Positions 1-64,000 of a DNA stretch of 64,000 nt are shown one piece after another. Below the pieces are notes generated by a model. The model did no database searches, was not told the DNA's origin, and saw only the letters and a list, made by a program, of their open reading frames with translations. The translations under genes were made by a program, and so were the position numbers. The stretch is from a virus. Position 1 is the first letter of the stretch. The number at the start of each line of letters is the position of its first letter. The stretch covers positions 1-64,000 of IMG/VR virus record IMGVR_UViG_3300032213_003587, one strand, 5' to 3'.

Positions 1-446
1 AGATAAAAATCATCCTGTACTTCGTTAATACCGTCTTTGCCTTCTTTCAACGATCCCATTCCACGAGAACTAACACCGAGCTGCGCGCCTTCGTCGATCA
101 AACTCTTGACAATTCTGCCCATGGGTGTTTCGGTCATTACCTTGGCACGACCGATATAGTTATTGCCATCTTCCTTCAAGCTAGTGATCATGATGGCTAC
201 GCGATCTAAATTAATACCAGGACCTTCTGGATGTCCTAGTTCACCGAATGCACGTTTGGTATCTACAAACTCTTTGATATAGCGATTTACTTCTCGCTGC
301 ATGGTTTCTTTGCGATACATGCGGTTGTTCTTGTTGGCAATTTCAGTCTGAAGGAAGGGTCCTTCGATGAAATAGGCCTTGCCGCCTTCTTCCTTCTTTT
401 CAGTAAGGTAGCGGACTTCTTGTACTTGTTCTGTAATGAGTTTCAT
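1..446 (-). CDS. 21: Prohead core protease gp21 (C-terminus cut by window edge)
   Basis: The start codon is at 446 and the frame runs off the window edge after about 148 residues, so only the N-terminal part is present. In T4-like phages gp21 is the serine protease that cleaves scaffold and capsid proteins during head maturation. Seen: the segment GELGHPEGPG with His72 and the segment GVSSRGMGS with Ser126/Ser127, the spacing expected for the His and Ser of the S78/U9-type prohead protease. It is the next gene downstream of a short core-protein gene and the portal gene, as in T4 (20-67-68-21). Family assignment is strong; the third catalytic residue lies outside the window. Confidence 0.9.
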   Translation of the reverse strand, partial: MKLITEQVQEVRYLTEKKEEGGKAYFIEGPFLQTEIANKNNRMYRKETMQREVNRYIKEFVDTKRAFGELGHPEGPGINLDRVAIMITSLKEDGNNYIGRAKVMTETPMGRIVKSLIDEGAQLGVSSRGMGSLKEGKDGINEVQDDFY

Positions 447-449
447 GGA

Positions 450-827
450 TTATACTCCAACGTTGGTGTTAGGTTCAATAAACCCAGCAACCTTGCGCAG
501 GTCTAAAATCATCATGCCCGGCGCATTGAATGTTACCACCAGACTTGAGCCATTGGCTGTGCTTAATCCAATGCCGCTGAAATCAATTTCTTCGTTGCCA
601 GCCATCAACAATACGCTGGTTGAGCCGCGTGCTACTGTGGCAGTACCAGTGGACGAAAACTTGACATATTGAATGTCGGCACGACGAGTAATTGATGTCG
701 AGCTTGTTTCTTCGCTACGAGCCAGTTCATCCATGGCGATTGTTGCGGAATCTGCAGCCGCGGTGGCAATTAGCTGCACTACATGCTGCATGCGGTGATT
801 TTTAATTATTGTTCTTGTTACGGCCAT
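450..827 (-). CDS. Hypothetical 125-aa head-region protein
   Basis: I do not recognise a family. It encodes a 125-aa soluble protein with no signal peptide or membrane segment: an alpha-helical-looking first third (MAVTRTIIKNHRMQHVVQLI and an Ala/Asp/Glu-rich stretch), then a beta-rich, Val/Ser/Thr-rich remainder ending in a short hydrophobic tail. It stops 4 nt before the protease start and begins 3 nt after the core-protein stop, so it is co-transcribed with head assembly genes. A minor capsid, decoration or scaffold role is inference from position only. Confidence 0.7.
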   Translation of the reverse strand: MAVTRTIIKNHRMQHVVQLIATAAADSATIAMDELARSEETSSTSITRRADIQYVKFSSTGTATVARGSTSVLLMAGNEEIDFSGIGLSTANGSSLVVTFNAPGMMILDLRKVAGFIEPNTNVGV

Positions 828-829
828 GT

Positions 830-1009
830 TTAGATCTCCGTATCTTCGGATTCTTGAGCTCCGAAATTCTGTGCTATAACCTGCTTGCGTTGATCAAGCA
901 GATCGTTGATTCGTGCCGACATTAAGTTGTCGAAATTTTCCTGTGCTGCCGCTGCATTGTCGGATTCAATGTTGTCCAACATCTGGCGAATTAATTGACT
1001 ATGATCCAT
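830..1009 (-). CDS. Small prohead core protein, gp67/gp68-like
   Basis: This encodes a 59-aa acidic, helical protein. It starts at the ATG at 1009 just past the portal stop codon (1011-1013) and ends 3 nt before the next start. Its core, FDNLMSARINDLLDQRKQVI, has the pattern of short helical prohead core proteins (gp67/gp68 type) found between portal and protease in T4-like phages. Those proteins fill the prohead scaffold and are degraded by gp21. A late-promoter motif lies 28 nt upstream. The call rests on position, size and helical character; similarity in so short a protein is suggestive only. Confidence 0.7.
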   Translation of the reverse strand: MDHSQLIRQMLDNIESDNAAAAQENFDNLMSARINDLLDQRKQVIAQNFGAQESEDTEI

Positions 1010-1010
1010 G

Positions 1011-2639
1011 TCATGCTCCTTTCAAAATTCTTACATTATTTATGGTGCTGGTTTCAACAACCGGATTGTCGGGATTATAGGGTGCGGGCTGATCTCCGCT
1101 GGGCTGCTGATCCTGTGGTTGTCCATCTGGACCCTGACCCTGCTGTGCCGCCAACTGCTGCTGCAGCTCGGTGTCGGCCTTGATCTGTTCCTGCATTTCA
1201 TCCCATTCTTCTTCGGTTAGATGCAGAATGCGATCATACACATATTCGCGACTGAAGTAAGTACCAACAAAAGGATTGATTTGGTTGAGCAGGTCAATGC
1301 GGTTGCGCTGTATTTCCGCTTCCTTGGCTTCGGCAAAGTATACATCCTGAGTAAACTCATAGTAGATGTCTTCTTTGATCTTTTTCCAGTCGTCTTCGCT
1401 CATGATGTTCTTGAGCAAGAGCTGAGTCTTTAGCAGATCGTCGAACAGTTCGGTAAACTTGCGACGTACTCGGCTAATAAATTTGCTGAACTTTAATTCG
1501 TCTCTGGTGATTTCGCTTTGACGACCAAAGCCCATGGTATTGTCGGGCTTCATGCGACTTGCCGGAACATTGAGAGCCTGATATAACTTGTTCTGAAAGT
1601 ATTCAATGTCTTCGATGTTGCCGAGATTTTGACCGCCATCCAGGGTGGTGATTTCCGTGCCCTTGCCGCCTTCGCGACGCGGCATCCAGAAATCTTCCAG
1701 CATGTTCAAGGTCTTCTTTTCGTCCCGCATCTCGCCGGTGGTGGCATCATAGGTTACTTTGTTGCGATAACGATCCATGATGTTCTTAACATACTGTTCG
1801 GCTTTACCGGTAGGTAGGTTACCAACGTCGATGTAGAAAATTCTGCGTTCCGGAGCTCGGCTCATGCGGTAAATTACCAGAGCGTCTTCGGTCATGCGCA
1901 GTTGATTTACAATTTTAATGGCCTTGTGCAGGTGACTTAGCACCATGTTGCGATCCAGATCCAGCAGACCCGATGTGCAATAGGCTATGCTGTCCGGTGA
2001 AATTCTAATGCCCTGAGCTGCTGTTGCCGTACTAGGCACAGTAGCCATCAGTCCTTTTTCGTTGTATACAAAGAACTCTTCGATGTTTACAATGAATTCC
2101 ACACCGGTGTTGATGTCTTTTTTCTTGTTGACCTTGCGCACCTTTTTAATTTTGCGAGGGTCGATGTAGCGCAGTTCTTGAATGCCTTTTTTAGGCTGGT
2201 TGACATCCACAATCTTGTGATAGTAGGTACGTCCATCGATGTACCAGCGTTTGAAGATGTCGTGACTCTTGCTGTTGAAATCCAAGAGTTTTAGAATATT
2301 GTCAAATTCTTCTTCGATCTGTTTCTTGATGTTCTTGCTGAGTTCGACTTTGTCTAGATCTAGCTTAACAATGGCTTCGTCGTCAGCGGCAGCCACGGCT
2401 TCGTTGACAATGTCTTCGATGGCGCTGTCGCAGTCTGGATAGCTGGCCACATCACGATAACGACTGATTAGATCGTTCTCTGATTTGGCTACTGTGTCAA
2501 TATCTAAGTAGGTGCCGAAGAAACCACTAGCGTTGATGCTAGTGGCTCCGTCGTCATTTTGTGGTGGAATAAAGCTCTGTTTCTTTTCTTCAGGCTTTTT
2601 CTTTGTCAGTGTATATCCAAATAATGAAAGGTCGGCCAT
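1011..2639 (-). CDS. 20: Portal vertex protein gp20
   Basis: This encodes 542 aa (T4 gp20 is 524). The dodecameric portal sits at one capsid vertex, initiates head assembly, is the DNA channel and docks the terminase and later the neck. Family-typical stretches are seen: SRYRDVASYPDCDSAIEDIV near residues 60-80, LRYIDPRKIKKVRK, DLDRNMVLSHLHKAIKIVNQ, and YQALNVPASRMKPD with a following FGRQSEITRDELKFSKFI. The last 50 residues are Gln/Pro-rich (QQQLAAQQGQGPDGQPQDQQ), a low-complexity tail. It lies between the tail tube gene and the prohead core gene exactly as in T4. Confidence 0.97.
   Translation of the reverse strand: MADLSLFGYTLTKKKPEEKKQSFIPPQNDDGATSINASGFFGTYLDIDTVAKSENDLISRYRDVASYPDCDSAIEDIVNEAVAAADDEAIVKLDLDKVELSKNIKKQIEEEFDNILKLLDFNSKSHDIFKRWYIDGRTYYHKIVDVNQPKKGIQELRYIDPRKIKKVRKVNKKKDINTGVEFIVNIEEFFVYNEKGLMATVPSTATAAQGIRISPDSIAYCTSGLLDLDRNMVLSHLHKAIKIVNQLRMTEDALVIYRMSRAPERRIFYIDVGNLPTGKAEQYVKNIMDRYRNKVTYDATTGEMRDEKKTLNMLEDFWMPRREGGKGTEITTLDGGQNLGNIEDIEYFQNKLYQALNVPASRMKPDNTMGFGRQSEITRDELKFSKFISRVRRKFTELFDDLLKTQLLLKNIMSEDDWKKIKEDIYYEFTQDVYFAEAKEAEIQRNRIDLLNQINPFVGTYFSREYVYDRILHLTEEEWDEMQEQIKADTELQQQLAAQQGQGPDGQPQDQQPSGDQPAPYNPDNPVVETSTINNVRILKGA
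1037..1044 (-). promoter_or_regulatory. T4-type late promoter motif (CATAAATA) before the core/protease genes
   Basis: The minus strand reads CATAAATA, one base off the T4 late consensus TATAAATA. It sits inside the end of the portal gene and 28 nt before the 59-aa core gene, where a late promoter for core, unknown protein and protease would be expected. Confidence 0.5.
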
Positions 2640-2656
2640 ATTTTCTCAATAATTAA

Positions 2657-3226
2657 TTAACCGCCAAGTAAAGCGGTAGCAAGATTGCTATTAAACTCAG
2701 TAATGTAATGCTGATACTGGAAGGTACAGGTAAAGGTTTCTACCGTATCGTTGTCACCGAAGTTTAAAGCGATTTCGCTGATGTCGGTGGGAAATGCACC
2801 AACCAACAGATAGGTTTTCAACACTTCGCCGTTACGACCCAATTGATATACGCTGAGGTCGGTCTGATACTGATAATGGCTGGTTGTACCTTGATTGTCC
2901 GACAAGCCATTCATGGAATTCATCCAGCGTTCTAGATTGTTGCGAATGGTGAAGGTAACATCGTTCAACACCGTGATTGTCCAAGGAGCAAATACTCGCT
3001 CACCGGCAAATTTTACTTCTCGACCACGATATGGTACAATGGTTGGGTTTACTGTGCTGCCCGGTAGTGCGGCTGCTGTGACCAGGAATTCTGCGCGAGG
3101 GCCTTGAAAGGCCTCCGCACCTGGATTAGCAGAGGATGGATAATTTAATTGCACTCTAAATTGGTTGGCGCGAGCACCGCCACCAACCAGAGCAGATTTA
3201 AATCCATCGATATTAAAGAATGACAT
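2657..3226 (-). CDS. 19: Tail tube protein gp19
   Basis: This encodes 189 aa (T4 gp19 is 163). Gp19 hexamers stack to form the inner tube of the contractile tail. The sequence shows the typical N-terminus with a Phe/Asn-rich start (NQFRVQLNYPSS), a central REVKFAGERVFAPWTITVLN strand pair, a helix FTIRNNLERWMNSMN and the C-terminal NFGDNDTVETFTCTFQYQHY strands seen in T4-like tube proteins. It follows the sheath gene by 38 nt and shares its operon. Confidence 0.93.
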   Translation of the reverse strand: MSFFNIDGFKSALVGGGARANQFRVQLNYPSSANPGAEAFQGPRAEFLVTAAALPGSTVNPTIVPYRGREVKFAGERVFAPWTITVLNDVTFTIRNNLERWMNSMNGLSDNQGTTSHYQYQTDLSVYQLGRNGEVLKTYLLVGAFPTDISEIALNFGDNDTVETFTCTFQYQHYITEFNSNLATALLGG

Positions 3227-3264
3227 GAAAATCTCCTGTTAAAAAATGTGTTGTCCGTTATCTA

Positions 3265-5190
3265 TTAAGCGCCAATTTCTTCGAAACTAATGCCGGAACG
3301 GGTCGCCACAAAATTCAGGGTAATAAAGTTGATGCTTCGAGCCGGTTTGATATAAATGTCGGCTACAAAATCATTGCGATCAATGACCTCTGCGGTATTA
3401 TTGGTGTCATCGCAGACTACACGGAAGTCGATGATACCACGACGTCCTTGTACATCTCTGAGGAACGGTTCAACCAATGCACGGAACTGGCTGCGAGTAA
3501 AGTCATCGTTAAACTCAAACAGCTGGAATTTTGCTGCGGTTGCAATGGTCTTTTCTAGCACAATGAACAGACGACGTACATTGATGCGATCAAACGCGCT
3601 AGGCTTCTGTGTGCAGGTCTTGTCGCCAAACAACAGGGTACCTAGACCAGGTTGAGTAACTACTGGGTTGATCTGATTGCGATACAAAAGATCGCGAGCT
3701 GCTTTACCAGGAGTCCAGTTCAACTTTACCACATTCTTGATCTGACCGCGGCTATAACCACCGGGACTGAACCAGGCTTCGGCAATTTGATCGGTACGTG
3801 CACACAAACCAGCGATGTCACCGGCCAATGGCAACCAACGATATAGATCGTTGTAGCGATCGTACTGATATTTCCAGGCGCTGTCTACCACAGCATAGGT
3901 TGAGTCTTTGTTAAAATATGTATTCTTGTCGTTGACCATGGCAGTGGCATCAACAATGTTCTGTGATGTTGGGCTGACAAACACTACGCAGTCGCGACGT
4001 GATTCCGCAACATTGTCCAGGACATAGCGAGCAGTTGCGTTATCAGCTGCCACACCAATTACCGGAATCAAACTGACGTCATAGAGTTCGGCGTTGGCTA
4101 ATTTCAGGTATTCGATCTGCATCAGTCCGTCGGTCGGAGTAACATCTACACCACCGCTCATGCTGCGAGTTTGTACACTGGCCATGGTTGTATAACCGGT
4201 GCTGGCTGACGGTGTTACTGAACCCCAGCTTACACGAGCTGTGCCAAGAATTGCGCCGGCAACATGACTGCCGAAACGAATCCATTTACTGCGGGTATTG
4301 ATTACGTTGGCATAATAGTTACCGCCACCGTCGGTTGAAACTGCGTCGCTGGCCTTGCTTACGCCCAGCCATTTTTCTAGGATTGTGCCAGCGGTACCGG
4401 TGATGCCACCGTCTTCGTCGGCGATAACAATGTGCAGTTCGTCATAGATTGTTGCATTTGAGCTAGCGCTGTTTTTATTCAAAACATAGCGGCTGTTGCT
4501 AGGACGGCTTTCAACCTGATCCCAGTATTCCCAGAGCAGGGTAGCTGCTGCACTGCCTGCCACTGATGTACTGGCGCCGGTGTTATTGGTAAATGCAACC
4601 GCTGTTGCTCCACTGGCTGCGTCTGCGGTAGTTTGGAAACGATAGGTAACGCCGCTGATTATAAACTCAATCCAGCTACCCTTGGGTACCGGACGAGATA
4701 GAGCCGGGAATGTGGCACCGGTCGCAGTAATTGAACTAACATCAGTGACAAATGAATAGCTGTTGTAGTCGCAGACGCTGACCTTGAGGTTGTTGCCGAT
4801 GGTACCAGGATGGCGAGCTACATATTCTGTGCCGGTCAATGTTGGTGCTGTGTAGCCTAGGCTGCCGTCGTAGTTGTCATCGTTTCTCACCAGTACTGCG
4901 GTGCCAGCTGCCACTGAGTTACGAGCCGCAGCATCGGCAATACGGTTAACCTGAAGGTTGTTACCGTAGGCCAGGAAGTTGGCAGCGGTGTACCAGTATT
5001 TGAAATTGCTGTCGTTTGGACGACCGAATGTATTAAATAGAGCTTGTTCACTGTCAACTAGAGTGTACTGTTCGCAAGGACCCCAAGCAAAGCTGCCAAC
5101 GAAGGCGCCCGCTGTATTTGCAATCTGCGGTATGAACAAGCTAACGTCGCGCTCTTGAACTAGAACGCCAGGCGAAACTTGGAATGCCAT
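3265..5190 (-). CDS. 18: Contractile tail sheath protein gp18
   Basis: This encodes 641 aa (T4 gp18 is 659). It forms the contractile outer sheath around the gp19 tube. Family marks are the N-terminus FQVSPGVLVQERDVSLFIPQ, followed by the AGAFVGSFAWGPCEQ segment, and the conserved C-terminal core with RDLLYRNQINPVVTQPGLGT, DRINVRRLFIVLEKTIATAA and NFVATRSGISFEEIGA. The middle (about residues 110-330) is Ala/Gly/Ser/Thr-rich and is probably the surface-exposed variable domains. A perfect late-promoter motif lies 58 nt upstream. Confidence 0.97.
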   Translation of the reverse strand: MAFQVSPGVLVQERDVSLFIPQIANTAGAFVGSFAWGPCEQYTLVDSEQALFNTFGRPNDSNFKYWYTAANFLAYGNNLQVNRIADAAARNSVAAGTAVLVRNDDNYDGSLGYTAPTLTGTEYVARHPGTIGNNLKVSVCDYNSYSFVTDVSSITATGATFPALSRPVPKGSWIEFIISGVTYRFQTTADAASGATAVAFTNNTGASTSVAGSAAATLLWEYWDQVESRPSNSRYVLNKNSASSNATIYDELHIVIADEDGGITGTAGTILEKWLGVSKASDAVSTDGGGNYYANVINTRSKWIRFGSHVAGAILGTARVSWGSVTPSASTGYTTMASVQTRSMSGGVDVTPTDGLMQIEYLKLANAELYDVSLIPVIGVAADNATARYVLDNVAESRRDCVVFVSPTSQNIVDATAMVNDKNTYFNKDSTYAVVDSAWKYQYDRYNDLYRWLPLAGDIAGLCARTDQIAEAWFSPGGYSRGQIKNVVKLNWTPGKAARDLLYRNQINPVVTQPGLGTLLFGDKTCTQKPSAFDRINVRRLFIVLEKTIATAAKFQLFEFNDDFTRSQFRALVEPFLRDVQGRRGIIDFRVVCDDTNNTAEVIDRNDFVADIYIKPARSINFITLNFVATRSGISFEEIGA

Positions 5191-5247
5191 TTTATTCTCC
5201 TTATCTTAGACCATCAAGATTAACCAGGTATTAATCGATTATCCGCT

Positions 5248-5255
5248 TATTTATA
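5248..5255 (-). promoter_or_regulatory. Perfect T4 late promoter (TATAAATA) before the sheath gene
   Basis: The minus strand reads TATAAATA in the 76-nt gap between terminase and sheath genes. Transcription would start near 5241 and leave a leader of about 50 nt before the sheath ATG. This is the cleanest intergenic late promoter in the window. Confidence 0.75.
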
Positions 5256-5266
5256 AAATACCTGAT

Positions 5267-6955
5267 TTAGAGCCAGTTCTGCGCTCGTTTCTCCACAGTC
5301 CATAAATCTCCGGCTTCGTAGATGTATTTGGGTTCGTCATCACCGCTGCCGTCGTCGATGAAGCCGAATGGTGTTAATTCTGATTCGATTTGACGAATTT
5401 GATTCTCAAACAAGCTGGTGCGAATATTGATGTCGGTTAAATCACGGAAGTAGGCATTGGTGGTCAACCAGCTGAACAGCACCAGAGTCATCACCAGATC
5501 GTCGTGATATCCTTCGTCGGCTGCATAGCTGTCCTTGCTTTCGATGAAGGTGGCAAACTCGGAAATGATGTCCTTGTCCATGGCCAGCAGACGACCGCTT
5601 TCAATCAGAGTTTTTAGCATGCTGCAGCCGATGCGTTTGACCTTTTTATCGGTGCGCACACCGTTCTGTGTCTGTCCGTGACGACCAAAGCCGCCGCCTA
5701 CAATCTGTCCAACCTGAGTATCGCGGGTAACGAATAAAAGATTTTCATATTCCAATTCGTTGTACATGATGTCTGCTACCTGCTGACCGTTGTCGTTGAT
5801 TTCAATCAATACAAAGGCATTGTTGTAGTTCTTGGCCACGGTATGAATGAAGCTCGGATATAGTACGGGCGCAACCTTGTTGTTGCGATATTTGGCCACT
5901 ACTCGATACGGACTGTTGGTGATGTCAATCACAGTAAATGCGTGATAGTCGCCGCCTAATCCTCGACTTGTGTCGGCGCAGATCACATAGACATTGTCGG
6001 GACGTATGATTTTGCCGGCCTGATCTTTTTCACCCCTCACAGGTTCTTCTATGACATCTAAACTGTCCTTGCTGTACACATAGCTCAGGGGCGACATCTT
6101 GCCCAGAGTTTCTGCATCAATTAAAGTATAGCTGGAACCCAGGAAGTTGCAGAGCACCTCCTGCGTAAATTTAACGTCGCCTAGCACTGCCCGCTGTTCT
6201 GCCGCCCATTTTTCATCTCTACCTGGTATTTCGGTATAGTGAATAAACAGATTCACAAAGTCGTTGATACCCTGTTCGGCATCGTTCCAGAATTTCCAGA
6301 AGTGATTGTAGCCCAGGGGAGTGCTGCTCATCAGCACCTTGGTGGTTTCACCGGCCATGATAGTCGGATAGGTCGCTGTGAAAAACTCTTCGGCGATGTT
6401 ATTGGGTATGATGGCAGCTTCGTCGATATACAGCCAGTTTACGGACTTACCACGAATACCCGACGCCGCGGTAGCTGCGGTAAATACCTTTGACCCATTC
6501 TCTAATTCAATGCTGCCCTTGTTCCATTCTTTTACACCCTGCTGCATCCACAAGGGCAGATTCTCATACATGCCCTGATAACGACTTAAAACTTCGCGAG
6601 CCGCTGCTGCCTTGTTGGCAAGTATGGCTACTGTTTTATTGTCTTGAAATAGGGTGTACCAGAGTATGCAGGCAGCCGAGGTTATGGTTTTGCCCTGCTG
6701 TCGACCTTCCATCAAAATAACTTTACGGTTATTCAGGATGGTCATTACCTTGTTTTTCTGGCAGGGATAGAGTTTGAAGGGAACTAGACCATGATCCAGG
6801 CTAACAATCTTGCAGTAGTTTTCTATGAAGTAGATGGAATCGTCGAAACACCGGGCAAGTTCTTCGATCTGCCAGGCTTCGTAGCTGATGCTAAAACCGA
6901 TCTGCTTTAATCGGCTGTTGCCATTGTAACTAGGTCGGTTGGGACGGAGTTGCAT
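5267..6955 (-). CDS. 17: Terminase large subunit gp17
   Basis: This encodes 562 aa (T4 gp17 is 610). It is the DNA packaging motor: an N-terminal ATPase translocates DNA through the portal and a C-terminal RNase H-fold nuclease cuts the concatemer. Seen: Walker A GRQQGKT at residues 84-90, Walker B WLYIDEAA at 174-181, coupling motif MSSTPLG at 209-215, and nuclease acidic residues in ICADTSRGLGGDYH (Asp328), LIEIND (Glu385) and YHDDLVMT (Asp485/Asp486). All key residues are present, so it should be active. It overlaps the small-subunit gene by 26 nt. Confidence 0.98.
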   Translation of the reverse strand: MQLRPNRPSYNGNSRLKQIGFSISYEAWQIEELARCFDDSIYFIENYCKIVSLDHGLVPFKLYPCQKNKVMTILNNRKVILMEGRQQGKTITSAACILWYTLFQDNKTVAILANKAAAAREVLSRYQGMYENLPLWMQQGVKEWNKGSIELENGSKVFTAATAASGIRGKSVNWLYIDEAAIIPNNIAEEFFTATYPTIMAGETTKVLMSSTPLGYNHFWKFWNDAEQGINDFVNLFIHYTEIPGRDEKWAAEQRAVLGDVKFTQEVLCNFLGSSYTLIDAETLGKMSPLSYVYSKDSLDVIEEPVRGEKDQAGKIIRPDNVYVICADTSRGLGGDYHAFTVIDITNSPYRVVAKYRNNKVAPVLYPSFIHTVAKNYNNAFVLIEINDNGQQVADIMYNELEYENLLFVTRDTQVGQIVGGGFGRHGQTQNGVRTDKKVKRIGCSMLKTLIESGRLLAMDKDIISEFATFIESKDSYAADEGYHDDLVMTLVLFSWLTTNAYFRDLTDINIRTSLFENQIRQIESELTPFGFIDDGSGDDEPKYIYEAGDLWTVEKRAQNWL

Positions 6956-7379
6956 CGATCACATTCTCTGGCTTGTTGCGCAGAGCTTTAATTAAGTCAG
7001 TGGTTGATCCGGCAAACACTATGTTGTTCTGAGTACCAATGGCCTGCTGTGGTCGCTCTTCCGGACCTTGAATATCTTTTTTAGCCTTCTGCAGGGCCAG
7101 CAGATCCTTGGCAGTCTCTGCCACTGTTTTGATAAGCTGCCCAGTAACTTCATAGGCTCGAGGATGGTCGCTTTGTCGAGCCACATCCATCATGCCATCC
7201 AGAGCCTGTTCGCCTTTGCTGATTAAATTTTTTAAAGTTTGACGAGCCTGATCAAAATCATCTTCCACTGTCACTGTAACCACAGGTGCCTCTGGTACCG
7301 GCGTTACTGCAGTACCAAAGGCCTGATCCAGGGCAGCAAATGTATGCTTATCTTGCAAGTTCAAATCCTTCGCAGACAT
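6930..7379 (-). CDS. 16: Terminase small subunit gp16
   Basis: This encodes 149 aa (T4 gp16 is 164). It recognises DNA for packaging and stimulates the large-subunit ATPase. The central part (DDFDQARQTLKNLISKGEQA, then a helix running to about residue 100 with DHPRAYEVTGQLIKTVAETA) matches the helical oligomerisation core of T4-like small terminases, and the C-terminus is a flexible tail with Asn-Asn-Ile-Val-Phe-Ala-Gly-Ser-Thr, a segment common in this family. It overlaps both neighbours: 32 nt with the fibre gene upstream and 26 nt with gp17 downstream. Confidence 0.9.
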   Translation of the reverse strand: MSAKDLNLQDKHTFAALDQAFGTAVTPVPEAPVVTVTVEDDFDQARQTLKNLISKGEQALDGMMDVARQSDHPRAYEVTGQLIKTVAETAKDLLALQKAKKDIQGPEERPQQAIGTQNNIVFAGSTTDLIKALRNKPENVIDATPSQPT

Positions 7380-9159
7380 AGTGCAGGCTGTTGCTTGTAA
7401 GTCGGCTATTGACTGTGCTTACAAATATCTGACGGATACGAGCTCCGCTGGTTGTGCTAATAGAAGCTAGCTGTGAGTCTGCGATATAGGCATTGTCCGG
7501 CATCATTGGTACAGTTACTGTATGATAGTTCAAAGAGCCGGTGAGCATGGAACGCACTGACTGCAGAGTTGGGCTTCGAGCCGCTGCCGTACTACTGCTA
7601 AAATAAGCCTCGCCAAAGAAATACATCACCGGCAGACTGGCCGTTGGATTGTGTACGATATTAAGTCGGGCATTCACACCTTGAATTGGTGGAATCTGCG
7701 TAATAATAGCACTGGTAAATTCGTTGTAGTTAACCAGGGTGGTGGAGCTACCAATGATATACAGGCTGGTTGACGTAGTAATCAGGCCGGATGTATTAAA
7801 ACCTCCGCTGACTGTGGTCAACAATCTGGTATCAGCAGCAATAGCCACGCCGCTAATACCTGCACTGGTTACAGCGCTCATCAATGCCGTACCATTGGGA
7901 ATCAACCAATTCTGACGAATTACGTTACCGCCGACTCGCTGTGTATTGAATCGCAGTAAAGCACCGGTGGTGATAGGATCGGTGTACACCGCGCCGATGC
8001 GACGCACAATTTGAATACTGCTGGTTGCTGCTGCGGTAAACACCAGACTGCTTACTGTGTTGATTTCTCGAGCCGAACTCACCACAAAGTCAGTGGAGCC
8101 GGAAATAGCATTGCCCAACAGGTAAATATAATACCAGGTGCTAAGACGAGGTGTGGGTACATTGTCAATAATGGCCGGACCGCCCGCAGTAATGTTCCAG
8201 CCCGTAGTCCAGGTTCTGGTCATGGGCGATGCGGTACTAACAAAACTCAGTACACTGGTTTCGCTGATGCGAGTAGCTCCGGTGGTGCCGAAACTAAAGT
8301 GCGCACAAGCTCCGGGCATGACACGAATGCTATTGCTGCTTTCTACGTCATAGAGGAAACCGTCGATGTATTCCGGCCAATATTCCGGATTCAAATAAAT
8401 GGTGCGATTAGCAGTTAAATCGCCACCGCCAATTAGATTGAAGCCGGCATTGACCTGCGTAGAGCTCAGAGTATATTTGCTCACATTGGCAGCAATGGCG
8501 GCCTGCACCATGCCGGTGTGCGCAATACTATTGCTGCTATCAACAATGGAACGCACTGCTGTGCCACTGACTGTAGGAGTACCTTCTAGCACAATGCCGC
8601 CGCCCGCAGTAAGCAGTAGTCGGGTATAGCTGCTCACATCTTCCAGGCTGGCTGTAAATACCTGCAGACCCTGACTGCCGCGAACTACTAGGCTGGTGGT
8701 ATAGATGCTCACACTGGTGACCTGCGCCAAGCCCAGACCAAAGTTCATTTCTCCGCGAGTTACCACGCTGTTGCTGGTGTTGCGGGATATTAGATTGAAC
8801 ATGGGGCGACTGTTGATCATGGCATAGATGCTGTCAACCTGACCAAAGAATTCGTTTTCTGCGCCAGCCAAGCCCACGCGATTGGTAATGAACAACGCAC
8901 TTACGCCGCTGCTGGCATTGGTTTTTAACGTATCGGAGCTTGCAGTAGCATAGATGCTGTTGGCGCTGTCCCAGCGCAGAATATCGCCGCGTCCTCGGCC
9001 GCCGGCATTCTGAAAATTAATCAGCAGTGTATTGCTGGTAGATTTACCGAGAGCATTGTAAAGCTCGGTAAAATTGGCATTGATTTTGACACCACCAACA
9101 TACAAGCTATCGCCGTCGTTGTTATTGGGTGTGCCTAGTAATATCGGTGAGTAAGACAT
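7348..9159 (-). CDS. Fibre-like structural protein inserted between gp16 and gp15
   Basis: This encodes 603 aa. The N-terminus (GDSLYVGGVKINANFTELYN) is the module that opens many tail-fibre-like proteins of aquatic T4-like phages. The rest is Ser/Thr/Ala/Asn-rich, beta-prone sequence without membrane segments: a repetitive shaft-like part (residues about 60-260) and a more globular C-terminus with Trp/Tyr-rich strands (STWYYIYLLGN). The gene has no counterpart at this position in T4. A fibre or neck appendage (fibritin-like) role is inferred from N-terminal module, composition and neighbours. Confidence 0.65.
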   Translation of the reverse strand: MSYSPILLGTPNNNDGDSLYVGGVKINANFTELYNALGKSTSNTLLINFQNAGGRGRGDILRWDSANSIYATASSDTLKTNASSGVSALFITNRVGLAGAENEFFGQVDSIYAMINSRPMFNLISRNTSNSVVTRGEMNFGLGLAQVTSVSIYTTSLVVRGSQGLQVFTASLEDVSSYTRLLLTAGGGIVLEGTPTVSGTAVRSIVDSSNSIAHTGMVQAAIAANVSKYTLSSTQVNAGFNLIGGGDLTANRTIYLNPEYWPEYIDGFLYDVESSNSIRVMPGACAHFSFGTTGATRISETSVLSFVSTASPMTRTWTTGWNITAGGPAIIDNVPTPRLSTWYYIYLLGNAISGSTDFVVSSAREINTVSSLVFTAAATSSIQIVRRIGAVYTDPITTGALLRFNTQRVGGNVIRQNWLIPNGTALMSAVTSAGISGVAIAADTRLLTTVSGGFNTSGLITTSTSLYIIGSSTTLVNYNEFTSAIITQIPPIQGVNARLNIVHNPTASLPVMYFFGEAYFSSSTAAARSPTLQSVRSMLTGSLNYHTVTVPMMPDNAYIADSQLASISTTSGARIRQIFVSTVNSRLTSNSLHYVCEGFELAR

Positions 9160-9171
9160 TTCTTAATCCTG

Positions 9172-9927
9172 TCAAAATGAGTCGTCGAATGTTTCGTTGT
9201 AGTTGAAATCATCCGCTGGCAGAGCCGTTGTTGGATCTGTGGATACCGTATATTTAGTCCATTCTCCGGCAAACTCTGGATCGTTGAATACTGTGGCAAT
9301 GGCAGTACGAATAATTTCCTGACGTTCTACTGGTCCGTAATAATATAATTTCAAGGTAAATGTATAGGTCCAGATGATCATGCGACGATTGGTCATGTCG
9401 CCTTCGTAGTCATCGTCGTAGGTAACGCTGTTGAGAATGATGGGCAGGTCGTGCTTGATGCCGAGCTCTGGAATATAATTTACCGTAACGCAGAAATCCG
9501 GATTAAATGCCGGCACAATTTGTTCAAATAACTGCAGACCATCTTCCTGATTCTTAGTATAAGCATAGAGGTTGATGGTTATATTATAGGGCGTGGGTCC
9601 GAAGATGCGATTGGCGGAAAATTCGCTGGTCACATTCTTCAGGGTATTGATGCTGTTGATTTTTCTGGCACCGTCGTATTCATAGGCTATGACTTCAAAA
9701 CTCATGCGGGGCAGCAGGGTGTTGTACTGCTGATTCTCTGGCACCGGAGTCTGTAGAATACGAGCCAGCATTTTATTTTTGGCTGCATAGGCCAGAGGCA
9801 CTCTCAGAGTCTGCGCTATGCTGCCCGCACTGTCTCGACGTCGCACAAACATGTTGTTGAACATTAGTCCAAAGGCAACAATGGCTTTTCTAGTAATTCC
9901 GTGATAAAATATTTTTCCGTCAAGCAT
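9172..9927 (-). CDS. 15: Tail sheath stabiliser / tail completion protein gp15
   Basis: This encodes 251 aa (T4 gp15 is 272). Gp15 hexamers cap the tail and join it to the neck. Seen: FYHGITRKAIVAFGLMFNNM with RRRDSAGSIAQTLRVPLAYA, then LPRMSFEVIAYEYDGARKIN, and the C-terminal DDYEGDMTNRRMIIWTYTFT, all typical for the T4 gp15 family. It overlaps the gp14 gene by 8 nt, consistent with translational coupling. Confidence 0.92.
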   Translation of the reverse strand: MLDGKIFYHGITRKAIVAFGLMFNNMFVRRRDSAGSIAQTLRVPLAYAAKNKMLARILQTPVPENQQYNTLLPRMSFEVIAYEYDGARKINSINTLKNVTSEFSANRIFGPTPYNITINLYAYTKNQEDGLQLFEQIVPAFNPDFCVTVNYIPELGIKHDLPIILNSVTYDDDYEGDMTNRRMIIWTYTFTLKLYYYGPVERQEIIRTAIATVFNDPEFAGEWTKYTVSTDPTTALPADDFNYNETFDDSF

Positions 9928-10699
9928 TTCTTAGTATTTCTCCGAATGGATTAACTTCACTGAAATCTAGAATATCATCGGCCACCGCTTCCAGTCTAAA
10001 GTCGTCGTTGTTTGCCAGGGGATCCAGCACTTTGATGGCAGTAGTGTTTTCAAATAACAGGGTACCACTGTCATCCAGGCCTACATCGTCTAACAGCAGG
10101 TTATAACCATTTTCCATGAGCAGGTTGCCCTGCACACCAACATCCAGGCTGTGTTCATTTTCAATATCGTCAATTTTACCAATGCCGGTATCAAAGCGTT
10201 CCGAACTGTATTGATACAATTCACACTGCAGTCTATACACGTATAGCTTGCTTAATTGAAAAAACGGATTGGTTGCATCCACTCGTTTAATTTCAAAATA
10301 ATTGTCGGTCAAAGGCATGTAGATTAAATCGCCCTCGCTGGGACGATTTGGCAAGGGCAGACTTGAACTGCGTCCCTTGCTTACTACATCTTCCCAGCGC
10401 ATTCTAGCCACTACAAAGGTAGCGCTGTCGCGAAACTCAATGCCAAACTTGCTCATGAGTTCGCCTTCGCCGCCGAATCCGTCGATGTTTTCTAAGTACA
10501 TCTCCAGGGGTATGGCATTTTGGAAGGTGCTTAAGCTATCTTCTAAATCTATTTCGTCTTTGTGAACTTCTGTGCGCGGCAGATAGTAGGTATCGAATCC
10601 ATAGATTTTTATGGATTCGATGATCAGGCCTTCGATGAGACGCTGTTCGCTGCCGCGACCACCGGGAACGCCGCTCTGGAAATAGAAATTGGTGCTCAC
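9920..10699 (-). CDS. 14: Neck protein gp14
   Basis: This encodes 259 aa (T4 gp14 is 256). With gp13 it forms the head-tail connector neck added after packaging. Seen: SEQRLIEGLIIESIKIYGFD followed by TYYLPRT, then EMYLENIDGFGGEGELMSKF, and GDLIYMPLTDNYFEIKRVD, all recognisable in T4-like gp14. The acidic C-terminus ends in SEVNPFGEILRNA. It lies directly between gp13 and gp15 with minimal spacing. Confidence 0.93.
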   Translation of the reverse strand: MSTNFYFQSGVPGGRGSEQRLIEGLIIESIKIYGFDTYYLPRTEVHKDEIDLEDSLSTFQNAIPLEMYLENIDGFGGEGELMSKFGIEFRDSATFVVARMRWEDVVSKGRSSSLPLPNRPSEGDLIYMPLTDNYFEIKRVDATNPFFQLSKLYVYRLQCELYQYSSERFDTGIGKIDDIENEHSLDVGVQGNLLMENGYNLLLDDVGLDDSGTLLFENTTAIKVLDPLANNDDFRLEAVADDILDFSEVNPFGEILRNA

Positions 10700-10700
10700 G

Positions 10701-11684
10701 TTAGCCTACGAAAAAGTTCGGAGGAGCCTGATAGCGATTTTCCATCTCATTTTCTAATGCATTGATTTCCTGTATGGATTCGTCGTAGATTATCTGACCG
10801 TTCAACGTTACACCGCCGGGCATCTGTATGCCCTGAAACTTTTTAAGATTCTCGCCCCATTGCCGTTTAATCAAGGCTGTGGCATAGCGTTTAAGGAACC
10901 AATCGTTGTATACATCGGGAAATTCCGTGGGGTCAAGAATGCGATAACATTCAATGATCATGTATTCGCCGGGATTGGTTTCAGCCTTCCAGTCCATGTC
11001 GATGTAAAGCCGGTTGGTGTGTCGACTAAACTCTATGGTCTTCTGTCCCACCAGCAGCATTTCAATCAAACTTAGGTGAGCCTTGATCTGCTGATAGTAG
11101 ATTATGCTGGTGCTTAGGAGGTCGAATAGATCGTTGAGTCGCAGTTGATAACGCAGATCGAACATGTAGTCCATGCCGGTCTTGGTGTCAGTGAACGGCA
11201 GAACTCTTACCACATTGATGATGGCATCATTGATAGGAAGATAGCCATTGTCGAGATCGCCGAGTGTCAATCTCACCATGGTGGCTGTATTGGCACTGCG
11301 ATTACCCACCAGAGTTTCACCGGTGGTAAATGTACCCTTGATGTTTTGCAGCAGTAAGGTAGTACCCGTACTGGTCACACCCGGACCTTCCTGGGTAACC
11401 AGGGCCTGAGCCTGGCTGGTTTGCCCGATGATAATCTCACCAAGAGCAAACATATTCTGCGTAGTAGATGTAGTAGTGGAACTTACTGTCATGCGGCTGG
11501 CGGTCACCATGTGTTTCATGAAGATCCGCTGCACTGCATCGTAGTGATAGTCGCGATAGTATTGGAAAGCATCGTCGATGCGATCTTCTACCTGATCGTC
11601 ATCGACGTTGATTTCGGTTACCGGATGGCCTAATTTTCTTAGACAGTAGTCAATCAACTGCTGTCTGGTAGCCGGAGCTGCCAT
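10701..11684 (-). CDS. 13: Neck protein gp13
   Basis: This encodes 327 aa (T4 gp13 is 309). It forms part of the neck below the portal. Family marks: RQQLIDYCLRKLGHPVTEIN, the acidic VDDDQVEDRIDDAFQYYRDY, and the C-terminal helices with YPINDAIINVV-like strand, RLYIDMDWKAETNPGEYMII and the terminal LKRYATALIKRQWGENLKKF. Residues about 68-135 are Thr/Gly/Ser-rich and look like an inserted beta domain (SQAQALVTQEGPGVTSTGTT). The gene heads the tightly packed 13-14-15 series. Confidence 0.92.
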   Translation of the reverse strand: MAAPATRQQLIDYCLRKLGHPVTEINVDDDQVEDRIDDAFQYYRDYHYDAVQRIFMKHMVTASRMTVSSTTTSTTQNMFALGEIIIGQTSQAQALVTQEGPGVTSTGTTLLLQNIKGTFTTGETLVGNRSANTATMVRLTLGDLDNGYLPINDAIINVVRVLPFTDTKTGMDYMFDLRYQLRLNDLFDLLSTSIIYYQQIKAHLSLIEMLLVGQKTIEFSRHTNRLYIDMDWKAETNPGEYMIIECYRILDPTEFPDVYNDWFLKRYATALIKRQWGENLKKFQGIQMPGGVTLNGQIIYDESIQEINALENEMENRYQAPPNFFVG

Positions 11685-11693
11685 ACTTCCTCC

Positions 11694-14603
11694 TTAGGCT
11701 TGAGCTTCCGTCCAGCTAATACGGAGGTTAGCAATATTTTGAGCTGTGGCCGTGGTATTTCTCAGCACAATGGTCAAAATATCCGGACCATTTGGGAATC
11801 CCGGAGTTCTTTGACTGCCGTTACCACCGATAATACTGTGACCCAGATCACGAACCTGGCTAATATCATAGTTATCCGCACCCTGATTGGTTACAAATCC
11901 AAAAATCTGCTCACCGCCGGTTACAGTTACTGTGTTACCGGTGTGGTCAATGATCTGCGCCAAACTAGCGGTACCGATGGTTGACACAATACTGGTATAG
12001 GTCCAGCTGTCTGGGAATACCGGAGCATTGGTACCACCAAAAGTACCGGGGTTAAGAATACCCAGAACCTGAATCGATGTAGTTGACGCAATACCCAGGG
12101 ATCGAGTCTGCAGTTGCATGCGATTAATGATTTCTCTGGCACCAAATTGGCCGGTAATACTGTTATCCACACTAGGTCCCAGTCGCAGACTTAGAACCGC
12201 AATACTAGTATTGGCATTAAGCACCACTGCCTGTGGTTTGGTATAGGCAAACTGAATTGCTCGGTCATCGTCAAAACCACCGTCCATGATCACGCTAGTA
12301 CCCCAGTGCATGATCACTGGTGCGCAGTTACAGGTAATGTAGGTGATGGAGCATTGTGAGCTGGCACTTGCTGTACCGCCTTCGTATTCCGACGGAACAA
12401 AGGATACGTTGCTTGTAGTGCCACCCCATTGACGGCGAGTAATGCCGCCCAAAGTCCAGGCATTCAACGTTGGGTTATAGGCCTTGGTGCTGTACGCCAT
12501 AACTTCGCTGTTTACGCCTTGCTGCACTAAAATACTGCCCGATGTCGACCAGAATTCTGCATCCTTGACCACCATGGAAGTATCGCCGCTGCCCAGGGTT
12601 ACACCATGTGTTGATATACTTCCGGACATCAATCTACTAAAAGGACCGATGTTATTTACTTCGTAGCGAGCCGGAAGGTTACCGGATCGCATATAGGCTT
12701 GATTATTTGTATTGTTATTGGCAACCTTATGGCAATATACTACATCGCCGTTGGTCATACGCCAGCCGAAACGCACAAAGCCCGCACCATACCAGGTGTA
12801 GTCAATATAAGACATCTGCATTTTACCGACGTCGATATTATAGCCCGAAGGTCCGGTGCCGTCGCAGGGATCTAAGTTCCACTGACTCTGTGGAGTTCGA
12901 ATATTTTCTGTAATATTCATGCGCACACCGCTGACTGTGCTGCCGCGATATGCTGGAGCAACATCCATGCTTGTACCAGTGTCAATCTGTATGACCTGAT
13001 AGCTTTGACCACGAATAACCACCATGTCGCCCACGGTGAGTTGTTTATGGAACTTGGTGTTCGAACCAGTAATGGTTGTGGAGCCGCTGGTAGCGGTAAT
13101 TGTACCAAACAGTTCTTTGGTGCTGCGACGACGCACTGCAAACAATGTCTGACCATCGTATTCGTAATAGAAACCGTTCTGACTATCAAACAATCCAACA
13201 CGGTTGCTGGAACCCTTCCAGTTTTTAATTGTAGCATTGGCATTAAATCCGCCGGGGCTGGTATCTGTGCTGGTGGATGTGGTGAAATATGTAAATGAGC
13301 GACCACTTAAGCTTACTGACTGCACAGTAAATGTGCCGTTGTATGGATTGGTTGCGCCGGCATTAACATCCACGCCTTCGATCGTGATTGTTACGCCGCT
13401 GGCAAAAGTTGGATTTTGTTGAGTGGTTACTGTGACCGATGTGCCAGTGGCTGTAATTGTATTGAAATCATAGTTTGGTGTTAGTTTGGTACCAGTACTC
13501 ATCTGCACACCTTTACCGCTTTGATAGCGGAAATATCGACGAGTCTGACGAATTGCCTGTACGCCTTCCTGAACATTGGAAGTGGTGATCATGATACCGC
13601 CATCGCTTGGGCGATGCACAAAGTTTGCTTCCGGACGAACCACAATACACATACCACCGATGGTTGGTGTGGTTGTACCGGTCTGTACACCTGCGGTAAT
13701 ATAACGGAAGGTGGTGGGGCTTGGTACGTCATAGACGTCGTAGGCACCGTTGATGGTGGTTGTGGTTGCGCTGTTGATGAGCAGCGGCGATCCCGGCATC
13801 AAACCATGTTTACCGGTGGTGGTTACTGTGATCACGCTGACCGCCGCATTATCCGACGCCACGGCTGAATGAATGATTCGCACCGGACTGTTAGGAGCAA
13901 CATCGTAGTTCGCACCACCTTGGATGCTGGTTGCCGATGTATAGACGTTGCCGTTGATCTGACCTTTGGCAGTATAGGTAAATGTGGTTGCAGTTGGTAC
14001 GGTTAAAATTACAAAGCTGCCTTCGGCATTGACGTCGCTGCAATAGTTTACATTGATCATATCGCTGGTGCTCAAACCATGAGAACCCACAGTAGTTACT
14101 GTCATGGTCGAACGCGGAGTCTGGTTACCGCCCTGCACGCCGTTGGCTGCGAGGTTCAAGCTGTTACCACCGCCGCGATAGAAGAACGACGGAATGTTCT
14201 GCACCATGGTAATGCTTTCCCATTTAATGGGCTGCAGGCCATATTCAAAGTCGGTGTCAATCAAGCTCTGAGGGCTTGATGTGCGCAGTTTATTGGTGGG
14301 ATCTTGAAAAATTTCCGCAAACGTAGTACGATCTTCGGGAATGTCTTCCAGGATCATGATAGCGTCCGACGTGCCCATGGCACTGGTGTCGTAGTTTAAT
14401 ACAAACTGCGTACCATTGGTGTTGAATGGAACGGTGTAGCTGGTGATGGTGAGATCGGGATCGCTGAAATTATAAAGAACCGTATTATTGGTAGCGTTGG
14501 TCACCAGCAGAAGATTCTTTCGGGGAATAATTCTGTTGGGGATTGTTACGGTCTTTGTAACAGGATTAAAGGTTGAAATCTCACTAACTATGCGTTTTGC
14601 CAT
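11694..14603 (-). CDS. Large virion structural protein, probable fibre or appendage
   Basis: This encodes 969 aa. The N-terminal 140 residues (PRKNLLLVTNATNNTVLYNF, then SDPDLTITSYTV, LILEDIPED-like) form a domain I associate with long structural proteins next to the neck genes of aquatic T4-like phages. The middle carries at least two copies of a beta-module with the pattern TVTTxGxHGLxxxxxINxxxxxxxNGxYxV (residues about 166-330), typical of tandem Ig-like or fibre domains. The C-terminus is Gly/Thr/Ser-rich. No enzymatic motif is seen. Virion location is well supported by context; the exact organ is not known. Confidence 0.65.
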   Translation of the reverse strand: MAKRIVSEISTFNPVTKTVTIPNRIIPRKNLLLVTNATNNTVLYNFSDPDLTITSYTVPFNTNGTQFVLNYDTSAMGTSDAIMILEDIPEDRTTFAEIFQDPTNKLRTSSPQSLIDTDFEYGLQPIKWESITMVQNIPSFFYRGGGNSLNLAANGVQGGNQTPRSTMTVTTVGSHGLSTSDMINVNYCSDVNAEGSFVILTVPTATTFTYTAKGQINGNVYTSATSIQGGANYDVAPNSPVRIIHSAVASDNAAVSVITVTTTGKHGLMPGSPLLINSATTTTINGAYDVYDVPSPTTFRYITAGVQTGTTTPTIGGMCIVVRPEANFVHRPSDGGIMITTSNVQEGVQAIRQTRRYFRYQSGKGVQMSTGTKLTPNYDFNTITATGTSVTVTTQQNPTFASGVTITIEGVDVNAGATNPYNGTFTVQSVSLSGRSFTYFTTSTSTDTSPGGFNANATIKNWKGSSNRVGLFDSQNGFYYEYDGQTLFAVRRRSTKELFGTITATSGSTTITGSNTKFHKQLTVGDMVVIRGQSYQVIQIDTGTSMDVAPAYRGSTVSGVRMNITENIRTPQSQWNLDPCDGTGPSGYNIDVGKMQMSYIDYTWYGAGFVRFGWRMTNGDVVYCHKVANNNTNNQAYMRSGNLPARYEVNNIGPFSRLMSGSISTHGVTLGSGDTSMVVKDAEFWSTSGSILVQQGVNSEVMAYSTKAYNPTLNAWTLGGITRRQWGGTTSNVSFVPSEYEGGTASASSQCSITYITCNCAPVIMHWGTSVIMDGGFDDDRAIQFAYTKPQAVVLNANTSIAVLSLRLGPSVDNSITGQFGAREIINRMQLQTRSLGIASTTSIQVLGILNPGTFGGTNAPVFPDSWTYTSIVSTIGTASLAQIIDHTGNTVTVTGGEQIFGFVTNQGADNYDISQVRDLGHSIIGGNGSQRTPGFPNGPDILTIVLRNTTATAQNIANLRISWTEAQA

Positions 14604-14606
14604 GAA

Positions 14607-15836
14607 TTATTCTCCTAGAACTATGCTGTTGGCTGTAAATGGGTAGCGTCTGCGTTTCTGTCTTGAACTCGATATATTATTTATCCGTATTTCTGCGCCT
14701 TGATTATTGGCAATGGCATGCGAGAAAAATATTCTTGATCCAGAAACTTTGAACGTAAACTTACGTTCGGCGGTGTAATCCACAATCCAAGGACCAAGCG
14801 TGGTAGTCTGCGGCACCGCAGCGTAGTAATATCTACCACCAATAACAACGGAAAAGTCTCGGTTGTCTCGGTAATTCACACCTTCAACAATTGCAGTCGG
14901 CCCTGATTTAAGCGTAAAAATTCTGCGTACATTATTGAACTGATTGGAGATATCATTTAATACTGTGATAACTCCGCCACCGCCGGCTACGGCGCTGGTT
15001 GTTACTGTGCTGCTAACTGCACCACTGACTACGGCATTGCCGGTGACCGCAGTAATTACCTGAGTTGGTACAAAGATGCCGTTGAACCAGGTAATGTTAC
15101 CACCAATACCAGAATGAGCAACCGTAACATCTCTGCTAGTGCCAAAGCCATGTTGAACCGCAATTTCAAAGTAATCGGTGGTGCCGTTGGCATACGCCAG
15201 GGCACTGACCTGCATGGAATGCCAACTAACACCGGGATCGGTGCTGTTCTGGTTATTCCAACCACGATGATATTCACTACCGTTCTTCCAAAGCACAATC
15301 ATGGTTTCGCTGGTGCCCATAGGGCCATTCATGCGAACCACGGCATTTAACTGATAATAACCAGCTACTGTCGGTGTGAATCTGCTGCTGGCAAAGTTAT
15401 TGTTGTTATCCCATTCTTCGTTTTGGAATAGTACTTTTGTCTGTGTAAGACCTGCAGGAATTGACTGCGTTACGCTGCTGCTAGGATAGGCACTGAACGT
15501 AGGATAGGTGGTTGTAGAACTGCTGATGGTGCCGGTAACTGTGCTGGTTACTATGCTGGTTACTAGACTGGTCACTGTGCTGCTGACTGCACCTCCGCTA
15601 GCACTAACGTCCTGCGGACTCCATTGTGTGCCAGTATACACCAGCGCCTGGCCAGTAGTAGGAGCGGCCGTGCTGATGCTTCGGCCTCGTATCGATGTAA
15701 TTACCGGGCTGCTGGTTGAGCCACCTATGTCACCGCCGAGCTGGATTTTTGTGTTGTCCAGCTCGGCAAAGTTAGCATCAAGTTCAGCATTGGTAAGCGG
15801 CGATCCTTTGGGGATGCGCAGTGTTAATGTAGCCAT
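14607..15836 (-). CDS. Tail-fibre-like protein with C1q/TNF-like middle domain
   Basis: This encodes 409 aa. The N-terminus, TLRIPKGSPLTNAELDANFA followed by ELDNTKIQLGGDIGGS, is a widely shared phage fibre attachment module. Residues about 80-110 are a Ser/Thr/Val low-complexity stalk. Residues about 110-260 (FSAYPSSSVTQSIPAGLTQT, FTPTVAGYYQLNAVVRMNG, a YFEIAVQHG strand) resemble a C1q-like jelly-roll head, which often binds surface polymers. The C-terminal 130 residues are a further beta domain. A receptor-contacting or appendage role is inferred. It sits 3 nt from the 969-aa gene. Confidence 0.65.
   Translation of the reverse strand: MATLTLRIPKGSPLTNAELDANFAELDNTKIQLGGDIGGSTSSPVITSIRGRSISTAAPTTGQALVYTGTQWSPQDVSASGGAVSSTVTSLVTSIVTSTVTGTISSSTTTYPTFSAYPSSSVTQSIPAGLTQTKVLFQNEEWDNNNNFASSRFTPTVAGYYQLNAVVRMNGPMGTSETMIVLWKNGSEYHRGWNNQNSTDPGVSWHSMQVSALAYANGTTDYFEIAVQHGFGTSRDVTVAHSGIGGNITWFNGIFVPTQVITAVTGNAVVSGAVSSTVTTSAVAGGGGVITVLNDISNQFNNVRRIFTLKSGPTAIVEGVNYRDNRDFSVVIGGRYYYAAVPQTTTLGPWIVDYTAERKFTFKVSGSRIFFSHAIANNQGAEIRINNISSSRQKRRRYPFTANSIVLGE
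14678..14685 (-). promoter_or_regulatory. Late promoter-like motif (GATAAATA) before the 969-aa gene
   Basis: The minus strand reads GATAAATA, one mismatch to TATAAATA, inside the 3' end of the upstream 409-aa gene and 75 nt before the start of the 969-aa gene. Confidence 0.45.
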
Positions 15837-15851
15837 GCTGCTCCTGAGTTA

Positions 15852-16403
15852 TTAACTTACGGTAATAGTCCAGGTAATTTGCAGTGTATCGTCGTTACCC
15901 TTGTTAACCGCATTGAATGTGGTACGGCAAAGCATGGTACCAACCAAAGTACCAGTGGAACTAGCGCTGTTGAAAATACCGGCTTCGGTAATCGCAGTAG
16001 TGTTACTGGTGATGGTACGTGCTGGGTTGTTGGTGGTAAAGGTTGCTACGTATGTAACAATACCGGTGTTTGCTGTGGCGCTAGAAATATTGGCACGGAA
16101 ATACTGGAAAATATCGCCGGTGATCAGCACTTCAGCTAGCAGGCTGGTGTCAGCCACGGCCACCGACGTTGTGCTAGTACCAATACCCATGTGGCTCATG
16201 GCCGATGTTAGGCTGATGGTGGTTGCTACAGCGGAAACGTTGGCTGTATTGCTGGTGCCCAGCATGCGAGTAGCGATGAAGTTTTTACCGTTTTGAACCA
16301 CGAGATTGGGGATATAGCGAGTATCCTTTACTGTGCCATCTGGTCCGATAAGTTTAACATCAACGCTACCACGAATTTTTGATTTCTCGTTGGCTAATTC
16401 CAT
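15852..16403 (-). CDS. Small virion structural protein (183 aa)
   Basis: This encodes 183 aa. The opening (VDVKLIGPDGTVKDTRYIPN then LVVQNGKNFIATRML) followed by MSHMGIGTSTT and the closing FNAVNKGNDDTLQITWTITV is a recurrent layout of small appendage proteins in aquatic phages. It is beta-rich with no membrane segment or enzymatic motif. It lies between two large fibre-like genes and has a perfect late-promoter motif about 115 nt upstream. The function is unknown beyond a probable structural role. Confidence 0.6.
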   Translation of the reverse strand: MELANEKSKIRGSVDVKLIGPDGTVKDTRYIPNLVVQNGKNFIATRMLGTSNTANVSAVATTISLTSAMSHMGIGTSTTSVAVADTSLLAEVLITGDIFQYFRANISSATANTGIVTYVATFTTNNPARTITSNTTAITEAGIFNSASSTGTLVGTMLCRTTFNAVNKGNDDTLQITWTITVS

Positions 16404-16419
16404 GTTATGTTACTCCTTG

Positions 16420-19400
16420 TTAAGAAATTGTACGCGATTCGCCGATGTAATCTGACTCAAAGTAGTCAATATCTTCGACGTAGTTAGTAATACGCAGTGT
16501 TCCACGATTGATCAATGTATTTATATTTCCAAACGGGTCAAGATCTCCGATGGTCTCATCGGGACCAAAGAATCTCTGCACCCACTGTCCGGTCACAAAC
16601 GATACTTCGTCGGTCAAGGTAATAAAGTCTGCAACATCAACCTTCAGCGGTGGATAATAGAAATTACCGAGATTTCTCTGCACGCCGGTGTAGTCTTCGG
16701 CAAAGTAATCGATGTCTTCTACATAGTTGGTCATTCTCACGAAACCGCGGTCCACCAGGGCCACAGTTCCATAAGGGTCGCGATCTCCGAGCACTTCGGT
16801 GAAACGATAGTCCAGCAGCTTGGTTACAATGATGTCTTCGGTGAGACCAAAGGAATCCACACCGGCACGGGGCAATGACACATTTTTGAAGGATCGATCA
16901 AACGCTGCCTGACCATCCTGGAACAGACGACGGAAAGGAATCACTTGACGGAATACGTCGTCCACGCCCACGTTGTTGTATTCAATGCCCACACCATAGC
17001 CCGTACCAACAATGGCCGCGCTGGTGGTTCTGATGTATGGTCCAGTGGAGCTTCCGGGCTCCAGGCTCCAGCCCCAGAGACCGATGCTGTTGCTGGACCC
17101 AGTAATAAAATTCAAGCCTATGCTCTGCGCATTAGCCGGTGTAGTGAAGGTGCGCACGATACGAGTCCAGCTGCTCAGACTCAGATTGGGCTGATAGTCC
17201 GTTGGTGCTATAATATCGTTGCTGTTGGTGTAATCACGAACCGATAAAAACGTTGATCCACTGGCCACGGTTTTTAGAGCCCAGAACGACCAGGTATAGG
17301 TTGTACTGCTGCTGACTATGATATCATATTTCACCGATCCGGTGGTGCTGGTGGTGTCGATGCGATCACCGGTTATTGTGCGATCCGGAGCAACGAAATA
17401 ATCGCTGTTAAAGCTGGCTCCGGCGGCTGCAATGGCTATCAGCTGGTCCTGTAGAGCTCCGGTGCCAAACAGCGTACCTATTTGTTCGGAAAATAACAGC
17501 AGATTTGTACCATAGGGAGCGGTAGTAGCCAAAGGTTTGCTGTAATTGAAACTAAATCTTTCTAGACTGGATCCGCTGCGACGACTCTGCACACCAGAAG
17601 TTACGGCCAGAGCCGATGGATCACCAATTACAACGAAATCGCCTGAGCTTGTAGTGCCGGTTACACTGGTGCCCCAGCTGAGTAGCTGGTTGAGCGCCGC
17701 ACCCTGTCGTGCAGATTTTGTAAAATCAAACGCAGTATTTTCGCCGCTGCCCAGGAAACGATTGTTGGCCGCAAGAGCTCCGGAACCAATGGTCTGAGTA
17801 TCCCGTGTCAACGAAGTGGCTCGATAGGTCAGGCCGTCAAATGTCTGCAGGAAGTCGTCAGGCGTGGTGCGGTCATCGCCAAAGAATTTGGTGACCAAGA
17901 AACTGATGCGTTCCAGGTTACTAGGTGTGCGGAACGGTATGCTGAAGCCGATGGTTACTGCATCCGAAGTAGTTCGATTAGTATACCATTCTGCAAAATA
18001 CTCATCAAAGATGCCGGTCTGGTCCAGTTGTTTAGCACCAATACCCACGGCCACCGAACTCTGGAAGTCCGGCAAGCCATTAATGGTTTTACGGGTAATT
18101 GAATATGCCGCGCCAGCCTTGGCTGATAGACTGTAGTTAAATGCCGTATTTTCCAGCAGACTGCCACTAACTCGATATCCTACACTGGCACTGGATCCAA
18201 AACCAATCTGCACCGGCGTTGTTGTTAAAAATCCAGCGTATCCATCGATGTCGTTGTATGTGTCGTAATGTGGAGCAAGTTTACGTACAACAAATGACAC
18301 ATTCTCTCGATTGGCGCCTTGTAATCGATCGCCGATGCTGCTGCCCGGTATCACAACGGCAGGCACTGTATTGTCGGCTAGTTTGGCATACTGCAGACTG
18401 ATGTTTTCAAGTCTGGCACCAGATCTTCTGCTTGGTGCAGCATTGGTGGTTGGTAAGGCAGTTGGATCGCCGGCTACAACAAAATCACCGCTGCTGGTTG
18501 TGCCGGTTACGCTGCTGCCCCAGCCAGTAATCTGGTTGAGGATGGCACCCTGACGTGCAGATTTAACTACATCAAAATTTATTACTTCAGGGCTACCCAA
18601 GAATCGGTTATTGGCCGCCGTAGCTCCCGATCCCATGATCTGGATGTCGCTCTCCAACAGAGTGGCACGATAAGTTAAACCGTCAAATGTCTGCAGGAAG
18701 TCGTCGGGTATCACACCATCGTCACCGAAGAATTTGGTGATCAAGAAACTGATGCGTTCTAACGTACTTGGTGTGCGGAACGGTATTTGACTACCCAGCA
18801 CAACGCTGTGACTTGGACTTCGTGAAGTAGCTATTTCAGCTATATAAAGATCCAACACACCGGTCTGATCCAGTTGCTGTGCACCAATACCCACGGCCAC
18901 TGAACTCTGGAAGTCCGGCAATCCTTCAATGGTCTTGCGAGTAATAGCATAGGCCGAACCAGCCTTGGCTGTTAAATTAAAGGTTTTGAATATGCTGTTT
19001 AAATCGTAAGGCTGAACAGCGTCTGGACCATACTCAGTATTAGCAAGTTTTCTAAATACAAAGCTAATGTTCTCGCGATTGGCACCCTGAAGTCGATCGC
19101 CGATGCTGCTGCCGGGAATTACAAAGGCCGGTACTAGGTTGTCCGCTGGTTTGAAGTATTGTAAGCTGATGTTTTCTAGACTAGCTCCGCTGCGACGACT
19201 TGGTGCGGTGTTGGTGGTTGGTAGAGCCGTTGGATCGCCGGCTACAACAAAATCACCGCTGCTAGTTGTACCAGTTACGCTGCTGCCCCAGCCCTGCACT
19301 ACGTTTAATGTGGCTCCTTGTCTAGCAGACTTTCTAACGTCAAACGCAGTATTTTCGCCGCTGCCCAGGAAACGATTGTTAGCCGCAAGTGCTCCAGAAC

Positions 19401-22400
19401 CAATGGTTTGGATGTCACGTTGCAACAAGAATGCAGCATAGGTCAAACCATCAAAAGTCTGCAGGAAGTCATCGGGCGTGGTGCGGTCATCGCCAAAGAA
19501 TTTGGTGACCAAGAAACTGATGCGTTCCAGGTTGCTCGGAGTGCGGAACGGTATGCGGCTACCCAATATTACGCTGTCGTTGGTTGGTCTTTGAGTGGCA
19601 AACTCTGCCAGGTAAAAATCAAACACGCCGGTCTGGTCGGGCTGCTGTGCACCAAAGCCCACGGCCACCGAACTCTGATTTTCAAAGAGACCGTCAATGG
19701 TCTTGCGAGTAATACTATACGCCGCACCAGCCTTCATTGGCATGGTAACAACTTTAAATATGTTGTTTAAATCTTGTGCTTGTACTGGATCAGGGCTGAG
19801 TTTATTAAAGGTAAATCTAACATTTTCTTGATTAGCACCACGTAAACGATCGCCAAGACTACTACCAGGTGTAACAGTGGCTGGTACCAGATTATCCGCT
19901 GGTTTGAAGTACTGGAAGCTGAAGTTTTCTAGACTGGTGCCGGAACGACGCGATGGTAGAGTGGTTGTGGTGGCAAAGATCGAAGGATCACCGGCTACGA
20001 TGAAATCGCCGCTGCTGGTTGTACCCACACGATTGGCACCCCAGCCCTGCACTACGTTTAATATGGCTCCTTGACGTGCTGATTTATTAACAACGAAGCT
20101 GGTGCGTTCCTGATCGCTGCCGCTGACTCGCGTTGTATTTGGTAAACCAATGATCAGGTTATCACGAATGATCTTGGCACCTACATATATCAGACCGTCA
20201 AACACATTGGCTAGATCCAACATGGTTGTAGTGTCGGAAAATACTTTCAATGATAAGAAGAATCTGCGTATAGAATCTGAAAGTGGTACACTATCATTGG
20301 CACCGCGGTCAACATAGAAGTTGGCGTTCACTGAGTCAATTATACCAACGCGATCTCGATCTGCGGCTGTTATAGCCACTGACAAACTGCTGAAGGTATC
20401 TAAGGCACCATCCTGCGTTTCCGTGAATATTGTATAGGCCGCACCGGCCTTGGCCAACAGGTTAAAATTAAAGACCGTATTTTCTAAATTTGAACCGGAG
20501 GTACGACGAATATCATTTCTACCAACAAACAGCAGTTCGGTTGTACCATCGTTGATTCTATACGGAGCCAGTGTGCTAAATGTCAGGGTTCCGCTGGAAG
20601 TCAGCGGATAAGTGGCATTGTAGTTGGTGATGAAGCTAGCGGCATCATAGGTCGGCAACAGCACCGTAGTGTTATCTATGGACTGTAGTTCGCTGCGCGG
20701 CGGTGCAAAATTGTTCTGATACAGAGCCAGGCCATTGATTATGCGGAACTGACTGATGCGTGCTGTACACAGAGTTTCCAGGATTTTCAGGCCTTGGGTA
20801 TTACCTACCGCACCAAAAGCAAAGAACGATCCCTGATTGTAGCCATTCAACCAGCAGGTCATTACGTCGCCAAGACGAGTAAATGCCAGGTGATACCAGC
20901 GTCCGGCGATTATGTTGCCGCCGAAAAATTCCGGTGCAGCCAGACCAAATTTACTATAGAATGGTCGGCCATTGCTGTCTATGCCAAATCTATAGTAGCT
21001 CGGAAAGCTAGGATTGCCAACGGCAGCCAAGGTAATTTCTGCGGCATTGAAGTTGTCTACATACACCTGGGCTTCAATGGTGAAGTCAACGGCCATGGAA
21101 TGATCGCCGCTGTTGCTTAGACTGGCAAATCCACCGACAGCTATGCTGCCCAGGGTGGGTTCAGTGGCTGCTACTCGAGGCAGCAGTTTACCGATGGTAA
21201 ATCTAACAGTTTCTGTGGATGTGCTATTGAGGAATCGATCGCCGGATACACCACCTACTGTTACTCTAGCGGGTACTAGATTGTCTGCTGTTTTTCTATA
21301 CTGAAAGCTAAAGTTTTCTAAACTGGTGCCGCTGCGGCGACTTTGCACAGCAGTAGTTGTGGCGAACGTAGTTGGGTCACCAATCACTACAAAATCACCG
21401 GTGGTGTCCGGTGGTCGGGATATTGTCAATCCCCAGCCCACTACTGTATTGGTAACACCCTGACCCTGTTTAGCTGGTTTGAAGTAATTCTTTTGCGGTA
21501 AATCCGCAGGCAATGTGCCGTCGGGGAATACTCGACGAACCGCTATGCGATTTATTAGAACATCGGCGGCTGTAAAACTATCTTCGCGGGGCAAACCTCG
21601 AAGCCGCACATTGAAATCGCTGGTAATTACAAGATCATTGGGTAATTTTCCAGGTGTTATTCTGGAAGCATCAGTAATAAAAACCTGAAAAATAAATGGA
21701 TCAAAGGTTCTTGCGCTGTCAAAGACAAGAGTCAATAAATCGTTGGCATTGAATGCGTCAAATTTCTGTAGTGTTGAATTGAAGGTATTAACATCGCTGA
21801 TGACAAGGTCATCGGACACTGATCGAGGACGCAGATTTAATACAAATACGCTGTCAAAGATATAGACCTGACGATCCTGCGGCGTGGCTCTGGCATAGTC
21901 GTAGATGGCAACAAGGTCAGTGAGCTGTATGGTGGTGGCAGCCGCACCCCAGTTAGTGGCGGTGGCTCTGGCTACCGCATACTGGTCAAAGCCCGGATTG
22001 CTATAATTAAACTGCGCTATACGCCAGATAAAGCCCGTGCTAGCCGAAGAGGATACTGTGGCATTTACCACCAGCGATGAATTGGCACCAACTGTGGCGG
22101 CCCAATTGTTGGCTCCGGCCCACAGGGTCTGTGCAGTAGTGAAACTTGCTCCACCATTGATGCTGTACAACAGTACCAGATCTTCGCCCGCATCCGGAGT
22201 TTCCAGTTCATTGCTGCCATCGCCGCCGTAGAATTCTACGTTCAGGCCATAGCTCCAGTTGGCTCCGTCGGCCTGATAGCTAGACACTGGTGTAAAATCA
22301 ATGTAACGAGTACCGGGAAAGCCGGTGAACAGCAGACGACCACCGCTGACATTGGTGGTGTTATAGATGTTGGCCGTACCAATTTCTACTTTGTTTAGAC

Positions 22401-23949
22401 TGTTGACAGCCAGCGTGGATCTTAAAACTGTGGAATAGCTGCTGAGGCTGGGTATGTCTGGTGCTGCTGGAACAGTTGGTAATATACTGGAAATTAATTC
22501 TGCCAGCGGTTTTCCAACGGTTAAAAATCTGCGTTGGGTTACATTTGCGGTGTCGGCTCGGCCGGCGTTGAAATTAAGTGCGCGTTGATCGCTGGAGTCT
22601 ACGCTGTTAGCCGTGGCACGTCCAACAAATTTTGCAATAAGATCTGCGGCAGCATTGGTATCAGCAAGTTGTTTGCCAAACTGACGAATCACAACATCGG
22701 TATTACCAATGCTATCTTGACGCAGATTGGTGATTAAGAAACTGCGTAGGTCTATTTCTTCTATGCGATCAAATTTTCCTGCACCAACGAATTTGGCCGT
22801 GGTATCAGATTCAATAATGCTGTCAAAAGCAGCCTTTCCAAATAGGTTGCCAGGAACATCGCCAATTGTAGTATTGTCGCGATAGGTCTGACCTAGCTGC
22901 GGTACTATCCGATCGGTAGATGCCAGAACATCAAAATTCGATCTACGGGCATCAAATCTACGGGCAAAGGCATCGGGTACAGCCAGAGCATCGAACAGCT
23001 GGAAGCTCAAGGCAAAGATCAGTCCATCAAACACACCGAAAAGATCGGTCATTGGCTGATTGTCGCCCAACCCTTTGCTGATAAAGAACCCTACGCGGTT
23101 TTCACTGACTGTGATCCTATCAGTCTTACCTAAAACCGCGGCCAGGACTTTTACATCAGCTAATGCTAGGCTGTCGGCGGCTGCCTTGTTAATAACAATG
23201 GCCTGAGTTTGATCAATGGCAACGGTGTCAGTTCTAAGTTTACCAAAGTTTTTCTGTGTCAGCGAAGTAATTCTAGCATTATCAAAGATGCCTTTGCCGG
23301 CTCGCAGAGCAAAATAACTGTCAATGGCTGTGCTGTCGTTCAGCAGTTTTCTGCTGGTTATTTTTAATGCATCAGCAAACGTGGTAGAATCTGCCGACGA
23401 TTTATTTACCAACAAGGCTCGTGTATCGCGCCCAATAACCGCATCGGCTTTTCTCAATGCCAGATCAAAATATCTGCTGTCTGCAGGTCCTACTATGTCA
23501 TTGCCCGCAGATTTAGCAACAATTAGATTGATGTACTGCTGTACTGCCAGGCTGTCCGCAAAACTGCGATTTACCTGCAGCACAAAGGCAATGAAGTCGT
23601 TGATGAGTTCTACATCAGCAAAGAAACGCTGTGCGCCGCGAGCCGACAACAAGGACACTACATCCACTAGTCCAAAGTTATCGCTGACTGGTTTGCCTAC
23701 AGTTAATCCAATCAAATCCAGCAGAGCAAAGGCATCGGCTTCGCGGAATATCAGACGATTGACGAATCTGGCGGCCGCTATTATTTGACGAGTTGATATA
23801 GTGGATTTGACAATGGCAGCCTGCGTAACATTGCTGGCTGTTATAGTAGGACGTGTTACTGTGGCTTTATGAACAAAGGTGGTAGGCGTACGAAGATCAG
23901 CCAGGGTAACCAGCCCCGACGTAAGGTTGGTGATCTTGCGGATAGTCAC
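16420..23949 (-). CDS. Giant 2509-aa repetitive appendage/fibre protein
   Basis: One uninterrupted frame of 2509 codons. Residues about 70-480 are degenerate short repeats of the type phi-x-D-x-x-x-phi-x-D (for example KSAADSLALADVKVL), mostly Ala/Asp/Phe. Residues about 990-1130 look like a LamG/concanavalin-type domain (DFTIEAQVYVDNFNAAEITL, RWYHLAFTRLGDVMTCWLNG). Residues about 1260-2150 are long repeats containing SARQGAxLNxxxxWG, TTSSGDFVVAGDP, SRRSGxxLENxSxQY and PFRTPSxLERISFLxTKFFG. A CBM-like beta domain follows (about 2180-2330), and the C-terminus carries RxTNYVEDIDYFxxDY twice. No catalytic motif or signal peptide is seen. A carbohydrate-binding surface fibre is inferred from the domains and context. 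Confidence 0.7.
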   Translation of the reverse strand: MTIRKITNLTSGLVTLADLRTPTTFVHKATVTRPTITASNVTQAAIVKSTISTRQIIAAARFVNRLIFREADAFALLDLIGLTVGKPVSDNFGLVDVVSLLSARGAQRFFADVELINDFIAFVLQVNRSFADSLAVQQYINLIVAKSAGNDIVGPADSRYFDLALRKADAVIGRDTRALLVNKSSADSTTFADALKITSRKLLNDSTAIDSYFALRAGKGIFDNARITSLTQKNFGKLRTDTVAIDQTQAIVINKAAADSLALADVKVLAAVLGKTDRITVSENRVGFFISKGLGDNQPMTDLFGVFDGLIFALSFQLFDALAVPDAFARRFDARRSNFDVLASTDRIVPQLGQTYRDNTTIGDVPGNLFGKAAFDSIIESDTTAKFVGAGKFDRIEEIDLRSFLITNLRQDSIGNTDVVIRQFGKQLADTNAAADLIAKFVGRATANSVDSSDQRALNFNAGRADTANVTQRRFLTVGKPLAELISSILPTVPAAPDIPSLSSYSTVLRSTLAVNSLNKVEIGTANIYNTTNVSGGRLLFTGFPGTRYIDFTPVSSYQADGANWSYGLNVEFYGGDGSNELETPDAGEDLVLLYSINGGASFTTAQTLWAGANNWAATVGANSSLVVNATVSSSASTGFIWRIAQFNYSNPGFDQYAVARATATNWGAAATTIQLTDLVAIYDYARATPQDRQVYIFDSVFVLNLRPRSVSDDLVISDVNTFNSTLQKFDAFNANDLLTLVFDSARTFDPFIFQVFITDASRITPGKLPNDLVITSDFNVRLRGLPREDSFTAADVLINRIAVRRVFPDGTLPADLPQKNYFKPAKQGQGVTNTVVGWGLTISRPPDTTGDFVVIGDPTTFATTTAVQSRRSGTSLENFSFQYRKTADNLVPARVTVGGVSGDRFLNSTSTETVRFTIGKLLPRVAATEPTLGSIAVGGFASLSNSGDHSMAVDFTIEAQVYVDNFNAAEITLAAVGNPSFPSYYRFGIDSNGRPFYSKFGLAAPEFFGGNIIAGRWYHLAFTRLGDVMTCWLNGYNQGSFFAFGAVGNTQGLKILETLCTARISQFRIINGLALYQNNFAPPRSELQSIDNTTVLLPTYDAASFITNYNATYPLTSSGTLTFSTLAPYRINDGTTELLFVGRNDIRRTSGSNLENTVFNFNLLAKAGAAYTIFTETQDGALDTFSSLSVAITAADRDRVGIIDSVNANFYVDRGANDSVPLSDSIRRFFLSLKVFSDTTTMLDLANVFDGLIYVGAKIIRDNLIIGLPNTTRVSGSDQERTSFVVNKSARQGAILNVVQGWGANRVGTTSSGDFIVAGDPSIFATTTTLPSRRSGTSLENFSFQYFKPADNLVPATVTPGSSLGDRLRGANQENVRFTFNKLSPDPVQAQDLNNIFKVVTMPMKAGAAYSITRKTIDGLFENQSSVAVGFGAQQPDQTGVFDFYLAEFATQRPTNDSVILGSRIPFRTPSNLERISFLVTKFFGDDRTTPDDFLQTFDGLTYAAFLLQRDIQTIGSGALAANNRFLGSGENTAFDVRKSARQGATLNVVQGWGSSVTGTTSSGDFVVAGDPTALPTTNTAPSRRSGASLENISLQYFKPADNLVPAFVIPGSSIGDRLQGANRENISFVFRKLANTEYGPDAVQPYDLNSIFKTFNLTAKAGSAYAITRKTIEGLPDFQSSVAVGIGAQQLDQTGVLDLYIAEIATSRSPSHSVVLGSQIPFRTPSTLERISFLITKFFGDDGVIPDDFLQTFDGLTYRATLLESDIQIMGSGATAANNRFLGSPEVINFDVVKSARQGAILNQITGWGSSVTGTTSSGDFVVAGDPTALPTTNAAPSRRSGARLENISLQYAKLADNTVPAVVIPGSSIGDRLQGANRENVSFVVRKLAPHYDTYNDIDGYAGFLTTTPVQIGFGSSASVGYRVSGSLLENTAFNYSLSAKAGAAYSITRKTINGLPDFQSSVAVGIGAKQLDQTGIFDEYFAEWYTNRTTSDAVTIGFSIPFRTPSNLERISFLVTKFFGDDRTTPDDFLQTFDGLTYRATSLTRDTQTIGSGALAANNRFLGSGENTAFDFTKSARQGAALNQLLSWGTSVTGTTSSGDFVVIGDPSALAVTSGVQSRRSGSSLERFSFNYSKPLATTAPYGTNLLLFSEQIGTLFGTGALQDQLIAIAAAGASFNSDYFVAPDRTITGDRIDTTSTTGSVKYDIIVSSSTTYTWSFWALKTVASGSTFLSVRDYTNSNDIIAPTDYQPNLSLSSWTRIVRTFTTPANAQSIGLNFITGSSNSIGLWGWSLEPGSSTGPYIRTTSAAIVGTGYGVGIEYNNVGVDDVFRQVIPFRRLFQDGQAAFDRSFKNVSLPRAGVDSFGLTEDIIVTKLLDYRFTEVLGDRDPYGTVALVDRGFVRMTNYVEDIDYFAEDYTGVQRNLGNFYYPPLKVDVADFITLTDEVSFVTGQWVQRFFGPDETIGDLDPFGNINTLINRGTLRITNYVEDIDYFESDYIGESRTIS
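16518..16525 (-). promoter_or_regulatory. Late promoter motif (TATAAATA) before the 183-aa gene
   Basis: The minus strand has a perfect TATAAATA inside the last codons of the 2509-aa gene, 115 nt before the start of the 183-aa structural gene. It would allow separate expression of the two smaller fibre-like genes from the giant upstream gene. Confidence 0.55.
17540..20110 (-). repeat. DNA-level long tandem repeats inside the giant fibre gene
   Basis: A block of roughly 0.76-0.85 kb recurs with high nucleotide similarity. The segment encoding the GTTSSGDFVV region appears near 17640, 18490, 19260 and 20015, and a more diverged copy lies near 21390. Spacing between successive copies is about 850, 765 and 755 nt. 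Copies 2 and 3 are the closest. All units keep the reading frame, so they are coding repeats, probably expanded by recombination. Confidence 0.75.
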
Positions 23950-23953
23950 GGGT

Positions 23954-24292
23954 TTACCTGGTCACGCCAGGCATTACAGTTACAATACCTTCGGCCGCAC
24001 GTGTTTTTGTGCCCGTGGCAGTTTCATTAATAATAATATCATAGACGTAGCGACCGGCTTTTAATGCAGCGGTCTGCGTATCAGTCAAAGCCAGAGTAAC
24101 TTCGCCTTGACTAGGGGCAGCTGAAGTTACGGTAAAGGTAGCCGAAGTAGTCTGTGACTCATAGCTGCGGCGAATCTGGCCAGAGAAGGTATAACCAACT
24201 AGGTTTAATGGTTCGGTATTGCTGCTATAGAGCTTGATGGTTGCTTCGAAGTCTGCGCCTTGATCAACGCTGAGATTAATTGTTATGGCCAT
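23954..24292 (-). CDS. Small BppU-like beta-sandwich structural protein
   Basis: This encodes 112 aa. The pattern LSVDQGADFEATIKLYSSNT, GYTFSGQIRRSYES, and GRYVYDIIINETATGTKTRA with a final VTVMPGVTR matches the small beta-sandwich proteins that recur as baseplate or fibre-connector proteins in aquatic phages (BppU N-terminal-like fold). It is placed between the giant fibre and the 2357-aa protein and overlaps the 80-aa gene upstream by 17 nt. Adaptor function is inferred from fold type and neighbours. Confidence 0.6.
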   Translation of the reverse strand: MAITINLSVDQGADFEATIKLYSSNTEPLNLVGYTFSGQIRRSYESQTTSATFTVTSAAPSQGEVTLALTDTQTAALKAGRYVYDIIINETATGTKTRAAEGIVTVMPGVTR

Positions 24293-24518
24293 GTCGTGTT
24301 TCCAGCAGTTGTTGCAACAAAGATTTGATGTCCGTTAGATTGGACTCAAAGTTATTTATCTTTGTTTCTAGTTGATCCAATCGATCCTGTTGCTGCTGGC
24401 GACTTTGTTTAATCTTAAGATAGTTCTCAAAGCCAGATGCGTTTATGTCAACAATAGCGTTGGTCTGTGGATCACGACGCAGATTATCGTGATCCACAAC
24501 CTTTATTAAATTATGCAT
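24276..24518 (-). CDS. Small coiled-coil protein between the large structural genes
   Basis: The best start is the ATG at 24518 (80 aa); a TTG two codons earlier is also open. The 2357-aa gene upstream ends at 24511, so the frames overlap by 8 nt and translation is probably coupled. The N-terminal half has the pattern NLIKVVDHDNLRRDPQTNAI followed by INASGFENYL. The second half is a Gln/Leu-rich coiled coil (QDRLDQLETKINNFESNLTD). Proteins of this layout recur in T4-like phages of aquatic hosts, with unknown function. Confidence 0.6.
   Translation of the reverse strand: MHNLIKVVDHDNLRRDPQTNAIVDINASGFENYLKIKQSRQQQQDRLDQLETKINNFESNLTDIKSLLQQLLETRHGHNN
24353..24360 (-). promoter_or_regulatory. 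Late promoter-like motif (GATAAATA) before the 112-aa gene
   Basis: The minus strand reads GATAAATA inside the 80-aa gene, 61 nt before the start of the 112-aa structural gene. The position suits a late promoter for the small adaptor and the giant fibre. Confidence 0.45.
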
Positions 24519-27500
24519 GAGCAATTACTCGCAGATTTTTGAACTGCGGCAATTTGGCACCATTGGTGGTACGCATGGCAATCTTGACCTGGAATGCCGT
24601 AAATGTCGGCAGATCCTTGGCATTGCCCTGACTATCAAAGTCCGTAATGTCAATGGTAATTTCACTGAAATCATCGCGCTTGGTTGACTTTACAATGGTT
24701 GGCAATGGTGTGAACTTCTTCCAGGGCCGCAGAGTAAAGTCGGACAATGCCGGACCAATCTTGTAATATACATCAAAGTCGGCTTCCTGCGGAATACAGG
24801 CCTCCAAGATCATCTTCAGCTGGCTGGCTGCGTTAGCCAGGTTGATTTTCTTGGAAGCATATTTGTTCTGCAGGCTACCAAACGATGTACCAATTTCATC
24901 GATGAAGTCCTGATATTGTACAATGGTGTTATTGTAACCAGTACCTACATTGATTAGGTTACCGCTGACAAATATCTGCGATCCGTCCTGGCTTACACCG
25001 GTAACCAAATAGCCTGTGCTGGTGTTGACATTATACGGCGCATTACCAGCCACAGTAACATAGCTACCAGGAACTACTGAACTAAAGGTTCCTGCAGTAC
25101 CACTAATACTGGTGCTGGCTGCGTCAAAGAATACAGCCTGGTTGTTTTCCGTAATTACATTTTTAACCAGGGTTGGCGCTGCTGCACTATTACCGGCCGG
25201 TAGGGTGCTACCACTGTTGTACAGTCTAGAACTTACTGTGGGGTTGTTCACATTATGTGTAATGGTGCGTACATGCAGAGTGCTCAGATCAATCACCGGA
25301 CTAACCTGATCTGATGTACTAGATAACACAAACTTACCCACGAAACTATGTTGCCAGGCTTCACCGTTGGCATAGGTTGATGTGCCAGGATGTTTGAGTC
25401 CTTCGTTGATTGGACTCAAAATAACCTTGGGCTCATCAAATATTGTGGGTGTATTGATGTTGGTGGTTTGATTGGTGATTCCGTAGTCCGTGCTGCTTGG
25501 GTTGGTATCATAGGTGATGCCTCGCACCGTGTCAACTTCAAATCGTGTTTCTGTTTCCTGGAAGTTTAGAATCTTACCGCCGGGTATGGCAACATGATAC
25601 TGTAGATTACCATAGGCAATGATGTCATTGCCACCGCTGCCTCGCGACGGAGGATACAATATGCTACCCACACTAAGATCAACATATGTTGTGCCTAGGT
25701 TAATTACATAGGTATTTAATGTAACTTCGCTGACCTGGAAACGTCCGCTGGTGTCGTTGTTACTGACCTGATCATATATCAATGTACTACCAAATATGGT
25801 GCTGACATCGATGTTGGTGCCAGGGAAAGTAGCTGTAGTATTGGCGGCAATGGCATTTTCATACTGACCCTTCCAGTATTCGCTGCTGAAACGCACAAAG
25901 TCACCGTTGCGGAATCCGTGATTTTCATGTTTGACTCGCACCAAGTTACTGCTGTGAGTAAAGATAAAAGGATCGCTGTCGATGCTCTGACCTGGATATG
26001 CTTCGTTTACCACATAGGCATTAGCCACTGTATCTTTGTTAAATACAGCGCGGTTTAGGGTAAACTTGATATCGCTGAATTGGTCTTCAGTCCAAACCTG
26101 ACCATCCTGTGATTTAAACAGACTGCCCAGCAGGGTTTGACTGTTGTGCATGCGATTTGGATTGCTGATATCAAATTGTCCCAGAGTGGCTACCCAGACC
26201 TTGTAATATACGCAGTCGGATTTCAAGGCTATGGCATAATATTGATCCGGCAATAGATATACTGGAACCTCGAATGTGAACTTGGTGGGCGTTTGTCCTG
26301 TGCTGTCTACATTGATGTCGTCGGGATACAAGGTTACAATGGATCCTGGCACAATTTCCGTACCGCTTGGACGACCAGTTAAATCGCAGGGACGAATCTC
26401 TACACGCAACGGAGCCTGCTGTACCAGTGGTTTTTCCGCAAAGAAGAAGTCAACGTCGGTTACAAAGCAACCGCTGGTAAATGATTCCGGTAACTTAAAG
26501 CTCTGTGCAATCGGATCATAGGGATTGGCTACAAAGGTCTTGGTGCTGTGATAGCTGTTGGTGGTGGTTACAGTAAAGCCTTCCACAGTATAGCTGCCAG
26601 TGGCCTTGCTGTCCCAGTTATCGCCGCTGTTTTCTACGTCATCGGTAATAACAATGGGCTTCTGCCCGGTGATGAAACGTGCACCATCCTGATCCGGAAG
26701 GTCAAATAATATAATCAAATTGCCTTTGTCGTCGCTGAAGAATGTGCCCGCAGTAGTACCGGTGCAGACATTGTTCGGTGTGACTGAGGTTGGATTGCTC
26801 AGGGTTCGCATATTGTCGGTGCTAATGCCGATACGGAATGTGGCCGCGCTGTAGTTATAACCTGCGCCGCTGTTGGATGTGGCATTGGCTCGAATGAATT
26901 TTTCACTCATTTTGCCACGGCCATTCACACAATACACAGTTGTACCGTCTTGATGCATGATAATACCACTACCAACTTCTACGTTGTTTTCATACATAAT
27001 CATTACTGCACCGCGGCTCAGTGATTTGCGATTACCGTCACGATAACTTGCACTTGGCATTTTGTCGTCATAATCTGTGGGGTAATGAGTACGCGTTGAT
27101 CCAGACACAGTATATGTTTCTGCCAAACTACGCCAGCGAGCATAACCACCCCATTCGCCGGCCGTACCAGCATTGGGTCGAATTGTATTGGTGTCTAAAT
27201 TTTCTAGGGTTACAAAACTCCATTTTACCGCACCATTGCAGCGATCGCCAACATCAAAATCATCGAAGAACACAAAGTGTTCGGCCCGAGGTTTCATACC
27301 CTTCATTTTGAATAAAATGGTATTGGCTCGGCAGAACGGAATTAATTCACTCACAGTTTTGCTAGCCAACAGGGTATTAACTACGTTCAATGAGATAGTA
27401 TAGGGTCTCCAATCGCCGGCAGCTCTTAAATTTCTTACTGCCTGTTGTTGATTAACCGCAGTATTTTCTGATACAATGTTATCAATGCGGATCGGCGTTG

Positions 27501-30500
27501 TGTAAATATCGGTGTTCGGAGTAACTTCAATGTTATTCAAGAACAGATATTTTAAGAACGGTGTAACTGACAGGGATGTAGTGGCTACAGCCTGAGTAAT
27601 CAACGGTGTGGTTGTATAATCCAGGGTCAATAAATCTCCGCTGACTCGATAACGACTTCCGGCCGCTGTGCGCGCACCATCAATAGATGCAATTTCATCG
27701 CCTGTGCTTGCCGGACTTACGCCGGCAATCTTTTCACGCAGTACAAAGCCGTTGTCAGAGACATGCGGTGTCAATATCTGAGCGTCTAAATCAATGCTGA
27801 ATTTTGATCCTGCAGTAAAGTCAGCGTTGGTGGCATCTCCAAAGTTATCAACATAAAAACCGGTTTTGTAGCGTTCCAAAGTTGGATCTAGATTATCACG
27901 AATTTGTAATCCACTGGTCTTGCTTTCCAACAAACTTAGTGCTGTGCTAACTTCTAAATTTTCCAGACGCTTGTCAATACCACCAATATCCTTCATGGTG
28001 TAACGTTTATTGTCAATCTTCTTGGTCCTCAATGATGGCCAACCAGTATCCGGTGTATATGGCACCAGTTCTAGATCATATAACTGTACGGCATTGTCGT
28101 TGCTTACTTCCGGTGTAACTGGATTCAAGGAGCTTGGTGAACTTACTGTATAGAAGGTTCCGTTTTGATCCAATAACACCTTGTCTTTGCGACCCAGATA
28201 ATAGGTAACATTGGTCAAGAAACCCGTGCCATAGCGTGGAACTTCGATGTCATTGGCAGTAATGCTAGGACGGAAGTCCAGAGTATCGCGAAGATTTTGG
28301 CCGCGATACTTGGGTGTGGCTTCATAGGGAACATAGTTATTGTCGTAGCTGCTGTAGGCAAAATAATCGCCGGTGCTGTGACTGAAGTAATCATAAAATA
28401 CTCGCACACTACCGGTAGGTACTGGACGACCGCTCTTCAAAGTCAGCGTACCATAGTCATAGAAAATTTCGCGCTGACCATCATCAAAGGTATAGTTTTC
28501 TGTGATGTCCTGCACATCTGCGGCTGTAAATGTCGCTGGCCAGGCCGCGGCAAAACTGCTGTACATTAAAATTTTGTTGATGCGGTATACGTCGGTGTTA
28601 TCCAAGGTTAGCACTGATTTTTGAGCATTGCTGCTGCTCAAATAGGTTGTGTTGGCATCCAAAACCAGAGTCTTGGTTTTACGACCACCTAAACTGTTTA
28701 CATCAGCCGACGATCTATATACAGGATAGATCATTATGTAATTGCCACTGGCAACAAATGAACCTGTGGAAGTTACTGTGACCACACCACCAGCTCCGGT
28801 GGATACTGATTGCACACCAATGGGGTTGCTGAGATTTGATAGGTCGCGACGAGCAATGATAAAGTAATTGGGATCGCTGGTGGCCAGGCTGTCCTGATTG
28901 TTGCCGCCCTGACCAGCGCTCAGCGTAAACACCAGCGAAGAGTTGGTGGCGGTCTGTGTCCAGGCATAGGTTGTATAAACCTGATATACGCTGTTTCTCA
29001 TGCTCTGCACCGAATCTGCTACTTTAAACACCAGGCTGTCATTGCCGGCTTCCGCAATTACGTTGTTGATACGGAATATCGGATATTGTGCAGTTGCACT
29101 ACCAACTATGGAAGTATCCATGCGTATAGCATAACCCAGGCTATTGCTGCTAATAAAAGTCAACACCAGACGCTGATCGTTCACACTAATTAAATCGCCG
29201 ACTCGGGCTTCGGTGGCTAATTTACCGTCTAAGGTACCGGTGAGTCGGATAGAAGCGTGCGATGTTACATTGGTTGCAGTACCGCTAAAACTTGTTACTG
29301 TCCAGAGACCGCTGAGTTTCTTAGCATTAATACCCAGGTTATAGTTGGAATATACTTCAGAAGCAAATGCTGCGGTCTGTGCAGTATAAAGAATTTCTGG
29401 TTGTATGCCGCTGGTACCAACCGCAGCAATGGTGTTGGCGGTGGATGCTGAAGCAATTTCATGTCTCTGAGCAGTGGTTGATATGCTGCTCAGTTGTAGT
29501 CGAGCATCGCTGGTGATACTAACAACAATACCAGTAGCCGAGCCGATGCGCATGGTATCGCCGGGTCGCAGTTCACTGAGGAATTTAGTTGCTACTGCGG
29601 CACTAGAACCACCATCACCCACACCCAATACGGTCTGGAATGGTAGGCGTACATGGATTGATGTCATTCCAACGGTCATTGCTGCAATTGAACTACCATT
29701 CAAAGTCATGGTAGATGAGTTGGCGATATTAGTAATAAAATATTTGCTGAGATTGGCTGAAGTACCAAAACAAACTAAATCGCCGACTCTAAATTGAGTG
29801 TGGAATGAAACACTTACACCAGTTACTGTAAAGTCGTTGCCGGCACTTGCTGAACCATAGGCTGCACCACCGTCGGCCTGGGAGAAAACAAACCCACTGG
29901 TACCACCGACATATCGCACACTACCGCTGATGTTGTAGTTCTTGGTCAATACCGATACGCTGGTGTCGGGCTGCACAATACTAACCACATTGCGATCAAA
30001 GAATTTTTCCGGTTCCATTTTAACATCGAACAGACCGAATTTTAAACCGCCGCTGGGGTCGTAATCTACATATTTGATGCGACCCTGACCGGTTTTGCGA
30101 CCATAGCCAAACTTATAGGGGTCGGCTGGACCGCCGATGGGACGATCGTAGAAAAATACCTGCGAACCTAGTTTGGTATTGGGAATACCAAAGCTACGAG
30201 CTTTATCAATGTATATGTAGTTACCGGCCGGTGTTTGAATAGTAACATTGGCGGAACTTGCAGTGGCTCGTGATTTTGGTAAAGTTAGGAAACTGTTGGT
30301 GATAGTGTCTACTTCATAGCCTTTGACATAGGCCTTGCCAGGCCCAAAGGTCAGCACAAGGTTGCTGCTGTTGGCCAGAGCGCGAGTGGCAGCTGATGTA
30401 GCGCCCGGATCATAGAGACCGCGATTGCTAACCGGTGTTGGAGTATAACGCCACACCGGACCGGCGCTGTCGGTGATGCTGGATGATTCATCGTAGCTAG

Positions 30501-31584
30501 CAAATGCCGACGGTTCGGTGCCACCGCTGGTGCCGCCTTTGATGCAGACAAAATATCGACCTGCGGTGCTTTCCTGCACATAATCGCCAACAAGATATTG
30601 AGTACTACCGGTCCAATAGCCGCGGTTGTTTTTACGAGCTTCACGTACATCGAAACGGAAATTGTTGACTACATAGTTACCGCTTTCGTCAAAGGTTCGA
30701 CGAGCCAGGGTGTCTTCCAGCACATTATACAAGGCACGATTTTGAATTTTCAATACTACGCCGTTGAGGATTCGGATCAATTCAACAAATCCTTCAGTAG
30801 CAGTGTCTAGTTCATATTTCACAAATGCCGTACCAATCTTATAACGATGTGCGCCGGGCGCAGCATAGTTCAAGGTACCGTTGGCATTGTCAATCAAGGT
30901 ATTGTCTTCGTTTTCAGTGACTATGCTTTCCGTATATTGGATACCAATCTTGTAGCTGATGTTGGCGATGTCCACCACATATTTGTCCACAACAACCGTA
31001 CTCTGCGGTACACTGACAAAATGACCGGCCAGATAATATACACCTTCGTTGATCTGCGCTATCGCGCTGTAGTCCGGAGTAACCGCAGATGTGGCTTCGC
31101 TGACCACCACACTCAGGGATGCTTCACCAACAACAAACAGCTGCTGGCCAGCTAGAAATTTAAAGCCCGTGGTTTGATTGCTACCATCGGCCAAAACCTG
31201 ACCGCCGCTGACATAGGACACAATTAGAGTATCAGGATCCACACCATCGGTGGCCACTGTAGTAATGACATAGGCTCGCAGTCCCGAGCCATCAACATTC
31301 ACTGATATTTCCTTGCCTTCGAGATAACTTAGACTGTTACCACCGAGCGTGGTGCTGCCAAGTTTAACATAGCGAGTCCGGTCGTTGTAGCTAACCTGGC
31401 CGGGAATGACCATGCTGCCGTCTTTGAAAATGTGGTTACCAAATTTCGTGACCTGATTCTGCAGGATGCTCTGCAGCTGGTTCATCTCGCGAGCCTGAAC
31501 TGCTACGCCAGGACGAAACAGCACTCGATAGAACTGTTTAAATTCATCGAAATCATCAAAATATGGTGATGTATTGAAATCCAT
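24511..31584 (-). CDS. Giant 2357-aa virion protein (DUF4815-like N-terminus)
   Basis: One open frame of 2357 codons. The N-terminus (SPYFDDFDEFKQFYRVLFRP, then GVAVQAREMNQLQSILQNQV) is a recognised start of long structural proteins in T4-like phages of aquatic bacteria (DUF4815 type). Residues about 1100-1180 (DDGQREIFYDYGTLTLKSGR, NLRDTLDFRPSI) are also typical. The C-terminal 250 residues (VITENNQAVFFDAASTSISG, SQLKMILEACIPQEADFDVY, FTAFQVKIAMRTTNGAKLPQ) form an Ig-like or jelly-roll end. It is beta-rich throughout with no enzymatic motif or membrane segment. It lies between gp8 and the fibre genes; a long tail fibre or baseplate appendage is the best guess. Confidence 0.75.
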   Translation of the reverse strand: MDFNTSPYFDDFDEFKQFYRVLFRPGVAVQAREMNQLQSILQNQVTKFGNHIFKDGSMVIPGQVSYNDRTRYVKLGSTTLGGNSLSYLEGKEISVNVDGSGLRAYVITTVATDGVDPDTLIVSYVSGGQVLADGSNQTTGFKFLAGQQLFVVGEASLSVVVSEATSAVTPDYSAIAQINEGVYYLAGHFVSVPQSTVVVDKYVVDIANISYKIGIQYTESIVTENEDNTLIDNANGTLNYAAPGAHRYKIGTAFVKYELDTATEGFVELIRILNGVVLKIQNRALYNVLEDTLARRTFDESGNYVVNNFRFDVREARKNNRGYWTGSTQYLVGDYVQESTAGRYFVCIKGGTSGGTEPSAFASYDESSSITDSAGPVWRYTPTPVSNRGLYDPGATSAATRALANSSNLVLTFGPGKAYVKGYEVDTITNSFLTLPKSRATASSANVTIQTPAGNYIYIDKARSFGIPNTKLGSQVFFYDRPIGGPADPYKFGYGRKTGQGRIKYVDYDPSGGLKFGLFDVKMEPEKFFDRNVVSIVQPDTSVSVLTKNYNISGSVRYVGGTSGFVFSQADGGAAYGSASAGNDFTVTGVSVSFHTQFRVGDLVCFGTSANLSKYFITNIANSSTMTLNGSSIAAMTVGMTSIHVRLPFQTVLGVGDGGSSAAVATKFLSELRPGDTMRIGSATGIVVSITSDARLQLSSISTTAQRHEIASASTANTIAAVGTSGIQPEILYTAQTAAFASEVYSNYNLGINAKKLSGLWTVTSFSGTATNVTSHASIRLTGTLDGKLATEARVGDLISVNDQRLVLTFISSNSLGYAIRMDTSIVGSATAQYPIFRINNVIAEAGNDSLVFKVADSVQSMRNSVYQVYTTYAWTQTATNSSLVFTLSAGQGGNNQDSLATSDPNYFIIARRDLSNLSNPIGVQSVSTGAGGVVTVTSTGSFVASGNYIMIYPVYRSSADVNSLGGRKTKTLVLDANTTYLSSSNAQKSVLTLDNTDVYRINKILMYSSFAAAWPATFTAADVQDITENYTFDDGQREIFYDYGTLTLKSGRPVPTGSVRVFYDYFSHSTGDYFAYSSYDNNYVPYEATPKYRGQNLRDTLDFRPSITANDIEVPRYGTGFLTNVTYYLGRKDKVLLDQNGTFYTVSSPSSLNPVTPEVSNDNAVQLYDLELVPYTPDTGWPSLRTKKIDNKRYTMKDIGGIDKRLENLEVSTALSLLESKTSGLQIRDNLDPTLERYKTGFYVDNFGDATNADFTAGSKFSIDLDAQILTPHVSDNGFVLREKIAGVSPASTGDEIASIDGARTAAGSRYRVSGDLLTLDYTTTPLITQAVATTSLSVTPFLKYLFLNNIEVTPNTDIYTTPIRIDNIVSENTAVNQQQAVRNLRAAGDWRPYTISLNVVNTLLASKTVSELIPFCRANTILFKMKGMKPRAEHFVFFDDFDVGDRCNGAVKWSFVTLENLDTNTIRPNAGTAGEWGGYARWRSLAETYTVSGSTRTHYPTDYDDKMPSASYRDGNRKSLSRGAVMIMYENNVEVGSGIIMHQDGTTVYCVNGRGKMSEKFIRANATSNSGAGYNYSAATFRIGISTDNMRTLSNPTSVTPNNVCTGTTAGTFFSDDKGNLIILFDLPDQDGARFITGQKPIVITDDVENSGDNWDSKATGSYTVEGFTVTTTNSYHSTKTFVANPYDPIAQSFKLPESFTSGCFVTDVDFFFAEKPLVQQAPLRVEIRPCDLTGRPSGTEIVPGSIVTLYPDDINVDSTGQTPTKFTFEVPVYLLPDQYYAIALKSDCVYYKVWVATLGQFDISNPNRMHNSQTLLGSLFKSQDGQVWTEDQFSDIKFTLNRAVFNKDTVANAYVVNEAYPGQSIDSDPFIFTHSSNLVRVKHENHGFRNGDFVRFSSEYWKGQYENAIAANTTATFPGTNIDVSTIFGSTLIYDQVSNNDTSGRFQVSEVTLNTYVINLGTTYVDLSVGSILYPPSRGSGGNDIIAYGNLQYHVAIPGGKILNFQETETRFEVDTVRGITYDTNPSSTDYGITNQTTNINTPTIFDEPKVILSPINEGLKHPGTSTYANGEAWQHSFVGKFVLSSTSDQVSPVIDLSTLHVRTITHNVNNPTVSSRLYNSGSTLPAGNSAAAPTLVKNVITENNQAVFFDAASTSISGTAGTFSSVVPGSYVTVAGNAPYNVNTSTGYLVTGVSQDGSQIFVSGNLINVGTGYNNTIVQYQDFIDEIGTSFGSLQNKYASKKINLANAASQLKMILEACIPQEADFDVYYKIGPALSDFTLRPWKKFTPLPTIVKSTKRDDFSEITIDITDFDSQGNAKDLPTFTAFQVKIAMRTTNGAKLPQFKNLRVIAHA

Positions 31585-31600
31585 GGTTGTCCTTGATGCC

Positions 31601-33028
31601 TTAGAAGTTTATGACAATATTTATTTTTTCGTTCTGACCGGCCTGACGAGTTACGGGCTGGCGATAATCCAGATAAAGCACTTCGCCGCTGTAGGGCTGA
31701 AGTTCTGGTAGATATGCAGTAGTTCCATTGCTGCTGTTGATGGTGTCGGCATAACTGATGCCGGAGATATTTTCACCGTTCTGGAACTGTTTTAAATTCT
31801 TGGTAGCGACATTCAGGGTGCTCAGCAGTATGTTGTTGGGCACATCTGCGGGCACTGGTTGAATGTATTGAAGTTGGGTAGTACCGGAACTCTGGAACAC
31901 CGCAATACCAATGGCAGCGGAACTACCGCCGAGCAACGTGATGTCCGGTGTAACCGAAGCTGTGGATGTTACATTCAGGCTACGACTGATGCGACCGGTG
32001 CTGCCGGTGGCAATTGTACCCGTACTGGTTATGGTGCTAGCCGTATAGGTAAAGGGATTTTTAATCAGCGCCACTGAACGGAAATCCTGATTTACCGGCA
32101 CGTCGTTGTTTTGATAGCCGCTGATAGTGCCGGCCATCATTACATTGAAAGCCGAACATTCTTGACGCAGGTTGCTGCCATGACCGCCGCTGGGAGCAAT
32201 AATGGCAGTTGAGCTGGCAGCAGATCCGGCGCCAGTAATCACCACCTTGGCCCAGGTATAGCCCGTGCCAGGATTGGTTACTGTGATGGTGCTGATGCTG
32301 GAACCGCTGATGGTTGGTATGGCTGCGCAGCCCACACCGTCGCCATAGACTGCAATGGTAGTACCAGCGGTTGTATAGCCCGAGCCGGCAGCGTCTACCA
32401 GGATAACATGGATGCCGTTGCTGGTGGCGATGCTCTGCGTAGTTGGTACTGGAATGTAGGTTGATGTTACAAAATCAACTTCCGATGCCGGAATATTATA
32501 GAGATACTTCCAGACATAACCATCGGCTGTAGTCTGTGGATCTGTGCCAGTGGTAGTGGGTTCTACTGTGCTAAATCTAGCAGTAGGTTGCAGTGCGCTC
32601 TTGCCGTTGTATATACACTTATAGACATTGCCCGTGCTGGTTACATACACAATCATGTTGCTATCTGCCAGATTAAATACACCGTTTACCGTAGGATTAC
32701 TGGCATTGATGTTATGCTGGTACATGTCATACTTGGTGGTAGGCAACCAATTGTAGCGCACCGTAGCCAGTCTAACATCGTTGTTGAATACTCGCACACC
32801 GGCCATGGCATCGCGCCAGAACGCTGTTTCATTGACCTGATTGTCATAAGGGCTGGGCGGATTATTGTCGCCGGGCGTTCCGTTGGTTTGATTGCCGAAC
32901 GTAGTGCTGTAGCTGGTGTCGCTCCAGCTCTGCGGACGACCAATCACCATGTACATGCTGTCGGTGGTAAAGGTCTGTGCAAAACTGCTGGCTGCGTTTA
33001 CTCGAAATTTATTGGTTACTATGGCCAT
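31601..33028 (-). CDS. 8: Baseplate wedge protein gp8-like
   Basis: This encodes 475 aa (T4 gp8 is 334). The N-terminus, MYMVIGRPQSWSD followed later by AFWRDAMAGVRVFNNDVRLA and VRYNWLPTTKYDMYQHN, and the segment MIVYVTSTGNVYKCIYNGKS, are the hallmark of gp8 proteins in aquatic T4-like phages. So is DGYVWKYLYNIPASEVDFVT. A Gly/Thr/Ser-rich insertion (about residues 205-290) accounts for the extra length. It lies directly after gp6 and the gp7-like gene, in T4 order 6-7-8. Confidence 0.82.
   Translation of the reverse strand: MAIVTNKFRVNAASSFAQTFTTDSMYMVIGRPQSWSDTSYSTTFGNQTNGTPGDNNPPSPYDNQVNETAFWRDAMAGVRVFNNDVRLATVRYNWLPTTKYDMYQHNINASNPTVNGVFNLADSNMIVYVTSTGNVYKCIYNGKSALQPTARFSTVEPTTTGTDPQTTADGYVWKYLYNIPASEVDFVTSTYIPVPTTQSIATSNGIHVILVDAAGSGYTTAGTTIAVYGDGVGCAAIPTISGSSISTITVTNPGTGYTWAKVVITGAGSAASSTAIIAPSGGHGSNLRQECSAFNVMMAGTISGYQNNDVPVNQDFRSVALIKNPFTYTASTITSTGTIATGSTGRISRSLNVTSTASVTPDITLLGGSSAAIGIAVFQSSGTTQLQYIQPVPADVPNNILLSTLNVATKNLKQFQNGENISGISYADTINSSNGTTAYLPELQPYSGEVLYLDYRQPVTRQAGQNEKINIVINF
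31618..31625 (-). promoter_or_regulatory. Late promoter-like motif (AATAAATA) before the 2357-aa gene
   Basis: The minus strand reads AATAAATA, one mismatch to TATAAATA, at the end of the gp8 gene and 34 nt before the giant gene's ATG. The spacing resembles that of other late promoters in the window. Confidence 0.5.
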
Positions 33029-33055
33029 TTTAAACCTGCTGGTGAATTATAGGGT

Positions 33056-33063
33056 TATTTATC
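33056..33063 (-). promoter_or_regulatory. Late promoter-like motif (GATAAATA) before gp8
   Basis: The minus strand reads GATAAATA, one mismatch to TATAAATA, just after the stop of the gp7-like gene and 28 nt before the gp8 start. Confidence 0.5.
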
Positions 33064-33064
33064 A

Positions 33065-34840
33065 TTACCGACCAACGGTAACAATGCTTAATAGATCCGA
33101 ACTTGTTGTGGCAAATATAGAATCTGAACTTACTGCTATACTTACCGAAATGGTTTCCGCAGTACTGGCGGAACTTCCTTGAAACAATATGCTAAATCTG
33201 CTGTAGCTCTGCGCTCTATTGGCATTATAGGGGCGGAACTGGTAAATATTTGTAGTCAACGTCGATGTTGCGGTTGACGTTGTATAGCTATAGGAAGTAG
33301 CAATCATGTTGCTGCTGCTATAGAATGTTAGTTTAGGATAAAGCTGCGAACTTCCTAGAGCAACGCTGCGATAATTTCTCTGTACCTCATCCGTTATATT
33401 TATTGGACCTGCTGCTATCAAACTTGGAATAGTATTGGGAGATTCCGCAGTAACTGACACACTCAGCACGTTGGCCAGTTCGTTGCTGGCATTGCCCGTA
33501 GGATCCTTAACCCAAGTAGTCATCAATACCATGCTGCTGACCGCAGTAATGCTGGTGGTAAAGCTGGCAATTACCGCATTGGCAGTTAGCGTCATGGCGC
33601 TGGTGTTGCGATAACGATCGTTGACAACCGCAAAGTCCACGCCGTTGCCAGTGGTAATAATCTGCTGACGATTGCCCACGCCGGGGCGAACTTTATCAAA
33701 ACTCGGACCCGAGGGCAGAATTATTTGACGCAGAGTTCCGTAGATGGCTTCGTCGCCGTCTTTCTGCAGAGCAAACGTAACTTTTTCTCCGGGATAGTTG
33801 TAGTTGACGTCGTAGCTAATATCGCCAGCCTGTGTTGTTGCGCTGGTGCCGGTGCGAAAGTCTGCGAGTCGATCAAAGCTGTAGCCCGGAGCAATGTAAA
33901 ATTCATTGCGAGTAGCATAGCGCACCGTAGTTTCAACTCTGGTGGTGCGGGCAAAACTCGATGTGGCATTGACTGCAATGGTTGAGTCCAGCAGCAGATC
34001 GTTGAACAGGATCAGGCCCGCGGGATGCAGTTCTTTTAATACTGCACCAGCCCAGGTATCACGACCAATGCGACTTCTCAGTACATAGCTGAACTGCTGA
34101 AAATAATAGCTGTCTTGAATGACCTGATCACTGCTCAGCATGCTGCGGGTATTTTGAAATTTACCGGTCGCTGTTTCCAGTGGTCGTGTCAACAACATGG
34201 TGACCTGGCTGCTGGTGCGATCCGACCAATCCCAGGCTGTGGCTGTTAAAGTTTCGCCGCTGACAAAGGTGCCGGCAATGCTGCTGGGCTGTACAATCAG
34301 TTCCCAGGTATTGATCCCTCGATTAACTTTGCGCGAAACATTGATTACAGCGCGAGCCTTGGAAGTTGCTCCGGTAATTACGGTGTGCACTGAACTTGTT
34401 GGATCGCCGCTGATTTTGGTGACTGTTAGCTTTTGTTCAGTGTACCAGTTGTTGTCCGACGGCTTGAACAGAATGGCATTGGGATAAAATATCGTAATGT
34501 CATCGTTGTAGAAGGCTCGGAAGAAAAACTTGAAGGTATCTTCACTGCCCTTTTTCTGATAAAAATCTCGAAAATATTTTACAATGATGCTGCGATCCGC
34601 TGCCGGTTGTATGGGCATGCCCGGGGCATACATCTCCACAAACTTGGTTAGCAGACTGCTGACCGTAGTATCAACGTCGTTGTTGACTCGAATGTTTTGT
34701 ATGATGGCCTGCGGATTGCCGCCCTGCTCCAGCCATTCAAAATATTTGGTGACAAATACTACAAAGATAGGATAGTATTCCTGAACATAGTCGGGAATTT
34801 GTCGCGGAAGAAACGCGGTAACGGTTTGACTTGTTATCAT
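33065..34840 (-). CDS. Baseplate wedge protein, gp7-position
   Basis: This encodes 591 aa, much shorter than T4 gp7 (1032). The N-terminus has a conserved phage baseplate layout: FLPRQIPDYVQEYYPIFVVF, the YFEWLEQGG segment, IQPAADRSIIVKYFRDFYQK, then KGSEDTFKFFFRAFYNDDIT and IFYPNAILFKPSDNNWY. Later regions are beta-rich (FRTGTSATTQAGDISYDVNY). Gene order 6-[this]-8 supports a gp7 role as wedge initiator. Since the sequence shows only the shared N-terminal wedge layout, the equivalence with T4 gp7 is positional. It overlaps gp6 by 4 nt. Confidence 0.72.
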   Translation of the reverse strand: MITSQTVTAFLPRQIPDYVQEYYPIFVVFVTKYFEWLEQGGNPQAIIQNIRVNNDVDTTVSSLLTKFVEMYAPGMPIQPAADRSIIVKYFRDFYQKKGSEDTFKFFFRAFYNDDITIFYPNAILFKPSDNNWYTEQKLTVTKISGDPTSSVHTVITGATSKARAVINVSRKVNRGINTWELIVQPSSIAGTFVSGETLTATAWDWSDRTSSQVTMLLTRPLETATGKFQNTRSMLSSDQVIQDSYYFQQFSYVLRSRIGRDTWAGAVLKELHPAGLILFNDLLLDSTIAVNATSSFARTTRVETTVRYATRNEFYIAPGYSFDRLADFRTGTSATTQAGDISYDVNYNYPGEKVTFALQKDGDEAIYGTLRQIILPSGPSFDKVRPGVGNRQQIITTGNGVDFAVVNDRYRNTSAMTLTANAVIASFTTSITAVSSMVLMTTWVKDPTGNASNELANVLSVSVTAESPNTIPSLIAAGPINITDEVQRNYRSVALGSSQLYPKLTFYSSSNMIATSYSYTTSTATSTLTTNIYQFRPYNANRAQSYSRFSILFQGSSASTAETISVSIAVSSDSIFATTSSDLLSIVTVGR

Positions 34841-36684
34841 GCTGTGGTTGATACTACGCTGATGGAAACACCGTTGATGGCAGCGGTGCTGGCATCACCC
34901 CGAGTATCATCCAACACCAAAATTTCCTTGTTGGCTGGCAAAAGATCGCGACTTGTTTCTTGAATGTTGGTGGTTATGCGAATGGTGTTTTCACCAAGAT
35001 AACCGCCGATGTTTAAATTGGTGATGGTTACTCGACCCGTGCCATAGTTTACTGTGCCCAGAGTTGCCTGCACAGTATTGGTAGCCGAATCATATAAATT
35101 AATTGCGCCGTTGCCTTCGTAGTTCGGTGGATTGCTGTCCGGAGCATCGCCAAGATATGCAGAAATAAAATTAGTACCGTTGTTATACAAGAACAACGTA
35201 CTGACCAATTCTGCGGGATGGATCTTGCCAGGGAATTGTAGTGTGGCACTAAAGGATTCGCCTACCACCGGAGATATGCGTTTCTGTTGTCGCAGGATCA
35301 AAATACTGCTGATGATGCTGGGATCCATGTTTTGGATTTCGTCCTGCAGCTGTGACGCAAAAAAGCCGGCATTGAATCTTTCCAACTGCGAACTAAAGTA
35401 TTCAGTGACTTTTTGTGATGCCAGGCCACTGAGCTGCTGTGCGGTTCTTGTAGTCAGGGCCGTGCGGTACTTAACATAGACATCTACGCCAACATAGGTA
35501 TATTCTGGATCAACGAAAGCATACTGTAGTGTGGGCATGCTGCGGGGCTGCAGGGTATCGGTCACCAGACGAATTTTTTCTACGTCGGTTAATACATAGC
35601 CGTCGTAGGGCTTGATGCTGATAAACACTGTACCGTAGCGCGGTGGTACATTGGCTTCACCGCCCCATACACTCACACTTTCCGCGGCCGGCAAGGCCTG
35701 CTGTATGGCTGTGGCAAAGTCTGTGGCTGTAACTGTGCGATTGCCGCTGACATAGTTATTGCGGGCATTGAAACGAATCTGGTCAGTGGTTTCTGCATCC
35801 TGTCCGCCGGTGGGCGAACTGATGGTGGCAATGTAGCGATCATTTTGCTCTTCACCTAAAATGGTGTTGGTGTACCAGCTTAGATTTACGTTGCCGCTGA
35901 TGTTGCCTTCGGTTCCACTGGTTACCACATAACGGGCTCGCACAACGTCACCGGGGCTGAGATTTTTACCCAGTATGCCGTCGCCAAAGTAGATCTGATA
36001 CTGGCCTTCGCTGTTCTCTTCGATGAAATATACGTTGCTTGACGCACTGAGTTTGGTGATGTCGGCCATCTCAGTAAAGGTTTCGTTGTAGCTGCCGCTG
36101 CCGCCGTACTGCACGCTGACCTGCAGAGTGCTGATATCCACATCGGTATTGGGAATCACAAACTTTACTGCGGGACTTACGCCGGCGGGTACGTTCCAGA
36201 AGAAGTCGATTTGACGGCCTTCCACAATCTCCACATTTTCAAAACTATATACGCCGCTGATGGGTTCCACAACATAGCTGTTGGGATTGAAAAAGTTATA
36301 GGTGGTATTGCCAATCTGTGTAGTAAATCTGGTGAATCTTTCCAAAGTGGCTATGTTGGGGCCGTTGGCTACGTTGGCTATGGCTACATTGACCGTGGCT
36401 CGGGCGGCTCGACGACTGCGCGGAGTATAGCTAAGATGCTTGGCTATGCTGGCCACCGAACTGCGTTTTAGCGCAGTATCAATGAACATTTCATTGCTGG
36501 CCATGTTGGCCAAGATAGCATTGTAGTGCGTATTATAGGCCAGCAGATCTACCAGCACGCTTAGGTTACTGCCCTCGAAATCGTAGTCTGTGAACTGACT
36601 TTGACTGCTGAGAAAGGTCCGTATATTGGTTTTTATTTGATCAAAGTCCAGCTCAGTGACTCTGATGTAGGGATTGGATGCCAT
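34837..36684 (-). CDS. 6: Baseplate wedge protein gp6
   Basis: This encodes 615 aa (T4 gp6 is 660). Gp6 dimers form the continuous inner ring of the baseplate and clamp gp25 and gp53. Highly typical N-terminus: the FDQIKTNIRTFLSSQSQF motif, YDFEGSNLSVLVDLLAYNTH, then NMASNEMFIDTALKRSSVAS and HLSYTPRSRRAA. The central J-like part contains FYFGDGILGKNL-like (QIYFGDGILGKNLSPGDVVR) and the RTVTATDFATAIQQALPAAE segment. Its start overlaps the gp25 stop by one base, and its end overlaps the next gene by 4 nt. Confidence 0.96.
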   Translation of the reverse strand: MASNPYIRVTELDFDQIKTNIRTFLSSQSQFTDYDFEGSNLSVLVDLLAYNTHYNAILANMASNEMFIDTALKRSSVASIAKHLSYTPRSRRAARATVNVAIANVANGPNIATLERFTRFTTQIGNTTYNFFNPNSYVVEPISGVYSFENVEIVEGRQIDFFWNVPAGVSPAVKFVIPNTDVDISTLQVSVQYGGSGSYNETFTEMADITKLSASSNVYFIEENSEGQYQIYFGDGILGKNLSPGDVVRARYVVTSGTEGNISGNVNLSWYTNTILGEEQNDRYIATISSPTGGQDAETTDQIRFNARNNYVSGNRTVTATDFATAIQQALPAAESVSVWGGEANVPPRYGTVFISIKPYDGYVLTDVEKIRLVTDTLQPRSMPTLQYAFVDPEYTYVGVDVYVKYRTALTTRTAQQLSGLASQKVTEYFSSQLERFNAGFFASQLQDEIQNMDPSIISSILILRQQKRISPVVGESFSATLQFPGKIHPAELVSTLFLYNNGTNFISAYLGDAPDSNPPNYEGNGAINLYDSATNTVQATLGTVNYGTGRVTITNLNIGGYLGENTIRITTNIQETSRDLLPANKEILVLDDTRGDASTAAINGVSISVVSTTA

Positions 36685-37076
36685 TAGCGCACTCTCGTAA
36701 ATATGGTGTTGAAACGCAGGGGCTGTTCGGTGTTGCGTATTCTAAAAAGAATTTCAATTTCCAGGGCGTTTTCGTCTTGATTGGGACTGACCTGCACCTC
36801 TAAAAGTTCTACACGCGGTTCGTATTTGTTGATTACTGTGATGATGGTGCGTTCCGCAATAGTAATTACTACGGGCGTCAAACTTTCAAACATCAGACTG
36901 TGCAGTTGACAGCCTAGCTCGGGTTGAAAGGGTCGCTCATAGTTGCGTGTATGAATCAGATTTCTCAGACTGTTGCGAATCGCGGCTTCGTCGGCCTTGG
37001 TAGCCACATCGCGAGTTCGCGGATTGCGGGTAAAGGCAGCGTCTAGGTCGGTAAAGGTGCGGGTATTTCTGGTCAT
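36684..37076 (-). CDS. 25: Baseplate wedge protein gp25
   Basis: This encodes 130 aa (T4 gp25 is 132). Gp25 belongs to the GpW/gp25 family, shared by contractile tails and type VI secretion, and primes sheath attachment to the baseplate. The conserved core is seen: NSLRNLIHTRNYERPFQPEL, GCQLHSLMFE, and the EPR motif in INKYEPRVELLEVQV. The SD-like GGAGG lies 12 nt before the ATG. It is directly followed by gp6, as in many T4-like wedge operons. Confidence 0.96.
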   Translation of the reverse strand: MTRNTRTFTDLDAAFTRNPRTRDVATKADEAAIRNSLRNLIHTRNYERPFQPELGCQLHSLMFESLTPVVITIAERTIITVINKYEPRVELLEVQVSPNQDENALEIEILFRIRNTEQPLRFNTIFTRVR

Positions 37077-37081
37077 ACCGT

Positions 37082-37089
37082 TATTTATC
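37082..37089 (-). promoter_or_regulatory. Possible late promoter motif overlapping the gp25 leader
   Basis: The minus strand reads GATAAATA, but it lies only about 6 nt before the gp25 ATG and directly downstream of an SD-like GGAGG. A transcript starting from it would lack the SD. It may be a spacer between SD and start rather than a promoter. Confidence 0.25.
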
Positions 37090-37381
37090 CTCCGCAGTAC
37101 ACGTTAGCACTGCCCGCTGAAATAATACTTAGACATCCGCCGCCGATACCATCGCCTATTCTAGCCACGGGTCGACCGTTGACAAAGGTTTTTGCGCTGC
37201 CGCTGGCAACCACACCGATGTGAAAATCATCGTCGCAGCTGTGAGCCGGCCATAGATCACCAACCGCATGCATGGGTATGCCGTTGACAAAAACCGTGGC
37301 ATTGTTGCTAGCCGCCGAAGGTCGAGGCGGATAACAGTCGTGTCCTGAACACGGTACTCCGACAATTGCTACTGCTGCCAT
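37085..37381 (-). CDS. PAAR-domain tail spike tip protein (gp5.4-like)
   Basis: This encodes 98 aa. PAAR proteins form the sharp, metal-bound tip that caps the gp5 spike of contractile tails. Seen: GVPCSGHDCYPPRPS at the start, TVFVNGIPMHAVGDLWPAHS, the DDDFHIGVVASGSAKTFVNG repeat, and RPVARIGDGIGGGCLSI. The His/Cys pairs (Cys10, His13, Cys15, His47, Cys49 region and Cys86-type positions) fit metal binding at the tip. It lies between gp25 and the gene block leading to gp5. Confidence 0.92.
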   Translation of the reverse strand: MAAVAIVGVPCSGHDCYPPRPSAASNNATVFVNGIPMHAVGDLWPAHSCDDDFHIGVVASGSAKTFVNGRPVARIGDGIGGGCLSIISAGSANVYCGG

Positions 37382-37411
37382 AATCGTTCCTTATTCTGTG
37401 ATATTACAGGA

Positions 37412-37705
37412 TCAGCCATTTTTATTTTCAATAGTTAAAGGGAGAACCTGGTCTTTGCTAATAAAATCTGCAATCATTGATTGCATTTCTTCTTCATTTA
37501 ATTCCGGCGACATAACTTGTTCTGGGTTACCCCATGTTTGACTGCCGTCGGCGTGCACAGTAACTGTAGCCAATGGCGTGCCATGACATAAAGTCATATA
37601 TGATTCCCATGCTGCCTTCGCCAAAAGTTCTTTGGCTTGTTCAAAATTATCGGCATCTGAATATGTGCCTTGATATGGATTGTGTACTCTATATACTGTG
37701 ATCAA
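37412..37705 (-). CDS. Hypothetical 97-aa protein with TTG start
   Basis: I recognise no family. The frame opens with TTG at 37705, and a GGAG 8 nt upstream supports this start; no ATG lies near. It encodes a 97-aa soluble acidic protein: NPYQGTYSDADNFEQAKELL with a helix, a VTVHADGSQTWGNPE strand segment, and an acidic helical end (LNEEEMQSMIADFIS). The gene interrupts the spike/PAAR baseplate block and its leader has two adjacent inverted repeats, so it may be separately expressed or a late insertion. Confidence 0.65.
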   Translation of the reverse strand: MITVYRVHNPYQGTYSDADNFEQAKELLAKAAWESYMTLCHGTPLATVTVHADGSQTWGNPEQVMSPELNEEEMQSMIADFISKDQVLPLTIENKNG

Positions 37706-37720
37706 AATGATATCTCCAAA

Positions 37721-37744
37721 TTGTTATAACAAGTAAAAATTACT
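37721..37744. promoter_or_regulatory. Adjacent inverted repeats upstream of the 97-aa gene
   Basis: A perfect 12-bp palindrome, TTGTTATAACAA (37721-37732), is followed without a gap by AGTAA-AAA-TTACT (37732-37744). They lie in the AT-rich 51-nt gap between the glycine-rich gene and the 97-aa gene, just before its SD. They could be an operator or weak hairpins; no matching protein is known to me. Confidence 0.3.
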
Positions 37745-37756
37745 ATATTTCCATAA

Positions 37757-40792
<3,036 letters not shown>

Positions 40793-40793
40793 A

Positions 40794-43700
40794 TTATGAT
40801 CCTATGACTCCAGCCGTGGCCACCTGCACTAGATACGGACGATACAGCTTCTGTCCAATCATAGTAGCTACCTTGGGTCCGCGGCCGCCCGGAGTATAAA
40901 CTCCGCCCGCCGGACGATTGCCATCGGCATTGAAGCTGATGCGAATCCAGAAACGTTCCTTGCCCTGTATGGTTTCAGTCTGCAACAGCAGCTGATCAAA
41001 GGCCAGATTGTCTTTGATCCAGCGAGCAATGTCATAGTATTCGGTGTTGGGCCGCTTGGGAAAGTCGATTTCCACGGCCTGACCAGTACCAAGCTGACCA
41101 GGATCGTCTTCTCGATAACCCACCAGTATGCGGGTATCCGGATATCGATCGATGATCGGATCTATGCAGTTTATAGCCAGGGCCTTCAAATTGGTGGCAA
41201 TCTGCGGTCCAGTGAGGCGTCGGCCAGTGCTGCCGGTGGAATTGGTTCGGATACCACCCACACCCTGTTGACGACCATTGACGCTACCACCGCGGTCCGA
41301 ACTCAGGCTGCCGTCTACAATGCCACTGACAGCCCGACCTGCCAACCCACCGGCCTGAGCAGCTAGCTGAGCCGAGTCTGTACCATACTGGGCCAATATG
41401 CTGCTGTACACCACATCGTTGACATAGGTACCGGCCGCATAACCTACAAGTCGTCTTACGTCGGTGCGCTGTCCCTGTATAGCGTTTTTAACCACCACAC
41501 CAAACAAGTCGCCTACAATACGCGCACCCGCACTGGTGGTGCTGCCCAATCTTGCGTTGATGGAGGATGTAACTACATTGCTAACAACATAGCCCACAGC
41601 GGCTCCGCCGATGCCTCGAGCCAGGCGTTCATTGGCTGCGCGGTCGCCTTTGATTTCGTTGCTCAGCAGTTTTACTGTGATCATGGCTACTGCCTGCTGG
41701 GTATTGCTGGTGAGCTGTCCGCTGGACACTGCAAAGGTATAGCCCGCACCCAGAATAGTAAGACCGAGATTTTGTGCAAAAGTGCGGCCGCCGGCATTGG
41801 GATTGGTGACTGTGGCTGAAATAGCAGCAGCACCTACGCCGATGTAGCCAAGATTGCGTTTCTGTGACTGAGTCAGATTGGGGTTGTTGGCTTTATAGGT
41901 GTCCAGGCCGATGTCCACCAGCGTAGGTAGAGTTCGTGCCAACACGGTTAGCCCATAGCCCAAGGGATAGCCCTGTTCGCCTCGCAGTCGTGTTATCGCA
42001 AGATTTTGTCCTAGTGTGCCGATGATTTTCTGGGTATTGCTGATGCCGGCCTGTTGAAGAATGGCATTGCTACCGGCAAATAACAGACCCAGACCCAGAC
42101 GTTCTTTGAAGCCGAGATTTCTGTCACCAGCCGGAGTTAAAGCTACCGCAAATGCTGTGGTCAATCCTTTTAGTACTGCTTTGTTGGTGAACATACCCAG
42201 GGTAGTATTTTTGCTTAACTTTGCGCTTTCCGGTATAATCTTCATGCCCGTAAATTCCGCACTCTGCACTACTGTACCGGATCGTACGCCTGGTACAGAG
42301 ATGTCGCTAAATGTGTAGCCGGATGACGCACGACCGGCATCGGCCGCTATGTCTGATGAACTGCGCACGCCGATGGCACCCAACACATCGTCGTTGGTTT
42401 TCTTGGTAAAATCCGAAACCGATGGATCTGCGCCGGTTGTTGATGCTCCGGTGCTCAGTCCACCGGGCTTGTTAAACCAGCTGTCAAGTTCATCTACGCC
42501 TGATTCAATTAATCCAGCCACCACCTGAGTAAGGCTCGGTGTAGGTGGTAGCAGTCCGGTGGGCAAGGCCACAGTAGTCAGCGGAGTACCGGCCAATCCA
42601 GTATTAAAGTAGACCTGTGAACCATCAATACTAACCAGGCTAATGGATTTTAAATCTAGGAAACCAAAACTCAGAGTCTGTTTGGTACCAACAACTGTGG
42701 TGTTATGATTTACACCAACATACACATCGTGATTTTTTAGTGCGGTAACTTTAAAATTATTGGTGGCAAACATGGTGATGTTACCAGGCAGCAAACTGGC
42801 CTGAGTTGGTGCAGTACCAGGCACACCGGAAAATGTGGCTTCCATGATGATGTTGCTGGCGCGAAGATTATAGTTGCCGCCCACACTGACGTTCATGTCG
42901 CCGCTGACTGAAAGATTGGCTCCGCCCTTTACGGTAATATAGGCATCACTTTCAGCTTCAATGACATAGTTACCCTTGACTTTTATGGTGCCATTGCCGC
43001 TGGCATAGATGTCGTAGTTGCCCATCACCGCCAGATCCTTGCCTTTGCTGGAAATTTCCTGATGGAATCCTTCTACCTTCTGCACCATGTTACCACCGGC
43101 ACCAATTTCAAAATATGTGCCGGAGTTGTGATAGAGATGTATGCGTTCACGTCCCGGGGTATCATCAAATTCAATGACATGGCCGCCTTCGGTCTGCATG
43201 ACCTTGTTGAAGGGATATTCGGCGTTAAACTGCGTGGATATTTCTTCGGTTTCCTGCATGCCCAGATAGGCGTCAATGGCAGCGCCCACCAGACGTCCGG
43301 CATTGCCAGCCAGGCCGCCGCCGAGATTGGCAATTTGATTGGTCTGAGCCTTTTCATAGACTACGGTACGAGCAATCTTTCCATTGAGAATGGTGGTAGT
43401 AAGATCCTGACCTGTGGCCAATTTATTGGTGTCGGGATGATTGGCATAATCGCAGGTCGGATAGATGCTAGCGGGATCATTGAATCCCTTTTCATTGCCA
43501 ATTTTAGGATCGTTGAGCGGGCCGGCTACATTGGCATTGGGTGGTACCTGACGTCCGTTGTTGGGTGCTCGGGCTGCGATAGTAATGCCCTGGGGCTTGG
43601 TATAGGCTAATTGTCCACGAACGAAACTCTGTTTATTGTAGAGATTTTTACCGCCGCTGTTGAGAGCAGCATAGCTGATGGCATAGGCCATTTCCGGAGT

Positions 43701-45200
43701 AGCACCAAAGGCATCCGATGGATTTTTACCGCCCACGGCCCACATCTGCGCTCCGCCGGCGCCGCTGAGATGTGCGGCATGCAGCAGACCTGCGGCCACT
43801 CGCGGATCTTGATTGGGATTGATGATGCCGTTCTTTGACAGCTGCTTCCAATTTTTTTCCAACAGGTCAAACATCAAACGTTCCTGCAGATCTTTGTTCC
43901 GCAGGAAGGCTTCGGTGCTAGTGATACCGTCGGTGCCCTTCCATACTCCAGTGACATTGTTGGCCATGGCATTTTCTGAATAGCTTACCTGCTTGCCATT
44001 GCCGGCTCGAGCCCAATTTAAATATCCCTGGCTGGTCAAAACCTGTGCGCCAAACTGATACTTACCGATGAAATTCAAACTGTTTTTAATGCCATGCCCC
44101 TGTGTACCACCGGGCACACTACCACTTTCAGCATAGCCGATGCTGTTCATCAACACCTGCACATCGCTTTTACTCAGCGGCGGAAGATCACGAAGCACAA
44201 AACTGCTGGGCACCACACCCGTGCTAAAGTTATTGTTGCCGGTGTAGCCCGTGGGCAAGGTGCTGCTCTGGCCGGCAATGGACAACGATCCCCGGATGCT
44301 GCGCGCTACGGCATTGTAGTCCACCGGATGTATGTTGTCCTTGGTGGCAAAGTCAATGAGGTCCAGAGTTTGATCGCCGTTCTTCAAAGCCACTGACAGG
44401 ATGGCGGTTCGTGCTGCGCGATCATAGGGCAAGATCCATAGATAGGCCTTGGCGGCCAGCGCAGTACGAAGTTTTTCTGAGTTGCTTTTCAGCTGTTCGA
44501 TGTTGCCACGTCCACCCTGAATGTCGTTGGTACCCACGCTGATGATGGCAAATCGAGAATTTTGAATATTAGGGCTTTTCTGTACACTGGCCAGGACGGT
44601 GCCGGAAAATGCACCCACAGTAGCCAGCTGTGAAACACCGGCTCCACCGCTGAGTCTAGCCAAACTACCACCCACACCCAGAGCAATGCTATCACCAACT
44701 ACTGCAAACACCGGTCCGGTGTTGTTGGTGGGTACTGCTGTTACGGTGTTGCTGGTGCTCTGCACAATCTTCACGGGCTCGCCACGGCTGTCCAGCACCG
44801 GATTGCCGTTCTCATCCTTGCGCACATCATTGGCAAACAATTTTTCTAAAGTGTTGTTGGCCGTACATGCTTCGGTAGGTAATTTAAAGCCCGCAAATGT
44901 ACCCATGATGATGGGCTGCTGACAGTCTTTACCGTCGGCAAAGAAACCCATGACCCAGCTGCCGGGCATGGCACCCAAGGGAGTAGTGCCCACACCGCTC
45001 ATGGCCGCGGATGTAATGGGCTGCATGGGTATGGCCCAGGGCAGATCCGCAGTGGGTAAAAGATCGGTGTTATCGGTATGATATCCAAATATGCGTACCT
45101 GACACCGACCCAGGAGTGCGGGATCGTTGCGATTTTCTACCACACCGATCCACCAAAAGAAGCCGTCGCGACCGTAGAGATTATTAGCTGACACCGTCAT
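40794..45200 (-). CDS. 5: Central tail spike gp5-like with SGNH, lytic transglycosylase-like and beta-helix modules
   Basis: This encodes 1468 aa (T4 gp5 is 575). Order: OB-fold-like N-terminus (1-110; FFWWIGVVENRNDPALLGRC, PGSWVMGFFADGKDCQQPII); SGNH hydrolase at about 163-305 with GDS (Ser171), GTND (Asn225) and DNIH (Asp288/His291); lytic-transglycosylase-like domain at about 345-520 (IGYAESG with Glu358; GKYQFG 379-384); VgrG-like spike at about 672-860 (GGHVIEFDDTPGRERIHLYH, then VKGNYVIEA-type repeats); Ala/Gly-rich hydrophobic segment about 1000-1300; C-terminus 1333-1425 resembling M15 peptidases but lacking ligands. T4 has lysozyme where the SGNH and lytic modules sit. It overlaps the gp27-like gene by one base. 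Wall and sugar-ester cleavage at entry is inferred. Confidence 0.85.
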   Translation of the reverse strand: MTVSANNLYGRDGFFWWIGVVENRNDPALLGRCQVRIFGYHTDNTDLLPTADLPWAIPMQPITSAAMSGVGTTPLGAMPGSWVMGFFADGKDCQQPIIMGTFAGFKLPTEACTANNTLEKLFANDVRKDENGNPVLDSRGEPVKIVQSTSNTVTAVPTNNTGPVFAVVGDSIALGVGGSLARLSGGAGVSQLATVGAFSGTVLASVQKSPNIQNSRFAIISVGTNDIQGGRGNIEQLKSNSEKLRTALAAKAYLWILPYDRAARTAILSVALKNGDQTLDLIDFATKDNIHPVDYNAVARSIRGSLSIAGQSSTLPTGYTGNNNFSTGVVPSSFVLRDLPPLSKSDVQVLMNSIGYAESGSVPGGTQGHGIKNSLNFIGKYQFGAQVLTSQGYLNWARAGNGKQVSYSENAMANNVTGVWKGTDGITSTEAFLRNKDLQERLMFDLLEKNWKQLSKNGIINPNQDPRVAAGLLHAAHLSGAGGAQMWAVGGKNPSDAFGATPEMAYAISYAALNSGGKNLYNKQSFVRGQLAYTKPQGITIAARAPNNGRQVPPNANVAGPLNDPKIGNEKGFNDPASIYPTCDYANHPDTNKLATGQDLTTTILNGKIARTVVYEKAQTNQIANLGGGLAGNAGRLVGAAIDAYLGMQETEEISTQFNAEYPFNKVMQTEGGHVIEFDDTPGRERIHLYHNSGTYFEIGAGGNMVQKVEGFHQEISSKGKDLAVMGNYDIYASGNGTIKVKGNYVIEAESDAYITVKGGANLSVSGDMNVSVGGNYNLRASNIIMEATFSGVPGTAPTQASLLPGNITMFATNNFKVTALKNHDVYVGVNHNTTVVGTKQTLSFGFLDLKSISLVSIDGSQVYFNTGLAGTPLTTVALPTGLLPPTPSLTQVVAGLIESGVDELDSWFNKPGGLSTGASTTGADPSVSDFTKKTNDDVLGAIGVRSSSDIAADAGRASSGYTFSDISVPGVRSGTVVQSAEFTGMKIIPESAKLSKNTTLGMFTNKAVLKGLTTAFAVALTPAGDRNLGFKERLGLGLLFAGSNAILQQAGISNTQKIIGTLGQNLAITRLRGEQGYPLGYGLTVLARTLPTLVDIGLDTYKANNPNLTQSQKRNLGYIGVGAAAISATVTNPNAGGRTFAQNLGLTILGAGYTFAVSSGQLTSNTQQAVAMITVKLLSNEIKGDRAANERLARGIGGAAVGYVVSNVVTSSINARLGSTTSAGARIVGDLFGVVVKNAIQGQRTDVRRLVGYAAGTYVNDVVYSSILAQYGTDSAQLAAQAGGLAGRAVSGIVDGSLSSDRGGSVNGRQQGVGGIRTNSTGSTGRRLTGPQIATNLKALAINCIDPIIDRYPDTRILVGYREDDPGQLGTGQAVEIDFPKRPNTEYYDIARWIKDNLAFDQLLLQTETIQGKERFWIRISFNADGNRPAGGVYTPGGRGPKVATMIGQKLYRPYLVQVATAGVIGS

Positions 45201-46582
45201 TAGTTATTCCATCCTTTGGTTTTTTGTACTGAGTCTTTGCAGACTTCCATGATCATTACGTGCTTGAGATGATTGAATTTATGATGTATTGCAGTAACCA
45301 GATAGAAACCAGAATACATGGGATCATCTAAATTAAGACTGCTGTCTCCGGCATCGCGAGGCCGAGCCTGCGGATACTTCAGGTAGATAATGTTGCCGAC
45401 TTCGGCATCACTGCGGCCCGGAACTGTGAGCACCAACTTAATTGTGCTCAGTTCATTCATGGTGCTGATGCGTCGCGGAAGAATGCGTTCCACAATTTCT
45501 GAAACATTGGCCTGTGCATCATTATACAACAACGGAGCCTTGGGATACATGTTCACGAACGAGCCTGGGCCGCGTATGGTTCCTAAGCGCGATGGATTGC
45601 AGACATCGTTGCTAGTGCCGCCGATGTTTTCCAGATGTCGGTAATCGCCGTAGCTGGCCACATGATCATAATCATAGACCACATAGTCTTTTTTAATTAT
45701 ATCAAAATTAATCAATCTGTTGGCAAAATGACCGTTTTCAATGCTGCGCAGAGCATTGGGTGAACTTACAATCTCTAAACTTTCGATTTTTTGAAATTCG
45801 CGATTTACGTCTTTGTAATAATCACTGCCGGTTTGATTCTCTTCCTGGGGTGCAGATACATTCTGCGCCATGTAGATATACTGTGCAAATATGCTCTTGC
45901 TTTGTATTGCTCCGTCGATAATGGTTTCAATGTTGGCATAATAATAGCCTTTGTTGCTTTCAAAGAATACATAGTTAGGTGCCAGGTATCCTTCGCACAG
46001 ACTGCGAGCCGCCAGCCAGCTGATGTTCTGCAACGGTGTCCAACCCGGACTCACATACTTGATGCGGTTTTCGGTCTCACCGATGATGGTCAGGGAGTTT
46101 TCGTCATTGGGTAAACCATTGCGACTTGTCTGTAGACTGTCGAGGTAGATCTGCTGCACCACGTCGCTGATTTTTCCGGAGAAACTGCGATAGATTGGAC
46201 TTACTGCATCTACTATGATTTCTGAACTACAGAACTGCAGGACATAGGTTTGTTTGCTGCTGTCCTGCAGGAAACGACCGTCGGTGATGGCATATACTCT
46301 GAAGGTTTTGAAAAAATACTGGCTTGTAGTTGGAGTACGAATTTTGATGCGCACATATTCATCGCCGCGCAGAGGAACAAGTCTGGACAGGTTCAAGGCA
46401 TCCACCATCATCATGTTGCCATACAGGCCGGGTCGGAACATGTCTTCATAGAGATTGAGCTCCAGAAGAAATTGACGAATATCGTGTTCTACACCGTCGT
46501 TGCCGATGAGCAATAATTCTGTGATTTCCACATCGCCGGCGCCCTGCAGGCCGCCGCTGAGATTGGTGCTGTTTGATGCCAT
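45200..46582 (-). CDS. 27: Baseplate hub protein gp27-like
   Basis: This encodes 460 aa (T4 gp27 is 391). Gp27 trimers form the torus that holds the gp5 spike under the tail tube. Seen: the ITELLLIGNDGVEHDIRQFL opening, LYEDMFRPGLYGNMMMVDAL and FKTFRVYAITDGR in the first tail-tube-like domain, NIIPGWTPLQNISWLAARSL-type segment (YVSPGWTPLQNISWLAARSL), and the closing FYLVTAIHHKFNHLKHVMIM. The adjacent gp5 gene, with a one-base overlap, supports hub identity. The family is divergent, so the assignment combines pattern and synteny. Confidence 0.85.
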   Translation of the reverse strand: MASNSTNLSGGLQGAGDVEITELLLIGNDGVEHDIRQFLLELNLYEDMFRPGLYGNMMMVDALNLSRLVPLRGDEYVRIKIRTPTTSQYFFKTFRVYAITDGRFLQDSSKQTYVLQFCSSEIIVDAVSPIYRSFSGKISDVVQQIYLDSLQTSRNGLPNDENSLTIIGETENRIKYVSPGWTPLQNISWLAARSLCEGYLAPNYVFFESNKGYYYANIETIIDGAIQSKSIFAQYIYMAQNVSAPQEENQTGSDYYKDVNREFQKIESLEIVSSPNALRSIENGHFANRLINFDIIKKDYVVYDYDHVASYGDYRHLENIGGTSNDVCNPSRLGTIRGPGSFVNMYPKAPLLYNDAQANVSEIVERILPRRISTMNELSTIKLVLTVPGRSDAEVGNIIYLKYPQARPRDAGDSSLNLDDPMYSGFYLVTAIHHKFNHLKHVMIMEVCKDSVQKTKGWNN

Positions 46583-46583
46583 G

Positions 46584-47081
46584 TTAACGTCCTATTGCCT
46601 GTTCAAAATTTTGAATATACTGAGACACAAAATTGGGTTTTAATATTTTTATTCTTCGTCGAGTTTCGTTAAGCTCTTCTTCGTAGGTATAGTTACTCAC
46701 TGGATACTTGGTACCGGCAAAACTGCTGTGTACTATGTCATTATCGGCATTGATGTAGTGATGCACAGCATACTCATTGCCCGCACCGTATTTATTGGTA
46801 ACCAAGGTCAGCAAAGTACCTACCGGCAAGGGCCAGTCATAGCGCGGATCTATGATGTTGTTCACCAGAAGTATGATCCAATGCAGTTCGGAGTTATCAT
46901 AGATTTTAGCTGCTACTATTTCCGGTGTTTCACCGTCGAGAACATCATATTCATCGTAGCTCAGAGTTCCTATGGTGTTGTTGTCCGAAGAAATTACTCG
47001 ACGAAAAAAATCAGTCATTACAAAATTGGTGGTACTACCATCCAAGGTGTAGAGCATTCTAGGAAAGTTTTTAAAATACAC
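46584..47081 (-). CDS. 53: Baseplate wedge protein gp53
   Basis: This encodes 165 aa (T4 gp53 is 196). Gp53 clips wedges together around the hub. Family pattern seen: YFKNFPRMLYTLDG, the DFFRRVISSDNNTIGTLSYD helix, EIVAAKIYDNSELHWIILLV followed by NNIIDPRYDWPLP, and the closing NETRRRIKILKPNFVSQYIQ. The gene lies between gp48 and the gp27-like hub gene with 1-2 nt spacing on each side. Confidence 0.93.
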   Translation of the reverse strand: MYFKNFPRMLYTLDGSTTNFVMTDFFRRVISSDNNTIGTLSYDEYDVLDGETPEIVAAKIYDNSELHWIILLVNNIIDPRYDWPLPVGTLLTLVTNKYGAGNEYAVHHYINADNDIVHSSFAGTKYPVSNYTYEEELNETRRRIKILKPNFVSQYIQNFEQAIGR

Positions 47082-47083
47082 GA

Positions 47084-48220
47084 TTAATATCCTCCGGGAT
47101 CTATGCGTTCTTTGGTAAGAACTTCGAGTTCACGGAATGTAAGTTTCATGTTAATCTCATTGGGTGCACCGTTGGCAAACGATCCAAAGGTTGAATTGTT
47201 GCCGTAGTCTATGGACATATCAGTTAATACACAGGTTGATATTTTATGTACCCAGGGATTTTCTTTTTTACCAAAGAAATATACGATGTTGAATTCGCTG
47301 GGATAGATGTAGAACAATCCGCCGGCACTTAATTCCGGATGCATGTGATACTTGAATTCTGTGATTATGTTTTTAACCTTGCGACTTTCTTGTTCGCTTT
47401 TTGGCAGAAATTTGTAGTCAAAGGTAAAGGTTCGGTTATCCACGCTTTGAAAAATCTGTTCACGAAACGGGTTGGGTGTCATGGCCGTGGCTGCGCTGAT
47501 GGCTCCGCCTAGATCAAAGTTGCTGTCGCCGGTGAGATTGGCAGCAATGCCTGCAGGAACCGCAGCAAGATTGATGATGGCCTTTCTTGCCATTTCCGGC
47601 ATCATCTGATTCATGTCCAGGGCACTGGCTCCGCCGCCTAGGAATCCGCCGATGGTGCCCAGATCTGTGGTGCCATACTGTACGCCATATTTCACACTGG
47701 GTCGTTCATTGAGAGCCAGCTGAATCGCGGTCTTAATTCTAAATCTTTTGTCGGGCTCAAACCACTGCGAGATCTTGTCGCCGGCCGCTGCACCAGTTAA
47801 TGCTCCTGCAGTAACTGCTCCTAGAGTACCCAAAACCTTGACCTTGGCACTGGCTCCGGCCGCAGTATTGGCCAGTACTTTTTGAGCTAGACTGTTGGCT
47901 AGATAGGCGCTGCCGGCTATGGCCATGGGTTTGATCATACCCTGTATGTTTTCTCCGACTTGCCGGCGGTCTGTGCTGCCGGTGTCATCACCGATGATTT
48001 CTGTGCTGGCTCCGCCGGCTCGATCCTTGGCCTTGCTCTTGCCTCGCACATTGATGAGAAACAGCACCGAATGCTGAAGATCAGGATCGCCCATGGTGTT
48101 TTCCGGAAACCTCAGCTGCTGCACATCATAGGTCTGTCCGGTTTTGCTGCGGCCACGATTGCGTTCTAAAGTAATGCTGTTTAGATCGTCGGTGGTAGCG
48201 GGTTTTGGTGTTGCTGGCAT
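47084..48220 (-). CDS. 48: Baseplate tail-tube cap protein gp48
   Basis: This encodes 378 aa (T4 gp48 is 364). It sits on the hub and nucleates the tail tube together with gp54. The C-terminal half is characteristic: REQIFQSVDNRTFTFDYKFL, PKSEQESRKVKNIITEFKYH then MHPELSAGGLFYIYPSEFNI, and ISTCVLTDMSIDYGNNST. The N-terminus has LRFPENTMGDPDLQHSVLFL and a Gly/Ala-rich stretch (about 100-150) of low complexity. It is the first gene of the leftward structural block, divergent from gp4. Confidence 0.9.
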   Translation of the reverse strand: MPATPKPATTDDLNSITLERNRGRSKTGQTYDVQQLRFPENTMGDPDLQHSVLFLINVRGKSKAKDRAGGASTEIIGDDTGSTDRRQVGENIQGMIKPMAIAGSAYLANSLAQKVLANTAAGASAKVKVLGTLGAVTAGALTGAAAGDKISQWFEPDKRFRIKTAIQLALNERPSVKYGVQYGTTDLGTIGGFLGGGASALDMNQMMPEMARKAIINLAAVPAGIAANLTGDSNFDLGGAISAATAMTPNPFREQIFQSVDNRTFTFDYKFLPKSEQESRKVKNIITEFKYHMHPELSAGGLFYIYPSEFNIVYFFGKKENPWVHKISTCVLTDMSIDYGNNSTFGSFANGAPNEINMKLTFRELEVLTKERIDPGGY

Positions 48221-48227
48221 ATAAATA
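48220..48227 (+). promoter_or_regulatory. Perfect late promoter motif (TATAAATA) for the rightward gp4 block
   Basis: The plus strand reads TATAAATA overlapping the gp48 start codon, with the gp4 ATG at 48256. Transcription would begin near 48233. It is the only perfect plus-strand late motif I found and sits at the head of the only rightward gene block. Confidence 0.65.
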
Positions 48228-48246
48228 TCCGGTTATCGTTCTAAGT

Positions 48247-48254
48247 TATTTATC
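48247..48254 (-). promoter_or_regulatory. Late promoter motif (GATAAATA) for the leftward gp48 block
   Basis: The minus strand reads GATAAATA 27 nt before the gp48 ATG. Its position matches the usual late-promoter distance. It interleaves with a plus-strand TATAAATA at 48220-48227, giving divergent transcription of the two structural blocks. Confidence 0.55.
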
Positions 48255-48255
48255 G

Positions 48256-48708
48256 ATGTACGCAAAACATACTCACAATGGTCGCTATCCGGTGCGCAAT
48301 TACAACAAGTATATCGGCAATGCGCAGCAGGTATTCTATCGATCCATGTGGGAATTAAAATTCATGAAATGGTGCGACAACAATCCTGCAGTACTAGAAT
48401 GGGGCAGCGAAGAGGTGGTTATACCTTATTTATCGCCGGTGGATGGTCGTGTGCATCGATATTTCGTGGATTTCTTTGTAAAAATTCGAGACGCCAACGG
48501 CAGCGTAAAACGCTATTTGATAGAGATCAAACCCAAGAAATTCACCGAACCACCGAAACGTCCGGCCAAACAGACTCGTCGCTATATTCAGGAAGTCAGC
48601 AGCTATGTCGTCAATCAGGCCAAATGGGAACGAGCTCGAGCCTTCTGCGAAGAGCGGGACTGGCGATTTCTTGTACTCACAGAAAAAGAATTGGGCATAG
48701 ATAAATAA
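48256..48708 (+). CDS. 4: Head completion protein gp4 (gp50), nuclease-fold
   Basis: The ATG at 48256 gives 150 aa, exactly the T4 gp4 length; an upstream extension in the same frame runs into the promoter and was rejected. Gp4 joins filled heads to tails and has a PD-(D/E)XK-like nuclease layout. Seen: RYPVRNYNKYIGNAQQVFYR, SMWELKFMKWCDNNPAVLEW, GSEEVVIPYLSPVDGRVHRY then FVDFFVKI, and the YLIEIKPKK motif with Glu and Lys as the active-site pattern. No clear SD precedes it. Confidence 0.95.
   Translation: MYAKHTHNGRYPVRNYNKYIGNAQQVFYRSMWELKFMKWCDNNPAVLEWGSEEVVIPYLSPVDGRVHRYFVDFFVKIRDANGSVKRYLIEIKPKKFTEPPKRPAKQTRRYIQEVSSYVVNQAKWERARAFCEERDWRFLVLTEKELGIDK
48700..48707 (+). promoter_or_regulatory. 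Late promoter-like motif (GATAAATA) at the gp4 stop codon
   Basis: The plus strand reads GATAAATA over the last codons of gp4 (Asp-Lys-stop), six bases before the next ATG. If used, it would yield an almost leaderless message. No SD is visible there, so this is a weak call. Confidence 0.25.
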
Positions 48709-48712
48709 ACAT

Positions 48713-49279
48713 ATGGCTACAAACCCCTTTGACAATCTGAGAATCAACGCCGGATCGGCGCAACGCAGTCAGGCCTGGTATCGTACGCAGGTCGGAAAAC
48801 TGCAGAATCTGCAGCGCACCGTGGACAGCAGCATCTCGCAGGCTCGGCTAATAACTCGCCCAGACATCGGCAAGCTCTACTTGTTTCACTACGATCCCAA
48901 GCACAAAGATACTCTGCCGTACTACGATACCATGCCCCTGGTGTTTCCTTTTGAACGGGCTCAGGGCGGATTTCTAGGATTAAACCTGCACTATCTACCC
49001 TATGTCATGCGATTTAAATTAATGAGTGCGCTGTTAGATATTGCAGCCAAGGCCGGGGCTAGTAGAAAAACCGCATTCAGCTGGCAATTACTAAGCAACA
49101 GCAGTCGCTTTCCCGGAGCCCAGGTCGCGGTCAAGCATTATTTGACCGCTCAGATGCAGAGCAGTTTTTTAGAAATTCCCGACGATCAATGGCTGGCAGC
49201 AAGTCAGATGCCCATAGAACGATTTGTCAAAACCAACAAAGAAGCGGTATTTCGCGATACCCGTAGGATGACCCGATGA
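48713..49279 (+). CDS. Conserved T4-like assembly protein (possible gp2/gp3-type)
   Basis: This encodes 188 aa. The pattern RPDIGKLYLFHYDPKHKDTL followed by PYYDTMPLVFPFERAQGGFL, then GLNLHYLPYVMRFKLMSALL, is strongly conserved in T4-like phages of aquatic bacteria. The C-terminus ends in an Arg-rich tail (FRDTRRMTR). Genes of this layout are sometimes labelled DNA end protector, which would suit its place beside gp4; I cannot confirm equivalence to T4 gp2 or to a tail completion protein. It overlaps the next gene by 4 nt. There are no membrane segments. Confidence 0.7.
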   Translation: MATNPFDNLRINAGSAQRSQAWYRTQVGKLQNLQRTVDSSISQARLITRPDIGKLYLFHYDPKHKDTLPYYDTMPLVFPFERAQGGFLGLNLHYLPYVMRFKLMSALLDIAAKAGASRKTAFSWQLLSNSSRFPGAQVAVKHYLTAQMQSSFLEIPDDQWLAASQMPIERFVKTNKEAVFRDTRRMTR

Positions 49280-50001
49280 AATCAAAATTCAGCCTTTCCA
49301 ACTTTATTTCTTATGCAGCCAAGGGCATGGCCCGGCCCTATAGATTTGAAGTTGAGATACCCAATCCCTTGTGCGTAAAAAAATGGTCTGGCGCAACCCA
49401 GCTTGTTAGTGTGTACTGCAAGGCGGCTCAGCTTCCACAGAGTCGCATATTAACCAGCCGCAATCAATATTTTGGTCCGCCGGAATATCGTCCCATAGGC
49501 GTGGACTACGGCGGCGACAATCTTACCCTAACTTTTTATGTGGATGAAAAAATGCACGTCAAGGCATTTTTTGATGAATGGATCGACGGCATTGTAAATC
49601 GCAAAACCGGCATCACTGAATATCGCGATAGCTATACCGTGAACATGAAGGTACGACAATTAATTCAGGTGCCATCTCTGCCAGATCCTGGCAAACGTGT
49701 AGGTAAGGTACTTACAGAGAATACTGCGATCAACAAAGAAAGCATAGCCTATGAAGCAAATTTTGATCTGGCCTTTCCGGTGTCAGTAAATCCTCTGACT
49801 CTTGATCACGGATCCACCGGCCAGGTGCATGAACTCAGCGTAACCTTCAACTATCGTCGCTGGAACTGGTCCGTGCCAGCTTCACCACAGGAAAAACTCA
49901 GCAACAATATTAATTGGAACGATCCTTCCATACCAGAAAGAAGAATTGCCGGTGTTGATACTCCGGATGAACGTCCTCTCATTGATTCTAAACTAGCTTA
50001 A
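49276..50001 (+). CDS. 54: Tail-tube-fold baseplate protein, gp54-like tube initiator
   Basis: This encodes 241 aa (T4 gp54 is 320). Gp48, gp54 and gp19 share the tail-tube fold, and gp54 starts tube polymerisation. Seen: YAAKGMARPYRFEVEIPNPL, QLVSVYCKAAQLPQSRILTS then RNQYFGPPEYRPIGVDYGGD, LTFYVDEKMHVKAFFDEWID, and a terminal VTFNYRRWNW. The start overlaps the upstream stop by 4 nt. The fold call is strong; choosing gp54 rather than another tube-fold protein rests on synteny with gp4 and gp26. Confidence 0.8.
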   Translation: MKSKFSLSNFISYAAKGMARPYRFEVEIPNPLCVKKWSGATQLVSVYCKAAQLPQSRILTSRNQYFGPPEYRPIGVDYGGDNLTLTFYVDEKMHVKAFFDEWIDGIVNRKTGITEYRDSYTVNMKVRQLIQVPSLPDPGKRVGKVLTENTAINKESIAYEANFDLAFPVSVNPLTLDHGSTGQVHELSVTFNYRRWNWSVPASPQEKLSNNINWNDPSIPERRIAGVDTPDERPLIDSKLA

Positions 50002-50014
50002 ATGAAAGAAAATT

Positions 50015-50710
50015 ATGTCGCTACCAACTTTTGATGTTCCCCGTTTTAATGTACAGTTACCGAGCACCGGTGAGACGGTGCAGTTTAGACCGTTCTTAGT
50101 AAAAGAACAAAAACAGCTGCTCATGGCAGTAGCCAACGACAATCAGGAACAGATATCAGCCATTGAGAACATTATTCATGCCTGCAGTTTCGGCAAGGTG
50201 CAGGCACATCGGCTACCGGCCTTTGATGTGGAATATCTGTTTCTACAGATACGCGCTCGCAGCATCGGTGAGAATGTGGACATGCAGTTGACCTGCAACT
50301 GTGGTGAAAAAACCAAGGCTGTACTGGACATCACCAAGGTTGCGGTACAGCATACCGATGGACACAATGCCAGCATTGATTTGGGCGCCGGCATTGTGGT
50401 GCAGATGCGCTATCCGCGACTCACTGAGATTGAAGAATTTGGAGCCGAGCCTTCGGTTGACACCACCATTGCTTTGATTGCTCGTTGCATACAAAGCATC
50501 TGGCAGGATGATGAAATGTTTGCTGCCGAAGATTATAGTTCAGAAGAGCTCATAGAATTTGTGGAAAATCTTCGACCCGGTAATTTAGACACCATCGAAG
50601 AATTTTTCAACACCATGCCTGTGCTGCGCCATCGATTGCAATGGCACTGCAAGGCCTGTGAAAAAGACAACGACGTCGTTGTGGAGGGTATGCAAAGTTT
50701 TTTCGGTTGA
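50015..50710 (+). CDS. 26: Baseplate hub assembly protein gp26 (T4 baseplate family)
   Basis: This encodes 231 aa (T4 gp26 is 208). The T4-baseplate family protein acts as an assembly chaperone for the hub. Seen: NVQLPSTGETVQFRPFLVKE followed by QKQLLMAVAND, the FDVEYLFLQIRARSIGENVD motif, and a split zinc-ribbon-like cysteine set, Cys94-x-Cys96 and Cys212-x-x-Cys215. The last codons contain a slippery T TTT TTC (50698-50704) in the frame needed for -1 frameshifting into the next frame, as lambda gpG extends to gpGT. Confidence 0.92.
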   Translation: MSLPTFDVPRFNVQLPSTGETVQFRPFLVKEQKQLLMAVANDNQEQISAIENIIHACSFGKVQAHRLPAFDVEYLFLQIRARSIGENVDMQLTCNCGEKTKAVLDITKVAVQHTDGHNASIDLGAGIVVQMRYPRLTEIEEFGAEPSVDTTIALIARCIQSIWQDDEMFAAEDYSSEELIEFVENLRPGNLDTIEEFFNTMPVLRHRLQWHCKACEKDNDVVVEGMQSFFG

Positions 50711-50726
50711 TCCTTTCTCATGAAAG
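50698..50726 (+). promoter_or_regulatory. Candidate -1 ribosomal frameshift signal at the gp26 end
   Basis: In the gp26 frame the codons read AGT-TTT-TTC, forming the X-XXY-YYZ heptamer T-TTT-TTC at 50698-50704. The -1 frame is open from 50662 to 50892. A hairpin CTTTC-TCAT-GAAAG (50713-50726) begins 8 nt after the heptamer, which is a standard spacing for a stimulator, though a 5-bp stem is weak. The downstream frame has no ATG before codon 19 and no SD at its only early start (TTG, 50707). Confidence 0.6.
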
Positions 50727-50892
50727 CCTGTTTAATTATTACCAGACCAATTTTAATTTGATGCAACACCATAAGTATAGTTTAACTGAGCTGGAAAATA
50801 TGCTGCCCTGGGAAAGGGAAATTTATGTTATGTTATTAATTAACCACCTTGAAGAAGAAAATAAACGATTACAACAACAAAAGAAGGGGTAG
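50707..50892 (+). CDS. Small gp51-position protein, probably expressed as a gp26 -1 frameshift extension
   Basis: The 61 codons from TTG 50707 encode LFNYYQTNFNLMQHHKYSLT and ELENMLPWEREIYVMLLIN, with a charged end (EEENKRLQQQKKG). The MLPWERE-type motif occurs in lambda GT-like tail chaperone C-terminal domains and in the protein that follows gp26 in aquatic T4-like phages. T4 has gp51 in this position, but that protein is 249 aa. Start evidence is poor, so translation through the slippery site giving a gp26-fusion is favoured. Independent TTG initiation cannot be excluded. Confidence 0.75.
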   Translation: MILSHESLFNYYQTNFNLMQHHKYSLTELENMLPWEREIYVMLLINHLEEENKRLQQQKKG

Positions 50893-50896
50893 TAAC

Positions 50897-51187
50897 ATGA
50901 ATGAAGAACTAAAAGACAAAATAGAATTAGAAAAAGCCACACTGGGATTAAACATTGTTAGAGTATGTACCTATACATTAACTTTTGTAATCATCAGCAT
51001 GTGTGTATCATTGGTTGTTGGTTTGTTCGCACCCAACGATCTGGTAAGCAACGACGAAGTATTTAAAATTCTGAGTCCGGCATTCCAGACCATCATCGGT
51101 GGTTTCATTGGTATCATTACCGGCATTCAAATCGGTAAGTCACAAAAGGATGATGCTCCACCACCCAATGGGCCTGAGGAGGAATAA
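50897..51187 (+). CDS. Small two-helix membrane protein (holin/antiholin candidate)
   Basis: The preferred start is the ATG at 50897, with AAGGGG about 9 nt upstream, giving 96 aa. An upstream in-frame start inside the previous gene was rejected. Two membrane segments are predicted by eye: about 18-44 (TYTLTFVIISMCVSLVVGLF) and about 62-80 (FQTIIGGFIGIITGIQIG). The N-terminus is a charged helix and the C-terminus is Pro/Glu-rich (DDAPPPNGPEEE). It is 2 nt upstream of a holin-like gene and so may be a partner. I do not recognise the family with certainty. Confidence 0.65.
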   Translation: MNEELKDKIELEKATLGLNIVRVCTYTLTFVIISMCVSLVVGLFAPNDLVSNDEVFKILSPAFQTIIGGFIGIITGIQIGKSQKDDAPPPNGPEEE

Positions 51188-51189
51188 TC

Positions 51190-51495
51190 ATGGCTGTGGT
51201 TAATCCCAAAGAAGATTGGATGCAGAATAAATGGCGTCCTGCCATGGGTTGGATGTACATGGTCTGCTGCCTGTTTGATTTTGTGATTTTCCCCATCATG
51301 TTTACCGCAGTACAGTTCTGGGAAACACAGGCAGCCAATGATGCATTTCGTCAATGGGTGCCTATTACCCTGCAGAGTGGAGGATTTTTCCACATTGCCA
51401 TGGGTGCTGTGCTGGGTGTGGCTGCCTATGGACGTACTAAAGAGAAAACAGCAGCCATTGAAAACAATTCCATACCAACCGACAATAAAGAGTAA
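51190..51495 (+). CDS. Holin-like membrane protein (three-TM holin type)
   Basis: This encodes 101 aa and has the strongest SD in the block (GAGGAGG before ATG). Hydrophobic segments are about 16-41 (RPAMGWMYMVCCLFDFVIFP) and 60-79 (TLQSGGFFHIAMGAVLGVAA), with charged ends. The RPAMGWMYM start and the WVPITLQSGGFFHIAMGAVL motif followed by YGRTKEK resemble the 3TM holins also found in gene transfer agents. Holins make membrane lesions that release endolysin. Its place between baseplate and tape measure genes, far from the GH19 endolysin at 63.5 kb, is unusual. Confidence 0.72.
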   Translation: MAVVNPKEDWMQNKWRPAMGWMYMVCCLFDFVIFPIMFTAVQFWETQAANDAFRQWVPITLQSGGFFHIAMGAVLGVAAYGRTKEKTAAIENNSIPTDNKE

Positions 51496-51500
51496 ACAAC

Positions 51501-53465
51501 ATGGCCCGCGGAACTAAAACCAAAAGCAAGGGTATATCCTTAGAAGAATTGATGCAGGCGCAGGAACGCATGATGACTGCCGGCGAACTGTCTGAAAAAC
51601 AACTAGAGATTGCTAAAGAACAGCTAAGCAAATTAGATACCATTGCTAAAGCAGCAGTTGTCAATGATCTACAAATGGCCAAAGAAGATTCGGACATTAG
51701 AAAGATCGTTACAAGAAGAGCAGTACCCGGTTCCGTGGGCCTAGTTGACGTTAAAAATGAAATAAAGAATCTTAGCTCGGATATCAAACGAGGATTGCCA
51801 AAATTCCTGCAGGAAAAAGGTCGGAGCAGCAAGAAAGACGCAGAAGACAAACCGTTAACTGAGGCCGAGCGCAACCAGCGACTCACCAAGCTGGCAGAAG
51901 TCATCGGAGAAAAAGTTAAACTTCAGAAAGGCGGCAGCCTCAATGAAACGCTGACCGCTAAAAATCGCGGAACCTTTGATCAATTTATCAAAGAGACTGA
52001 GCGACGCGATAGCCTGCTGGCAGAGGCCAACGAAGATCAGCGAGAGATATTTCAGCAGATTGAAGACACGTTAATCAAACTTCAGGAAGCCGGCAGTGAA
52101 GACAGCAAGGTCCTGAGAAAAGAATTGGAGCGCCTGCGTGGTGCCATGGAAGCCACTGAGGATACCGGCGCTAAAAAATCACTGATGGGTCTTGCAGAAA
52201 GAACCAGTGAAAATGCTGCTGCGGGTGTGCGCGGCAATCAGGGAACCTTTGGTGATGCATTGAAGGCTCTGCTTGGTCGTCGAGAAGTATTGAAGAGTGG
52301 CATGAGCCGCGACGCCAACGGCGACATATTTAACGCTAAAGGTGAGAAGGTAGATGCCAAAGATGCGGTCATGGGGCGCGGTGCCGCTGCTGGTTCTATA
52401 CTTGGCAATATGATGATGGAAAAATTTGAGCGTGGTTTTGAAAATAAGCGCACGGAAAAGACTCAGAATTTTCTAGACAATTTCCGTTCCACTGAAACAC
52501 GGGCTCGACCAAATATTCTGCAGGGACAGCAGGATCAGCTCATGGGGAGTGGACCTAAAGTTAAAGTTGAAGCGCGAGCCAAGGGTGGTCCTATTGTCAA
52601 AGGTCGACCCTATCTTGTCGGAGAAAAAGGTCCGGAATTAATTGTACCTAAAAGCGATGGTCAGGTAAATCCCTTACCTAAAGCTGAGGTCAAGGAAAAT
52701 ACCATGTTCAGCGATGCCGGTTCATACCGAGCTGACGATGCCGCTGGCCCATTTGCCAAAGGCTCGGAAAAAATTGTCAAGGCCATCAAAGAACTTACTG
52801 ATGTAGTAAAAAATCAACAGAACAACGGCCCGGGCGTTCCGCCTATCATTCCCACAGGCATGGGTGGTAAACCAACTGGTGGTGGCCGCCCAAATGCCGG
52901 CAATGCTGCCAAGGCCGCCAAGAACGTCAAACCCGGTAGTCCCGTAGTCATGGGTCTGTCGTTAATTGCCGGCTATTTTGGCATGAACATGATCGACGAC
53001 ATGGAAGAAAAGGCGCGGGCAGAACGTACGGCCAAATATGATGCCATGATTGCCAGCGGAGATCCTGAACAAGTAGCCAAGGGTCAGTTCATGAAAGAAC
53101 AGGAAATGTCGACCTTTGAAAAATTAGGCAACATTAAAAATCAATTCAATGAATTGAACAGTCCGGAAAGACAGGAACGCTTAAAAGATGCGCCCTGGTA
53201 TACTAGATATCTGGGCATTGGCGACGACTCCGCAGTGGCTCCGAGTCTGCGTCCCGCACAAGGACCGGAAATAGCGGCTCGCACTACTGCCATAGCAGAT
53301 CAACGCTCCGCTGCTGCGGCTCCGGTTATTATCAACGCACCTACTGTGAATGCTCCAACTACCAAGGGCGGTGATAACACAGTAACCACGGTGATGCGAG
53401 CTCCGGTGCGACCCGAAGACAATGCGTTCAATAATTACATGAACCGACTATACAACGCTTTCTAA
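51501..53465 (+). CDS. Probable tail tape measure protein / hub protein
   Basis: This encodes 654 aa. The first 230 residues are strongly helical and charged (AQERMMTAGELSEKQLEIAK). At about residues 360-390 lies the GGPIVKGRPYLVGEKGPELI motif, continued by VPKSDGQ, a signature of many phage tape measure C-terminal regions. A single hydrophobic helix (SPVVMGLSLIAGYFGMNMID, about 480-500) could insert in the host membrane. The remaining part is Pro/Ala-rich (RPAQGPEIAARTTAIADQRS). T4 uses gp29 in this role (590 aa). The assignment is by motif and position; a different hub protein is possible. Confidence 0.65.
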   Translation: MARGTKTKSKGISLEELMQAQERMMTAGELSEKQLEIAKEQLSKLDTIAKAAVVNDLQMAKEDSDIRKIVTRRAVPGSVGLVDVKNEIKNLSSDIKRGLPKFLQEKGRSSKKDAEDKPLTEAERNQRLTKLAEVIGEKVKLQKGGSLNETLTAKNRGTFDQFIKETERRDSLLAEANEDQREIFQQIEDTLIKLQEAGSEDSKVLRKELERLRGAMEATEDTGAKKSLMGLAERTSENAAAGVRGNQGTFGDALKALLGRREVLKSGMSRDANGDIFNAKGEKVDAKDAVMGRGAAAGSILGNMMMEKFERGFENKRTEKTQNFLDNFRSTETRARPNILQGQQDQLMGSGPKVKVEARAKGGPIVKGRPYLVGEKGPELIVPKSDGQVNPLPKAEVKENTMFSDAGSYRADDAAGPFAKGSEKIVKAIKELTDVVKNQQNNGPGVPPIIPTGMGGKPTGGGRPNAGNAAKAAKNVKPGSPVVMGLSLIAGYFGMNMIDDMEEKARAERTAKYDAMIASGDPEQVAKGQFMKEQEMSTFEKLGNIKNQFNELNSPERQERLKDAPWYTRYLGIGDDSAVAPSLRPAQGPEIAARTTAIADQRSAAAAPVIINAPTVNAPTTKGGDNTVTTVMRAPVRPEDNAFNNYMNRLYNAF

Positions 53466-53474
53466 TAGTAGAAA

Positions 53475-53496
53475 CCCCGCCGAAGCGGGGTTTTTT
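53475..53496 (+). terminator. Intrinsic terminator after the rightward structural block
   Basis: A 6-bp GC stem (CCCCGC/GCGGGG) with CGAA loop, further extended by three A-T pairs, is followed by T6. It lies 10 nt after the tape measure stop, between convergent genes, and ends the rightward transcript before gp32. The minus direction has only a short T-run, so bidirectional action is weaker. Confidence 0.92.
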
Positions 53497-53507
53497 GTTG
53501 CTTGCGA

Positions 53508-54410
53508 TTAATCGTCGGCAGCTAGCTTGGCAAAGTAGCTAAGACTTTCATCATCCTCTTCTTCAACCGCGGCCTTGGGTGCGGCTTTAGCCACAGCCTT
53601 AACAGCCGGTGTGTCTTCGTCGAGGTCCATCTTTTCAGCTCGCGCCACAGCGGCATTGGCACCACTTAGCACACCATCCAATTTCTTCTTGAGCTCTTCG
53701 TAGCTCTTGAAGTTGCTTGGATCCAGGAATGCCTGCAGACTGTGCTGGTTGTTCCAAACCTTTTCAATTTCCGCATCATCTTCACTCAATGCCGCTGTGG
53801 CATCAAATTCCGACTTGTCGTAGTTACGATAACCTTCGACATTGCGAATCTTGAGTTTAAAGTTTGCACCCTTCCAGAAGTCAAAAGGATTGACTGGTGC
53901 TTCGTCTTCGAACTGCGGCTGCATCACATCCTTGATCTTGTCGAAGATTTTCTTGCCAAACTTAAACAGCTTGACCTTGCCTTCGTTTTCCGGATGCTTG
54001 CTATCGCTGATGATTAAGACATTACAAATATAGCTCAGCTTGCGCTTCTGCTTTCGTGCCACTTCTTTGCTGGCTTCGCTACCGCTGTTCCAGAGCTCGT
54101 TGTTGAGTTCGGATACTGGATCAGGTTTGCCGATGGTGGTCAGTGAATTCTCAATATACCACTTCCCGGTTGGACCCTGAAAACCATGATTCCAAATACG
54201 CACCCAGGGCAGCTCTTCACCTTTGGGCGGGGGCAAGAAACGAATTACTGCATAGCCATTGCCGGACTTATCTACTTCCGGTTGCCAAAAACGATCGTCA
54301 TCCCGACTGTTACTACCACCTTCGGGTTTGCCAATCTTTTCAACTTCCTTCATGAGGTTGTCAAAATTACCGCGGCTGCTGCGTAGTTCGCTTAGACTAT
54401 TGAATGCCAT
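53508..54410 (-). CDS. 32: Single-stranded DNA-binding protein gp32
   Basis: This encodes 300 aa (T4 gp32 is 301). It coats ssDNA in replication, recombination and repair. Seen: the basic N-terminus with SLSELRSSRGNFDNL (self-interaction), the OB core with YAVIRFLPPPKGEELPWVRI then WNHGFQGPTGKWYIENSLTT, NVLIISDSKHPENEGKVKLF, and the acidic C-tail (EEEDDESLSYFAKLAADD) for partner binding. The Cys/His zinc set of T4 gp32 is not evident: Cys is nearly absent from the core, as in many aquatic T4-like gp32. The leader has AAGGAG and short ACAACG/TACAA repeats. Confidence 0.96.
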   Translation of the reverse strand: MAFNSLSELRSSRGNFDNLMKEVEKIGKPEGGSNSRDDDRFWQPEVDKSGNGYAVIRFLPPPKGEELPWVRIWNHGFQGPTGKWYIENSLTTIGKPDPVSELNNELWNSGSEASKEVARKQKRKLSYICNVLIISDSKHPENEGKVKLFKFGKKIFDKIKDVMQPQFEDEAPVNPFDFWKGANFKLKIRNVEGYRNYDKSEFDATAALSEDDAEIEKVWNNQHSLQAFLDPSNFKSYEELKKKLDGVLSGANAAVARAEKMDLDEDTPAVKAVAKAAPKAAVEEEDDESLSYFAKLAADD

Positions 54411-54452
54411 ATTAGTATCTCCTTGTATTTACGTTGTATAGGCGTTGTATGT

Positions 54453-54620
54453 TTACTGCTGTTCTTCATCTAGTTCCTGCTCATCAAAATCCAATTCTTC
54501 ATCGGACATCATAGTATATATGGTCTGAGGATATTTGTCAATACGTTTTTCCGACCGATATTCTCTTTTACTTCGAACTTCGTCATCATAATCCGATGTA
54601 CGATACTTCTTTACCGACAT
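54453..54620 (-). CDS. Hypothetical small acidic protein
   Basis: The ATG at 54620, preceded by GGAGATTGAA, gives 55 aa; an earlier in-frame ATG at 54647 was rejected because it lacks this SD and lies inside the upstream gene. The protein is highly charged: a basic half with SDYDDEVRSKREYRSEKRID and an acidic end (SDEELDFDEQELDEEQQ). No family is recognised. It sits between gp32 and the gp59-linked genes, so a replication-related accessory role is possible but unproven. Confidence 0.6.
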   Translation of the reverse strand: MSVKKYRTSDYDDEVRSKREYRSEKRIDKYPQTIYTMMSDEELDFDEQELDEEQQ

Positions 54621-54643
54621 TTCAATCTCCGTATTTTCCCGAA

Positions 54644-54850
54644 TCACACCTTAATAAATGGCCAACGACTTACTCGCTCAGCCAAATAAGCCTGATTCTT
54701 TCCAAGTTGAATAATAAATTTATGCGTTTCGCGGATCATGTCATGCAGTTGGTTGATTTCAAAAACCATGTCCTGCACTCGATGTTCGAGATTTTCAAGG
54801 CGTGCTTCAGTTAAATCAGGTAAATCTTCCGAGGATAGTTCTGTAGTCAT
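54644..54850 (-). CDS. Small coiled-coil protein next to gp59
   Basis: This encodes 68 aa. Most of the protein is one amphipathic helix with a heptad pattern (LTEARLENLEHRVQDMVFEI, then NQLHDMIRETHKFIIQLGK) ending in RWPFIKV. The start at 54850 has AAGGA closely before it, and the frame overlaps the end of gp59 by 35 nt. It is followed by the 55-aa acidic protein. The function is unknown; oligomerisation through a coiled coil is the only visible clue. Confidence 0.6.
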   Translation of the reverse strand: MTTELSSEDLPDLTEARLENLEHRVQDMVFEINQLHDMIRETHKFIIQLGKNQAYLAERVSRWPFIKV

Positions 54851-55418
54851 CTTCCTTGATCCGTAAAAATGGATTATACTTGCGAATAAGTCTGCTAAGA
54901 TCCGGCCATATCAAAGTATCCTTGCAATTGTCATTGACGTTGGCTGCCCAATTCATCAATTTGTTTAAAATCACCAGAGTTTCGATTTGAATGGTCTTTC
55001 TCAAATAACAGCGCACAATCAGCGGATGTTGACCTTCGATGCTGTTTAATGCATCAGCCAGGTTATTTATTCCGGCCTCGTCACATTCTGTCTGTAAAAT
55101 ATGCAGATCCTGTTCAAATCGATAACGCAGACTTTCTCGACGAGCCAACCATTGACGATAACATTCGGTGGCTTCACTATCATACACTCCACCATAGCGA
55201 TTACCATCCACAAAGTTGGCTAGAAAGAAGTCACAGATTTCGGCATCCTTGTACTGCTTGACCAGACGACGAAACTGCGGTTCCTTGCCGGTGTCGAAAA
55301 AGCTCTTGCGACTTGCTCGAATACGACCCCGCATTTTTATAACGTCGTAGTCTTCGGTTTGAAAGTGATTGCGCATTGCCAGGTACATCTTATAGGCTTC
55401 AAACTCAGTCATAATCAT
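54816..55418 (-). CDS. 59: Helicase loader gp59
   Basis: This encodes 200 aa (T4 gp59 is 217). Gp59 loads the gp41 helicase onto gp32-coated forks. Matches to the family layout are the N-terminal YKMYLAMRNHFQTEDYDVIK, the SRKSFFDTGKEPQFRRLVKQ helix, FFLANFVDGNRYGGVYDSEA, and the C-terminal IQIETLVILNKLMNWAANVN followed by DTLIWPDLSRLIRKYNPFL. It lies between gp33 and gp32, the same 33-59-32 order as T4. It overlaps gp33 by 4 nt. Confidence 0.9.
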   Translation of the reverse strand: MIMTEFEAYKMYLAMRNHFQTEDYDVIKMRGRIRASRKSFFDTGKEPQFRRLVKQYKDAEICDFFLANFVDGNRYGGVYDSEATECYRQWLARRESLRYRFEQDLHILQTECDEAGINNLADALNSIEGQHPLIVRCYLRKTIQIETLVILNKLMNWAANVNDNCKDTLIWPDLSRLIRKYNPFLRIKEDDYRTILGRFT

Positions 55419-55765
55419 AGAGGTAGTCTACCACTTTTCTTCATCATATTAGACTCTTCGGCTTCTAACCGAATCTTTTCTCGGAGGCTTTTATTGATCA
55501 GTGGAGCCACTACTTCAATATCAATGTCTTTTTCCGCACAGTAATTGATTACAATTTCCATGTGCGGTACACCGCTTTCAACATGCTGTCGTTCCACAAA
55601 CAAACTAAACTCGTTAGCTGAACTAAACTCACGACTAATGACAAATTGAGTAGTAATCTCCGGTCCATTTTCCGGTACTATGCGTTGATCTACAATCTCA
55701 CCTTTTTTATTGGTGAGCTGCAGACCAACTATTTCCCTGGCACCAATCTTTTCGTTGATTGCCAT
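55415..55765 (-). CDS. 33: Late transcription co-activator gp33
   Basis: This encodes 116 aa (T4 gp33 is 112). Gp33 bridges host RNA polymerase, the gp55 late sigma factor and the sliding clamp at late promoters. The C-terminal half is characteristic: EFSLFVERQHVESGVPHMEI, VINYCAEKDIDIEVVAPLIN then KSLREKIRLEAEESNMMKK, ending in a short SGRLPL tail like the clamp-binding end of T4 gp33. The gene order 33-59-32 supports the call. Its presence fits the TATAAATA motifs across the window. Confidence 0.85.
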   Translation of the reverse strand: MAINEKIGAREIVGLQLTNKKGEIVDQRIVPENGPEITTQFVISREFSSANEFSLFVERQHVESGVPHMEIVINYCAEKDIDIEVVAPLINKSLREKIRLEAEESNMMKKSGRLPL

Positions 55766-55766
55766 A

Positions 55767-56678
55767 TTACACTTCTACGGGAGTTACACCAGCATGAGCC
55801 TGTTGATTCTGTGCCTGCAGATGCTGCTGTGTAAATGTGGCCACTGCTGCCAGATCACAGACATACTCATAGGTTCCTACATGCACGGTACGAGTCCAAG
55901 GTGCCAACCAAATTTTGCCGCCGAGTTGACGCCAGCGTTTGCAGAAGGTAAAGTCTTCGGAGGTATAGGCACGAGTTTCTGGATCAATGCTAACATCGAA
56001 GTAAGCATGAGCTTCACGATGTGGATCTGTAACACGAGTCATGGTCTTTGGATCCATGGTTTCGGAACCGCCGCTGATGATCTTGATCTCCGGCAATTCA
56101 GCTGCCATCTTGGTAAATACATCGCGGTTAACCAACATCAGGCCAGTGGCAATGCTTTCTACTTCTACTGGCTCGGCAATATTAAATGTCAGGCTGTCAC
56201 CTACGGGCTTGAAGGTTGATTCCGCAACCACGGCATTGATGGCATGACCAGGAATGTCGGGATTGCCTTTGACCACATTCTTAACTACTTCCCAGTTAAT
56301 TTTCTTCTTGGCATATTGACCGCCAATAATGTCTTTGTCGCACTGAATCATGCGCATCACATCGTCGGCATCAAAGCCCAGGTCGGCATCCAGGAACAGC
56401 AGATGTGTGGCCTGTGATTTAAGGAATCCTTCCACCAGAATATTACGAGCCTTGGTAATCAGGCTTTCATTGGCGGCAATTTCAAACATCGCTGGAATAC
56501 CGGCCTGACCAAGGCGGTTCAAGAGATTGATCAAACTGATCATGTACATGTAATTGCATTGGCCGCCGAACATCGGAGTAGCGATGAATACGCTCTTCTG
56601 CTTAGGTGGTTGGGGTTTATTAATGAACAGCGGATTAATCTGTTTGTTAGGATTACGCTGCGGCGGCTTTAGTTTCAT
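55767..56678 (-). CDS. Glycosyltransferase-like protein (GT-A fold)
   Basis: This encodes 303 aa. It starts with a Pro/Asn/Lys-rich stretch, then SVFIATPMFGGQCNYMYMIS and the metal-site region THLLFLDADLGFDADDVMRM, giving a DAD motif at about residues 97-99 of a GT-A glycosyltransferase. A second conserved patch is MLVNRDVF and YTSEDFTFCKRWRQLGGKIW, typical for acceptor/metal coordination. The C-terminal 30 residues are Gln-rich. The donor sugar and acceptor are not predictable; phage DNA, virion protein or host surface glycan are possible. It directly follows the 64-aa gene. Confidence 0.85.
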   Translation of the reverse strand: MKLKPPQRNPNKQINPLFINKPQPPKQKSVFIATPMFGGQCNYMYMISLINLLNRLGQAGIPAMFEIAANESLITKARNILVEGFLKSQATHLLFLDADLGFDADDVMRMIQCDKDIIGGQYAKKKINWEVVKNVVKGNPDIPGHAINAVVAESTFKPVGDSLTFNIAEPVEVESIATGLMLVNRDVFTKMAAELPEIKIISGGSETMDPKTMTRVTDPHREAHAYFDVSIDPETRAYTSEDFTFCKRWRQLGGKIWLAPWTRTVHVGTYEYVCDLAAVATFTQQHLQAQNQQAHAGVTPVEV

Positions 56679-56681
56679 GAT

Positions 56682-56876
56682 CTACCAATCTCCATTGTCG
56701 AAACAAAAATAAAATTTAAAAAATAAGCACTTCAGATTGATGGTAGGGTAGTCTTTGCGACATCCCCAACCATCTTCATAGTATATATCTAACTTCCACC
56801 AACTCCAATTTACTGGGTTTAAAATAATTGTAAACTCTAGAGTGCTGAAAGTCAATAACTTCTTCCAGGTTTTCAT
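56682..56876 (-). CDS. Hypothetical Trp/Phe-rich small protein
   Basis: This encodes 64 aa, rich in Trp, Phe, Tyr and Cys, with the pattern FTIILNPVNWSWWKLDIYYE then GWGCRKDYPTINLKCLFFKF and an end in YFCFDNGDW. There is no clear signal peptide or membrane helix. Compact Trp/Cys-rich proteins of this sort recur in large aquatic phages without known function. It is tightly packed between a glycosyltransferase and a wall hydrolase gene (2-3 nt spacing), so it is translated with them. Confidence 0.6.
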   Translation of the reverse strand: MKTWKKLLTFSTLEFTIILNPVNWSWWKLDIYYEDGWGCRKDYPTINLKCLFFKFYFCFDNGDW

Positions 56877-56878
56877 GA

Positions 56879-57415
56879 TTAGTAAAAGATGTGATTGCCA
56901 ATTCTAGCCTTGGGTTTGCGTTTCCAGCCCGGGTTTACATAGGTGGCATGAAAGAATTTTGCGCCTCGAAGTTCCGGTAGACGCACACCGTCAAGCATTA
57001 CACGTCGCGCTACTCGCAGACTTTCTGCATACAATTCCGGTGCACGAATTTTTAAATTGCCTTCACATACCCAGCTGAACTGACATACAGTGATTCCCTG
57101 GTTGTGAGACTTTTGATGTACAACACCACAGACGGTACCGGGATAGTCTCCGCTCTGCACTCGATTCATGGTAACCTGGGCCACGGCAATTTTACCGCGA
57201 TAGGGTTCGCTGCCGCTTTCAAAGTAAATATTGCGAGCCATGCAGACAATTTCTTTCTGCAATCTCTGCTCTTCCTTCTTTCTAAATTCTGCATATTTCT
57301 GCTGCATAGCAGCATCGGCAGCCTGTGCCGGTGTGATGGGATTACTGACTGTACCTAAACCAAACGATAAAAACATTACTGCAAAGAAAATTTTTGTGAT
57401 GTGCTTGTTTAGCAT
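56879..57415 (-). CDS. SleB-like cell wall hydrolase with signal peptide
   Basis: This encodes 178 aa. A signal peptide is seen: basic start (MLNKHITK), hydrophobic core (IFFAVMFLSFGLG) and likely cleavage after AQA near residue 32. The mature part carries the Hydrolase_2/SleB pattern: CMARNIYFESGSEPYRGKIA then VAQVTMNRVQSGDYPGTVCG, CQFSWVC, and GAKFFHATYVNPGW; Glu66 in YFESG is the likely catalytic acid. It would cleave peptidoglycan glycan strands from the periplasm after host Sec export. A GC-rich hairpin lies in its leader. It may act with the GH19 enzyme in lysis, or in wall remodelling. Confidence 0.9.
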   Translation of the reverse strand: MLNKHITKIFFAVMFLSFGLGTVSNPITPAQAADAAMQQKYAEFRKKEEQRLQKEIVCMARNIYFESGSEPYRGKIAVAQVTMNRVQSGDYPGTVCGVVHQKSHNQGITVCQFSWVCEGNLKIRAPELYAESLRVARRVMLDGVRLPELRGAKFFHATYVNPGWKRKPKARIGNHIFY

Positions 57416-57435
57416 TACTTCTCCTTTAAGTTGCA

Positions 57436-57451
57436 GGGCGGCGAACCGCCC
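57436..57451 (-). other. GC-rich UUCG hairpin in the leader of the wall hydrolase gene
   Basis: The minus strand has GGGCGG-TTCG-CCGCCC between the 89-aa gene and the SleB-like gene, with no T-run after it. UUCG-loop hairpins between genes are known from T4 messages as RNA stabilisers. Here the loop is closed by G-C, not the extra-stable C-G. Confidence 0.5.
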
Positions 57452-57458
57452 CTTCCCG

Positions 57459-57728
57459 TTAGGCAGATTTTTTGCTTACTTTATCTGTGGGTGTATTGGA
57501 AACGAAGCCGTTGAGCTCTTTGGCTTTATTGATGACATCGGTTTCACTGGGATATGCTGGCACTGCTGGATGGTCTGGAATAGCGCCGCCGTTTAATTTG
57601 GCAACCTCGACCCTAATGCGCCAGTCTTCTTGAAGTTGATCACGCTTGCCAAAGTATTCTTCGACCAGCATGTCTTTCGCCATTTTTAGAAGTTCAAGGC
57701 GAATCTCGAACGGAGTTAGATTACTCAT
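57459..57728 (-). CDS. Conserved hypothetical protein of aquatic T4-like phages
   Basis: This encodes 89 aa. The N-terminal segment SNLTPFEIRLELLKMAKDML followed by VEEYFGKRDQLQEDW is a helical pattern I associate with small conserved proteins of T4-like phages of aquatic hosts. The C-terminal half is Pro/Lys-rich (GGAIPDHPAVPAYPSETDVI). No enzymatic motif or membrane helix is visible. A late-promoter motif lies 64 nt upstream, so late expression is likely. The function is unknown. Confidence 0.72.
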   Translation of the reverse strand: MSNLTPFEIRLELLKMAKDMLVEEYFGKRDQLQEDWRIRVEVAKLNGGAIPDHPAVPAYPSETDVINKAKELNGFVSNTPTDKVSKKSA

Positions 57729-57791
57729 GATGTTACCTTTCTGTGTTGTGAGTGTGTAGTGGAAGTTTTAGGGATCTTCCAACCCTAAGAT

Positions 57792-57799
57792 TATTTATC
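57792..57799 (-). promoter_or_regulatory. Late promoter-like motif (GATAAATA) before the 89-aa gene
   Basis: The minus strand reads GATAAATA immediately after the PqqA-like stop codon and 64 nt before the 89-aa gene. It would serve the 89-aa protein and the SleB-like hydrolase. Confidence 0.5.
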
Positions 57800-57801
57800 T
57801 A

Positions 57802-57876
57802 TCAACGATTTGCGATGTACATGGTGATTTCAAAACCAAAACGCAGATCCTGTGCTGAGGGGGTGGTCCATTTCAT
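57802..57876 (-). CDS. pqqA: PqqA-like precursor peptide (24 aa)
   Basis: A 24-codon gene begins with ATG at 57876, with AGGAG ideally spaced (GGAG-6 nt-ATG). The C-terminal 15 residues read DLRFGFEITMYIANR. This carries the PqqA signature Glu-x3-Tyr (Glu16, Tyr20); from memory, bacterial PqqA ends very similarly (LRxGxExTxYIxNR). In PQQ synthesis PqqE links the Glu and Tyr side chains and the peptide is then processed. No pqqB, C, D or E is in the window, so the peptide would need host enzymes or has another role. The gene lies alone between a FkbM-like gene and an 89-aa gene. Confidence 0.85.
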   Translation of the reverse strand: MKWTTPSAQDLRFGFEITMYIANR

Positions 57877-57910
57877 ATCAATCTCCTGGTTGTGCAGAAA
57901 AATTTCTGCT

Positions 57911-57916
57911 ATTATA
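57911..57916 (-). promoter_or_regulatory. Possible sigma70 -10 element before the PqqA-like gene
   Basis: The minus strand reads TATAAT about 35 nt before the PqqA-like ATG. The matching -35 position reads CCTGTA, a poor fit. A CATAAATA late-like motif at 58008-58015 is an alternative, 130 nt upstream. Confidence 0.35.
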
Positions 57917-57945
57917 TCTATGCAAATCACCGCTACAGGAAATCA

Positions 57946-58596
57946 TTAATCTGCCATAATAGTATCGCGCCATAACTTGGCTTGATTTAAATCATTATTT
58001 CTCAATGTATTTATGATGTCTTTATCAACGAGATTGGGATCAACCCACCAATCTTCAAAAGCACCATAACCTTCCACACTAACATTACTAATCACCAATT
58101 CATATCCATGATTGGTCAAATATTCTCTGCTTTGATCTCGAATGTCGTTGCCAGCCAAATAGCTATCATGTTCGAATGTAATTACTCGATAACGACGTTG
58201 GCTGGTATTAAAAATCTGCTGCAGAGCTTGAAATGTAATGTTCGGTGGATCGCAGTCCATGCTCAGATAATCGATGATCTGATCGGTGATGTCTGCTTGA
58301 TTGAGCAGATCATTGTAGTCCACATAACAGGCATCGGCCAGGACTGCGGGATTGGCTCGTTCAGCATTGAACTGATTCACTGCATGCGGTAAAATATCCA
58401 GGCTCACCCCTCGCCAGGTAAAGGCATTTTCCAGCAACCAGGTGTTGTTGGTGTATTCCGGAACATTGCAGCCAATCTCCAGATAGGAGCCGTGTTCTTT
58501 GCCATCCAGCATCTGTATGACAAACAAATCCTGACCGGCCTGACTGCCGTTGCGATCTATGTCTTCACTGCCGGGAAATTTATGCTTTAAATTCAA
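57946..58596 (-). CDS. FkbM-like SAM-dependent methyltransferase
   Basis: There is no ATG near the start. TTG at 58596 has AGGAG at 6 nt (216 aa), while TTG at 58602 touches the SD, so 58596 is preferred. The N-terminal region SQAGQDLFVIQMLDGKEHGS then YLEIGCNVPEYTNNTWLLEN, with FTWRGVSLDI, matches the FkbM/Methyltransf_21 layout with a GxxE-type SAM loop. The later YLSMDCDPPN and YRVITFEHDSYL patches fit the same family. Such enzymes O-methylate sugars. It is in one operon with the oxygenase upstream and near two glycosyltransferases, so glycan modification is inferred. Confidence 0.75.
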   Translation of the reverse strand: MNLKHKFPGSEDIDRNGSQAGQDLFVIQMLDGKEHGSYLEIGCNVPEYTNNTWLLENAFTWRGVSLDILPHAVNQFNAERANPAVLADACYVDYNDLLNQADITDQIIDYLSMDCDPPNITFQALQQIFNTSQRRYRVITFEHDSYLAGNDIRDQSREYLTNHGYELVISNVSVEGYGAFEDWWVDPNLVDKDIINTLRNNDLNQAKLWRDTIMAD

Positions 58597-58605
58597 ATTC
58601 AACTC

Positions 58606-59166
58606 CTAGGGATTGGTTGCGTGATGCGGTACATCAAATATAAATGACACTCGTGGAACATCCGCAACATTCTCACTCCAATGATGATACTTGTTATTGA
58701 ACCACATCAGGGTACCGGGTTCGATGACCACCGCTTCGACGGTGCCATCGGGATCTTCCACACTATACTTATAGCGTCCCTGCAGACTCAGATGATATCG
58801 ATCCTTGTCCAGATAATAGCTTCCATGATCAATGTGACGTCCAACCTTCATGCCTACGGGCAGACTGAAGAACGCACAGCGTCGCACTGCATGAAAATTT
58901 TCCTTTAGGAAATCCACCATGGCGCGATGATGCTTCAGCGCCGGTGTTTGATGACAAATTTCGGTATCACCGACATATTGACCTAATCGCTCAATACCAC
59001 CCATGACTAACTGTAGAATATCTACAGTGGTTTCGTATTTAGCCGGATCCTGCAGAGCCGTGCCCGGAAGCTTTTTCTGCGCACCCCAATCGTCTTTGAA
59101 TTCTTCTAACTGTGCAAGAATTTCATCAACATTGATGCCGGTTCTAATTATGCGAATATTCTTCAT
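58606..59166 (-). CDS. Aspartyl/asparaginyl beta-hydroxylase-like oxygenase
   Basis: This encodes 186 aa. The 2-oxoglutarate/Fe(II) core is seen: CAFFSLPVGMKVGRHIDHGS with the first metal ligands (HID), the YHLSLQGRYKYSVED strand pair, then IEPGTLMWFNNKYHHWSENV with the distal His and ADVPRVSFIFDV with the Arg that binds 2-oxoglutarate. This is the pattern of the Asp/Asn beta-hydroxylase family. The substrate is unknown: a protein side chain or small molecule. A TTGACT-17-CATAAT promoter ends 10 nt before the ATG and no SD is seen. Confidence 0.85.
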   Translation of the reverse strand: MKNIRIIRTGINVDEILAQLEEFKDDWGAQKKLPGTALQDPAKYETTVDILQLVMGGIERLGQYVGDTEICHQTPALKHHRAMVDFLKENFHAVRRCAFFSLPVGMKVGRHIDHGSYYLDKDRYHLSLQGRYKYSVEDPDGTVEAVVIEPGTLMWFNNKYHHWSENVADVPRVSFIFDVPHHATNP

Positions 59167-59175
59167 TGAAATACT

Positions 59176-59204
59176 ATTATGTATTAAATCAGCAATAAAG
59201 TCAA
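59176..59204 (-). promoter_or_regulatory. Sigma70-type promoter (TTGACT-17-CATAAT) before the hydroxylase
   Basis: Minus-strand -35 TTGACT at 59199-59204 and -10 CATAAT at 59176-59181 are 17 bp apart. The start site would be near 59169, only about 3 nt before the hydroxylase ATG at 59166, implying a leaderless message. The match is good, but the leaderless result calls for care. Confidence 0.45.
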
Positions 59205-59205
59205 T

Positions 59206-59469
59206 TTATTCGTCAAATACTCCGGCCACATCGTCTTCGCTGAGGAAGTAGGTTGGAATACCATCGATTGTAGTTGGATTGACCTTGTTCCAATCCACCA
59301 ACAAGGTGTCGCCTACTCGAAGCAAGGTTACGTCTGGTCCAATGGCAATGGCCTGGGCTTTGTCGATGCTGGCACCGACATTGCCTTTGATGATCAATCC
59401 AGACTCGGAAGTTTCTTTGTTTTTGAGACGCACGACTGCCACGGTTTTTTTCAATGGTTTAATGTTCAT
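59206..59469 (-). CDS. GroES-like co-chaperonin (gp31 analogue)
   Basis: This encodes 87 aa, shorter than GroES (97) and T4 gp31 (111). It starts MNIKPLKKTVAVVRLKNKET, followed by a mobile-loop segment with SESGLIIKGNVG, in which GLII matches the GroEL-binding GIVL tripeptide region. The beta-barrel continues with AIAIGPDVTLLRVGDTLLVD and ends in YFLSEDDVAGVFDE. The roof hairpin of GroES is missing between AIGPDV and VGDTL, as it is in gp31. It probably redirects host GroEL to fold phage capsid protein. AAGGATG precedes the ATG. Confidence 0.9.
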   Translation of the reverse strand: MNIKPLKKTVAVVRLKNKETSESGLIIKGNVGASIDKAQAIAIGPDVTLLRVGDTLLVDWNKVNPTTIDGIPTYFLSEDDVAGVFDE

Positions 59470-59488
59470 ATCATCCTTAGTATATAAT

Positions 59489-60202
59489 TTAATTCCAATA
59501 TTTTGAATAATCTATTTCATTCCAATACTTTGCGTTGTTGCGATTCCAAAAATTTTTAATCAGATACCGGGCCATGCCAAAGTATCCCATCTTCTGAAAT
59601 CTGCGACTATCCTGACCTAGATAGTGATTCATCAATTTGAACTTGTTGACTGCATACATCTTGGACAGGAAGAAATCTTCACTGGTACCATACTTTTCAG
59701 CAAATCCACCAAATTCTTCAAACTTCGATCTGCGGGTCAACATATATGCACCAACAGCAAATGGTACCCAGTGTTTCATTATGTTGTTGATAGCATTGAA
59801 CAACATAAATCCAACGTTGGCTCTGAAGTCGTTGTCATAGCATTTTAAATAAAGACCAATTAAATCCAAATCTCTGTCTTCTAATTCACGCACAGTATCT
59901 GCTATAACGGTGTCGGAGAAAAATCTAACATCGCTGTCAATGAATAGTATATATGGAGTTGTTACAAGTCTGGCGCCATTGTTCTTGGCAATGGAAACTG
60001 GGCCCCCGTCAATAATTTCAACATTTTGATCTTGATGAGTGTGATAACGTATAACCTGTCTAGTATTATCTGTAGAACAATCAGCAATTATAATTCTGGT
60101 GTTACCAATATCTTGTTTACGCAAAGACTCCAACAAGTGAGGAATATAGTCCGCCTCATTCTTGCAGGGAACAACAATGGTGATTTTGTCACTGAGTTTC
60201 AT
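59489..60202 (-). CDS. Family 2 glycosyltransferase
   Basis: This encodes 237 aa. Typical GT2 N-terminus: KITIVVPCKNEADYIPHLLE, then the SLRKQDIGNTRIIIADCSTD segment with the nucleotide-binding Asp, and the metal-binding DSD in TPYILFIDSDVRFFSD. The acceptor-side motif appears as KYGTSEDFFLSKMYAVNKF. No long membrane helices are seen, only an FMLFNAINNIMKHWVPFAVG semi-hydrophobic stretch, so it may be peripheral. The C-terminus is Asn/Tyr-rich. It overlaps the phosphoesterase gene upstream by 14 nt. The sugar and acceptor are unknown. Confidence 0.88.
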   Translation of the reverse strand: MKLSDKITIVVPCKNEADYIPHLLESLRKQDIGNTRIIIADCSTDNTRQVIRYHTHQDQNVEIIDGGPVSIAKNNGARLVTTPYILFIDSDVRFFSDTVIADTVRELEDRDLDLIGLYLKCYDNDFRANVGFMLFNAINNIMKHWVPFAVGAYMLTRRSKFEEFGGFAEKYGTSEDFFLSKMYAVNKFKLMNHYLGQDSRRFQKMGYFGMARYLIKNFWNRNNAKYWNEIDYSKYWN

Positions 60203-60959
60203 TAATTTTATCCTTTTCCTGGGTCCAGGTTACAATCTCCCATGCTCCATCATGATGTTCCACCAATGCTGTGCAACTCTCAACCCAATCACCATCGTTC
60301 ATATAAACTATGCCATCTATCTCTTTGATCTCTGCGTGGTGGATGTGTCCGCATATCACTCCATCAAAACCACGCTTGCGGCAATAGCCAACAAGATTAC
60401 GCTCAAACTGAAACATAAAGTCCATGGCCTTCTTGACCTTATGCTTGAGATACTTAGATAGACTCCAATAACCAAAGCCCATGCGATGGCGTATCCAATT
60501 ATACTTGCTGTTAAGACTGAGTACAAAGTCATAGGCCTTATCTCCTAGAAAACTTATCCAGGGGGCTAGTCTGGTTATGCCGTCAAAGAGATCGCCATGT
60601 ACCACCAGATAATGTTTACCGTCGGCACCTATGTGCTCAATCTGATTTGTTACTTCAATTAATCCAAAACCTATGCCATAGGGCATCAGTGGTCTTAAAA
60701 ATTCATCGTGGTTGCCGGCTACATAGACTACACGAGTTCCACGTTTAGCGTGACCCATGATTCGGCGCACTACATTGGTATGACTCTGCTTCCATCGCCA
60801 TTTATTCTGCTGTATACGCCAGGCGTCGATGATATCACCCACCAGGTACAGAGTGTCACAGGTATTGTGTTTAAGAAAATTGTTTAACTGTTCAGCCTTG
60901 CAATCTCGGGTGCCAAGATGCACATCGCTGATAAAAATACTGCGATAGGTTTTTTGCAT
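60189..60959 (-). CDS. LpxH-like calcineurin-type phosphoesterase
   Basis: This encodes 256 aa. All five metal motifs of the family are seen: SDVHLG (Asp12, His14), GDIID (Asp42), GNHDE (Asn83, His84), VHGD (His121) and GHIHHA (His205, His207). Overall layout, with TLYLVGDIIDAWRIQQNKWR and WSLSKYLKHKVKKAMDFMFQ, resembles UDP-2,3-diacylglucosamine pyrophosphatase (LpxH) and related enzymes used in lipid A synthesis. Nearby glycosyltransferases make an envelope-lipid role attractive, but the substrate is not proven. No SD is seen before the ATG; the tmRNA lies directly upstream. Confidence 0.85.
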   Translation of the reverse strand: MQKTYRSIFISDVHLGTRDCKAEQLNNFLKHNTCDTLYLVGDIIDAWRIQQNKWRWKQSHTNVVRRIMGHAKRGTRVVYVAGNHDEFLRPLMPYGIGFGLIEVTNQIEHIGADGKHYLVVHGDLFDGITRLAPWISFLGDKAYDFVLSLNSKYNWIRHRMGFGYWSLSKYLKHKVKKAMDFMFQFERNLVGYCRKRGFDGVICGHIHHAEIKEIDGIVYMNDGDWVESCTALVEHHDGAWEIVTWTQEKDKINETQ

Positions 60960-60974
60960 GTTATTTTTATTAGA

Positions 60975-61283
60975 ATTGCCGGCTGATTGGATAATAAGGA
61001 CAGCCGGCGAAACCTCATCTAGTGCTTAAGCAGCTAGAGCGTATAACTCGTCGTTTGCAGTTATAGGTTTTGCTTCTTTTACGGAGATCGCCTACCGTGT
61101 TGTCCATGTCAGTACTTGTTACCCTGTCGAAACCAGGTCAGCCCCATCAGAAACATACTTCGTCCTGCAGTACAGTCCTTTTCACAAGGTGTGGCACGGT
61201 CTGCAAATATGCTTCTGGTGGAGCTGGGCGGAATCGAACCGCCGTCCAGAATACTTTTCCATCTACTTCATACAACAATATCT
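60975..61283 (-). ncRNA. ssrA: Circularly permuted two-piece tmRNA (ssrA)
   Basis: The minus strand has, in permuted order, first the acceptor piece with T-arm GGCGG-TTCGATT-CCGCC and 3' end CAGCTCC-ACCA (CCA at 61218-61216), then about 70 nt of spacer, then the 5' part of the coding piece from 61145, GGGGCTGACCTGGTTTCGAC. GGGGCUG pairs with CAGCUCC over 7 bp, including the G3-U wobble that alanyl-tRNA synthetase reads. AGUACU (61116-61111) pairs with AGUAUU (61255-61250) across the pieces. The tag frame 61073-61026 encodes AKPITANDELYALAA then TAA. An 8-bp hairpin (61008-60978) follows. It fills the gap between the SGNH and phosphoesterase genes. Outer ends are approximate. Confidence 0.93.
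61026..61073 (-). other. tmRNA proteolysis-tag reading frame
   Basis: Fifteen sense codons from resume codon GCA to TAA encode AKPITANDELYALAA. The ANDExYALAA core is the usual proteobacterial tag ending and should be read by ClpXP-type proteases through the final LAA. Whether the first GCA is the true resume codon is inferred from the frame; the GCA of ANDELYALAA is an alternative. Confidence 0.8.
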
Positions 61284-61679
61284 TTATTTAGTGGAGTTGG
61301 CTAGCTGCCGATAACCTCGACCCGTAGGATGCACCCCATCCTTGCTAAGTTCCGGTATGGGCAATACGGTATCGCCATAGACTTCGGCAATTTTGCGAAT
61401 CATTTCTTGCCGATCCGGTTTAATAGCCGGAAGAATCCAGAACACTCGCTCAGCCTTAACCTGTTCACGCAGAGCCTTTAAATTGCCCATGGTGTTGATG
61501 CTGCGCCAATCGTTGCTGCCCAGACTGATGATCACAGCACGCGCCTGCAGAGATCCACTTAAATAGATGCGATTCCAGTCCGCAGTATTGATGCCACCGT
61601 TGGCCAAGGCCACACATTCAGGTCGGTGATGATGCGTACCAACCGCAATGCTGTCGCCGAGTATCATGCAGTCAATCAT
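61284..61679 (-). CDS. Stand-alone SGNH/GDSL hydrolase
   Basis: This encodes 131 aa, short for the family. Full catalytic set: CMILGDSIAVG with Ser10, GSND with Asn56, and DGVHPT with Asp114 and His117. The central ARAVIISLGSNDWRS and VFWILPAIKP segments closely parallel the SGNH module in the gp5-like spike (AIISVGTNDIQ, AYLWILPYD), so the two may share an origin. SGNH enzymes deacylate sugars, peptidoglycan or lipids. It has no signal peptide. Its ATG overlaps the rubredoxin stop, and the stop codon abuts the tmRNA. Confidence 0.88.
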   Translation of the reverse strand: MIDCMILGDSIAVGTHHHRPECVALANGGINTADWNRIYLSGSLQARAVIISLGSNDWRSINTMGNLKALREQVKAERVFWILPAIKPDRQEMIRKIAEVYGDTVLPIPELSKDGVHPTGRGYRQLANSTK

Positions 61680-61810
61680 AGAACCTCGTAGTCTTCTTTA
61701 TAGGCACCGCACTCTGGACAGGTAAAATGGTCTGGCAATGTATTCCAGGCACCTTCCAATTCTTCGTCGTGTTCATGACCACAGACTACGCATACATGTA
61801 CTTCGCTCAT
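61676..61810 (-). CDS. Rubredoxin (44 aa)
   Basis: A 44-aa rubredoxin-type protein: VCVVCGHEHD (Cys7, Cys10), the aromatic WNTLPDHF, then TCPECGAYKEDYEVL (Cys31, Cys34). The CxxCG...LPDxFxCPxCGxxKxxY pattern is complete for one Fe(SCys)4 site. The start ATG overlaps the rubrerythrin stop (ATGA) and its stop overlaps the SGNH start, so the three are coupled. In most rubrerythrins a rubredoxin is fused at the C-terminus; here it is a separate gene and probably serves as electron donor. Confidence 0.9.
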   Translation of the reverse strand: MSEVHVCVVCGHEHDEELEGAWNTLPDHFTCPECGAYKEDYEVL

Positions 61811-62256
61811 AGTGTCTCCTTGATTTGTTGATATGCTTCGGCATGACGTTTCTCAATCTTGGCCAGTGCCGCAAATCTACGTTCTGCTTTTTTCAATACA
61901 TCGGCAAATGCTTCAGCGTGTTCACGACTTTCATCGATCTGATGGGCGGCTTCTTTGGCTGCTTCAACATTGCCTTCGGCTTCTGCAATGACCTTGAACT
62001 GCGGATACATCTGCGTGTATTCGTAGGTCTCACCTTCGATGGCCTTCTCCAAACATTCTTTGGTATTAGGACGGCCAATCAGCAGTTCTAGATGACCCCA
62101 GGCATGCACAATCTCCTGATCCGCGGTATGCTCGAAATGACGAGCAATTTCTTCATGACCTTCTTCGCGCGCAATTTTGGCAAAGTAGCGGTACTTAATA
62201 TGTGCCATGCTTTCGCCAGCCAGGGCACTTTCAAGATTTTTTAATGTAACACTCAT
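61807..62256 (-). CDS. Rubrerythrin (diiron peroxidase-like)
   Basis: This encodes 149 aa and is all-helical. It starts with TLKNLESALAGESMAHIKYR, where Glu15 is the first bridging ligand, then FAKIAREEGHEEIARHFEHT with ADQEIVHAWGH giving the ExxH motif, and in the second half AIEGETYEYTQMYPQFKVIA and AAHQIDESREHAEAF, the second pair of ligands. It lacks the usual C-terminal rubredoxin domain, which is supplied by the next gene. Rubrerythrins reduce hydrogen peroxide. The gene has a clear SD (AGGAG) and is second in an operon from a sigma70-type promoter. Confidence 0.92.
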   Translation of the reverse strand: MSVTLKNLESALAGESMAHIKYRYFAKIAREEGHEEIARHFEHTADQEIVHAWGHLELLIGRPNTKECLEKAIEGETYEYTQMYPQFKVIAEAEGNVEAAKEAAHQIDESREHAEAFADVLKKAERRFAALAKIEKRHAEAYQQIKETL

Positions 62257-62264
62257 TGTTTCTC

Positions 62265-62810
62265 CTAACTGTAGTGTAGGTAACCACCTACGATATATTT
62301 TGGTCCCGACCGCGGCATCAATCCTGCGTGCAGATATTGAAAGCCGGTGGGGAACATGATCAGTCTGGATCGACGAGGCTGCACTCTAATGGGCCGGTCC
62401 AGGCCATAGATTTCAGTTTCACCGCCATCTTCGACGTCGTTTAAATACCAGAAATAGACTAGAAAGCGTTTCATGCTCGCTCCATTCCAGGTATCACAAT
62501 GAGGGCGAAATTCATCGATGTGCGGCAGATACCGCTTCATGCGAATTTCTTCCCAGCTGTGATCGGGTTGCACGTTGCGATCATCTAGACCGCATTCCGA
62601 CCAATAACGTGCCTTGTACTGCTGTATGGTTCCAAGCAAGGGCCGGTAATCCCAGGCGGCCTGCATTAGATTGATTTCTGTGAACTTCTTGATACCATCA
62701 TCCTGATAATGTTTCCGATCATAGGCTTCAAAGTCCTTGATTAATCGGTCGCAATATTGTGGCGGTAATGTATTGTCATATACTTTTACGTAATCACTTA
62801 AATTCATCAT
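62265..62810 (-). CDS. 2-oxoglutarate/Fe(II) oxygenase (prolyl-4-hydroxylase-like)
   Basis: This encodes 181 aa. The double-stranded beta-helix oxygenase core is seen: HIDEFRPHCDTWNGASMKRF with the HxD ligands, FLVYFWYLNDVEDGGETEIY, then RSRLIMFPTGFQYLHAGLMP with the distal His and SGPKYIVGGYLHYS with the basic residue for 2-oxoglutarate. This is the phage-common 2OG-FeII_Oxy type of unknown substrate. The gene is first after a sigma70-type promoter (62838-62866) and leads the operon with rubrerythrin, rubredoxin and SGNH. AAGGA precedes the start. Confidence 0.88.
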   Translation of the reverse strand: MMNLSDYVKVYDNTLPPQYCDRLIKDFEAYDRKHYQDDGIKKFTEINLMQAAWDYRPLLGTIQQYKARYWSECGLDDRNVQPDHSWEEIRMKRYLPHIDEFRPHCDTWNGASMKRFLVYFWYLNDVEDGGETEIYGLDRPIRVQPRRSRLIMFPTGFQYLHAGLMPRSGPKYIVGGYLHYS

Positions 62811-62837
62811 CGATCCTTATTATCAGTCTACACCGCT

Positions 62838-62866
62838 ATTATAGGCTACCTGTCAATAGCTGTCGA
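62838..62866 (-). promoter_or_regulatory. Sigma70-type promoter (TCGACA-17-TATAAT) for the redox operon
   Basis: Minus-strand -35 TCGACA at 62861-62866 and perfect -10 TATAAT at 62838-62843, 17 bp apart, lie right after the exonuclease stop. The start near 62831 leaves about 20 nt before the oxygenase ATG, with an SD in between. It would allow early expression by host RNA polymerase. Confidence 0.7.
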
Positions 62867-63538
62867 TAGATTTTCATAATTATCTCGCCACATCAATAAT
62901 TCACTGACCCATTTATCTCTGAACTCAGTAAACACCTGCGGTTCGCCTTCTTCCACGGCAATCAATACTGCCAATCTATTAATGGGTATTTTAGTGAGCT
63001 CTTCATACATTATGGCATAAGCAGCGGCCTGCATAAAATAACTAGAAATCCATTCTTTTTTCTTGGGTTTTGTGCTAGATTTGAAGTCGATAATTGATAA
63101 TTTACCGTCAAATTCGCCAATACAATCCACAGTTCCGGCCAGTCTGAGGTGATGAGAATACAGAGCTGTCTCCTGGCAATGTATATTATCAACGCGATCC
63201 AACAAGGGCATCAACTTTTTAAACATTTCGAAATGCAGGGGATTGATGGTCTTAGATGTATCGAACGGAGATTGATTGTCCAGATAGCGCTCTGCGGCCT
63301 TGTGCATGCCCGTACCTCGACCTGCGGCTACTCGACTTATGGTGTTGGCCTGTTCGGCTCCTACGCGTTTTCTCCAATCTAAAATTACGTCTCGATTTTT
63401 TTCGGAGAGAACGGTGGTAACGCTGGGATAGCGAAGACCGGTCGGAGTATTATAGACTCGGCGACCGGTGCTTTCAGTTATTTGTTCAAGTCTGGGAACG
63501 GGCTGTCCCAGCCCGAATCCCACATGATTAAAGGTCAT
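62846..63538 (-). CDS. PD-(D/E)XK exonuclease (MGME1/RecB-like)
   Basis: This encodes 230 aa. The active-site series of the PD-(D/E)XK family is seen: GRGTGMHKAAERYL, then LAGTVDCIGEFDGKLSIIDF with the catalytic Asp (TVD) and the DFKSS motif with Asp and Lys, followed by QAAAYAIMYEE with the helical Gln. This is the MGME1-like nuclease widely found in T4-like phages of aquatic hosts, presumably for DNA repair, recombination or host DNA breakdown. It is followed by the sigma70-type promoter of the oxygenase operon. There is no SD problem or truncation. Confidence 0.88.
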   Translation of the reverse strand: MTFNHVGFGLGQPVPRLEQITESTGRRVYNTPTGLRYPSVTTVLSEKNRDVILDWRKRVGAEQANTISRVAAGRGTGMHKAAERYLDNQSPFDTSKTINPLHFEMFKKLMPLLDRVDNIHCQETALYSHHLRLAGTVDCIGEFDGKLSIIDFKSSTKPKKKEWISSYFMQAAAYAIMYEELTKIPINRLAVLIAVEEGEPQVFTEFRDKWVSELLMWRDNYENLSTAIDR

Positions 63539-63539
63539 A

Positions 63540-64000
63540 TTATGATAGGTGTTTTATATTTTCTTCAAAGTGTTTCTTACGCTCAGCCAGACCGAGATTA
63601 CCGCCGTTGATTACTTTAGTAGCTTTGGTCATGTCCTTGGCATCGGCAATGGCATTCAGGCCATTCTTTTTCCAGAACCAGCAGGCACTTTCAATGGCGC
63701 CTTCCAGAGTGTCTAGATACGCCACAGTCTCATCCATGGTTTTACCAACAGCCTTGCTGAATGCTGTATAGTTATCTTTGCCGGTGAGCTGAATAGCACC
63801 ACGACCACGATACTTCCAACCATCGCCGCTGGCTTCTGGACCATTGCCCATGCGATCCGAATATACCTTGTTGGCAATCTTTTCTGGATTACGCTCATAG
63901 GGCTTGGCCGCTTCTTCGGAAACGAAACGCTTGGGCCAGGTGCCGTGCAGTCCCTTAGCTGAATAGTTTAGATTCTCTTTGAGTTTGGTGAAGTCCACAC
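63540..64000 (-). CDS. GH19 chitinase-type endolysin (N-terminus cut by window edge)
   Basis: The frame continues past the window edge; the GTG at 63998 is an internal codon, since typical family sequence (ENLNYSAKGL) starts only a few residues later and lacks the upstream part with the catalytic HESGG. The remaining 152 residues show AAKPYERNPEKIANKVYSDR and MGNGPEASGDGWKYRGRGAI then QLTGKDNYTAFSKAVG, a clear GH19 endolysin. GH19 enzymes cut the glycan strands of peptidoglycan. It lies far from the holin-like gene at 51 kb. A second wall enzyme (SleB-like) is at 56.9 kb. Confidence 0.93.
   Translation of the reverse strand, partial: VDFTKLKENLNYSAKGLHGTWPKRFVSEEAAKPYERNPEKIANKVYSDRMGNGPEASGDGWKYRGRGAIQLTGKDNYTAFSKAVGKTMDETVAYLDTLEGAIESACWFWKKNGLNAIADAKDMTKATKVINGGNLGLAERKKHFEENIKHLS

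Follow-up and report, generated by a model that had tools for sequence, protein, structure and literature searches.

A frameshift of the lambda G/GT type has reportedly been found in HK97, P2 and other phages (Xu, Hendrix and Duda are said to have described it in 2004). The lambda G/GT frameshift is regarded as widely conserved in long-tailed phages "except T4" (PMC5009743). For T4, gp26 and gp51 are classed among the hub assembly chaperones, and gp51 is described as essential and of unknown function (PMC3004832). As presented in the papers that cite them, Vladimirov, Gautam and Davidson (2022, Virology 566:9-15; PMC10885494) identified T4-like tail assembly chaperones consisting of short and fused-long genes, and poly-T slip sites in the TAC-N genes of T4-like phages are credited to the same work (PMC12846349). 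Since such genes had been identified there, the idea of a T4-like tail chaperone pair is not new. From domain matches to T4 gp51 we identify the members of that pair as, in all likelihood, gp26 (short) and gp51 (long), an assignment that fits the citing summaries. A conserved poly-T (GTTTTT) -1 slip site ends the short tail assembly chaperone (TAC) gene of Vandenendeviridae and Andersonviridae (PMC12846349), and in E. coli dnaX an internal SD upstream of the slip site stimulates -1 slippage (PMC5600365).

The window analyzed here is a stretch of 64,000 nucleotides, positions 1 to 64,000 of the IMG/VR virus record IMGVR_UViG_3300032213_003587, which has 116,441 bases in total and comes from an uncultivated virus. 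Its plus strand carries, in order, T4-type genes for a gp4-type head closure protein, a DNA end protector, a tail-tube-type protein and gp26, and T4-type neighbors on the minus strand are a gene of the phrog_350 "tail protein" family, a baseplate wedge subunit and a tail-tube cap. For the head closure protein (48268-48705) there is also a match to PF08722, the N-terminal fold of TnsA-like endonucleases (E 5e-23). The features under study, numbered from the first letter of the window, are as follows.

50015 to 50710, plus strand: gp26, 231 aa, 26.2 kDa, predicted short tail assembly chaperone form (TAC-N or gpG-like); assigned to the PF12322/gp26 family at E 1.2e-61 and to phrog_150, baseplate hub, at E 8.8e-67.
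50683 to 50688, plus strand: SD-like GGAGGG, 9 nt upstream of the heptamer, probable upstream stimulator, with anti-SD pairing above that of synonymous resampling.
50698 to 50704, plus strand: slippery heptamer T_TTT_TTC in the phase of gp26.
50704 to 50892, plus strand: -1 extension with a "gp51 / baseplate hub assembly catalyst" domain, 62 codons plus TAG.
50707 to 50709, plus strand: TTG overlapping the gp26 stop (TTGA), the sole possible start near the junction.
50708 to 50710, plus strand: gp26 0-frame stop TGA, 3 nt past the heptamer.
50713 to 50726, plus strand: 5-bp hairpin, CTTTC (50713-50717) with GAAAG (50722-50726).
51501 to 53465, plus strand: 654-aa protein, probable tape measure protein and presumed client of the chaperone pair.

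This arrangement resembles lambda G/GT, where a short chaperone and its -1 frameshift-extended form are encoded upstream of the tape measure gene; in the window the extended form is predicted and the tape measure gene is a probable one. The slip sites differ, T_TTT_TTC in the window and G_GGA_AAG in lambda, and no sequence homology between lambda T and the extension in the window was detected. Unlike in lambda, two small holin-like genes separate the pair from the putative tape measure gene; these encode membrane-type proteins (50897-51187 and 51190-51495), the second of which matches GTA_holin_3TM (PF11351, E 1.1e-6), and the location is an odd one for holins. The 654-aa protein downstream is probably the tape measure protein, judging by its position, by the motif KGGPIVKGRPYLVGEKGPELIVPKSDG, which we take to be a tape-measure motif, and by a weak match of residues 355-391 to phrog_5062 tape measure (E 0.0045). 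With Vandenendeviridae and Andersonviridae the window shares a short gene that ends in a poly-T -1 slip site, although the phage families differ. With the T4-like chaperones of Vladimirov et al., as the citing papers summarize them, it shares a short gene and a long form fused to a downstream part. The SD-like element and the breadth of conservation described below do not appear in the literature found, where Vladimirov et al. 2022 is represented by papers that cite it.

We conclude, with a probability of roughly 0.93, that a programmed -1 frameshift would yield a gp26 and gp26-gp51 tail assembly chaperone pair in this T4-like phage, as a sequence-only reading of this stretch had proposed. Comparison among relatives backs programmed -1 frameshifting very strongly: the in-phase TTTTTT is invariant, the -1 frame has a pN/pS of 0.25, and a start codon combined with an SD near the junction occurs in 0/61 non-redundant loci.

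The gp26 gene ends GTG GAG GGT ATG CAA AGT TTT TTC GGT TGA, so that T_TTT_TTC lies in the 0-frame phase and has the X_XXY_YYZ form of a tandem -1 slip site; the reading and position given for it beforehand were correct. When homologous gp26 ends were aligned, TTTTTT was found at the same position and in the phase T|TTT|TTN in all 181 loci, and in all 61 that remained after thinning to <80% identity. The seventh base of the heptamer was C in 160 of the 181, T in 12, A in 5 and G in 4. The gp26 stop follows 3-5 codons from the codon with the first heptamer T in 170/181 loci and 11-12 codons from it in the other 11. By comparison, the background rate of TTTTTT is low, as the 42,029 nt of gp26 sequence farther upstream hold just 34 occurrences. 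The invariance of the slip site is not a codon-bias effect, because Phe codons in the rest of the -1 ORF are TTT:TTC 76:29; the chance of obtaining 122 TTT codons from codon bias alone is P about 7e-18, with relatedness ignored.

The 181 loci comprise 80 from IMG/VR retrieved with the gp51 domain as query, 6 retrieved with gp26 alone, 82 retrieved with the Rhizobium and Vibrio versions as query, 12 annotated phages and the window. Most of the domain-seeded loci were anchored on FF, and only the gp26-seeded loci and some of the phage records examined are free of this bias. In the loci retrieved with gp26 alone, TTTTTT is in phase in 6/6. Additional records with T_TTT_TTC are Vibrio V05, Vibrio R10Z, Stenotrophomonas YB07, Aeromonas Aswh_1, Rhizobium LG08, Variovorax V45v66 and Synechococcus MA01, and the slip site is present in nearly all marine and freshwater relatives examined. 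Three Ackermannviridae gp26 relatives and Vibrio phage D507 have a -1 extension with a related motif (GYSIFEISELMPWHLDMLTETL), and there the site reads ATT TTC ATT TAA (CTT TTC AAG TAA in D507) rather than a T6 tandem heptamer, possibly a single-codon slip of another kind.

Starting at 50698, the -1 frame (FFRLILSHESLFNYYQTNFNLMQHHKYSLTELENMLPWEREIYVMLLINHLEEENKRLQQQKKG) extends as far as the TAG at 50890-50892; after the slip it reads CGG TTG ATC CTT onward, giving 62 codons, or 64 with FF included. The predicted fusion product has 292 aa and 33.8 kDa; its fusion-specific tryptic peptide would be DNDVVVEGMQSFFR, where the short form would give DNDVVVEGMQSFFG. The -1 ORF matches phrog_634 (gp51, E 7e-30) and also phrog_150, at the C-terminal end of that family; the N-terminal part of phrog_150 corresponds to gp26. 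A tblastn search with the -1 domain gave matches in 807 phage records at E<=0.1; cyanophages predominate, and Vibrio, Aeromonas, Klebsiella, Rhizobium and other phages are also represented. The MLPWERE motif of this domain had been taken for one of lambda GT type, which found no support: the organism tallies of the tblastn matches name T4-like myovirus groups, with no entry for lambda, and the PHROG families are those of T4-like gp26 and gp51. No sequence relative of the domain was found in the PDB. In 53 gap-free non-redundant loci, pN/pS was 0.25 for the -1 frame, against 1.09 for frame 0 and 2.36 for +1. By this measure the -1 frame is under purifying selection and is a true coding sequence; the start-codon counts given below make it a dependent one. 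One record, IMGVR_UViG_2974754850_000001 (2001-2746), has a gp51 match of 746 nt, which is not a multiple of three and leaves the frame broken, possibly through a sequencing error or because it is a pseudogene.

A coding -1 frame could also be expressed as a free-standing gp51 by translational coupling or re-initiation near the gp26 stop, as annotations imply: a TTG overlaps the TGA in the window (TTG 50707), and the annotations of P-SSM2 and S-PM2 place the start of gp51, an ATG, directly after the gp26 stop. We consider this very unlikely. The downstream frame opens with neither ATG nor SD, as had been noted from the letters alone, since its first ATG in the window is at codon 22 and no SD stands at a usable distance from TTG 50707. 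The position of the start is not conserved among relatives, 32 of the 61 non-redundant relatives lack any ATG, GTG or TTG between -1 codons -10 and +12, and the refuting case named beforehand, relatives in which a start with its own SD replaces the heptamer, was not found (start with SD near the junction in 0/61, heptamer in 61/61). Re-initiation also leaves unexplained both the invariant TTTTTT and the T4 counterpart, which is fused in frame at an equivalent join.

The frameshift reading is strengthened by an element that the sequence-only reading had not picked up, an SD-like GGAGG conserved 9-10 nt upstream of the slip site. Over the 21 nt that precede the slip site in the 61 non-redundant loci, anti-SD pairing was -6.5 kcal/mol, compared with -4.9 kcal/mol after synonymous resampling that re-draws codons with each gene's own codon usage (Wilcoxon p 2e-7, phylogeny ignored). 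SD-like cores cluster at -15 to -13, and the excess of anti-SD pairing was absent in all six control windows farther upstream. The GGAGGG of the window is thus a probable upstream stimulator of -1 slippage, judged by this comparison. Both dnaX and the window have a tandem slip heptamer with an upstream SD or SD-like element; unlike in dnaX, a conserved downstream structure was not found in the window.

The 5-bp hairpin that begins 8 nt after the slip site is present in the window, as had been pointed out, but its role as a downstream stimulator was rejected. A hairpin of at least 5 bp occurs at this position in only 8/61 relatives, below the 13.6 expected from synonymous resampling, and the hairpin is probably a by-product of coding Leu-Ser-His-Glu-Ser. 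Folding energy downstream of the slip site was only weakly below control (p 0.019), and Rfam gave no match. In programmed -1 frameshifts an upstream internal SD and a downstream RNA structure are both common, though neither is required. As the hairpin is not conserved, no strong 3' stimulator is known.

Slippage might instead be transcriptional, with a base added on the T run in a fraction of mRNAs so that the fusion is read directly; a pure T run does exist. RNA polymerase generally needs a longer run to slip, as most loci have six T and no more. Moreover, the T|TTT|TTN phase is that of tandem ribosomal slippage, and the SD-like element lies at ribosomal spacing and is under selection, which makes this explanation very improbable. 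Still less credible is a protein of about 43 aa starting at an internal conserved ATG (codon 21/22, LMQHHKYS), as in the annotation of Pelagibacter phage Mosig. ATG occurs 55 times at codons 21/22 among the 53 gap-free loci (both positions counted), but only 1 of the 55 has an SD, and conservation of the first 20 codons and of the heptamer would be left unexplained. Homopolymers are frequent sites of sequencing and assembly error, but the possibility that such an error split one gene is negligible and refuted by conservation, the arrangement recurring in 181 loci and isolates that were assembled independently and come from several sequencing efforts.

Under the programmed -1 frameshift, the majority of ribosomes would terminate at TGA 50708 and produce the 231-aa short form, while a fraction would slip at T_TTT_TTC and produce the 292-aa fusion with the gp51 domain. 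Some 9 nt ahead of the slip site, the upstream GGAGGG would pair with 16S rRNA and help the ribosome to slip. If the pair acts as lambda gpG/gpGT do, the short form would coat the tape measure, the C-terminal domain of the long form would recruit a tail or hub component, and both forms would be absent from the finished virion. We infer the occurrence of slippage, its rate and the binding of the tape measure.

The G/GT-like chaperone pair proposed beforehand is supported. The predicted long form combines gp26-family and gp51 domains in the manner of T4 gp51. Structure predictions for gp26 (AlphaFold2, mean pLDDT 93) and for a T4-type gp51 (pLDDT 87.5) were both confident. In BFVD the T4-type gp51 model hits models of the gp26 family, with E 2.3e-9 to Aeromonas phage 25 gp26. 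A structure search of the PDB with the gp26 and T4-type gp51 models gave no significant match; for the gp26 model the HK97 chaperone 2ob9 came seventh, as a weak hit with E 2.2, a probability of 0.23 and a TM-score, by target length, of 0.43.

T4 and the Tevenvirinae differ from the window in having two separate, divergently placed genes instead of one gene with a -1 frameshift: in T4, gene 26 is on the minus strand and gene 51, encoding 249 aa, is on the plus strand. Residues 1-201 of T4 gp51 give an end-to-end match to PF12322, the gp26 family; phrog_634 is matched by residues 147-246, and the full length matches phrog_150. By eye, T4 gp51 lines up with SFFRLILSHESLFNYYQTNFNLMQHHKYSLTELENMLPWEREIYVMLLINHL across the junction. 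As judged from these matches, T4 gp51 is an in-frame fusion of a gp26-family domain and a phrog_634 domain, joined at the equivalent point. Because of the PF12322 and phrog_634 matches and the junction alignment, it can be regarded as a directly encoded version of the predicted frameshift product. The sequence-only reading had overlooked this natural fusion, and also that the downstream domain is the one annotated as gp51. The Phe-Phe is kept in Tevenvirinae gp26 and is spelled TTC TTT in 8/8 readable loci, the eight being closely related; with this spelling the slip site is lost. In Campylobacter phage CJLB-13 (around 1500-2230), gp26-like and gp51 domains lie in one unbroken ORF.

No joined (frameshift) feature was present in the roughly 20 annotated records of gp26/gp51 type that were examined. 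The expectation that such pairs usually go unannotated therefore holds for the frameshift; gp51 itself, on the other hand, is often annotated as a free-standing gene. In NC_031944, NC_062734, MH791414 and others, the -1 domain is unannotated or gp51 is started at arbitrary internal ATGs. What many records list as a free gene, "gp51, baseplate hub assembly catalyst", most likely represents no more than the C-terminal portion of a frameshift fusion.

In PMC5009743, T4 figures as the exception to a conserved tail chaperone frameshift, yet the slip site is found in most of the T4-like relatives examined, and the separate gp51 of T4 is the equivalent of the frameshift product. A simple prediction follows that is testable in laboratory cyanophages. 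A tentative history, to which we give somewhat less than an even chance, is that the ancestor of the T4 superfamily carried just one chaperone gene, which frameshifted with an internal SD of the dnaX kind as stimulator, and that the Tevenvirinae duplicated this gene, fixed the long form as gene 51 and erased the slip site of gene 26 (T_TTT_TTC to TTC TTT). If true, an SD-driven, hairpin-free slip site would be a general and previously undescribed stimulator arrangement for phage chaperone frameshifting.
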